Source of the DNA: an uncultured Armatimonadota bacterium
Lineage (GTDB): Bacteria > Armatimonadota > Armatimonadia > Armatimonadales > Armatimonadaceae
Direction of reading: 5' to 3'
Length of the DNA stretch: 34,778 nucleotides
Assembly: GCA_903910385.1 (NCBI GenBank)
Contig: CAIVZM010000037.1
Location: forward strand, 1-34,778
Shown here: piece after piece, positions 1-34,778 of the stretch
Position numbering within the stretch: position 1 is the first letter of the stretch
Layout: every line of letters begins with the position of its first letter
Program-made: the position numbers and the translations under genes
The notes under the pieces: model-generated
Seen by the model: the letters and a program-made list of their open reading frames with translations, nothing else
Told to the model about the DNA's origin: nothing
Databases searched by the model: none

Positions 1-2
1 CC

Positions 3-698
3 CTCTTTGTCTTTTTTCTTTCGCTGAATGGCCCGAACAAAGATATCAAGCTGAATTTTTCTCCAGAGACCGATCAAATCAATATCGGATCGGGAGATAC
101 CGGAATAACGAATACGCCAAAACCAAAGAAGAGCGGTATCAGTCTCTTTGGCGATGAGCCATTCCCACCTGACTATAAACTTGTGGATGGCTCCTCCGTG
201 AAGGAAGGCAGATTTCACGAGGCATACACGCAATGGCAGAAGGACAAAAAGAACCACAAACCGCACCCGTTCTGGAAACAAACCCTTTACGGTAACATTT
301 GCACGGCTCTGGACGCCCCCGGAGTTTACATCAGCAACCTTATTCAAAGCATCGGCAAAGCGATGTTCTTTTTGCTCCCCTTTTATGCGTTTTTACTGGC
401 GGTGTTTTTCTTCCGTTCACGTCGTTACTATGTCGAGCATCTGATTCTTGCCATCAATAATCATACGACCGCTTTTCTGATAGGCAGCATCGCCGATTTG
501 ACCATAACCCGATTTCCTGTGGTTACTGGCGTACTCATATTCTCCTACTGGCTCTATGAACTTGTCGCTCTCCACATAGTCTACGGTCGTTCCTGGCTGG
601 GAACAATATCCCGTCAGTTCATGATATGGGTAGCATACTTATTCGCGCTTATCATCGGCTTTGCCATCACGGCAATTATCACGCTGATTTTCCCCTGA
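3..698 (+). CDS. C-terminal part of a DUF3667-like integral membrane protein (5' truncated by window edge)
   Basis: The frame is open from the first bases of the window, so the start lies upstream. The visible part begins with a hydrophobic stretch, then a polar, probably non-cytoplasmic loop of about 90 residues. At least three further hydrophobic segments follow, around nt 340-420, 470-590 and 620-695. The segment 'FFLLPFYAFLLAVFFFRSRR' followed by YYVEHLILAINNH, and later 'VYGRSWLGTISRQFMIW', resemble the conserved end of DUF3667 proteins (LLP...LYRRRRYY..HLVFALH, then VYG..W..T). This is a family of unknown function in the inner membrane. The protein ends 23 nt before pcm. The family call rests on remembered motifs; membrane topology is clear, function is unknown. 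Confidence 0.7.
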   Translation, partial: LFVFFLSLNGPNKDIKLNFSPETDQINIGSGDTGITNTPKPKKSGISLFGDEPFPPDYKLVDGSSVKEGRFHEAYTQWQKDKKNHKPHPFWKQTLYGNICTALDAPGVYISNLIQSIGKAMFFLLPFYAFLLAVFFFRSRRYYVEHLILAINNHTTAFLIGSIADLTITRFPVVTGVLIFSYWLYELVALHIVYGRSWLGTISRQFMIWVAYLFALIIGFAITAIITLIFP

Positions 699-705
699 TT
701 CTTCC

Positions 706-721
706 TGATATACAGTCGCCC
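706..721 (+). promoter_or_regulatory. Extended -10 box abutting the pcm start
   Basis: TGATATACA lies at 706-714: TGn followed by TATACA, whose last position is off consensus. Only 7 nt separate it from the ATG at 722, and no Shine-Dalgarno sequence is present. If used, transcription would begin at or next to the start codon. It is one of five similar sites in the window and the weakest match. Confidence 0.35.
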
Positions 722-1426
722 ATGAATTTCCTGACGAACATCGACTCACCGGAAGCGCAAACGTTGCGATATCGTATGGTCTCCGAGCAAATCGCCGCAC
801 GGGGAGTTCGTGAGGAACGCGTTCTGGAAGCGTTCCGTCGGGTTCCACGCCATCTCTTTCTGCCGTCCGGCCCTTTTCTGATGGAACGCGCCTACGCCGA
901 TAGCGCACAGGGAATCGGGTCCGGACAGACTATTTCCCAGCCTTATGTCGTGGCGTTGATGACCGAGGCGTTGCATCTGCAGGGAACGGAGACGATTCTG
1001 GAGATTGGAGCGGGTTCCGGGTATCAGACCGCGATCTTCTCCCTGCTCTGCAAGCGCATCATCGCGATCGAACGACATGCCAATCTCGCGGAACGCGCCG
1101 GACGATTGTTGAATGAAGTAGGCGTCACCAATGCAGAGATTCGCTTCGGCGATGGTTCGAACGGACTGCCTTCCGAAGCCCCCTACGATGCGATTCTGGT
1201 CGCAGCCGTAGCGCCAGAGGTTCCAACAACCCTCTTATCCCAGTTGACGCTTCAGGGACGCCTTATTCTGCCCATTGGCGAGGAGCATGGTCCGCAACGA
1301 TTACTGCTTTTCACAAAGACGCCAGAAGGCATCCAGCGACAGGATTTGGGTCATGTCGCCTTCGTCCCCTTGATTGGCGCATCCGGATTTGGACTTCCCG
1401 CCGATCTGGGCGACATGGATATCTGA
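722..1426 (+). CDS. pcm: Protein-L-isoaspartate O-methyltransferase
   Basis: This 234-residue protein is a typical full-length PCMT, which uses S-adenosylmethionine to methylate isoaspartyl residues and start repair of aged proteins in the cytoplasm. The family N-terminus is visible (RYRMVSEQIAARGVREERVLEAFRRVPRHLFLP), then 'GSGQTISQPYVVALM'. The SAM-binding motif I, ILEIGAGSGYQTAIFS, is at about residues 92-107. The motif 'YDAILVAAVAPEVP' and the ending LILPIGEEHGPQRLLLF also fit the family. The frame extends upstream into the previous gene, but the ATG at 722 gives the normal family N-terminus. There is no Shine-Dalgarno sequence; an extended -10-like box sits 7 nt upstream. It follows the membrane-protein gene by 23 nt and converges with uvsE. 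Confidence 0.95.
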   Translation: MNFLTNIDSPEAQTLRYRMVSEQIAARGVREERVLEAFRRVPRHLFLPSGPFLMERAYADSAQGIGSGQTISQPYVVALMTEALHLQGTETILEIGAGSGYQTAIFSLLCKRIIAIERHANLAERAGRLLNEVGVTNAEIRFGDGSNGLPSEAPYDAILVAAVAPEVPTTLLSQLTLQGRLILPIGEEHGPQRLLLFTKTPEGIQRQDLGHVAFVPLIGASGFGLPADLGDMDI

Positions 1427-1695
1427 AATTCTACTGTGGATTTCGCCTTTGCAAATTTCCACGTCACCATAGTGACGCCGATCACTATCTTTACTCTGCG
1501 CTTTTGTTATTCTTTTAATGTTGGAGACAAACATCTCACCATCAAAAGACCCATAGGATCAACGATGATGATAACGAAAGCTCTGCAAATACTGATGGAC
1601 TGCCTGACATTTCTTTTTCCGATTCCCCTGCCGGACGCCGATTTCTTTGTGCACGGTTGATTTCGCCCATCCTGTGAGCGTCCCACGATGCATCG

Positions 1696-2637
1696 TCAGG
1701 ATAGATTCGTTGTGCGGCGGAGAGCGGCGATCGCTTCCTCTTTTCCTTTGGCTTCCACCTCTATCCAAGAGACCTTTTCAAAGGCGGAGGGAACCAGCGT
1801 AATCAAATCGCTGTGTTTGGGATCACGGAAGGATTCGCTGCCATTGGAAAGATGCACCAGTTGCCAGTCCGGAACCTGCCATGTCTCTCGTGCGGCATCG
1901 GTGAAAAAGGCGATGCTGGAATCCTCATACGTATCCAGTTTGTCATGGACGACATGATGATGAGCGTCAAAGACCATCGGAATGCCCGCCCGACGGCAGA
2001 CGCGCAGAATATCCTCCGCACCGTAGGCATATTCGTCATTCTCCAGACATAAACGTGACTTGACACAGTCGGGCAACATGGAAATAGTTTCGACCAGACG
2101 GTCATCGCGGTCGGATTTACCGCCATGTAGAATCATCGTCGCCCAGGGAGAACGGTCGAGCCCCAGTAAATCCAGAATACGACCATGCTGCGTCAGCAGA
2201 TGGACACTGGTCGCTACCACAGAGGCGGAATCCGAACTCAGGACAATGTACTGATCTGGGTGAATCACCACACGAATGTCATAGAGTCGCGCCTTTGCGC
2301 CGATGTCCGCCAGCGCTGGCGCAAGCTCCGTGAGGATCATCTCCCCTTCAGTTTCGTCATTGAGCGGAAACAGAGCGGAGGTCATCCGGTACAGACCAAT
2401 ATAGTTTTCACGACAGAACTCCAGCGCCGTATGCAGACGCCGGAGATTATCAGCGTACAGTTCCCGCAATACATCCCGGCGTTTCTCGGCATCGAAGGCG
2501 AGAAACCGCGCACGGGTGATCGTTCGAAACCGCACCTGATCGGATATGGTGATACAGACCAGACCCCACTTCGGGGCGGTGATCGGGGAGACGCTTTCCG
2601 TCACATCATTTTGAGTAGGCACAGAATTCATACGCAT
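1696..2637 (-). CDS. uvsE: UV-damage endonuclease (UvdE/UvsE family)
   Basis: Residues from 'WGLVCITISDQVRFRTITRA' onward match the UVDE family, a TIM-barrel, metal-dependent endonuclease that nicks 5' of UV photoproducts and other distortions. Metal-ligand motifs are visible in order: VVIHPDQYIVLS, ATMILHGGKSD, SRLCLENDE, MVFDAHHHVVHD, WQLVHLSNG and the final IEVEAKGKEEAI. The length (about 313 aa) is normal. The ATG at 2637 was chosen (2631 is an alternative). An ATG at 2706 would add 23 residues unlike the family and overlap the divergent gene. No Shine-Dalgarno sequence is seen; CATAAT lies 9 nt before 2637. The gene is divergent from the NlpC/P60 gene and shares a short intergenic region with it. 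Confidence 0.93.
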   Translation of the reverse strand: MRMNSVPTQNDVTESVSPITAPKWGLVCITISDQVRFRTITRARFLAFDAEKRRDVLRELYADNLRRLHTALEFCRENYIGLYRMTSALFPLNDETEGEMILTELAPALADIGAKARLYDIRVVIHPDQYIVLSSDSASVVATSVHLLTQHGRILDLLGLDRSPWATMILHGGKSDRDDRLVETISMLPDCVKSRLCLENDEYAYGAEDILRVCRRAGIPMVFDAHHHVVHDKLDTYEDSSIAFFTDAARETWQVPDWQLVHLSNGSESFRDPKHSDLITLVPSAFEKVSWIEVEAKGKEEAIAALRRTTNLS

Positions 2638-2714
2638 AAGACGGGTATTATGTTTGAAGTGATTGCTAACGTGATTGCGTCCGGCGTTTGACGGACGCTC
2701 AATCATCCGAACTT

Positions 2715-3659
2715 ATGGAAATCGGACAAACAGCCTATATTGCCGTGACGGCGGCAATGCTCTGGGATACGCCACAAAAAGCGCGGCGGCAGGATACGCC
2801 CGCCCTTAAGAATCCGGTCGATTTACGCAGTTGGACGGATCGCCTCGATGTAGAGTCGCTGACGGACTTAGCGAATCGGGATTGCACCGTCAGTCAGGCG
2901 TTAATGGGCAACCGCGTCCTGATTCGGGATCTCCAGCGACAGGACGGCGAAGAATGGGCGAGAATTGCGGTGGCGGAACAATCGACCCCCAGAGATGCGA
3001 TGGGATATCCGGGATGGATTCCCGTCCGGCAATTAGCTGATTCCCCGGCGTTCGCCCTTCGTGAGAAGTGGCCATTTTTGCAGGTTCATGCGACAAAAAC
3101 ACCCCTCTTTCATGATAGTGCCCTGAGCCAACCTGTGAATGAAGCGGTGTATGGCGTGCGTCTGCCTTATCTAGAAGCGAAAGGCGGCGCACGGCGGGTA
3201 ATGCTACCGGACGGGTCAACGGCGTACCTGCGTTCCGATGTCGCCACGTACAACCGGACGGCTTCTGATTTACCGCCACCGACAGCGTCTAATCTGTTGA
3301 ACGCAGGAAAACGATTTCTGGGAACACCCTATATCTGGGGCGGGTTGACCCCTTACGGCTTTGATTGTTCCGGGTTGATGTATGCCCTCTTTCGAGCGCA
3401 TGGCGTCACCCTCCCACGGGATACGCCGCAGCAGTTTCAGCAAGGGGTCACCGTAGCGGCTACCGAAATGCGCCCCGGCGACCTCCTCTTTTTCGGCAAA
3501 GGGGGACGCCGGGGAAGAATTCACCATGTCGGCCTTTATGCCGGTAAAGCGATGATGCTTCACGCTCCCAATCCGCGTCGCCGTGTCGTCCTCGCCACGT
3601 TGCGCTCAAGCGGGTTTTATCAGGAATTCATTGCATGCCGCCGCATCGGTGCACGTTGA
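2715..3659 (+). CDS. NlpC/P60 family cysteine peptidase, YkfC-like (muropeptide hydrolase)
   Basis: The N-terminal two thirds look like bacterial SH3-type domains (for example GYPGWIPVRQLAD, and LPDGSTAYLRSDVA). The C-terminal NlpC/P60 catalytic domain begins at 'AGKRFLGTPYIWGGLTPYGF'. The catalytic Cys is C218 in DCSGL, the His is H271 in HHVGLY, and the third residue is probably H283 in HAP. This order matches YkfC-type gamma-D-glutamyl-L-diamino-acid endopeptidases, which cut cell-wall peptides. No signal peptide is seen, which suggests peptide recycling in the cytoplasm. A TTG at 2688 would give nine more residues; neither start has a good ribosome site, so the start is uncertain. The stop codon lies inside a 15-bp tandem repeat. 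Confidence 0.88.
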   Translation: MEIGQTAYIAVTAAMLWDTPQKARRQDTPALKNPVDLRSWTDRLDVESLTDLANRDCTVSQALMGNRVLIRDLQRQDGEEWARIAVAEQSTPRDAMGYPGWIPVRQLADSPAFALREKWPFLQVHATKTPLFHDSALSQPVNEAVYGVRLPYLEAKGGARRVMLPDGSTAYLRSDVATYNRTASDLPPPTASNLLNAGKRFLGTPYIWGGLTPYGFDCSGLMYALFRAHGVTLPRDTPQQFQQGVTVAATEMRPGDLLFFGKGGRRGRIHHVGLYAGKAMMLHAPNPRRRVVLATLRSSGFYQEFIACRRIGAR

Positions 3660-3691
3660 ATCAGTATACGTTGAATCAGTATACGTTGAAT
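3653..3691. repeat. 15-bp tandem repeat, 2.6 copies
   Basis: The unit ACGTTGAATCAGTAT occurs twice in full (3653-3667, 3668-3682) and then as the nine bases ACGTTGAAT (3683-3691), with no mismatch. The first copy contains the TGA stop of the NlpC/P60 gene, so the repeat may have grown out from the gene end by slippage. No function is evident. Confidence 0.9.
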
Positions 3692-3751
3692 AGGCGGAAT
3701 CCCGAATTTACCCGAATCCGAAATTGTGGCGAGGATTCCCTGACCAACCAT

Positions 3752-4081
3752 TTAGAACTTTTCAAACCGATTGACTTCCATGACCCAAGCTATCGCTCCG
3801 CCAACTTCGACTTCGACCGGCGAAGGAATGAACGTGCCGACTGGCCCGGCATCCGGAGGCAGGACATTGACAAACTGCTTACGGGTTTTGCTTGCCTCCC
3901 CGATTATACCGAGGCATCGGTCGAGGTCTTTGTCCTCCACCCCCATCAGTAACGTCACGTTGCCTTCGCGGAGGAACCCGCCCGTCGACCCGATTTTGGT
4001 GAACTTGAAACCGCCCCTCAACAGGCTTTCGGTTATCTTGCCCCGGTCGCGGTCGTGAACCACCGCGATGACCAGTTTCAT
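3752..4081 (-). CDS. darA: PII-like cyclic-di-AMP receptor (DarA/PstA family)
   Basis: This is a 109-residue protein with the DarA pattern: MKLVIAVVHDRDRGKITESLL, then FTKIGSTGGFLREGNVTLLMGVED and the C-terminal FIPSPVEVEVGGAIAWV. Members are trimeric PII-fold proteins that bind c-di-AMP; their output is largely unresolved. The start is fixed by family alignment and by a strong ribosome site GAGGAGA about 9 nt upstream; the upstream extension to 4198 is not family-like. It is the last gene of the minus-strand scpA-scpB-dac-rluB-darA run. Its first 203 nt lie inside the 3' end of rluB in a different frame, so its ribosome site is within rluB. A link to the neighbouring cell-wall gene is plausible but inferred. 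Confidence 0.92.
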   Translation of the reverse strand: MKLVIAVVHDRDRGKITESLLRGGFKFTKIGSTGGFLREGNVTLLMGVEDKDLDRCLGIIGEASKTRKQFVNVLPPDAGPVGTFIPSPVEVEVGGAIAWVMEVNRFEKF

Positions 4082-5027
4082 TCTTATCTTCTCCTCTGAA
4101 ATTCCGCCTGTCCGATTCCTGCGAAGGCTTTCGACCCTCATAGGCGTTCCCGAAACGAGTTTCGGAGGGTCTGCTCGGACGTTTCCCCGGAGAATCACTT
4201 CCCCGATTACCTGGATGATTTATAGATTTATCGCCCCGATTCGACGCCGGACGGCGTTTTTCCTTCTCCGCCTGCGTCTCAGGCGTTGCGGCGAAAGTAT
4301 CTTTACCGTCACGAATCTCCGCGATTTCGCGCGGCGTCAGTTCACGCCATTCGCCACGCGCCAGATTCCCGATACCCACCGGCCCTACCTGAACGCGCCG
4401 GAGGTAGATAACTGGATGCCCTACTGTTTCTAACATACGGCGCACCTGCCGTTTACGTCCCTCATGTAACGTGAGCGCGATCAGGGACGTGCCGGGTTCG
4501 TCGCCGGTACGCAACAGACGGACGCTCGCCGATGCGGTCGGGCGCGATTCGCCTTCCAGCATCAAGCCTTTAGACAACCGCTTGAGAGTTTCGGCATCAG
4601 GTCGCCCCTTGACCACCGCATTGTAAAGTTTCCCAAGCGTTTTCGACGGGTGCGTTACCGCATAGATAAAGTCTCCGTCATTGGAAAGCAGTATCAGACC
4701 TTCGGTTTCGGCGTCCAGTCTTCCAGCGGGAACCAGTCGTGCACCGGGTATCTTGACCAGATCGGTCACTTTCTTTTCGGCATGACGATCCGCGACGGTG
4801 GAAACATAGCCTGCCGGTTTATTCAGAGCGACATAATAGTGACGCTCCGCTTTTGGTAATGGTTGCCCATCTACCGTAATTTTCTGTATCAACGGATCGA
4901 CAAGCGTTCCTGGCATCGTGATGATAGCGTCATCGACTGCGACTCTACCTGCCGCGATCCATTCTTCCGCCTTGCGTCGCGAGGTAAGTCCGGCGTCGGC
5001 GATTGTTTTTTGTAAGCGTTGCTGCAT
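3879..5027 (-). CDS. rluB: Pseudouridine synthase, RluB/RsuA family, with long disordered tail
   Basis: An N-terminal S4 RNA-binding domain (MQQRLQKTIADAGLTSRRKA..., residues 1-60) precedes the catalytic domain (YYVALNKPAGYVST, then AGRLDAETEGLILLSNDGD with D105 as catalytic Asp, and LTLHEGRKRQVRRML). The core ends near residue 250 and would isomerise a uridine in 23S (or 16S) rRNA. A 130-residue tail rich in R, G, P, Q, N and E follows; such tails occur in RluB-type enzymes. The last 67 codons overprint darA. The ATG at 5027 lies inside dac and begins exactly at the S4 domain; an in-frame TTG at 5057 is less likely. No ribosome site is seen, so coupling to dac translation is probable. Confidence 0.9.
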   Translation of the reverse strand: MQQRLQKTIADAGLTSRRKAEEWIAAGRVAVDDAIITMPGTLVDPLIQKITVDGQPLPKAERHYYVALNKPAGYVSTVADRHAEKKVTDLVKIPGARLVPAGRLDAETEGLILLSNDGDFIYAVTHPSKTLGKLYNAVVKGRPDAETLKRLSKGLMLEGESRPTASASVRLLRTGDEPGTSLIALTLHEGRKRQVRRMLETVGHPVIYLRRVQVGPVGIGNLARGEWRELTPREIAEIRDGKDTFAATPETQAEKEKRRPASNRGDKSINHPGNRGSDSPGKRPSRPSETRFGNAYEGRKPSQESDRRNFRGEDKNETGHRGGSRPRPGQDNRKPVEGRFQVHQNRVDGRVPPRRQRDVTDGGGGQRPRPMPRYNRGGKQNP

Positions 5028-6357
5028 AATGATTTCTGTAGAGGTAGTATCCCCCAACCGCTGTCAAACCGCCAATAATATAAGGAAAGATCGTGTTCAG
5101 GAGGCGAATCGCCGCCGCCGTTTCGGAAAAACGGACTTCATCAGATGCCAGTAAAGGCGTTTTTCCGACGGGCTTGCCTCCAGCGAAAGCCATCAGAAAT
5201 CCAAGTTGTTGTCCCTTCCGAATCGGCGCGACCAGATTCGGATAGAGACGAACTTCCGATGTTACGGCGAAACGTGCGTCATTGTTGACCGAATCCGTCG
5301 TCACATGCAAATCGCGAGCGGCAAGAACGGGGACGCTGGGACGGTCGCCATCACGAATCGTCGCCTGCGCAACGACATCGCTCTTGCGAGCCACATACTG
5401 CGCCGGAAAGCGATCAAAGCCCCAGTTGATCAGTGCGGCGGAATCCGCCGATGAATTTTCCGACCCCAGCACCACGGACAGAAGACGACGCCCCTCACGG
5501 GTCGCCGAGCCGACATAACAGAACCGCGCCTGACGCGTATACCCACTCTTGACGCCGTCCGCGCCGGCAACCTTTTCATGGAATTTTCGCGCCACCTTCG
5601 CAATGAACAGGGTATTGTTCTTGCGGACGCTCCGCTGGATCGTACATTGTGTATCGCGCACCGCCGCTGCAAAGCGGTCATTCTGCATTGCGGCGCGCGC
5701 AATCAGCGCAATATCGCGGGCGGTGGAGTAATGATTGGCGTCATGCAGACCATTGGGAGTCACAAAGTGCGAATTCACTGCGCCGAGCTCTTTCGCACGT
5801 GCGTTCATGCGCCCAGCGAAATTGGACAGTTTTCCGGAGATATGCTCCGCCATCAGCGCCGCGCCATCATTAGCGGAACGGATCAATGTAGCGCGAAGCA
5901 AATCTTCCGCCGATAGTTTCTCGCCGGGGACGAGGTGCATTTTGCTTTCGTCCCAGTCTTCGATTCGCGGGTCACGACAGACGACCACTTCGTCCGGTCG
6001 GGTATTCTCTGCAAAAATGAGCCCGGTAAGAATTTTAGTTGTGGAAGCGGGTTCCCGGCGAACATCTGCATTTTGTTCGTAGATAACCTGCCCGGTCATC
6101 GCATCCATCAGGATCAAGGAGGGAGCGCTCATGATCGGCGGGCTTGCGAGTTTAGCGGGATCATAGTACGCTTGGACTTGCCCTTTACGAATCAGTTCCG
6201 GCGAAACCAAGACCGGGCGGGCGGCAATTGGGGCGGAGACAATACCCGGTTCGGCGACGCTATCTTCCTGCCCCCGGACAGCGGCGGAAGTCCCGAAGCA
6301 TATGCCGGAGATTTGCGCCGTGATCGCCAGTGCGACACGCCAGTCTTTATGGATCAT
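4945..6357 (-). CDS. D-alanyl-D-alanine carboxypeptidase (penicillin-binding protein 5/DacF type)
   Basis: This is a 470-residue exported S11-family serine peptidase that removes the terminal D-Ala from peptidoglycan stem peptides. It has an N-terminal signal segment (ALAITAQISGICFGTSA). The three active-site motifs are present: S105-T-T-K108, S161-A-N163 and K270-S-G. A PBP5-type C-terminal domain follows (about 310-420). A C-terminal membrane segment (FPYIIGGLTAVGGYYLY) is followed by a basic tail. Its ATG overlaps the scpB stop as TAATG, indicating coupled translation. Its last 83 nt overlap rluB in another frame, so the Arg-rich tail after the membrane segment is overprinted on the S4 domain of RluB. 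scpA-scpB-dac-rluB order is also known from Firmicutes. Confidence 0.92.
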   Translation of the reverse strand: MIHKDWRVALAITAQISGICFGTSAAVRGQEDSVAEPGIVSAPIAARPVLVSPELIRKGQVQAYYDPAKLASPPIMSAPSLILMDAMTGQVIYEQNADVRREPASTTKILTGLIFAENTRPDEVVVCRDPRIEDWDESKMHLVPGEKLSAEDLLRATLIRSANDGAALMAEHISGKLSNFAGRMNARAKELGAVNSHFVTPNGLHDANHYSTARDIALIARAAMQNDRFAAAVRDTQCTIQRSVRKNNTLFIAKVARKFHEKVAGADGVKSGYTRQARFCYVGSATREGRRLLSVVLGSENSSADSAALINWGFDRFPAQYVARKSDVVAQATIRDGDRPSVPVLAARDLHVTTDSVNNDARFAVTSEVRLYPNLVAPIRKGQQLGFLMAFAGGKPVGKTPLLASDEVRFSETAAAIRLLNTIFPYIIGGLTAVGGYYLYRNHYAATLTKNNRRRRTYLATQGGRMDRGR

Positions 6358-6926
6358 TATGCCGCACCCGCCGCCGCAAGAGCGGTCTGAGCCATTTTGG
6401 TCGCCGCCTCCATGTCTTCGGCGTCATCATCCAGTGGCGGTAAGTCCTCCAGACAGGACAGACCAAAATAATGGAGAAAGGATTCAGTAGTTGCGTAGAG
6501 GATGGGTCGCCCCGGCGTCTGCTTGCGTCCTGCCTCGCGTATCAGTTCGCGCTCTGTCAGGGTTTTTAAAACGCCATCGGAAGCGACGCCGCGAATCGCT
6601 TCCACTTCCGCCTGAGTGCAGGGCTGTCGGTACGCGATGATAGCGGCGGTTTCCAGCGCCGGTTTGCTCAGACGGTTGGCGCGAGGAGCCAGAAGCTTAC
6701 CGATTACCGGAGCGTATTGCGTCCGTGTGCAAAGTTGCCATCCTCCTGCGATTTCCATCACCTGAAGACCGGAATCGGTATAACGATCACGCAGAAACCG
6801 TAGCGACTCATAGATCGCCTCCTCGTCGGTTTCCGTGGTCTTTGCCAGTTCCTTTGCGGAAAGCGGTTCACCGGCGACAAATAGCAGACATTCAACTATT
6901 CGACTTAGTTCTTTGTAGTCCATCAT
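6357..6926 (-). CDS. scpB: Segregation and condensation protein B
   Basis: The 189-residue protein has the ScpB tandem winged-helix pattern: ELSRIVECLLFVAGEPLSAKELA at the N-terminus, GGWQLCTR in the first wing and LSKPALETAAIIAYRQPCTQAEVEAIRGV in the second domain. It then shows 'LTERELIREAGRKQTPGRP' and TTESFLHYFGL. ScpB dimers join ScpA and SMC to form bacterial condensin. The acidic, Ala-rich C-terminal end after LEDLPP is a usual variable tail. It starts 3 nt after the scpA stop; two consecutive ATGs (6926, 6923) are possible starts. Its TAA stop shares a base with the dac start. Confidence 0.95.
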   Translation of the reverse strand: MMDYKELSRIVECLLFVAGEPLSAKELAKTTETDEEAIYESLRFLRDRYTDSGLQVMEIAGGWQLCTRTQYAPVIGKLLAPRANRLSKPALETAAIIAYRQPCTQAEVEAIRGVASDGVLKTLTERELIREAGRKQTPGRPILYATTESFLHYFGLSCLEDLPPLDDDAEDMEAATKMAQTALAAAGAA

Positions 6927-6929
6927 TCG

Positions 6930-7772
6930 TTATTTGTCTACGCTTTCCGCTTCAAGAATAATTCCCTCTTCCGTATTCGATATCAAGGAAGACCGCTCCG
7001 CTTCGGGGACGAAGAATACGCGGATCTCTCCGCAAAAATCTTCCTGCGCGACTATCAAACTCCCCTGCTTCAACAATTCGAGAAGGGCGAGAAACAGCAA
7101 GACAATTTCCAGAAGGGCGAACGGCGGTTCCGGAATCAATTGTGCAAGCGCGATTCCTGCGCCTCCTGCCTTTTCCGCCGCGCCCAGTGTGGCTCGCATC
7201 GTCATTCGCAGGGTAATCTTCTGGCGGCGGACGCTGGTCACTGCGCGTTCCCCGGCTCCTACATCCGCCAGGATGCGCTCCAGAGTGCGGATAAGGTCAG
7301 CAGCTGCCATCTCCCCAAAGCGGGGCGGCAACGAATACAAGCTACGGAAATCCGCCGTGGGACGAAAAAATAGCGATTGCCGGTCGTATTCCGCCGTGCG
7401 CAAATTTTCCGCCAGGGTCTGGAACCGTCCGTACTCTAACAGGCGTTGCACCAGTTCGGCGCGTGGATCATCCGGTGAAATGCCCGCTCCTTCGCACTCC
7501 TCCACCGTTTCCACAGGCGGCCGTGGCAACAACAGGCGCGACTTTATTTCCAGGAGCGTCGCCGCCATCACCAGAAAATCACCCGCAATATTGAGATTCA
7601 GGGCGTCCATCGCCGCAAGATGCGCGAGGAACTGATCGCAAAGAGAGGCGATAGGTAGATCAAAAATGTCCATCCGCCCCTGTCGCACCAGATGCAACAA
7701 TAAATCGAGCGGACCTTCAAACGCCGTAAGCTGTACGAGTGGCAACGTCGCGGACGTTTGTGAGGCAGACAT
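6930..7772 (-). CDS. scpA: Segregation and condensation protein A
   Basis: The 280-residue protein begins close to the kleisin N-terminal motif: LTAFEGPLDLLLHLVRQGRMDIFDLPIASLCDQFL. It continues with 'AGDFLVMAATLLEIKSRLLL', a typical ScpA segment. The C-terminal winged helix ends with FLALLELLKQGSLIVAQEDFCGEI. ScpA is the kleisin that bridges the heads of SMC and binds ScpB, and it acts in chromosome segregation. It is the first gene of the five-gene minus-strand operon. No Shine-Dalgarno sequence precedes the ATG; instead two perfect TATAAT boxes in a 13-bp tandem repeat lie directly upstream. Confidence 0.95.
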   Translation of the reverse strand: MSASQTSATLPLVQLTAFEGPLDLLLHLVRQGRMDIFDLPIASLCDQFLAHLAAMDALNLNIAGDFLVMAATLLEIKSRLLLPRPPVETVEECEGAGISPDDPRAELVQRLLEYGRFQTLAENLRTAEYDRQSLFFRPTADFRSLYSLPPRFGEMAAADLIRTLERILADVGAGERAVTSVRRQKITLRMTMRATLGAAEKAGGAGIALAQLIPEPPFALLEIVLLFLALLELLKQGSLIVAQEDFCGEIRVFFVPEAERSSLISNTEEGIILEAESVDK

Positions 7773-7798
7773 AGAATATTATAACAGAATATTATAAC
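7773..7798 (-). promoter_or_regulatory. Duplicated -10 box in front of scpA
   Basis: A 13-bp unit is perfectly repeated (7773-7785, 7786-7798). Read on the minus strand, each copy carries TATAAT preceded by TGT, an extended -10 element. The proximal box (7783-7778) ends 5 nt before the scpA ATG and the distal one (7796-7791) 18 nt before it. No good -35 is seen for either. The proximal box would give a leaderless mRNA, the distal one a leader of about 12 nt. Confidence 0.55.
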
Positions 7799-7804
7799 AG
7801 GTAA

Positions 7805-7825
7805 GGACGGCGCACTGCGCCGTCC
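7805..7825 (-). terminator. Stem-loop between greA and scpA
   Basis: GGACGGCGC (7805-7813), loop ACT, GCGCCGTCC (7817-7825) form a perfect 9-bp GC-rich stem 8 nt past the greA stop. The minus-strand side lacks a clean T-run, but position and strength suggest a greA terminator just upstream of the scpA promoter. On the plus strand it is followed by TCGCCTTTTATTT, although no plus-strand gene precedes it. Confidence 0.55.
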
Positions 7826-7832
7826 TCGCCTT

Positions 7833-8324
7833 TTATTTCGTTATGCTGACAATTTCGTAGCTGGTGACTCCGCCGGGTGTCTTTACCTCTACGGAATCGC
7901 CGACCTTACGACGCATCAGCGCCTTACCGATCGGGGAAATGTCGGAGATACGATCTTTATCCGGGTCCGCTTCGTAAGGTGAGACCATGGTCACCGTCCA
8001 TTCTTCACTATATTCCAGGTCTTTTACCGTAATGATGGATCCGAGACCGACATACTCAGTAGGAACTTCTGATTCTTCCAGAATACGCGCTCGTGACAGA
8101 ACGCTTTTCAGATCGATAATCCGACCTTCCACGAACGCCTGCGCGTTCTTGGCAGCCTCATATTCGGCATTCTCTGTCAGGTCACCGTAATCTTTGGCGT
8201 CCCGAATCCGGTTGGCTATTTCATGCCGGTCTACTGTGACCAGGCGATTGAGTTCCTCTTCGATTGTCTGGTGTCCGCTCTTTGTGAGCAGAATAGCTTC
8301 TTCGTCTTGCTCTATCAATTGCAC
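7833..8324 (-). CDS. greA: Transcription elongation factor GreA
   Basis: This 163-residue protein has the GreA N-terminal coiled coil (ILLTKSGHQTIEEELNRL, then 'DYGDLTENAEYEAAKNAQAF' whose acidic D/E tip promotes RNA cleavage by RNA polymerase). The C-terminal FKBP-like domain (VGLGSIITVKDLEYSEEWTV, ISDISPIGKALM, GDSVEVKTPGG) is also present. It rescues backtracked transcription complexes. The GTG at 8324 is chosen because GGAGG sits 7 nt upstream and the product then has normal length; the ATG at 8369 would add 15 residues with no ribosome site. It lies between the two-component genes and scpA and seems to be a single-gene unit. Confidence 0.94.
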   Translation of the reverse strand: MQLIEQDEEAILLTKSGHQTIEEELNRLVTVDRHEIANRIRDAKDYGDLTENAEYEAAKNAQAFVEGRIIDLKSVLSRARILEESEVPTEYVGLGSIITVKDLEYSEEWTVTMVSPYEADPDKDRISDISPIGKALMRRKVGDSVEVKTPGGVTSYEIVSITK

Positions 8325-8413
8325 CGATACGCCTCCACTCGTAATACCGTACGGCCTCCGCCATGTCATGCCTTTTTGTGTGATTCAAGCGACATGGCTC
8401 AAATAGCCTTGCC

Positions 8414-8422
8414 GTTATATCA
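8414..8422 (-). promoter_or_regulatory. Possible extended -10 for greA
   Basis: On the minus strand TGATATAAC (TGA plus TATAAC) lies about 90 nt upstream of the chosen greA GTG. No convincing -35 is found, so the element would depend on the extended -10. It is a weak candidate. Confidence 0.3.
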
Positions 8423-8584
8423 CACTGCGCCATCGGACGGGAAAACTCCCTGCCGAGACAGGTTAACGCGCACGCTGTCGGATTGTTGCCTCTTAATTAC
8501 GGACAGAACGGAGTAAAGTTCCCCGCTTTTGGCTATAGGATTGAGAACAACCCGTAATGTTTCAACGGATTTCATAAAAATAGC

Positions 8585-8618
8585 GACGACATGACGCAAT
8601 ATTCTGCGTCAGGTCGTT
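8585..8618 (-). terminator. Stem-loop downstream of the two-component genes
   Basis: CGACATGACGCA (8587-8598) pairs with TGCGTCAGGTCG (8605-8616) with one mismatch around a 6-nt loop, and the stem can extend two pairs. On the minus strand it is followed after a few bases by TATTTTTATG, so it may end the kinase/receiver transcript. It lies about 250 nt past the receiver stop. Confidence 0.45.
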
Positions 8619-8870
8619 ATAAATATGCTTTTTATCTGGCGTCGAAGTGACGACGCAACGTGCCGTTTATCACGCTTTACGGATCACAGTAGTACGGAAA
8701 AGTATATCCGTTCCGCGTCTCATACCAGGGCGGGGCGAAATAGGTATTCCCGGAATTGAATAACGGTTCGGCGCCCGAATTATATCCGGGATCGGAGCGT
8801 CATTAATATGAAAAGCGTCATTTCGTTACCAGCAGATACTCTCTCCGTGGTCACCAACGCCGATTCATAC

Positions 8871-9311
8871 TCATCCGATTTCCGCCGCCTGAAAATCTTC
8901 CAATCGCCGAAGCGTCTGCACTGATTGGCGGCGACGTTGCGCAGCCAGTTCCACTTTGAGAACTATGAGTTCAAAAACATCGATACCGGGAAGGTTCTTC
9001 TCCACGTAATCGAAAGCGCCGCGCTTCATACATTCCACCGCATTTGCAACATTGCCATAAGCCGTTAAAACGATGACTTCCGTAAAGATATCGCGACTGA
9101 CCGCACCTTCCAGTATACGCACCCCAGAGTTGATATCCATCATGTGCATGTCGGTAATGATCACATCGAAAGGCGCTTCCGCCTCTTTGATAGCGACCAG
9201 ACCTTCCATTTCTGACCCAGCGGAATTGACCCGATAGCCCTCACGGTCTAAACGTCGCGCCAGCGCAGACCGCACTTCCTCTTCATCGTCTACAACCAGT
9301 ACCCGTATCAT
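8871..9311 (-). CDS. Stand-alone response regulator receiver
   Basis: The 146-residue CheY-like protein has the phosphorylation pocket D8/D9, D54 (ITDMHM), T83 (VLTAYG) and K105 (YVEKN). After the receiver there is only a short helical, basic tail (LKVELAAQRRRQSVQTLRRLEDF). With no DNA-binding or enzymatic output domain it must act through protein contacts or pass phosphate onward. It lies 93 nt downstream of the histidine kinase on the same strand and is presumably its partner. AAAGGGG about 10 nt before the ATG may serve as ribosome site. Confidence 0.9.
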   Translation of the reverse strand: MIRVLVVDDEEEVRSALARRLDREGYRVNSAGSEMEGLVAIKEAEAPFDVIITDMHMMDINSGVRILEGAVSRDIFTEVIVLTAYGNVANAVECMKRGAFDYVEKNLPGIDVFELIVLKVELAAQRRRQSVQTLRRLEDFQAAEIG

Positions 9312-9404
9312 TTTTCTTTATCCCCTTTCGCGGTTGGAGCAGGATGCGCCCCGCGAAACCCAATTTTCAGCGCCGATGGAATCCACTCCGTCATCTTTGC
9401 CGCT

Positions 9405-11246
9405 TTACTGCACGATATCTTTTTTGAGTGGCAATATAATCACAAAGCGCGCTCCCTGCCCCTCCGTCCCGACTTCCGCGATTCCGCCATGATGCGCCTC
9501 TATAATCCCTTTCACAATGGCGAGACCCAGACCCATGCCGCGTGGACGAGAGGTATAAAACGGCCTGAAGATTTTGTCTTTATCCGCTTCCGGCACTCCC
9601 GGTCCCTGGTCACTGAAGGAAATCAATGCCCATCCTTCCGGGCTACTGTAGGAGACGCTGATGGCGTAAGGCATGGGATCGCCCGGATGGATCAGGCGCG
9701 TTTCCACCTCCAGACTCCCCCCCTCTCCCTGAAAGGTTACCGCATTCTCGACCAATTCTGACAGAGCGCGCACCAACTTTATCGGGTCCGCCATAATGGG
9801 CAACGGTTCGGACGTGTACCTTTCCGTCAGAATGATATTGCCCCTTCGCGGGAACGTCTCCGCGACCACATTCCGAGTCACTTCCGTCGCTTCCGCCGGA
9901 GCGGTGGCAAGCGCTGTGGCGCGAACGAAGTCGCGAAACTCGGCAAGCAATTCTTCCAGCCGGAATATCCCATTTTTCATGCTCTCCAGCAAAGGACGGA
10001 CGGAACTACGCTTCAAGTCACTGAGAGTTTCGTTATCCGGGCCTTTCCCGACCACGTACTCCAGTTCATTAAGGTCGCCTTTGATACCAAAGACGCGGTT
10101 TCCGATCATGTGACTGTTCATCGCCGACATTTCGCCCCACGCCGCCATTCGCTCCGATTGCACCAATCGCGCCAGCAGTTGCGCGTTGTCCACTGCTGTC
10201 CCCACCTGCGCGGCAATTGTCTCCAAGACATCCTGATCTTCCTGTGTGAATTCGTTGGGAAACCAGGGCGAGTTCGATTTTCGTCGCAAGGCGCGTAACA
10301 CTCCCACCACTCCGCTATGCGCCTTGATAGGGACGGCGATAAACGCACCTGTCTCTCCCTCCGCGATTTCACGATGCAACCCTTTATAATTGGGATGTTC
10401 ACGCGGGTCTGGCAGTCTGACGGGAACATCTTGCGCCGCCACCCATCCGGTCAGACCCTCACCCAGCGCATAAGTCGCCTTCCGAATGTGCGGGGTCAAT
10501 GCTCCCCGGGTAGCGACCAGCACCAGACGATGCGCACCCGGTTCCAGAAAGAACAGGGAGCAGTCTTCGAATCGCAGTATTTCGTGGGTGATAGTCAATA
10601 CCCGCTGCATCAGGGCGTCCGGGTCAGGAGAGACGGAAAGTTCGCGTCCCATCTGCACCAGCGCCCGTTCACGGGCATTCAGGGAGGTCATCGCGAGGCG
10701 TAGCGCCGCAAGGTCCGCCAGCGCCGACACAAACGCAATATCATCCTCCGCAAAAGCGCCTTCGCGAACACTTTCGATATTGATAACGCCGCGAACGCAC
10801 CCTTCCAATTTCAGTTGAATCGGTACGACCAGAGCGGAACGTATATCCGGGAAATACGGCGTGTAGCCGGGCAATTCGCGGTTCAGGTCATCGTAGCAGA
10901 TGGCGCGTCCGGTCGACGCTACCTGCGCCGTCAACGTATTAGTATTCTGGCGGTCAGCAAGCCGATCACGGCGAGTTTCTTCATTCCAACCGGTTCCCGC
11001 TGTCGGCCCCAGAGCAAGGCCGCCGTATTCCGCTTCCGCCAGCGCGACAAAACCCCGTGTCGCTTGCAGCGTGTCTACCGCTCCCTGAACGAATCGCTGA
11101 AGCAGGTCTTCATCCGCCTCGCCCCCGATCGCAGTGTTGGAAAGAGAAGCCAGCGTTTCCCATCGCGTTTCCCGCAATCTGCCTCCGGTAGGTGAGCGTC
11201 GGTCTACCGAACCGGCGCCGCTGTGTTGTCTTTCTTCCGAGCCCAT
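9405..11246 (-). CDS. Soluble GAF-GAF sensor histidine kinase
   Basis: The 613-residue protein has no membrane segment or signal peptide, so sensing is likely cytoplasmic. Two GAF domains are visible: roughly residues 30-180 (TRGFVALAEAEYGG ... SALVVPIQLKLEGCVRGVINIES) and 200-360 (LFFLEPGAHRLVLVATRGAL ... FIAVPIKAHSGVVGVLRAL). The dimerisation helix carries GEMSAMNSHMIGNRVFGIKG, with a candidate phospho-His near residue 378. The ATPase domain has the N-box (LVENAVTF, about 500), DQGPGVP and RGMGLGLAIVKG (about 572). The H-box is not a textbook HEIRNPL, so the phospho-His is an assignment by position. It is followed by the stand-alone receiver. The ligand of the GAF domains is unknown. A good sigma70-type promoter lies just upstream. 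Confidence 0.9.
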   Translation of the reverse strand: MGSEERQHSGAGSVDRRSPTGGRLRETRWETLASLSNTAIGGEADEDLLQRFVQGAVDTLQATRGFVALAEAEYGGLALGPTAGTGWNEETRRDRLADRQNTNTLTAQVASTGRAICYDDLNRELPGYTPYFPDIRSALVVPIQLKLEGCVRGVINIESVREGAFAEDDIAFVSALADLAALRLAMTSLNARERALVQMGRELSVSPDPDALMQRVLTITHEILRFEDCSLFFLEPGAHRLVLVATRGALTPHIRKATYALGEGLTGWVAAQDVPVRLPDPREHPNYKGLHREIAEGETGAFIAVPIKAHSGVVGVLRALRRKSNSPWFPNEFTQEDQDVLETIAAQVGTAVDNAQLLARLVQSERMAAWGEMSAMNSHMIGNRVFGIKGDLNELEYVVGKGPDNETLSDLKRSSVRPLLESMKNGIFRLEELLAEFRDFVRATALATAPAEATEVTRNVVAETFPRRGNIILTERYTSEPLPIMADPIKLVRALSELVENAVTFQGEGGSLEVETRLIHPGDPMPYAISVSYSSPEGWALISFSDQGPGVPEADKDKIFRPFYTSRPRGMGLGLAIVKGIIEAHHGGIAEVGTEGQGARFVIILPLKKDIVQ

Positions 11247-11270
11247 ACCATCCTATGTTACCCGTTTAGT

Positions 11271-11299
11271 AGTATACAATGTTGACTTGGCTATGTAAA
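11271..11299 (-). promoter_or_regulatory. Promoter of the kinase/receiver operon
   Basis: On the minus strand TTTACA (11299-11294) and TATACT (11276-11271) are separated by 17 nt, each one base from consensus. The expected start at about 11264 leaves a short leader with AGGA just before the ATG at 11246. Confidence 0.65.
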
Positions 11300-11341
11300 A
11301 CTTAATATGCATCTTAACCGTCCCGTAAGCCGCCTGCCTAT

Positions 11342-11370
11342 TTGCGACGTTCTACGGCGTATGATATAGT
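11342..11370 (+). promoter_or_regulatory. Promoter of the tRNA-Glu gene
   Basis: TTGCGA (11342-11347), a 17-nt spacer and TATAGT (11365-11370) preceded by TGA form an extended -10 promoter. The predicted start, about 11377, lies 27 nt before the tRNA. Confidence 0.7.
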
Positions 11371-11403
11371 TCGACTTGCTCCGTCGTCGGAGCCTGACGA
11401 AAC

Positions 11404-11477
11404 GGCCCGTTCGTCTAGTGGCCCAGGATGCCTGATTCTCAGTCAGGAGATCAGGGGTTCGAATCCCCTACGGGCTA
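11404..11477 (+). tRNA. tRNA-Glu (anticodon CUC)
   Basis: The acceptor stem pairs GGCCCGT (11404-11410) with ACGGGCT (11470-11476), with a G.U pair at the end. The D-arm TCGTCTAGTGGCCCAGGA and the T-arm AGGGGTTCGAATCCCCT follow the glutamate tRNA pattern. The anticodon stem CCTGA/TCAGG encloses the loop TTCTCAG, so the anticodon is CTC, reading GAG. The discriminator is A and no CCA is encoded (ATAAA follows), so CCA must be added by an enzyme. The gene stands alone with its own promoter. Confidence 0.95.
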
Positions 11478-11492
11478 TAAAATGGAATAACT

Positions 11493-11520
11493 CACCGCCA
11501 ATTAACGTTTATTGGCGGTG
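11493..11520 (+). terminator. Stem-loop after tRNA-Glu
   Basis: CACCGCCAAT (11493-11502) and ATTGGCGGTG (11511-11520) form a perfect 10-bp stem with an 8-nt loop, 16 nt past the tRNA. There is no T-run after it, so it may be a processing or weak termination signal. Confidence 0.5.
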
Positions 11521-12460
11521 CAGTCCCTCAATAAAGCGCATTATGGCGTCCCTCTTCCTTGCATGCGAGATACCCATGAACTGCTTGCGGATAGAGACGG
11601 ATTCTCCGAAGGGGAAAGGCGAATAAAGACGTGACCGAACAGACATACCGAGAGAAACTGTCAACCTTAGCCCATGTTCTGTGCATCCTGTGCATCGTTA
11701 GTGTCGTGGTTTTTTCTGGTCTGTGTTTGACGATGAGGCGGACGCCCGCCCAGACTCTCCGAATAATCCTGTCCGAGTGGCTGAATCGGCACGAAGGAAA
11801 CGACGATATACATGATGGGCTTCGCCTGATGCAATAGTATCCGATTCGCCCAAAGGAGAGAATAAGCCCTGACCTTGACGATAGATGTACCGCCTTCCGT
11901 AGCGGAGAAGTGGACCGCCTTCACGCAGGAAGAGCGAGAGCGACGCGCACAGTTCATTATTGAGATTATCGAATAGCCCTGCGCCGTCAGATGGGGGGAA
12001 GTGACCGGCTTTACCGATGCCGAGGAGGAAGTCTTCTCTGCCGATCCCGATAAGTTTGCGACCGCGCTTTCCACTTTGCCAGAAGAAAGAAACGGAGCTA
12101 CCCGATTGGTCTCATATCAGGTCAGGTATGCGCGTCAGCGATGTTGACCTGCAAAACTGATCCTCCACCGACCAAACAGTGCAAATCGCCATCACAAAGT
12201 TAATCATTCCCTGTTACGGAGATATATGAGACGCCCTATTGATATGTCTTATGGATTGACGATAACCAGCTACAACATGTAACTGTTGGTTTGCCTTTGC
12301 GGGTGAAGGGGATCGCCTCTATGTCGGCATGACGGGCGATATTTCACGGATTTCCGAACGAACGCTTGAGCAGAGGCGTGATTTGTTCAACAAACTGAAA
12401 TATTTTCTGGGCAGATCGGGAGTTTGAGGAGTGCAGGACACATGAAGTCAAGATGTTCCT
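11521..12460. other. Gene-poor stretch with decayed coding fragments
   Basis: About 940 nt downstream of tRNA-Glu hold no intact gene I can support. Several short open pieces look coding but lack starts or are broken: an antitoxin-like fragment at 11869-11976, with an open continuation to 12147, and a fragment at 12266-12427. The latter reads GEGDRLYVGMTGDISRISERT and then LEQRRDLFNKLKYFLG, and its 'LYVGMTGD' vaguely recalls GIY-YIG nucleases. A possible 68-codon GTG ORF (11631-11837) with one hydrophobic segment is not convincing. The stretch looks like remnants of accessory genes; no repeat of the tRNA 3' end was found to mark an integrated element. Confidence 0.5.
11869..11976 (+). pseudogene. 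Decayed small antitoxin-like gene
   Basis: AGGAG at 11854-11858 precedes a frame reading (CTG)TLTIDVPPSVAEKWTAF then TQEERERRAQFIIEIIE and TAG. It resembles the short 'TLTIDLPPELE..L' proteins often paired with toxins. CTG stands where ATG is expected. After the TAG at codon 36 the same frame stays open for 56 codons with protein-like composition (WGEVTGFTDAEEEVFSADPDKF). This suggests a gene that lost its start and gained a stop. Family assignment is tentative. Confidence 0.35.
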
Positions 12461-12463
12461 GCT

Positions 12464-12621
12464 TCAATAATCTTGTTCGCGGCGGCGGGTTCGATACACT
12501 ATACGGGCAACGTGTTCATCTGCATGATGGAGCGCCGGCGTCTTTGCCTCGGTATCTTCGGAGCCCACGAACCCTGACACGTTTTTGTCCTCGGCGCCTC
12601 CGCCTGCCACTTCATTGTCAT
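12464..12621 (-). pseudogene. Possible small gene with a frameshift next to its start
   Basis: On the minus strand AGGAGA directly precedes ATG (12621). The ATG frame gives an unconvincing Arg-rich 40-residue peptide. The neighbouring frame, entered by a one-base shift two codons later, gives an acidic protein-like sequence (NEVAGGGAEDKNVSGFVGSE then DTEAKTPALHHADEHVARIV), ending in TGA at 12464. It could be a small gene broken at codon 2-3, or simply chance. No family is recognised. Confidence 0.22.
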
Positions 12622-12636
12622 GTTCTCCTGTAATGC

Positions 12637-12671
12637 ACAATGGTAGGAGCGCAGAACGCTCCTACCATTGT
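12637..12671. terminator. Perfect 15-bp inverted repeat (terminator or REP-like)
   Basis: ACAATGGTAGGAGCG (12637-12651), loop CAGAA and CGCTCCTACCATTGT (12657-12671) pair perfectly over 15 bp. It lies 9 nt past the stop of the small membrane gene (minus strand) and has no clear T-run on either side. It may terminate the pilin operon. The GTAGGAGCG core also resembles REP-type palindromes of other bacteria; only a genome search would show whether it is repeated. Confidence 0.6.
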
Positions 12672-12679
12672 TTGCCCGC

Positions 12680-12958
12680 TTAGTCCCGATGTCGACGCGT
12701 CGCCGCGCCGGTGACCGCTGAGGAATGCTGTTCCTTCGCCCGGAGTTCCTCAAGTAATTTCTTCTGGTCGTCCGTGTGCGCTCGCTGGTCTGGGTCGCGC
12801 TTTGCTTGCGCTTCAGGTGTATTGAAGTTGCGTAAAGCGGCATCCGCTTCCATTTTCGGCTTCAGCCAGAAGAAGTAACCGAGAGCCAAAAGGATAACAA
12901 TGACGATGGGCGCGAAGACGAGCGGATTGATTTCCCGCTCACGAAGGCTTTCCATCAT
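12680..12958 (-). CDS. Small single-span membrane protein downstream of pseudopilin
   Basis: The 92-residue protein has a short N-terminal part, one membrane helix (INPLVFAPIVIVILLALGYFFWL, about residues 11-33) and a charged tail rich in K, R, E and Q (EAQAKRDPDQRAHTDDQKKL). No family is recognised. The start ATG is 5 nt after the pilin stop, so the two are surely cotranscribed and this protein may serve pilus or pseudopilus biogenesis; that role is inferred from position only. A second ATG follows directly (MM). A strong stem-loop lies just past its stop. Confidence 0.7.
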   Translation of the reverse strand: MMESLREREINPLVFAPIVIVILLALGYFFWLKPKMEADAALRNFNTPEAQAKRDPDQRAHTDDQKKLLEELRAKEQHSSAVTGAATRRHRD

Positions 12959-12963
12959 TCCCC

Positions 12964-13851
12964 CTACTCAACGCCCTGCGGAACCTGTTCGACGTTCCAC
13001 ATTTCGCCCTTGATCTGAGAAGGCCGGAGCCACTTGGCATGACCATCGAGCCAGCCGATATTCATTCCTTTGGAGAAGCGATGCGGCTCTTTAACGACCG
13101 TGCTGGCTTCGACCCTCGAACCGCCCGTCAGGAAAAGCTGCGCGATAGTCCCGCTGCCGTCCACTTCCAGAGAATTCGCCTCGCTTGCCAGGGCGCCCTT
13201 CGCCGCAGTTTCCAGGTCGTCCCAGTTATTCAATCCCTCCTGGTAGATGGTCGAGTTGGAATTGTAGAACCAGATGGTGTTCGACGGAGACTGGGCTGCC
13301 GCCAGAGCAACCGGAGACTGGGATGGAGAGGCTACCGGGACACCATTCTTGCACTGCCCATCGTTCCAGTTGCCGGGAGGCGTCCCACCGCCGGTCTTCG
13401 CCGTCGCGTCATAGGCGTCGGGGTAATCGTCGTTGGACGAGTTGGTGTTCATACTGTAGCCGAAATAGGGCGAGTCGGCGCGATCCGGACTCGTGTACAG
13501 CTGAATATTCTTCGTATAGGGATACAAGAGTTCGGGCCAGGTGCGCCAGTTCCTGCTCCACAGGTTAGGCGGATTAGTCGTGGCGACTCCGGGGCAAGAA
13601 CGAAACGCGGGACTGGGGAAGACCTCATCATAGTCCTGCACATACATCAGCGCGCTGAGCGCGATCTGTTTGACATTCGACAGGTCGCTGGTCTGACGAG
13701 CCTTGTCACGAGCCTGCGCGAAAACGGGAAAAAGAATAGCCGCGAGAATTGCGATAATCGCTATAACGACGAGAAGTTCAATCAGGGTAAAAGCGGAGCT
13801 TTTACCATTGGACAAACCATTTCGGGGGGACGCCTCCACATTACGAGACAT
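12964..13851 (-). CDS. Type IV pilin-like/type II secretion pseudopilin with C-terminal H...DG box
   Basis: A basic leader ending in KSSA precedes the prepilin motif [25 protein letters not shown], so cleavage and N-methylation at Phe are expected. The region '[20 protein letters not shown]' and QDYDEVFPS follows. Near the C-terminus [19 protein letters not shown] is the H-X-DG box of the large pseudopilin families of Armatimonadota, Planctomycetes and relatives. The protein is 295 residues long. ATG 13851 is chosen because AGGAAGGAG lies 7 nt upstream; an in-frame ATG at 13872 is upstream of that ribosome site. It is followed at 5 nt by a small membrane protein gene. The surface role (pilus, secretion or display) cannot be told from sequence. 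Confidence 0.92.
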
Positions 13852-13926
13852 ACAACCGCTCCTTCCTATCATTAGGACTGACGTAACGGGCTACCCTGCC
13901 CGGAAATTTGGCGCGAAAGCGTGTCC

Positions 13927-13956
13927 AGTATAACATATTTCAGACGTATACAGCAA
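13927..13956 (-). promoter_or_regulatory. Promoter of the pseudopilin operon
   Basis: On the minus strand TTGCTG (13956-13951), an 18-nt spacer and TATACT (13932-13927) preceded by TGT form a good extended -10 promoter. The start would be near 13920, leaving a leader of about 70 nt. Confidence 0.65.
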
Positions 13957-14028
13957 GTCTGTCCTCTTTTTGAAAATATTTCTCCGTAGGGGCAGGAGTA
14001 TCGTGCGCCGAGATAGAACCCTTGCGCC

Positions 14029-16026
14029 ATGCGGAGCCATTCATTGTGGAATTTTAGCGCCTGCGCCCTTCTTGTCGCGGGTTTGTTGGGGGCGGCGGTA
14101 ACGGCGCAGGCGGAGGACAGCGGAAAAGCCGCACGAACGATGGCATTTCAGCAACTTGTTTCCACGCGGTATCCCCTGGGCGTGAATCCGCCCGCGAGCG
14201 CGATACCGCCTGCTACGCCCCGGTTCGATTTTGTGGATTCGTCCCGGTTGCCTGCGGGTGCGAAAATCCGTTCCGCCGCCCGCGCCGCGAACGGCGTGGT
14301 CTGGGTCATTACGGATAAAGGCGGATACCGCTCGGCGAGCGACGGAAACTATGTTCCCCTGGAACTGCCCCGGAATTTCAAGCCATCGCAACCGCAAATC
14401 AACGGCGATTCCGAAATCCTCGATGTTGTGGCGGACGGCAAAGGTCATATCTGGGCGGCGACGACCCACGGCATCATTGCGACCGACGGCGACCAGTGGT
14501 GGCAGGTCATCGACCATCGCGACGGGATGCCGTATATACGGGTCTCCTGCCTTGCCCTGCCGACGAACGGCGACATCTGGGGCGGGACGCCCGAGGGGGC
14601 ATGGCGGCTGCGGGATGGCGCATTCCGCTACTTTCACGGCAAACGCTGGCTTCCCGGCAACGATGTCCGCAAAATCTGGTCGGACGGCGGGAACGGCGTC
14701 TACCTTCTCACCAATGGCGGAACCGCCCATATCGAAGAGAAGACTATCACGCTCGCAGACAAAGCCGCACACTACGAGGAAATAACCGCCCGGCATAACC
14801 GGCGTGGCTATGTGACCGGGAGCGGACTCAAAGTCAAGGGCAAGCCGGAAAAGGGTGTTGTCCTGGACGCCTCAGACAATGATGGCCTCTGGACGGCGAT
14901 TTATATCGGCGCGGAATCCCTGCGGTACGCCGCGACGAAAGACCCTGCCGCCAGAGCGCTGGCGAAAAAATCCCTGGACGCTCTCCTTGACCTGGAACGG
15001 TTGACAGGAATCTCTGGTTTTCCAGCCCGTGCCGTCCTTACGGACGAAGAAATAAAGGCGGGCGTCACCGGCTTCGACCCGAATGAGACGGTTCGACTCG
15101 ATGACGAAACCACCAAAATCTGGTTCCGTTCCCCGGTCGAAAAGAATGTCTGGTGTAAAGGAGATACGTCCTCGGACGAACTGGATGGTCACTATTTCGC
15201 CTGGTATCTGTATGCGGAGTACGTCGCCGACGCCGAAGAGAAAAAGCGTATCGCCGCCACGTGCCGCCGCGTCACCGACAATATCCTCAACCATAATCTG
15301 ACGCTGGTGGGTCACACCGGCAAGCGAACTCGATGGGGAAACTGGCATCCCGCTTCCCTCAATGAGGACCCACGATGGCATGAGGAACGCGGCCTGAATT
15401 CGTTCGAGATTTTGATGTACCTCAAGGTCGCATCCTTCCTTTGCGGCGATAAGAAGTATGCGGACGCTTACAATGAACTCATCGAGAAACATCACTATCT
15501 GCTCAATACACTGACGTTCCGCCGTCACGTCGAATGGTGGGCTATCAATCATTCCGACGATGAACTGGGATATGTCACCTATTACCCGCTTCTGATGCTG
15601 GAAAAAGACCCGGCACGTCGACGGATTCTGGTTCAGAGCGTCGCCCGGACATGGGAGGACGGCGCCGCGACAGGCGAGCAGACCATACAGCAGGAAAAAA
15701 GCCCATTCTACAACTTCCTTTACGGTAAGATGACCGGACGCCCCTGTGCAGTCGAGGACGCCATTCAAAGCCTTCAGGATTGGCCGTGGGAGCTTATCAA
15801 CTGGACGGTGACGAACAGCCACCGGCACGACATCAGGTTACGCTCCTACTCTCTCGACCGGAACCGCTCGGAAATGACGAGAGTTCTCCCACTTTCCGAG
15901 CGCTGGGTCGTCCGCTGGAACTCCGACCCCTTCGCTCCCGACGGCGGCGATGATGGCGCCAGCGAGGAAGACGGGGCGGCATTCCTGTTTCCCTACTGGT
16001 TAGGCATGTCTCACGGGTATATTTAG
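14029..16026 (+). CDS. Secreted protein: N-terminal propeller-like repeats plus alpha/alpha-toroid domain
   Basis: The 665-residue product has a signal peptide (SACALLVAGLLGAAVTAQA, cleavage near residue 28). Residues 60-240 hold repeats of the type GVVWVITDKGGYR, GHIWAATTHGIIATDGDQWW, GDIWGGTPEGAWRLRDGAF and NGVYLLTNGGTAHI, which look like two-component-regulator propeller blades. From about residue 280 helical repeats (DNDGLWTAIYIGAESLRYAA, 'ARALAKKSLDALLDLERLTG', YVADAEEKKRIAATCRRVTD) suggest an alpha/alpha toroid as in six-hairpin glycosidases. A carbohydrate-related role is possible but no catalytic residues can be assigned. The ATG has no clear ribosome site. It is divergent from the pilin operon. 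Confidence 0.8.
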   Translation: MRSHSLWNFSACALLVAGLLGAAVTAQAEDSGKAARTMAFQQLVSTRYPLGVNPPASAIPPATPRFDFVDSSRLPAGAKIRSAARAANGVVWVITDKGGYRSASDGNYVPLELPRNFKPSQPQINGDSEILDVVADGKGHIWAATTHGIIATDGDQWWQVIDHRDGMPYIRVSCLALPTNGDIWGGTPEGAWRLRDGAFRYFHGKRWLPGNDVRKIWSDGGNGVYLLTNGGTAHIEEKTITLADKAAHYEEITARHNRRGYVTGSGLKVKGKPEKGVVLDASDNDGLWTAIYIGAESLRYAATKDPAARALAKKSLDALLDLERLTGISGFPARAVLTDEEIKAGVTGFDPNETVRLDDETTKIWFRSPVEKNVWCKGDTSSDELDGHYFAWYLYAEYVADAEEKKRIAATCRRVTDNILNHNLTLVGHTGKRTRWGNWHPASLNEDPRWHEERGLNSFEILMYLKVASFLCGDKKYADAYNELIEKHHYLLNTLTFRRHVEWWAINHSDDELGYVTYYPLLMLEKDPARRRILVQSVARTWEDGAATGEQTIQQEKSPFYNFLYGKMTGRPCAVEDAIQSLQDWPWELINWTVTNSHRHDIRLRSYSLDRNRSEMTRVLPLSERWVVRWNSDPFAPDGGDDGASEEDGAAFLFPYWLGMSHGYI

Positions 16027-16186
16027 GAGTTAGAATTTAGGGGGTTATCTTGGAAAACCCGAATTTTGAAATCGAACCGATTTCCTCGTTCGAGCATCGG
16101 AAAGACCCTATGCGATCCGGGAAGAGGGCGTCTCGGCATCAGGGATTCTGACGCTGCGACGAGTGATCCGTAGAAGGACTTTGTCT

Positions 16187-16774
16187 GTGCGTATTAGCCT
16201 TGTAGCGCGTTACGCGCTTATCACTTTTGCCGTAGTTGCTGTGATATCACTAACAAATTCTGCGTCCGCGGCACAACGATCCCACAGCGCCGGCAAGTCG
16301 TCGGATTCGATTCGGTTGGCGGAGTGTCGCACGTTTGTCCAGAGATTCTACACCTGGTATCGCGGAGCAGTCGAGCGCGCCGGGTTTGAATCTGCCGTCA
16401 GGAAAAAGCCGCATCTCTTTAACTCTGCCCTGCTCCAGGCTCTCCAAGATGATCTGACGGCAGCGAAGAAGTCGCCGGGGGAGATAGTGGGGTTGGACTT
16501 CGACCCCTTTACGAATTCGCAGGATTTGCCAGAGAGTTTTGTTGTCGGCGACGTTCGGCGCAAAGGTGATATCTATCTCGCAGATGTCTCCGGTCAGTGG
16601 ACGAAAGGCGGAGCCAGAGACCCCCATCCCTGGCTTGTTACTGAGCTGAAACAGCGCAGCGGAAGATGGATGTTCACGAACTTCCGATACCCCCCCGACA
16701 AGCATCAACAAAAGAGCGACGACCTTCTCTCGATTCTGGCGAGGTTGAAAGCGGAACGGAAGAAGAAGCCATAG
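16187..16774 (+). CDS. Secreted DUF3828-like protein
   Basis: The product (about 195 residues) begins with a signal peptide (ISLVARYALITFAVVAVISL, then TNSASAA). The mature part has CRTFVQRFYTWYRGAV, PHLFNSALLQALQDDL and 'GLDFDPFTNSQDLPESFVVG', then WLVTELKQRSGRWMFTNFRY. This is the pattern of the DUF3828/DUF4878-like fold, of unknown function, outside the cytoplasm. GTG 16187 is preferred because AGAAGGA lies 8 nt upstream; an in-frame GTG at 16163 adds eight residues. It lies 160 nt after the toroid gene on the same strand; joint transcription is unproven. Confidence 0.75.
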   Translation: MRISLVARYALITFAVVAVISLTNSASAAQRSHSAGKSSDSIRLAECRTFVQRFYTWYRGAVERAGFESAVRKKPHLFNSALLQALQDDLTAAKKSPGEIVGLDFDPFTNSQDLPESFVVGDVRRKGDIYLADVSGQWTKGGARDPHPWLVTELKQRSGRWMFTNFRYPPDKHQQKSDDLLSILARLKAERKKKP

Positions 16775-17014
16775 TTACAATTTATACCACATCAGGTAAG
16801 CCGTCCCACTAGCAGATACTTGTTTCAAAACAATTTTGCGTCACTTTCCTCCATAAAATGCATCTATAGCGCGACCGAACCGCTTCGAGAATCCTGCTTT
16901 GTCAGACGAAATGATACGACCCAAATCTGCAACTTCACTCAAGCGAGGAAATGGAGACAAATCAGGAAACAGCCTGTCAGCCGTAAACGCTATCCAAAAA
17001 GCGGGACTAAACAC

Positions 17015-17512
17015 CTAGCGGTAATTGTTGAATTGCAGGGGAGCGTCCAGTTCGGTGGCTTTGAGTTTGGTCATGACCGCCTGCAAATCGTCGCGGGACT
17101 TACCGGTGACGCGAACGGAATCACCCTGAATAGCAACCTGCACTTTCAGCCCCGAGTCCTTGATAATCTTGACGATTTTTTTTGCGGTTTCGGACTCTAA
17201 TCCCTGACGGATTTTTGCCTGTTGACGCACTGTTCCCTTACTGGCTTCCTCTAAATCCCCCAGATCAAGAGCCTTGATATCGATACTCCTGCGGTGTAGT
17301 TTTGTCTTCAAAACATCCACGACAGAGTCCATTTGAGACTCCGAATCGGCAGTCATTTTCACGATCCCCGCTTTGTCGTCGAGTTCCACAGATGCAGATG
17401 ATCCTTTGAAATCGAAGCGCGTTTCGATTTCTCGCGCCGCTTGATCCACTGCGTTTCGCGCTTCCTGCAAATCCACTTTTGATACGATATCGAATGAGCT
17501 ATCGGCTGCCAT
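17015..17512 (-). CDS. yajQ: YajQ family nucleotide-binding protein (DUF520)
   Basis: The 165-residue protein has the family N-terminus ADSSFDIVSKVDLQEARNAV, then DQAAREIETRFDFKGS, and the end 'QGDSVRVTGKSRDDLQAVMT' KLKATELDAPLQFNNYR. Members are two-domain RRM-like proteins; some bind nucleic acid or nucleotides, and c-di-GMP binding has been reported for some homologues. The ATG at 17512 has GGAGGGAA about 6 nt upstream and starts the family sequence, so the upstream extension to 17560 is discarded. It is divergent from rlmN, with 101 nt between starts. Confidence 0.94.
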   Translation of the reverse strand: MAADSSFDIVSKVDLQEARNAVDQAAREIETRFDFKGSSASVELDDKAGIVKMTADSESQMDSVVDVLKTKLHRRSIDIKALDLGDLEEASKGTVRQQAKIRQGLESETAKKIVKIIKDSGLKVQVAIQGDSVRVTGKSRDDLQAVMTKLKATELDAPLQFNNYR

Positions 17513-17596
17513 GCGATTCCCTCCGCATACGGCTGTTTTCACCGGGGCTAACCCGGACAACAGACCTGATTTTCTCTATTTTACCCTGACCTCAGA

Positions 17597-17613
17597 TGAT
17601 ATACTAATCCCCT
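17597..17613 (+). promoter_or_regulatory. Extended -10 abutting the rlmN start
   Basis: TGATATACT (17597-17605) is a TGn-TATACT element ending 8 nt before the rlmN ATG at 17614. No ribosome-binding sequence is present between them. This spacing would place transcription start at or next to the ATG. Confidence 0.55.
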
Positions 17614-18756
17614 ATGAATGTTGCGGAAACGACAATAACAGGAATGATGACGGCGGAACTGGAGCTTGCGGCGGTCGCTGCCGGAGCGCCAGCATTTCGC
17701 GGAAGACAGATCGCACAGAGCGTTTACCAGCGCGGCGCACGCGATTGGAACGCCCTGACGGAACTGCCTAAAAGTCTTCGCGAGACACTGTCGAAGGAGT
17801 ATTCGCTGACGCCTTGCGTTATCCGCTCCGCTTCCGCCGCACCGGATGGTACGGTCAAATACCTTTTAGACCTGCCCGATGGAGAAGTGATCGAATCCGT
17901 CTTCTTACCCTACCCCGGAAGAACCTCCGTCTGCATCTCGTCTCAGGTTGGTTGCCCGATGGCATGCTCCTTCTGTGCGACCGGCACGGAGGGGTTGGCG
18001 CGTAATCTGACCGCCGGGGAAATCATCGATCAGGTGTTGCTGATGCAAAGCCAGCATCCCGACAATCGGATTACCCATGTCGTTCTCATGGGGATGGGCG
18101 AACCGCTACTCAACTATGCGAATGTCCTGCAAGCGGTGCGTATTCTCAACGAAGACGTGGGCATCGCGATGCGGCATATCACGCTCTCCACAGTAGGTGT
18201 CGTTCCCAACATTCGCAAACTGGCGGAAGAAGATTTGCAGTTGACGCTCGCTGTGTCGCTTCATGCTCCCAATGATATCTTGCGATCTCAACTTGTTCCG
18301 CTCAACGATAAGTACCCGATTGCAGTCCTGATGAACGCCTGCCGGGAATATACGGATCAGACCAAACGGCGCATTACGTTTGAGTACGTCCTCATGGCGG
18401 GCGTCAATGATACGGAAAAAGAAGCGCATGAATTAGGAGCGTTACTCAAGAAACAACCACTTTGCGCCGTGAACACGATTCCGTATAACTCCACCGATGT
18501 CGCGGCTCCCTATCAGCGACCGCGTCCCGAAGCGACACACCGCTTTCGGGAAATCGTCGCCTCCTACGGCGTTACGATCACGCAACGAAAGGAACGCGGA
18601 CATCGTATCGCTGCGGCATGCGGACAACTGAAGCGATCCGCCCTGAAGTTAGGTTCCGCAATGCGTCCGCTACCGATGTTGAACCGCTCCGGCGATGCGG
18701 AACCTCATCTAACGGGAACGGGCCTGTCTCTGGTTTTGTCGGATACTGCGGGATGA
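17614..18756 (+). CDS. rlmN: Dual-specificity rRNA/tRNA adenine-C2 methyltransferase RlmN
   Basis: The 380-residue radical-SAM enzyme methylates A2503 of 23S rRNA and A37 of some tRNAs. The cluster-binding motif is C114-PMA-C118-SF-C121, C107 is the conserved upstream Cys, and the methyl-carrying Cys is C336 in AAACGQL. Other marks are FRGRQIAQSVYQRG, 'THVVLMGMGEPLLNYANVLQ', ITLSTVGVVPNIRKLA, LAVSLHAPND and FEYVLMAGVNDTEKEA. A tail of about 40 residues beyond CGQL is longer than usual. The ATG has no Shine-Dalgarno but a strong -10 at 8 nt. Its TGA overlaps the ATG of the NYN gene (ATGA), so translation is coupled. Confidence 0.96.
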   Translation: MNVAETTITGMMTAELELAAVAAGAPAFRGRQIAQSVYQRGARDWNALTELPKSLRETLSKEYSLTPCVIRSASAAPDGTVKYLLDLPDGEVIESVFLPYPGRTSVCISSQVGCPMACSFCATGTEGLARNLTAGEIIDQVLLMQSQHPDNRITHVVLMGMGEPLLNYANVLQAVRILNEDVGIAMRHITLSTVGVVPNIRKLAEEDLQLTLAVSLHAPNDILRSQLVPLNDKYPIAVLMNACREYTDQTKRRITFEYVLMAGVNDTEKEAHELGALLKKQPLCAVNTIPYNSTDVAAPYQRPRPEATHRFREIVASYGVTITQRKERGHRIAAACGQLKRSALKLGSAMRPLPMLNRSGDAEPHLTGTGLSLVLSDTAG

Positions 18757-20528
18757 GCGATGATGGCAAGCCGGACGATGGCGTTCCGGTCATAGTAGAT
18801 ACGGAAGAGCGGACGGTGGAGGCGAAACTGACGCCGCCGAGCGACGCTGCCGGTTGGCGCGATCTGCTGAGCCATTTGCCCTCGTCGGCAGTTCTCAAAA
18901 TCCTTCAAGAAGAAAAAGGGCGCGCGGAACGGATATTCGCGGGGTTTCGCCCCAATCCTTCCGGCTTGAATCTTCCGATAGTCCGGGATCGACTCATCAA
19001 GGAAGCCCAGAAACTCCCCAAACTGGCAGAGGCTCTCGTTTCCCTTGCGCCACGGCAGCCGAAAACCGAAAACGGGGCGAAGTCCGCTCCCGCCGTTCGA
19101 CCTTCAACGCCTTCACCCGTAGACGATAGCGATACGATCGCCGCCATCCGGGTAAAGCTGGAAAAACATCGCGCCACTATTCTGGTAAATGAAGAGCGTA
19201 TTCGGGAATTGGAGCGACGTCTTGCGGAGACGGAGCGTGAGGCGCACCGGGCGCGGACCGATGCGGAAGCGGCGCATATCGCCCAGCGTCATACCCAGGA
19301 GCGTCTGGAACGGCTCCAACGGCAAAAAGAGCGTGAAGACCGACGTCCTGCGACCCCCTCCCCACCCCGCGAAAAGACTGTTATCTATGCTGCCCCTGTG
19401 CCTGCTCCGGTCACGATTCCGCTCATTTTCGAAGAAACGATCCAGCGCATACTGGATGCCGGAAAAGCGGGAACAGTGGTGGACTTATGTCGTTACGCAC
19501 TGCGCACTAATTCGGCGGAAGAAAGCGCCACGATTCGGGGGCAGGTTCACAGTTTTCTGGCGGACGCCCTGAAACGCAATGGGGATATCGCCGGGAGTAT
19601 CTCCGAGGGACGAGAAGCCGTTCACGCATTTCTGGACGGCGGAGACGCTTGCGGCGCGGCGAACGCCCTCGCCCTCTGGGCAACGCAAACGAACGTCATC
19701 CGTAAGGAAGACGCCGCCAACATTAGCCGGTTGCTGAAACTCGCCGAAGCGACCGGTAAGCAAAAAGACGTGCAGGATATTTTTCTTCGTCTTTCCCTTT
19801 CCTCGCCCAACGCCTTGAAGAAGATTCGCGCCGCCTTACCCCCTGGAGAAGCCGCCAAACTTAAATTGGAAACGACCACAGCAGCGCCGCCACCTTTCGG
19901 GGCGAATGAAGTATTCAGTATGCCGGTCGTCCCACACGCTCTTTCCCCGCGACGAATCGTTCGCGCCGTGGATTCAGGTGAGGAAAAGCTGGTCGAGCAG
20001 GTGCGTGCAGGAATTGCGGAGTGGCGACGGCGCGACAAATCGGGCAATCAATATGCGGATGCCCTGCTGGCGGCTATCGAAAAAATATCTCCCGCCGTTT
20101 CCGTTCCGCTGCGCCATACCCCTCGTGAAGCGGTGGTCGTCGATGCCTCTAATGTCGCGCGCCGGACGCCCGACCCCCTGGTTCTGGAAACGACCGGTCG
20201 CGTCGCCTATCTGATTGCGATGCGTGACCATCTCCTTCGGGAAGGTTATTTCCCGGTGATTCTCATTGCGGATGCCAACCTGGGATATCAGATCGATGAT
20301 CCAACGGCGTATCTGTCGTTGATGGACAGGCGTATACTCATTGAGGTTCCCGGCGGAGAATCTGCGGATGAAACGCTCATCTGGGAAGCGCGTCAGCGAC
20401 GGGCTCCGCTGGTGACAAATGACCGTCTCAGAGATTGGCAGCAAAACAAAGGAGATATTCACCGTCTGGAGTTTGTTATCTTACCGGATCGTATCTTATT
20501 GCAGGTTGCTCCGGACTCCGCTCATTGA
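18753..20528 (+). CDS. Coiled-coil protein with C-terminal NYN/PIN-like ribonuclease domain
   Basis: The 591-residue product has a helical N-terminal part, a coiled coil at about 136-200 (NEERIRELERRLAETEREAH... ERLERLQRQKERED) and a helical middle (about 225-360) that may form repeats. The C-terminal domain starts at VVVDASNVARR (about 461) and has 'ILIADANLGYQIDD', SADETLIWEARQR (about 537) and LVTNDRLRDW (about 553). The acidic residues DASN, D in ADAN, DE and ND match the catalytic set of NYN/Zc3h12a-like nucleases. Cleavage of RNA is therefore likely; its target is unknown. ATG 18753 is chosen because ATGA overlaps the rlmN stop; the frame upstream is a shadow of rlmN. Coupling to rlmN suggests an RNA role. 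Confidence 0.85.
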   Translation: MSDDGKPDDGVPVIVDTEERTVEAKLTPPSDAAGWRDLLSHLPSSAVLKILQEEKGRAERIFAGFRPNPSGLNLPIVRDRLIKEAQKLPKLAEALVSLAPRQPKTENGAKSAPAVRPSTPSPVDDSDTIAAIRVKLEKHRATILVNEERIRELERRLAETEREAHRARTDAEAAHIAQRHTQERLERLQRQKEREDRRPATPSPPREKTVIYAAPVPAPVTIPLIFEETIQRILDAGKAGTVVDLCRYALRTNSAEESATIRGQVHSFLADALKRNGDIAGSISEGREAVHAFLDGGDACGAANALALWATQTNVIRKEDAANISRLLKLAEATGKQKDVQDIFLRLSLSSPNALKKIRAALPPGEAAKLKLETTTAAPPPFGANEVFSMPVVPHALSPRRIVRAVDSGEEKLVEQVRAGIAEWRRRDKSGNQYADALLAAIEKISPAVSVPLRHTPREAVVVDASNVARRTPDPLVLETTGRVAYLIAMRDHLLREGYFPVILIADANLGYQIDDPTAYLSLMDRRILIEVPGGESADETLIWEARQRRAPLVTNDRLRDWQQNKGDIHRLEFVILPDRILLQVAPDSAH

Positions 20529-20717
20529 AATTCAGTCGGCGACCAAAGAAAGCGCGAACTGAATTCGATGGGCTGATGTTGTAAAGTACATAGGAGAATC
20601 GGCGTTCTCCTATTCGGCGAAAGCCGACGGCAACTACGAATTTAGCAAAGGAACGGCTTTACAAGGCGGCAGACGCTTCATTTTCGCCGCCTTGTAACCC
20701 TTTAACCTCCCCGCTTC
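20529..20717. other. Convergent intergenic region with four consecutive stem-loops
   Basis: Between the NYN gene and the TPR gene lie several dyads: AATTCAGT/ACTGAATT near 20530-20563, TAGGAGAA/TTCTCCTA near 20592-20613, TCGGC-GAAA-GCCGA (a GNRA-type tetraloop) near 20615-20629, and the 12-bp stem at 20659-20697. The last is probably a two-way terminator. I could not match the set to a known riboswitch or small RNA. Confidence 0.45.
20659..20697. terminator. Bidirectional terminator between NYN and TPR genes
   Basis: TTACAAGGCGGC (20659-20670) and GCCGCCTTGTAA (20686-20697) form a perfect 12-bp stem with a 15-nt loop, between two converging genes. The flanks are short of T residues on both sides, so strength is uncertain. 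Confidence 0.6.
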
Positions 20718-21722
20718 TTATTCTTCTTCCGGGGCATCAAGAGCCAAAACATCGTCTTCCGTAATTCCCGCATATCGTCGCAAACGGCGCAGGGTCTCAC
20801 GGTCATAGTCATCTAAAAGCCCCGCCATTTGTTCATGATAGAACGCATGGCTGTACATTTGCGCTCCATTATAATAGTCCGATAGCAACGCATGGTAGGC
20901 GTTGTTTTCCGGAGCGATATCAGTCGCCTGTCGGCCTGCCGTAATCGCATCCACATTCATTCCATTGCGGAAATACAGCGAACTCAGGCGGATATTATAA
21001 TAAGCGTCATAGGGGGAAAACAGCGTCGCCTGCTGCATCTCGCGGATCGCCTCATCCACCCGGTCGGCGCGGGCGTAAAGGTCTCCCAACCAGAAATGGT
21101 AGAAGCCGTCCTGTGGTCGCAGGTGCGTCGTCTCTTCCAGTTCAGATACCGCGCCTTCGAGATCACCCGCCAGCGCCAGAGCGTCGCCTAATTTATAGCG
21201 ATAGTACGCATTTTCCGGAGCGAACTCAATCGCCTTGCGGAACTCTTTGATCGCGGATTGAAGTCGTCCGTACCGCTGGTACAACTCTCCCAAGGAAAAA
21301 TGGGGTTCCGCACGGCGCGGCGCCAGTTTGATAGCGCGGCGATACTGACGGAAGGCGTTCAATCCCTGCCCGGAATAAGCGTAAGCGTCGCCCAGAGTGA
21401 CCCGGTGTTCGTTGCGGCTTTCCTCATCGGCGGCGGTGCGCACCGCTTCGCGGTAACTGGAAAGCGCATCGCTGACCTGCCCATTTTTCATTTGCAGGTC
21501 TGCACGCTGAGAAAATCCCTTCGCGTCTTCCGGGGCGTCCTCCTCGGTGGGAGCGTTCAGGAGCGTGACATACGGATCGCGGCTACGGGCTCCTGCCTCG
21601 CGTCGGTCTTCGGCGTCCCAATCCGCCGCCGCATCCGGTTCGGTCACGTCGTCGGTATCGTGCGATAGATCGTCCTCAGCGCTCTGTCTTCCCGGTTTTT
21701 GTTTTTCTGTAAAATCTGACAT
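20718..21722 (-). CDS. Tetratricopeptide-repeat protein
   Basis: The 334-residue protein starts with an acidic, probably disordered segment (about 1-70), followed by TPR units from about 68 to 290. Clear examples are 'AEPHFSLGELYQRYGRLQSA' IKEFRKAIEFAPENAYY, LGDALALAGDLEGAVSELEETTHLRPQDG and LGDLYARADRVDEAIREMQQATLFSPYDA. It ends in an acidic tail. No signal peptide or membrane helix is present. TPR arrays mediate protein contacts; the partner is unknown. GGAG lies rather far (about 14 nt) from the ATG. It follows dtd by 39 nt on the same strand and may be cotranscribed. Confidence 0.85.
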   Translation of the reverse strand: MSDFTEKQKPGRQSAEDDLSHDTDDVTEPDAAADWDAEDRREAGARSRDPYVTLLNAPTEEDAPEDAKGFSQRADLQMKNGQVSDALSSYREAVRTAADEESRNEHRVTLGDAYAYSGQGLNAFRQYRRAIKLAPRRAEPHFSLGELYQRYGRLQSAIKEFRKAIEFAPENAYYRYKLGDALALAGDLEGAVSELEETTHLRPQDGFYHFWLGDLYARADRVDEAIREMQQATLFSPYDAYYNIRLSSLYFRNGMNVDAITAGRQATDIAPENNAYHALLSDYYNGAQMYSHAFYHEQMAGLLDDYDRETLRRLRRYAGITEDDVLALDAPEEE

Positions 21723-21761
21723 TGGTGAAATTAGAACTCCTTAACGCAGGACAAGCGTTCC

Positions 21762-22211
21762 TCAGAACTCTTTTCGACTATCAATCAAAACGGTAAACGG
21801 CCCATCGTTGGTGAGCGTGACGTTCATTTCGGTGCGGAATCGCCCGGTCTCCGTATGAATTTGACGGTCGCGCAGGCGGGCGATAACGACTTCGTACAAT
21901 CGTTGCGCCTCTTCCGGACGGGCCGCCGCCGACCAAGAAGGGCGCCTGCCTTTTCGACAATCGCCCATTAAGGTAAACTGGGAAATCACAAGAGCGGAGC
22001 CGTTTATCTCCATCAAAGAACGTTCCGATCCGTTATCTATACCATCGAACAATCGAAGTTCCGAAATCTTGTCGGCGATGTACTGAGCATCCGCTTCTAC
22101 ATCGCCGGTCGCTACTCCGACCAGAGCGACGATTCCCTGTCCGATACTGCCGACCGTAGCTCCCGCCACGATCACCTGCGCCGCACTTACTCTCTGCAGA
22201 ACCGCTCGCAT
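21762..22211 (-). CDS. dtd: D-aminoacyl-tRNA deacylase
   Basis: The 149-residue protein has all DTD marks: MRAVLQRVSAAQVIVAG at the N-terminus, GIVALVGVATGD, 'SLMEINGSALVISQFTLMGD' with the SQxT active-site motif, and the Gly-Pro motif in TNDGPFTVLIDS. The enzyme hydrolyses D-amino acids (and glycine from tRNA-Ala) mischarged on tRNA. No Shine-Dalgarno precedes the ATG; an extended -10 box sits 7 nt upstream. It lies between pcrA (97 nt upstream) and the TPR gene on the same strand. Confidence 0.96.
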   Translation of the reverse strand: MRAVLQRVSAAQVIVAGATVGSIGQGIVALVGVATGDVEADAQYIADKISELRLFDGIDNGSERSLMEINGSALVISQFTLMGDCRKGRRPSWSAAARPEEAQRLYEVVIARLRDRQIHTETGRFRTEMNVTLTNDGPFTVLIDSRKEF

Positions 22212-22227
22212 AAGGGATATTGTATCA
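22212..22227 (-). promoter_or_regulatory. Extended -10 abutting the dtd start
   Basis: On the minus strand TGATACAAT (22227-22219) ends 7 nt before the dtd ATG at 22211. The element is TGn plus TACAAT (one base off consensus), with no Shine-Dalgarno between. It implies a leaderless or nearly leaderless message. Confidence 0.55.
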
Positions 22228-22307
22228 GCATCTGTTACAATCAGTAGGGGTTCTGAGACAGCCTATATAGAGAATTTCGCTGAAACGAACTCCAGCGCCG
22301 TTTCGCC

Positions 22308-24686
22308 TCAGGTGACTTTTTCCAGCCGTGCGTACCCGGCGACCAATTTCTTGATTCCCACATTGGGAAACGCCACCTGCACCTGCGCCTCATCTCCCTG
22401 ACCGATGCAGGAAAGTACAGTGCCGGTTCCGAAGACGGCATGTTTCACCTTCTGCCCGGTTCGGAAAGGGGCATCTCCCACCGTCGGCGATTTGGGCGCT
22501 TCCGGCTTCGCCGTCATGTTCTGCATGGTGGTGGTCAGCCGCTGGGGGCTGGCGCTGGCGTTGCGCCATGTTCCGGCGCGAGCGGCATAGTCATCCTCCC
22601 GGTTCATAGCGCGGACGGCGCGGCGCGGCGGTTCCGCGTAATATTCGTTTGGAATTTCCCGGATAAAGCGCGACATGGGATTGAACTGTGTGTTCCCGAA
22701 CAGAGTGCGACGTGTCGCATAGGTCAGGTGTAAATCCTCCCGTGCGCGAGTGATGCCAACATAAGCGAGACGGCGCTCTTCCTCCATCTCTTTATCCGCC
22801 TGCAAGGCACGGAAATGAGGGAAAATGCCTTCCTCCATTCCTACCAGAAAAACGACCGGGAATTCCAGTCCCTTGGCGGCGTGCAGCGTCATCATTGTCA
22901 CGGCGTCAGCGTTTTCTTCCAGAGTATCAATATCCGCAATGAGGGCGGTCTGTTCAAGAAACGCGCTCAAGGTCGGGTCTTCGGTCGTATTCTCGAATTG
23001 TTGCGTAACGGTCAGGAGTTCCTTGACGTTTTCCGCTCGGGTCTGCGCTTCCACGGTCTTTTCCGCTTCCAGCGCACGCAAATAGCCGGTATGCTCCAGA
23101 ATTTCCTGCACGACTTGAGTGACAGTCAACTTCCCTGCCTCGACCCGCCCGCGCAACGAGGCGATAAGCGCAGCGAATTTCTCCACCTCTTTGCGGGTAG
23201 TCGCCTTGACCCCTTCGACCACTTTCAAGTCGGTAACAATGTCCCACAGAGTGACGCCGCGCATCACCGCCTGCTCTTCGATCTTGACCCATGTCCCTGC
23301 ACCGATTCCCCGCGCCGGGACATTGATTACCCGCCGCAAGGACACGGAGTCATAGGGATTATGCACCAGGCGAACATAAGACATGATGTCTTTGATTTCC
23401 TTACGTTCGTAGAAACGGACGCCCCCGATAATCCGATACGGGACCCGGAAATTAATAAAGACTTCTTCCAGAGCGCGAGACTGGGCATTGGTGCGGTAGA
23501 GGATCGCGAAATCGCGCCAGTTCCGCCCTGTTTTCGCCTTTCGCTCTCGAATCATCTCCGCGATATAAACGCCTTCCTCCTGTTCGTTCATCGCCTCATG
23601 CAAATGGACACCGTCGCCGGTCGCGTTTTCCGTCCAGAGACGCTTGTCCTTACGCCCTTTGTTGTTACGCACGACATGATACGCAGCATCGAGAATTGTC
23701 TGTGTCGAACGATAGTTCTGCTCCAGTTTTACAATCTTAGCTTGCGGGTTATCGCGCTCAAATTCCAGAATGAATCCAACATCCGCCCCGCGCCAGGAGT
23801 AAATAGATTGGTCATCGTCCCCTACGACACACAGATTACCCGTTCCCTGCGAAAGCAATCGGGTCAGCATATACTGGGCGTGATTTGTGTCCTGATATTC
23901 GTCCACTAGAACATGACGGAATTTGTTCTGATAGTATTCGCAGTCATCCTCACGTTCCCGTAAGATTCGCACGGCGTAACCGATTAGGTCATCAAAGTCG
24001 AGTGCACGGTTTAATTTGAGTTTTTCCTGATATAATGTGTATATCTTGGCGACTACGCTTTCAAATACGCCATGAAATCGCCGGGGGAAATCTTCAGGAG
24101 CGACTAATTGTTCTTTAGCGCGGGAAATGAACGATAAAACGGCTCGTGGCGCATATTGACGATCATCTAGATTGAGTTGCGATAGACATTCTTTAATAAG
24201 AGTTACTTGATCGCCGTCGTCATAGACGACAAAGTCGCGCGGCAGACCGATATGCTGGCCCCGTTCGCGTAATATCCGGGCGCAGGTCGCGTGGAATGTT
24301 CCGACCCATAACTCTTTGACTGCAGGTTCGCCCAGAAGCGTCGTCAGACGCTCTTTCATTTCGGATGCCGCCTTATTCGTAAAGGTGACCGCCAGAATAT
24401 TACGCGGGCGTACGCCGCGACGACCGATAAGATAGGCGATACGGTGCGTCAGAACCCGGGTCTTACCGGAGCCTGCGCCTGCAAAAATCAATAACGGACC
24501 TTCGCTGTGCACGACCGCTTCCTGTTGGGAAGTATTGAGGTTTTTCAGCAACGGATCATCGTCCGGCGGGATCAGGGGCGTATCCGCAGGCGTCATCATT
24601 GCTGACTGAAGCGCTCCTTTAAGAGGGCTATTTCGGGCAGGCGGAATATAATCTTCGGCGAATGGGTCGGTATCGGGGGCATCCAT
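22308..24686 (-). CDS. pcrA: UvrD/PcrA-type superfamily 1A DNA helicase
   Basis: This 792-residue 3'-5' helicase of repair and replication carries the Q motif (LNTSQQEAV) and Walker A (FAGAGSGKT, residues 68-76). It also has TFTNKAASEMKERL (Ia), LVDEYQDTN (II), GDDDQSIYSWRGA (III), LEQNYRST (IV), 'AVTMMTLHAAKGLEFPVVFL' (V) and YVGITRARE (VI). The C-terminal tail ends in a PcrA-type domain (KVKHAVFGTGTVL ... LEKVT) that contacts RNA polymerase in characterised PcrA. An N-terminal extension of about 45 residues (MDAPDTDPFAEDYIPPARNS) is variable; M30 or M31 are alternative starts. No Shine-Dalgarno precedes M1; TATAAT lies 6 nt before it. Confidence 0.95.
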   Translation of the reverse strand: MDAPDTDPFAEDYIPPARNSPLKGALQSAMMTPADTPLIPPDDDPLLKNLNTSQQEAVVHSEGPLLIFAGAGSGKTRVLTHRIAYLIGRRGVRPRNILAVTFTNKAASEMKERLTTLLGEPAVKELWVGTFHATCARILRERGQHIGLPRDFVVYDDGDQVTLIKECLSQLNLDDRQYAPRAVLSFISRAKEQLVAPEDFPRRFHGVFESVVAKIYTLYQEKLKLNRALDFDDLIGYAVRILREREDDCEYYQNKFRHVLVDEYQDTNHAQYMLTRLLSQGTGNLCVVGDDDQSIYSWRGADVGFILEFERDNPQAKIVKLEQNYRSTQTILDAAYHVVRNNKGRKDKRLWTENATGDGVHLHEAMNEQEEGVYIAEMIRERKAKTGRNWRDFAILYRTNAQSRALEEVFINFRVPYRIIGGVRFYERKEIKDIMSYVRLVHNPYDSVSLRRVINVPARGIGAGTWVKIEEQAVMRGVTLWDIVTDLKVVEGVKATTRKEVEKFAALIASLRGRVEAGKLTVTQVVQEILEHTGYLRALEAEKTVEAQTRAENVKELLTVTQQFENTTEDPTLSAFLEQTALIADIDTLEENADAVTMMTLHAAKGLEFPVVFLVGMEEGIFPHFRALQADKEMEEERRLAYVGITRAREDLHLTYATRRTLFGNTQFNPMSRFIREIPNEYYAEPPRRAVRAMNREDDYAARAGTWRNASASPQRLTTTMQNMTAKPEAPKSPTVGDAPFRTGQKVKHAVFGTGTVLSCIGQGDEAQVQVAFPNVGIKKLVAGYARLEKVT

Positions 24687-24698
24687 ACAAAGATTATA
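24687..24698 (-). promoter_or_regulatory. Consensus -10 abutting the pcrA start
   Basis: TATAAT (24698-24693 on the minus strand) ends 6 nt before the pcrA ATG at 24686. No TG extension, no good -35 and no Shine-Dalgarno are seen. The spacing fits transcription starting at the ATG. Confidence 0.5.
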
Positions 24699-24727
24699 AC
24701 GCGTTCCAGGATAAGCGGCGATATATT

Positions 24728-24765
24728 GCGCCAGATACCTCTGGCGCCCGTTCTACCAGAGGTAT
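24728..24765. other. Two mutually exclusive stem-loops between pcrA and arsR
   Basis: GCGCCAGA/TCTGGCGC (24728-24735 with 24740-24747) form a perfect 8-bp stem. ATACCTCTGG/CCAGAGGTAT (24735-24744 with 24756-24765) form a perfect 10-bp stem that uses the same bases. The second is followed on the plus strand by TTTTCCC. Only one can form at a time, as in attenuators, but no leader peptide or obvious transcript covers it. Confidence 0.4.
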
Positions 24766-24812
24766 TTTCCCGATCCCTTACCAGACGGGGATCATGCTCG
24801 TTGAGATCAGGC

Positions 24813-24844
24813 ATTCTGGAAATCGAAGGATCAAATTCCAGAAT
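24813..24844. repeat. 9-bp inverted repeat upstream of arsR
   Basis: ATTCTGGAA (24813-24821) and TTCCAGAAT (24836-24844) are perfect complements 14 nt apart, just before the first ArsR-type palindrome. It could be another protein site or a stem-loop. Confidence 0.4.
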
Positions 24845-24849
24845 TAAAC

Positions 24850-24869
24850 AATTTGACAATTGTCAAATT
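24850..24869. promoter_or_regulatory. Operator palindrome 1 of arsR
   Basis: AATTTGACAATTGTCAAATT is a perfect 20-bp palindrome centred about 51 bp upstream of the predicted start. An identical copy lies 69 bp downstream (centre to centre). The position and duplication suggest binding of the adjacent ArsR-type regulator. Confidence 0.7.
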
Positions 24870-24875
24870 ATACAC

Positions 24876-24904
24876 TTGACAATACATAACTTGCCGGATA
24901 CACT
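24876..24904 (+). promoter_or_regulatory. Promoter of the arsR-phoU operon
   Basis: TTGACA (24876-24881), a 17-nt spacer and TACACT (24899-24904) make a strong sigma70-type promoter, placed between the two palindromes. The -35 is itself part of a half-site TTGACAAT. The start is expected near 24911, about 66 nt before the arsR ATG. Confidence 0.75.
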
Positions 24905-24918
24905 TAAGTCTCAATGAT

Positions 24919-24938
24919 AATTTGACAATTGTCAAATT
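24919..24938. promoter_or_regulatory. Operator palindrome 2 of arsR
   Basis: This is an identical copy of the 20-bp palindrome at 24850-24869, centred about 18 bp after the predicted transcription start, where a bound dimer would block the polymerase. Confidence 0.7.
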
Positions 24939-24976
24939 GTCCAGAATACTGATTTGAATGAAAGGCGGAGCGGAGT

Positions 24977-25585
24977 ATGGCTAAATCGGAGCGGAAACAG
25001 GCGCAGGAACATGATGTCGCCTCCGAAAAACTGGCGGCGATGTTCAAAGCGCTGGGCGACCCGACACGACTGCGAATATTTGAATTCCTCCGCGCCAATA
25101 GCGGCGGACCGATCGAATTGAGCAAAAAAGGCGATGTCCGGTTGCTGAGCGAACGTAATGAGGGGGACTCCGATACGGGCATTACCGTCGGCGAGGTAGG
25201 TTTCCATGTGACGGGTGGTTCCAAAGACCCATCCACCATCTCACACCACCTGAAAGAATTACGGCAGGCGGCCTTGATCAGCATGGAGCGACAGGGCAAG
25301 CGTATGATCTGCGCGTTGCATCCGGACGCACTGAGCGTTTTACGTGATTTCTGTTGCACGGAACCGAACACTCAACCGGAGCAAGTGGTGGTGGAAAAGG
25401 CGTCGACGCGCCGCCCCCGACGTGTTAAAGATACCGAAATCGATGGGATGACCGAATTATCGGCATTATCAGCGCCTCTGAGCGAAACGTCGATGGAATC
25501 TGGTGCAGGGGTTGTTCAGGAAACGGTTCCTGGCGCCGTCAGCGTCGATACAACGCCTGCACGGAAAAAGAAAAAGAAAGAGTAA
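24977..25585 (+). CDS. ArsR-type winged-helix transcriptional regulator with linker insertion and basic tail
   Basis: The 202-residue protein has the ArsR pattern AAMFKALGDPTRLRIFEFLR at about 21-40. The recognition part ITVGEVGFHVTGGSKDPSTI, then SHHLKELRQAALISMERQGKRM, lies at about 70-112. About 30 residues inserted between them (SGGPIELSKKGDVRLLSERNE...) are unusual for ArsR. No classic metal-binding ELCVCDL motif is seen, though a CC pair occurs at RDFCCTE. The C-terminal 70 residues are low complexity and end in KKKKKE. The ATG is preceded by GGCGGAG. Two identical palindromes flank the promoter, so self-repression is likely. phoU follows at 5 nt. Confidence 0.88.
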   Translation: MAKSERKQAQEHDVASEKLAAMFKALGDPTRLRIFEFLRANSGGPIELSKKGDVRLLSERNEGDSDTGITVGEVGFHVTGGSKDPSTISHHLKELRQAALISMERQGKRMICALHPDALSVLRDFCCTEPNTQPEQVVVEKASTRRPRRVKDTEIDGMTELSALSAPLSETSMESGAGVVQETVPGAVSVDTTPARKKKKKE

Positions 25586-25590
25586 AGAAC

Positions 25591-25989
25591 ATGGTAGCGA
25601 CGCGAACGAAATTTGAGACGATGATGCAGAACCTTCGCGACGATCTGCTCCATATGGGATTCGAAGTGGAAGCCCTCTTGCAGGACGCCGTGGTTCTGCT
25701 AGCGCGTCCCCTGCCGGAAGCGGTGGAGGAAATTCTACGCCGGGATGACATTATCGATCTCGAGGCGACCCGTATCGAAGAACAGTGTTTACGGATTCTG
25801 ACGATGCAGCAACCCGTACTCGCTACGGACTTGCGAACGATCAGCATGTACTTGAAGGCTGCCAGCGATCTGGAGCGCATCGGAGACCATGCGGTCAATA
25901 TCGCTCGTACGGGAACGAAAATCGCCTCCGAGGGAGGCATTTATCGCCCGCTGGCCGATATTCCGCTACTGGCGGAAAGGCGGGGCTGA
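25591..25989 (+). CDS. phoU: PhoU, N-terminal half (reading frame broken)
   Basis: The 132-residue ORF contains the first PhoU three-helix repeat: 'TRTKFETMMQNLRDDLLHMG' FEVEALLQDAV, IIDLEATRIEEQCLRIL and DLRTISMYLKAASDLERIGDHAVNIA. It then ends early at ADIPLLAERRG and TGA. The natural continuation is in the -1 frame, so the full-length gene (25591-26285, about 231 aa) is split. PhoU proteins regulate phosphate uptake and signalling through PstSCAB/PhoR and bind metals via E/DxxxD motifs. Here it follows an ArsR-type gene, and no pst genes are in the window. Either a real frameshift, translational recoding or an assembly indel explains the break. Confidence 0.85.
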   Translation: MVATRTKFETMMQNLRDDLLHMGFEVEALLQDAVVLLARPLPEAVEEILRRDDIIDLEATRIEEQCLRILTMQQPVLATDLRTISMYLKAASDLERIGDHAVNIARTGTKIASEGGIYRPLADIPLLAERRG

Positions 25990-26285
25990 TGGTGCATGAT
26001 GCGCTCGAAGCGATCATACGGCATGATGTCCAATGTGCGGAAGCGGTGATCGCGGCGGATGACGAAGTGGATGCATTGTACCGTCGTATGCGTCGGGATT
26101 TACAACAGGCAATGTTGCAGGAGCCGTCCAACATCGTCCCGGCATCCCATCTGATGTTCGTCGTCCATTATCTGGAGCGGATTGGCGACCATAGCGCAGG
26201 CATTGCAGAGCGTGTCCTTTATCGGGAAACCGGCGATTTGCGACATCTTTCCATGTCCAGCGGCAGTCATGCTATCGCTGCTTAG
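25989..26285 (+). CDS. phoU: PhoU, C-terminal half
   Basis: The second PhoU repeat reads 'MVHDALEAIIRHDVQCAEAV' IAADDEVDALYRRMRRDLQQAML, then HLMFVVHYLERIGDHSAGIAERVLY. The first codon listed is an ATG sharing a base with the upstream stop (TGATG), so termination-reinitiation could make it as a separate polypeptide. GAAAGG and GGGG lie a few bases before. Alternatively a -1 slip at the AGG codon would fuse the halves exactly as ...AERAGLMVHD.... It could equally be a remnant of a broken gene. Confidence 0.8.
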   Translation: MVHDALEAIIRHDVQCAEAVIAADDEVDALYRRMRRDLQQAMLQEPSNIVPASHLMFVVHYLERIGDHSAGIAERVLYRETGDLRHLSMSSGSHAIAA

Positions 26286-26304
26286 GCGAATCCATAACTC
26301 TACC

Positions 26305-26360
26305 GCCTGTGACGGATCAAGGGAAGCGCAATGACGCCCTTCCCTCGATCTATCACAGGC
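26305..26360. terminator. Long stem-loop between phoU and the RND pump gene
   Basis: The arms GCCTGTGAcgGATCaAGGGA (26305-26324) and TCCCTcGATCtaTCACAGGC (26341-26360) pair over about 20 positions with a few mismatches, between two converging genes. TATTTATTG follows on the plus side. It is probably a two-way terminator. Confidence 0.65.
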
Positions 26361-26384
26361 TATTTATTGTGCATCCGTAGTCTG

Positions 26385-29300
26385 TTATTCCTCTCCGCCC
26401 TCCTTCTCGAATTGTGCATACAGGGCGGGCAGGACGAGCAATGTCAACAGGGTGGACGAAAAGATTCCGCCAATAACGACGGTCGCAAGAGGACGTTGCA
26501 CCTCCGCTCCCACGCCGGACGAAACAGCCATCGGGATAAAACCGAGTGATGCCACCAGAGCGGTCATCAGGACAGGACGTAAACGTGAATGCGCTCCTTC
26601 CCGCACCGCTTCCCTGACGGTTTTTCCTTCCCGGCGTAAATGGTTGATCGCGGAAACCAGAACCAGTCCGTTCAGGACCGCGACCCCGAATAATGCAATG
26701 AACCCCACTCCCGCCGAAATCGAAAAGGGCATCCCCCGTAGGAAGAGCGCCAGAACGCCCCCAGTCACCGCCAGAGGAATCCCGGTGTAAATGATTCCCG
26801 CCTGCCGCACCGAGCCGAACGATAGCAACAGCAATAGAAAGATGAGCGCCAGAGCCAGAGGCGTGACGATCAGTAACCGTGTCTGCGCCGATTGCAGGTT
26901 TTCAAATTGCCCGCCCCATTCGATGCGATATCCCGCCGGAAGCTTGACGCCCTGCTCAATCGCCGTTCGCCCTTCCACAACGAACCCGGCAAGGTCACGC
27001 CCGCGAACATTCGCCTGCACGACAATGCGACGGCTACCCGATTCACGGCTGATTTGCGCCGGAGCGTTACGCAATTCGACCCGCGCCAGCGCAATCAGCG
27101 GTACAGCCACACCGTTGGGGGCGGTGACGCGCAACTCACGAATCTGATCGATATCGTTGCGCCTGCTCTCCGGAAGCTTGATGACAATGGCGAAGCGTCG
27201 GTTGGTCTCCACCACCTGCCCTACTTTCTTCCCGCCAATCAAGGATTCGATGATTTCCTGTATCTCCTCCACATTGACGCCATAACGAGCGGCGGCGGCG
27301 CGATCTATCGCGATTTCCAACGTGGGAAATCCCGTTACCTGTTCCATTGAAATATCGTCCGCTCCCCGAATTCCCCGCAGGAGGCTCTGGACTTTCTTGC
27401 CCAGAGTCGCCAGCGTTTCCAGATCGTCGCCATATATTTTCACCGCGACATCCGCCTTGACGCCGGAAATCAATTCATCCGTCCGCAGTTTGATCGGTTG
27501 ACTGAAGTTGTACGCTTGCCCCGGCGCATCGCTCTCCAGTTTCGCCTTCATCTCCGCAATCAGTTTCGCTTTGGTCAGACCGGGACGCCACTTCTCATGC
27601 TCCTTCAAAGTAATGATCATATCGGCGAAGGACGGTGGCATCGGGTCGGTCGCTACTTCCGCGCTACCAATTCGGGAAAAGACATCTATTACCTCCGGGA
27701 AACTCTTGAGCGTATTTTCCGCATTCGCAACCGCCCGGACCGAATGATCCACTGACACTCCCGTAGGACGAACCGCCTGAATCGCGATCGAACCTTCATC
27801 CAGTTCGGGAATAAACTCGGCGCCCAGTCGTGTAAACAGTCCCACACAAACCGCGAAAAAGACAGCGACGCCCGCCATCACAACGAAACGCCGTCGCAAC
27901 GCCCACTCCAGCAGGGGATGGTACAGACGCTCCGCGAACGCCATCACAACATTCTTACTTTCCCGCGTATCTCTCGAAAGTAACAGGCTACAGAGCGTCG
28001 GAATCAGGGTCAATGTCAGGATCAACGCCCCGAATAACGCCAGGACGACCGTATACGCTATGGGACGGAACATCTTGCCCTCGATCCCTGTGAGCGTCAT
28101 TATGGGCAGGTACACCATAATGATGATCACTACTCCAAAAGTAATGGGACTTCCCACTTCACGGGACGACATTAAGACATTCTCTACAACCTCCTTTCGC
28201 GTCAAGGTGCGTCCCAAACGTTCGCGCATTTCGGAGAGTCGCCGAACGGAGTTTTCCACAAGAACTACTGCGCCATCCACGATAATGCCGAAATCTATCG
28301 CCCCAAGGGAAAGCAGATTTGCGGAAATACCGTACCGCTCCATTCCGATGAGCGCGAAAAGCATGGCAAGGGGAATTGTCAATGCCACGATCATCGCCCC
28401 TTGCCAGTTACCCAGCAGGAGCAGCAGGGCGGCGATCACGAGCAATCCCCCTTCCCACAGATTCCGCTTCACCGTGTTGATCGTCTTTTCGACCAGTTCC
28501 GTACGGTTATATACGGTGGTCAGGGAAACATCGGGCGGCAGGGATTTCCGTATCTCCTGAACGCGTTTGTCGGTCGCCTGCGAAACGGTGCGACTGTTCG
28601 CGCCTTTGAGCATCATGACGATACCGAGAATGGATTCACGGCCATTATGCGTCGCCGCGCCGCGCCGCAGAGAGTTTCCACCCTCGATGACCATCGCCAC
28701 ATCACGAACAAAGATCGGGGAGCCTTTCTCCGCCGAGAGGACAATCGTTTCTATATCTTCCTTGCTCTGTACCGCGCCGACGCCGCGCACCAGTATTTGC
28801 TCCGCTCCCTTGAGGATATATCCCCCGCCCGCATTGGCGTTATTCGCGCCGACTGCATGGATCACTTCGCGAACGCTGATCCCCCGGGCGAGCAGTTTGT
28901 CCGGGTCTATTTCGATCTGGAATTGCTTTTCGTAACCACCCTGACTATTGACTTCAGCGACTCCGGGAACCGTTCGGAGAGCAGGCTTGACCACATAATC
29001 CTGTAAGGTGCGCAGTTCAGTCCCATCTTTTGTCGGCGAATCCAGCGTGAATTGGTAGATTTCTCCCAATCCGGTCGAGACAGGCGATAATTCCGGCGTC
29101 TCCGCTTGCGCAGGCATTTCCTCCCGCACCGATTGCAGGCGCTCGGACACCAGTTGGCGGGCGAAATAAACATTGACGTTTTCCGCAAAGACGATAGTCA
29201 CCTGCGATAGACCATACTGCGAGATAGAACGAACTTCCGTCACATCGGGCAAGCCTCCCAGTGATACTTCAAGCGGGAAGGTGATCAATCGCTCGACCTC

Positions 29301-29477
29301 TACAGGAGCCATCCCCGGCGCGGATGTATTGATCTGCACCTGATTGTTCGTGACATCCGGCAGAGCATCAATGGGCAATCGCTGAAACGCTAGCGCTCCG
29401 AAAATCGCCAGCACGAGCGCACCGACAATCACCAGAAGCCGCTGACGTAACGAGAATTCGATAATCCGCTCAATCAT
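26385..29477 (-). CDS. Heavy-metal efflux RND transporter (CzcA/CusA family)
   Basis: The 1030-residue inner-membrane pump starts with MIERIIEFSLRQRLLVIVGA and ends just after the last membrane helix, and shows the twelve-helix RND layout. The periplasmic motif PDVTNNQVQINTSAPGMAPVEVE and 'QYGLSQVTIVF' are typical of metal RND pumps. In the fourth helix GAIDFGIIVDGAVVLVEN carries the D, D and E expected for the HME1 group (DFG...DGA...EN), which exports Zn, Co, Cd or Ni. This differs from the Cu/Ag type; the substrate is inferred. AAGGAG lies 6 nt before the ATG. It follows the adaptor gene by 14 nt. No outer-membrane channel gene is in the window. Confidence 0.94.
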   Translation of the reverse strand: MIERIIEFSLRQRLLVIVGALVLAIFGALAFQRLPIDALPDVTNNQVQINTSAPGMAPVEVERLITFPLEVSLGGLPDVTEVRSISQYGLSQVTIVFAENVNVYFARQLVSERLQSVREEMPAQAETPELSPVSTGLGEIYQFTLDSPTKDGTELRTLQDYVVKPALRTVPGVAEVNSQGGYEKQFQIEIDPDKLLARGISVREVIHAVGANNANAGGGYILKGAEQILVRGVGAVQSKEDIETIVLSAEKGSPIFVRDVAMVIEGGNSLRRGAATHNGRESILGIVMMLKGANSRTVSQATDKRVQEIRKSLPPDVSLTTVYNRTELVEKTINTVKRNLWEGGLLVIAALLLLLGNWQGAMIVALTIPLAMLFALIGMERYGISANLLSLGAIDFGIIVDGAVVLVENSVRRLSEMRERLGRTLTRKEVVENVLMSSREVGSPITFGVVIIIMVYLPIMTLTGIEGKMFRPIAYTVVLALFGALILTLTLIPTLCSLLLSRDTRESKNVVMAFAERLYHPLLEWALRRRFVVMAGVAVFFAVCVGLFTRLGAEFIPELDEGSIAIQAVRPTGVSVDHSVRAVANAENTLKSFPEVIDVFSRIGSAEVATDPMPPSFADMIITLKEHEKWRPGLTKAKLIAEMKAKLESDAPGQAYNFSQPIKLRTDELISGVKADVAVKIYGDDLETLATLGKKVQSLLRGIRGADDISMEQVTGFPTLEIAIDRAAAARYGVNVEEIQEIIESLIGGKKVGQVVETNRRFAIVIKLPESRRNDIDQIRELRVTAPNGVAVPLIALARVELRNAPAQISRESGSRRIVVQANVRGRDLAGFVVEGRTAIEQGVKLPAGYRIEWGGQFENLQSAQTRLLIVTPLALALIFLLLLLSFGSVRQAGIIYTGIPLAVTGGVLALFLRGMPFSISAGVGFIALFGVAVLNGLVLVSAINHLRREGKTVREAVREGAHSRLRPVLMTALVASLGFIPMAVSSGVGAEVQRPLATVVIGGIFSSTLLTLLVLPALYAQFEKEGGEE

Positions 29478-29491
29478 CCCTGACTCCTTTT

Positions 29492-31135
29492 CTAATGCGC
29501 GTGACCTTCTTCGCCAAGTTTGCCCTTTTTCAGTTCCGCCAGCAAAAAGTAAGCTCCCAGATGCGCCACTTTATCGCCGGGTTTCAGACCGCCTCTGATT
29601 TCCGTCCATTCCCCCATCGGTTGGCCGGTGATGACGGGGCGTTTTTCATATTCCCGTTCTTCGTGACCGGAGATAAAAACAACCGGGGTTTCCGCGCCGC
29701 TTTCGCTCCGTTCCGTAACAATCGCGCTCGAAGGAACGGCGATCACCGAATGCACCTCGCCGATCATCAGAGAAACCGTCGCAAACATCCCCCGGCGCAA
29801 ATGCTGGGAGGAATTGGCGACGACGCACCGAATCGCCAGAGAACGAGTCTTCTCATCGACGGACGAGGCAAGACCCTGCACAACGCCCGTAAACCGTTCC
29901 CCCGGATAGGCGGCGACTGTCACCGCGACGGGGAGACCGATTTTCACTTTCGCCACATCTTTTTCCGGCACATTCGCTTCGACAATCATGCGGGAAAGGT
30001 CTTCGATCTGGAATAGAGTCGCGCTACGTTCCACCGTTTCTCCGGTCGTCGCCGACTGTACGGAAACGACGCCGGATAGCGGAGCGAAAATCGTCACGCC
30101 GCCGCCTGTCTCTTCTGCATGCCCGTTTGCGCCTTCCAACGTCCGAAGATTCAATAGCGCGGATGCCAGCGCCTGACGCGCCCCGGTGAGAGCGATCTGG
30201 GCTGCCTGTTCTTGTCGTACCGCACGAGATATATCCGCCTCCGCCGCTCGCGTTTCCGCTTCGGCGCTCAGCGTCGCCTGACGGTTGAGCAATCCCCCGG
30301 TCGCCAGGCGCTTTTCCCGCCCCAGTGTTTCTCGCGCCGCTTCCACACGCGCCGTTGCTCGACGAACGCGAGACGCATCCTGTGAGCGTTCCAGACGTGC
30401 GGCGTCCAGCGCAGACTCGGCGATAAATCCCTTTTCAAACAATCGTCGGGCGCGTTCGAACTGCACTTCATGGAGTTTGGCTTCTTCCTGCGCTGTCGCC
30501 AGTTCGGTCTCGGTATCCGAGAGATTTGTTCTCGCGGCAATAAGAGACGCCTGAGAAAACGCCCCTGCGCTGGCAAGTTCATGCTGTATCAGGAGAGATT
30601 TCCGTGCGTTTTCCCCCCGAGTTCGCGCCTGTTTCGTTTCCGCACGCGCCGTTTGCAGAGTGGCTTCGCCTTGCCGGATAGCGGTTGTCATTCGTTCCAC
30701 TTCAGCGTGGGCCTGGGAAACCTCGGGGCTATCAAGGACAAGAATGGGCTGACCCTTTTTCACCACATCGCCGCGTTGAACCAGAACGCGCACTATTTTC
30801 CCTCCAACCGGCGGGGTGACTTTGGCGATACGCTCCGGCGACAGTTCCACATTGCCGGGAACCGTCAGCGATTGCGACAGGGGACGCAGAGCGACCGCCG
30901 CTATACCGACTCCGATCGTTTTTGCGCCAGTTTCTGAAAGGCGCACGATATTTTCGGACTCATGAGTGTCTGCCGGATTCCCATGCGGATCATCCGGATT
31001 GATTTTCGTTGCCGTCACCGCAGGCTGTGACGAGTTACCGAAAAAATAATCCACTGCCGAGGCGTAGACAGCGGCGCCTGCCGCAAACGCAAAAACAGCG
31101 ACGAACAGGGTTCGGGATGTAGCGTTTCCGCTCAT
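29492..31135 (-). CDS. Periplasmic adaptor (membrane fusion) subunit of heavy-metal RND pump, CzcB-like
   Basis: The 547-residue protein starts with one N-terminal membrane anchor (RTLFVAVFAFAAGAAVYASA). The biotinyl-lipoyl half 'VGGKIVRVLVQRGDVVKKGQ' PILVLDSPEVSQAH comes next. A very long helical hairpin (about 140-330, rich in A, R, E and Q) follows, then the second lipoyl half TIFAPLSGVVSVQSATTGETVERSATLFQIED. Beta-barrel and membrane-proximal domains (ANVPEKDVAKVKIGLPVAVTV, LRRGMFATVSLMIGE) complete it. The unusually long hairpin accounts for the size. AGGAG lies 7 nt before the ATG. It sits directly upstream of the pump gene and downstream of a Cys-rich secreted protein. Confidence 0.93.
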   Translation of the reverse strand: MSGNATSRTLFVAVFAFAAGAAVYASAVDYFFGNSSQPAVTATKINPDDPHGNPADTHESENIVRLSETGAKTIGVGIAAVALRPLSQSLTVPGNVELSPERIAKVTPPVGGKIVRVLVQRGDVVKKGQPILVLDSPEVSQAHAEVERMTTAIRQGEATLQTARAETKQARTRGENARKSLLIQHELASAGAFSQASLIAARTNLSDTETELATAQEEAKLHEVQFERARRLFEKGFIAESALDAARLERSQDASRVRRATARVEAARETLGREKRLATGGLLNRQATLSAEAETRAAEADISRAVRQEQAAQIALTGARQALASALLNLRTLEGANGHAEETGGGVTIFAPLSGVVSVQSATTGETVERSATLFQIEDLSRMIVEANVPEKDVAKVKIGLPVAVTVAAYPGERFTGVVQGLASSVDEKTRSLAIRCVVANSSQHLRRGMFATVSLMIGEVHSVIAVPSSAIVTERSESGAETPVVFISGHEEREYEKRPVITGQPMGEWTEIRGGLKPGDKVAHLGAYFLLAELKKGKLGEEGHAH

Positions 31136-31253
31136 AAATTCGCTCCTGAAATGAAACAGGCGCGGTCAAAAGCGAAGGAACAATGAGAGGAAAAACGCTC
31201 CTGACCGGGCGAACGACGAAGCGCGACCATGCAGGCCGCGTCTTGATCTGCTA

Positions 31254-31706
31254 TCAGGAAACCGGAGGAGCGCGAAGGGAAACTAGACGATACGCGGCGG
31301 AACGAAGCGGCGGACCGCGTCCTTCCGCATCTAATTTCAGGGGAGATGCAAGCGTGAACGGAACCGGAGCGAAAAGCCCTTCTGACGCACTCATGAAAAG
31401 GGATGGCGCATAGGAAAAGAAGGAGGCATGTAACGCATCCGGCGCATCGAAAGCGGCGACAATAGCCGGCTTGCAATCGCACTGCGCGTTACATATCCCA
31501 GATTTGTCCTGCGCGGTAGCCGGCGCGTTGCATTTCGGGTCACGGGAATCCGCTTCGAGAGCGTCGCAGCAACAGAACCGGGCGGAGACACCGCAAATTC
31601 TCCCGTCGCAGGCCCACCCGAATGACAAAACGGGTGACATCTGCATCAATAGCAGAAGCGCCAGTGATATCAGTACGATATTCGGTAAGCGACGGAAATA
31701 CAGCAC
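31254..31706 (-). CDS. Cysteine-rich exported protein beside the metal pump
   Basis: The 150-residue ORF has a signal peptide (NIVLISLALLLLMQMSPVLS, cleavage near residue 30). A Cys-rich segment follows (about 32-80): WACDGRIC, ARFCCCDALEA, DPKCNAP and GICNAQCDCKPA, nine Cys in about 45 residues. The remainder is hydrophobic/proline-rich and ends in RLVSLRAPPVS. I do not recognise a family; C-terminal 'RAPP' endings occur in small exported proteins near copper/zinc resistance genes. It lies 118 nt upstream of the adaptor gene on the same strand. Metal capture in the periplasm is a reasonable guess. The GTG start is uncertain (ATG at 31643 would shorten the signal); TATATT lies 5 nt before the GTG. 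Confidence 0.6.
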   Translation of the reverse strand: MLYFRRLPNIVLISLALLLLMQMSPVLSFGWACDGRICGVSARFCCCDALEADSRDPKCNAPATAQDKSGICNAQCDCKPAIVAAFDAPDALHASFFSYAPSLFMSASEGLFAPVPFTLASPLKLDAEGRGPPLRSAAYRLVSLRAPPVS

Positions 31707-32142
31707 GCCCGAATATACCGAACTTATCGGCGCATCGTTCCCATGTAACGTCCGCTCCTTTACGCCACACGAGAACGATGCGTCTAAAAATGTTCTCTGC
31801 TATCGGTGCAAGGTTTAGGATACCGCTCTGCATCAGGCTGCTATCGTGATTATTTCATTTTCCGCGCATTTTATTGTACAATGAGTACGAGAGAGCGTGG
31901 TGGCTCTCTTAGCCGACTACGACGTTCAGAGAGCGCCTTACAATTCTCCCTGTCGCCGCCGCCGTGCGTTTGCCATCTTTAGCGCTCACCGAAGCGCTTA
32001 CAGGTTATGTTAGTTCCGCGTTCGCGCCGCTGTGCAGGGTAGCTATTATTCCGGCGCGATGGATTGGAGTTGCGCCTTGGACGCCGTTTCGCCGCAGGAA
32101 TCCGATGCCGCCGCAGAAATGCCGCGAATTTCGGAGGAACCC
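31707..32142. other. Intergenic region before pilT1
   Basis: No gene is convincing here. TACAAT at 31877-31882 is a -10-like box without a good -35. A frame open from 32032 continues into pilT1, but its residues are not PilT-like. A ribosome site with a short ORF (AAAGGAG, MGTMRR) lies on the minus strand near 31740. The pilT1 leader may be about 250 nt long. Confidence 0.35.
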
Positions 32143-33384
32143 ATGATGCCATCGCTGGCCCCCATCGGTCAGCATCAATTGAAAACGCCCACCTTTGAAG
32201 AGGTAGGGTTCAACACCCCCGTTTTCGCCGTTCCGCTTTCACAGGGACTACCAAGCATTGACGAACTCCTGATGGAAGTTGTCAACGCCAATGGATCAGA
32301 CCTTCATATCCGGGTGGGGGAACCGCCCATCATCCGCATTCATGGCAAGCTTACCCGCCTGAACTATCCCCCGATGACCGACGACGATACCAAAGGGTTG
32401 ATGTATTCCCTCATGAATGAGGATCGCATCAAAAAGTTCGAAGAACATCTGGAGATGGATCTTTCTCATGCGATTCCGGGCGTCGCCCGATTTCGTGTCA
32501 ATGTCCTGCGGCAACGGGGGAATGTTGGTGGCGTCTTGCGCTTGATTCCCGCAAAGTGCAAAACGATCGACGAACTCGAATTGCCCCCGGTTCTGAAGCA
32601 ACTTGCCCTTTTACCACGAGGTCTGGTACTGGTCACCGGCCCGACCGGCTCGGGAAAATCGACGACACTCGCCGCCTGCATCGACCATATCAATCGGAAC
32701 CGTCGCGCCCACATCGTCACCATCGAAGACCCCATCGAATTTGTCCATCAGGACAATCAGGCAGCGATAGAACAGCGAGAACTTGGTCAGGACACGCACA
32801 CGTTCACCGCCGCCCTCAAACACGTCATGCGGCAGGCCCCGGACGTTATTCTTGTCGGTGAAATGCGCGATCTGGAAACCATTTCCCTCGCTATCACCGC
32901 CGCCGAGACCGGCCACCTGGTATTCGCCACCCTGCACACCACGGACGCGCCACAGACCATCGACCGGATTATCGATGTCTTTTCGCCGGAGCAGCAGGAA
33001 CAGGTGCGGACGCAACTGGCGGTCACCTTGCAGGCGGTCGTTTCGCAAACGCTCCTACCCCTTTCTGACCGACCGGGGCGTATCCCGGCTTTCGAGATCA
33101 TGATCGCCACCCCTGCCATCCGCGCTCTGATACGCGAAGGAAAAACGCATCAGGTCTACTCGATGATCGAGACCGGAAGTGAATTCCAGATGGTATCGCT
33201 GGATCAGTTCCTGATCAAAATGCTCCTATCCGGAACGATTACCTTAGATTCCGCGATGTCCCGCAGTTCTAATCCCAAGTATCTGGAACAGCGTTACGAA
33301 CGGATGATGGCGGAACAGGCGAACTTCCCCGGACAACCGGGAGCGTCGCGCTCCACTTCCCAGAATGGCTCCGCCGCACATTGA
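32143..33384 (+). CDS. pilT: Type IV pilus retraction ATPase PilT, copy 1
   Basis: The 413-residue PilT-family ATPase has an N-terminal extension of about 30 residues and the PAS-like part 'IDELLMEVVNANGSDLHIRV'. Walker A is GPTGSGKST (about 167-175). The Asp box reads TIEDPIEFVH, Walker B is DVILVGEMRDLETI, and the His box is AAETGHLVFATLHTTDAPQT. The C-terminal part has AFEIMIATPAIRALIREGKTHQ. PilT proteins power pilus retraction and twitching motility. ATG 32143 has GGAGG 5 nt upstream (the next ATG at 32146 is also possible), whereas the frame upstream to GTG 32032 is not PilT-like. A second pilT follows at 21 nt. A Ser/Gln-rich tail is specific to this copy. Confidence 0.94.
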   Translation: MMPSLAPIGQHQLKTPTFEEVGFNTPVFAVPLSQGLPSIDELLMEVVNANGSDLHIRVGEPPIIRIHGKLTRLNYPPMTDDDTKGLMYSLMNEDRIKKFEEHLEMDLSHAIPGVARFRVNVLRQRGNVGGVLRLIPAKCKTIDELELPPVLKQLALLPRGLVLVTGPTGSGKSTTLAACIDHINRNRRAHIVTIEDPIEFVHQDNQAAIEQRELGQDTHTFTAALKHVMRQAPDVILVGEMRDLETISLAITAAETGHLVFATLHTTDAPQTIDRIIDVFSPEQQEQVRTQLAVTLQAVVSQTLLPLSDRPGRIPAFEIMIATPAIRALIREGKTHQVYSMIETGSEFQMVSLDQFLIKMLLSGTITLDSAMSRSSNPKYLEQRYERMMAEQANFPGQPGASRSTSQNGSAAH

Positions 33385-33405
33385 GAAAGGACGGATAACT
33401 CCCTG

Positions 33406-34530
33406 ATGGCATACGATATTCAACGACTCCTCGCCGCTATTGTGAAATTCGATGGGTCCGACCTGGTTCTCAAGGCGGACGCACCGCCGCTCTTTCGCGT
33501 CTACGGCGATTTGATACCGATTGAAGCCGAGGCGCTCAATCACAATACAGTCGCGCAACTGATCGAGTCCCTGCTGACACCCGCACAGAGCGAAGCGTTC
33601 CATCGTGATCTGGAACTGGATTTTTCCTACCAGATTCCCGGCGTTTCCCGCTTTCGCGTCAATATTTTCCAGCAACGGGGTAACATGGGTCTGGTCGCTC
33701 GCGCAATCCCCTTCGGTATTCGCACCATGGAAGAGATAGGTTTGCCCGCCATCTGCAAAACGTTCTGCGAACTGCCGCGCGGTCTGGTGCTGGTCACCGG
33801 ACCGACCGGATGCGGAAAATCCACTTCACTGGCATCCATGATCAACTACATCAATCAATCCCGCGCAGAACATATCATGACGGTCGAAGACCCGATTGAA
33901 TATGTGTACGAGGATGACAAAAGCCTGATCAATCAACGCGAACTCGGTACGGACACCCATTCTTTCGCCGCCGCCTTAAAGCATGTCCTGCGTCAAGACC
34001 CCGATGTGATTCTGGTCGGCGAAATGCGCGATCTGGAAACCATCGCCCTGGCGATCACCGCTGCGGAGACCGGCCACCTGGTATTCGCCACCCTGCACAC
34101 TACGGACGCGATACAAACGGTAGACCGCATCATCGACGTATTCCCAACACACCAGCAACAACAGATCCGTGTCCAGTTGGCAGTCAATCTGGTTGGCGTC
34201 GTCTCTCAGGCATTGTTGAAAAAAGCGGGCGGCAAGGGACGGGTCGCCGCATTCGAAACGCTGGTCGCTATTCCCGCTGTCCGAAATATGATCCGGGAAG
34301 GCAAGACATTCCAGTTAGGTTCCGTCATCCAGACCAGCGCTTCGCATGGCATGATGGATCTGGATCAGAGCCTCGCCCGCCTGGTCGTGAACGGAGATGT
34401 CACGGTGGAGGATGCACGCGACAAAGCCTCCCTGCCGTCACAATTCGAGCAATACATGACCTACTTCCATACCGAAAAGCTCGCGGCGCAGGAAGCGGCG
34501 AAAACTGGGACGCGTGTCACAACGCATTGA
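33406..34530 (+). CDS. pilT: Type IV pilus retraction ATPase PilT, copy 2 (PilU-like position)
   Basis: This 374-residue PilT has standard length and motifs: VKFDGSDLVLKADAPPLFRV, Walker A GPTGCGKST (about 132-140), TVEDPIEYVYEDD, 'DVILVGEMRDLETIALAITA' AETGHLVFATLHTTDAIQT, and LVAIPAVRNMIREGKTFQ. It is a close paralogue of the upstream gene, with two nucleotide blocks identical (23 and 35 nt). In other bacteria a second ATPase (PilU) supports PilT; whether this pair divides work that way is inferred. GAGAAAGGA lies somewhat far upstream of the ATG. A strong terminator follows. Confidence 0.94.
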   Translation: MAYDIQRLLAAIVKFDGSDLVLKADAPPLFRVYGDLIPIEAEALNHNTVAQLIESLLTPAQSEAFHRDLELDFSYQIPGVSRFRVNIFQQRGNMGLVARAIPFGIRTMEEIGLPAICKTFCELPRGLVLVTGPTGCGKSTSLASMINYINQSRAEHIMTVEDPIEYVYEDDKSLINQRELGTDTHSFAAALKHVLRQDPDVILVGEMRDLETIALAITAAETGHLVFATLHTTDAIQTVDRIIDVFPTHQQQQIRVQLAVNLVGVVSQALLKKAGGKGRVAAFETLVAIPAVRNMIREGKTFQLGSVIQTSASHGMMDLDQSLARLVVNGDVTVEDARDKASLPSQFEQYMTYFHTEKLAAQEAAKTGTRVTTH

Positions 34531-34571
34531 GCGCCTCAACACACGACTCAACCCACAAGTATCATTGAGAT

Positions 34572-34614
34572 AGCGAAAAACGGATCGGAAGAGCGGTCCG
34601 TTTTTCGCTTTTTT
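34572..34614 (+). terminator. Rho-independent terminator of the pilT operon
   Basis: AGCGAAAAACGGATC (34572-34586) pairs with GGTCCGTTTTTCGCT (34595-34609) with one G.T-type mismatch, and a run of T (34609-34614) follows. It lies 41 nt after the second pilT stop. Confidence 0.9.
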
Positions 34615-34778
34615 ATGGCATCGCGTGATGCCCTGTAATGGAATGACTTCACCGGGCATGATCAGGGCTATTCAGTTATTTGTATTCCCATGCATTGTAA
34701 CGCCCTCCGGGGATTTGCTGCGAAGTAACGCCGAGCCGCAGCCACGTTGCAAAAACCCGATAAACGAATCAAACTAAG

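Follow-up and report, generated by a model that had tools for sequence, protein, structure and literature searches.

In the window, which is the whole stretch of 34,778 nucleotides analysed and belongs to Armatimonadota, the 3' end of rluB lies over the 5' part of darA on the same strand for 203 nt, and the overlap was confirmed to be real and not a sequencing error. It recurs in the same phase in the family of the window genome (f1), where synonymous codons of darA are biased in favour of the RluB frame. Judged from sequence comparison, the overlap is probably dual-coding, under weak compositional selection.

The rluB and darA genes in the window

The features of the overlap were as follows.
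3752..4081, minus strand: darA, putative c-di-AMP receptor (PII-like), 109 aa (PF06153, 1.1e-35)
3879..4081, minus strand: rluB/darA overlap, 203 nt; the RluB frame is the -1 frame of darA
4091..4095, minus strand: Shine-Dalgarno sequence AGGAG of darA, 9 nt before the ATG, within rluB
3879..5027, minus strand: rluB, 23S rRNA pseudouridine synthase of the RsuA/RluB family, 382 aa from ATG 5027

The rluB frame was open from ATG 5027, where the S4 domain starts, to a stop ending at 3879, with TTG 5057 as a possible extended start of the ORF. Between 5027 and 5057, no clear Shine-Dalgarno sequence was seen for ATG 5027. The overlap comprised the last 67 sense codons of RluB together with its stop codon, and covered the first 62% of darA; position 3 of a darA codon is position 1 of a RluB codon. 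The RluB core ended near 4305, well short of the overlap, and was followed by a disordered tail. As the original prediction had stated, this tail was rich in R/G/P/Q on both sides of the point where the overlap starts.

The RluB core scored above the cut-offs for the S4, PseudoU_synth_2 and TIGR00093 profiles, and matched its relatives at 53-63% in the alignment. The RluB equivalog NF007976, which denotes U2605 specificity, was the best scorer among the RsuA/RluB/RluF models and remained below its cut-off (123.8 bits against 290); the name rluB within TIGR00093 is our best guess. DarA matched PF06153 over its full length (residues 1-109) with 122.5 bits against a cut-off of 27, which supports the earlier view that darA is a real gene. 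Its score for the NCBIfam DarA equivalog NF058593 was below the cut-off (116 bits against 140), and the product is described here as a putative c-di-AMP sensor of the DarA/PstA type. Orthologues of darA were found in 115 of 151 genomes of the phylum, and the protein was conserved from residue 1.

Recurrence of the overlap in the family

The f1 sample consisted of 12 genomes, of which 11 had darA and 10 had rluB directly upstream on the same contig. Beyond the 203 nt of the window genome (genus g1), complete long overlaps were present in four genomes of three other genera, namely g6 (203 and 191 nt), g7 (185 nt) and g4 (185 nt). The g3 assembly had the rluB core on one contig and darA on another, both broken within the R/G-rich tail; on the darA contig the tail frame was likewise open and had its stop 203 nt into darA. 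The overlap was short in g5 (32 nt in 4/4 genomes) and in g2 (1 nt), and the phase was identical in all f1 overlaps except that of g2. Outside f1, rluB never adjoined darA in f2, f24, f9, f5 and the other loci examined.

These results bear on two points of the original prediction. In the comparison of junctions that it had proposed, RluB of related genera also terminated within darA, at a position that drifts between genera and is 32 nt into darA in g5 and 1 nt in g2. The situation that it had named as contrary evidence (rluB stops ahead of darA, with an indel or a sequencing error behind the extension) was absent from most of f1: only g2 ended at the darA start. The length of the tail is dispensable, with 32 nt of overlap in g5 and none inside darA in g2, a point against the dual-coding reading.

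In the protein tree, the non-overlapping g2 was placed among the overlapping genera with weak node support (49 and 42), and the overlap was likely lost in g2. No outgroup had a rluB-darA junction from which to polarise the ancestral state; the tail may have grown by loss of an original stop, as the original prediction had suggested. The RluB stop of g5 was a TAG within GAT|AGA at darA codons 10-11, which indicates that synonymous darA changes of the type separating g5 from the rest suffice to shift the RluB stop by ~50 codons. We infer from such comparisons how the RluB tail may have arisen within darA. In the alignment, the tails showed 35-59% identity to the window tail, with DarA imposing much of that identity.

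R/G/P-rich RluB tails also occurred without an overlap, with a length of 293 aa in g2 and 86-173 aa in other families of the phylum. At L032/L069 (G007), the 293-aa tail was R/G/P-rich and repetitive and ended with TAATG, right where darA begins. At the start of L065 and the end of L074 (G002), both contig breaks fell in the R/G-rich rluB tail. This suggests that R/G-rich rluB tails cause assembly breaks, and hence are under-represented in MAGs.

Codon choice in the overlapped part of darA

A stretch of 58 or more codons was open in the -1 frame of darA in 6/6 genomes from g1, g3, g4, g6 and g7, compared with 3/47 non-overlapping darA genes. For the window darA alone, shuffles that kept the DarA protein and its own codon pool were equally open in that frame at a codon-permutation P of ~0.16-0.22; a single such frame in one darA gene is not very rare. 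In a neutral simulation on the tree, with codon usage taken per genome for the sequence contexts concerned, openness had a P of ~0.004 for the five genera and 0.035 without the discovery genome. By itself, the openness test is modest.

The base composition of darA third positions, which are RluB first positions, was then compared inside and outside the overlap. T was found at 18/295 third positions in the overlap and at 33/211 outside (p 5e-4); the 42 controls showed no difference (346/2017 vs 262/1479). Third-position T ahead of AA/AG/GA was low genome-wide, which counts against the dual-coding reading.

The composition named beforehand in the original prediction (R/G/P/Q) was assessed by codon permutation in the five genera, the only ones that carry the long overlap. 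The RluB frame showed an excess of these residues with z values of 3.07, 1.80, 0.97, 0.82 and 1.93, giving a Stouffer z of 3.85 (rank test 2e-4), or 2.76 without the window genome. The same permutation in 47 control darA genes gave a mean of 0.01 with an sd of 1.04, and g2, where the RluB stop lies at the darA start, gave a z of 0.41. With the permutation confined to the overlap, the excess was 2.64 (rank test 0.003), so it is not merely due to a base-composition gradient. There was no excess in the +1 frame (1.33), the sign was reversed 3' of the RluB stop (-2.28), and 60 segments taken from further genes in these genomes showed no excess. In summary, with the DarA protein given, the synonymous choices in the overlapped part of darA keep stops and codons beginning with T out of the RluB frame and enrich it in R/G/P/Q. 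The suggestion that the tail is an overprinted disordered region was thus strengthened, with the codon statistics (the Stouffer z of 3.85) favouring selection.

Four-fold sites inside the overlap showed on average no excess of conservation across genera over those outside, which points to selection on composition and openness, not on exact sequence. A close pair of g6 genomes had been considered as evidence of constraint (52/59 vs 25/41), and was rejected when the same contrast was found in the non-overlapping control pair L011-L012.

Selection, neutral read-in and coupling

The main competing explanation is neutral read-in after loss of the rluB stop, with the tail as tolerated junk whose R/G/P bias simply follows from darA and GC content. 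In non-overlapping high-GC3 relatives, this frame was also 0.5-0.65 RGPQ, and much of the R/G/P richness is a passive outcome of the darA sequence; only the excess is selective. The drift of the stop position and the four-fold sites also agree with neutral read-in, and neutral models account for many long overlaps (PMC3887535, PMC2542354). However, the R/G/P/Q excess and the avoidance of stops and T-initial codons were specific to the frame, the region and the overlapping genomes. In addition, third positions between genera were near saturation (branches of 0.7-1.2), which makes long neutral retention unlikely. Taken together, we consider neutral read-in unlikely, though it is the strongest of the alternatives.

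The overlap is most likely a translated, compositionally constrained, disordered tail of RluB, as far as can be judged from codon usage and comparison of genomes. In the mechanism that we infer, ribosomes on rluB would pass the darA ribosome site and translate 62% of darA from its 5' end in the -1 frame, so that RluB acquires its R/G/P/Q-rich disordered C-terminus. Other ribosomes would initiate separately at the AGGAG/ATG of darA and produce DarA. Selection on the synonymous codons of darA would prevent stops in the tail frame and preserve its bias towards R/G/P/Q. The exact sequence of the tail would drift, as expected for a disordered tail that probably binds RNA or the ribosome.

The overlap might also act as a coupling device, in which ribosomes translating the end of rluB make the darA start accessible or obstruct it, and so link the output of RluB and DarA. 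The darA ribosome site did lie within the rluB reading frame in all overlapping genomes. However, termination-reinitiation works only up to a distance of about 20-40 nt (PMC10666635), and the rluB stop ends 203 nt into darA, far past that range. No conserved RNA fold was found at the darA start and ribosome site among the overlapping genomes, where the structure was not consistent, and the length of the overlap was not conserved. Tight coupling is unlikely because the stop is out of reinitiation range and no RNA fold is shared at the darA start; the obligatory coupling of the two products that had been proposed was not upheld, and we regard a coupling device as a rather improbable explanation. 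Sequencing error, misassembly or a wrongly placed start codon, to which annotated long co-directional overlaps have been ascribed (a survey of 338 genomes accepted none of >60 bp as real and recommended regarding them as annotation errors; PMC2478687), has almost no probability here and is already refuted by the recurrence in the family, with independent assemblies from several genera carrying the overlap in the same phase, DarA conserved from its first residue and the RluB core finishing well ahead.

Comparison with known systems

The longest co-directional overlap accepted by Palleja et al. 2008 was holD/rimI, of up to 56 nt (PMC2478687). In Enterobacteria, holD/rimI resembles rluB/darA in that the 3' end of one gene covers the 5' start of the next, is kept between genera and varies in stop position. 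However, it spans 32-56 nt compared with 185-203 nt for rluB/darA, where the overlapping rluB end encodes a disordered tail and its codons bear evidence of selection. The rnpA-rpmH genes of Thermus likewise have two functional same-strand frames on one bacterial transcript, but rpmH is nested in rnpA and one initiation site is common to both (PMC9841429). Neutral models have explained why long same-strand overlaps mostly have phase 1, with stop loss as a proposed origin (PMC3887535, PMC2542354). Long phase-1 overlaps formed by 3' extension have, like rluB/darA, a length of 2 mod 3 (PMC3887535, PMC2542354). These models need no selection, whereas the synonymous codons of rluB/darA depart from neutral permutation.

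E. coli RluB and RluF have a disordered C-terminal tail of about 40 aa (PMC3919597), which, as here, is poorly conserved and lies beyond the catalytic core (PMC3919597). The Armatimonadota tail differs in that part of it is encoded by the next gene. Considering these E. coli tails and the R/G/P-rich tails that occur without overlap, the overlap encodes part of a familiar kind of tail. With regard to the signs expected of dual coding, the phase of rluB/darA was conserved between independent genomes, and selection on the second frame beyond the first was seen as compositional selection, with no excess of exact conservation. Neither the rluB/darA nor the dac/rluB overlap was found described in the papers searched, a collection with few of the subscription journals.

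Dual reading at such length has been regarded as something that bacteria almost never use. If the tail is indeed translated, annotation rules that trim such tails would be wrong for some lineages. The overlap would then also be a natural experiment on disordered tails arising by read-in to a neighbouring gene, the genera ranging from some with a full tail inside darA to one with a short tail and one with none.

The dac/rluB overlap and the upstream operon

The upstream features were as follows.
4945..5027, minus strand: dac/rluB overlap, 83 nt, same phase; Dac tail AATLTKNNRRRRTYLATQGGRMDRGR over the RluB S4 start
4945..6357, minus strand: dac, D-Ala-D-Ala carboxypeptidase (Peptidase_S11 and PBP5_C), with a C-terminal hydrophobic segment and a basic tail
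6357..6926, minus strand: scpB (PF04079), with a 1-nt stop/start overlap with dac; conserved cluster
6930..7772, minus strand: scpA (PF02616), upstream gene of the conserved cluster

The gene order scpA-scpB-dac-rluB-darA was conserved in f1, except that dac and scpAB were elsewhere in g6. The translation of rluB may depend on ribosomes coming from dac. In f1, the dac/rluB overlap measured 44-185 nt without any change of phase. Beyond f1, dac also extended into rluB in this phase, by 50-209 nt in 22/22 loci of a first sample and likewise in most of a further 20 loci. A search route through TIGR00093 to control genomes yielded 0 loci from other phyla. The overlapped part was the Dac tail after the hydrophobic segment, for example AKSARRRRRRL, read from the stretch encoding the S4 motif RLQKxLAAAGVASR.

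Arg/Lys enrichment by synonymous choice had a mean z of 2.14 in 39 overlapping loci and of -0.08 in 6 loci without dac overlap (p 8e-5 for the contrast, which is not a strict probability, as the loci are related). This comparison omitted nine loci in which the S4 start differed from the motif searched for. The metric was picked after the f1 tails had been seen, whereas scoring of the 22 loci outside f1 preceded their inspection. In g6 (L067/L138 and L071/L139), where dac and scpAB lie apart from rluB, Dac still ended in RARRARRRRRR with no overlap, which indicates that Dac has this tail in its own right. The g6 Dac tail serves as a natural control for the dual-coding claim.

Two successive operon overlaps (83 and 203 nt) thus recur in independent genomes with codon-level signs of dual coding, and the signals of dac/rluB across the phylum also favour a dual-coding rluB/darA. 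We lean towards the view that scpA-scpB-dac-rluB-darA is a chain of dual-coded C-terminal tails. The basic membrane-anchor tail of Dac would lie on the S4-coding part of rluB across most of the phylum, and the R/G/P/Q tail of RluB on darA in a single family; selection would keep both far longer than has been assumed for co-directional overlaps of such a size. Downstream of darA, positions 1696-2706 of the window hold a gene for a UvdE-family UV endonuclease (PF03851) beside an NlpC/P60 gene.
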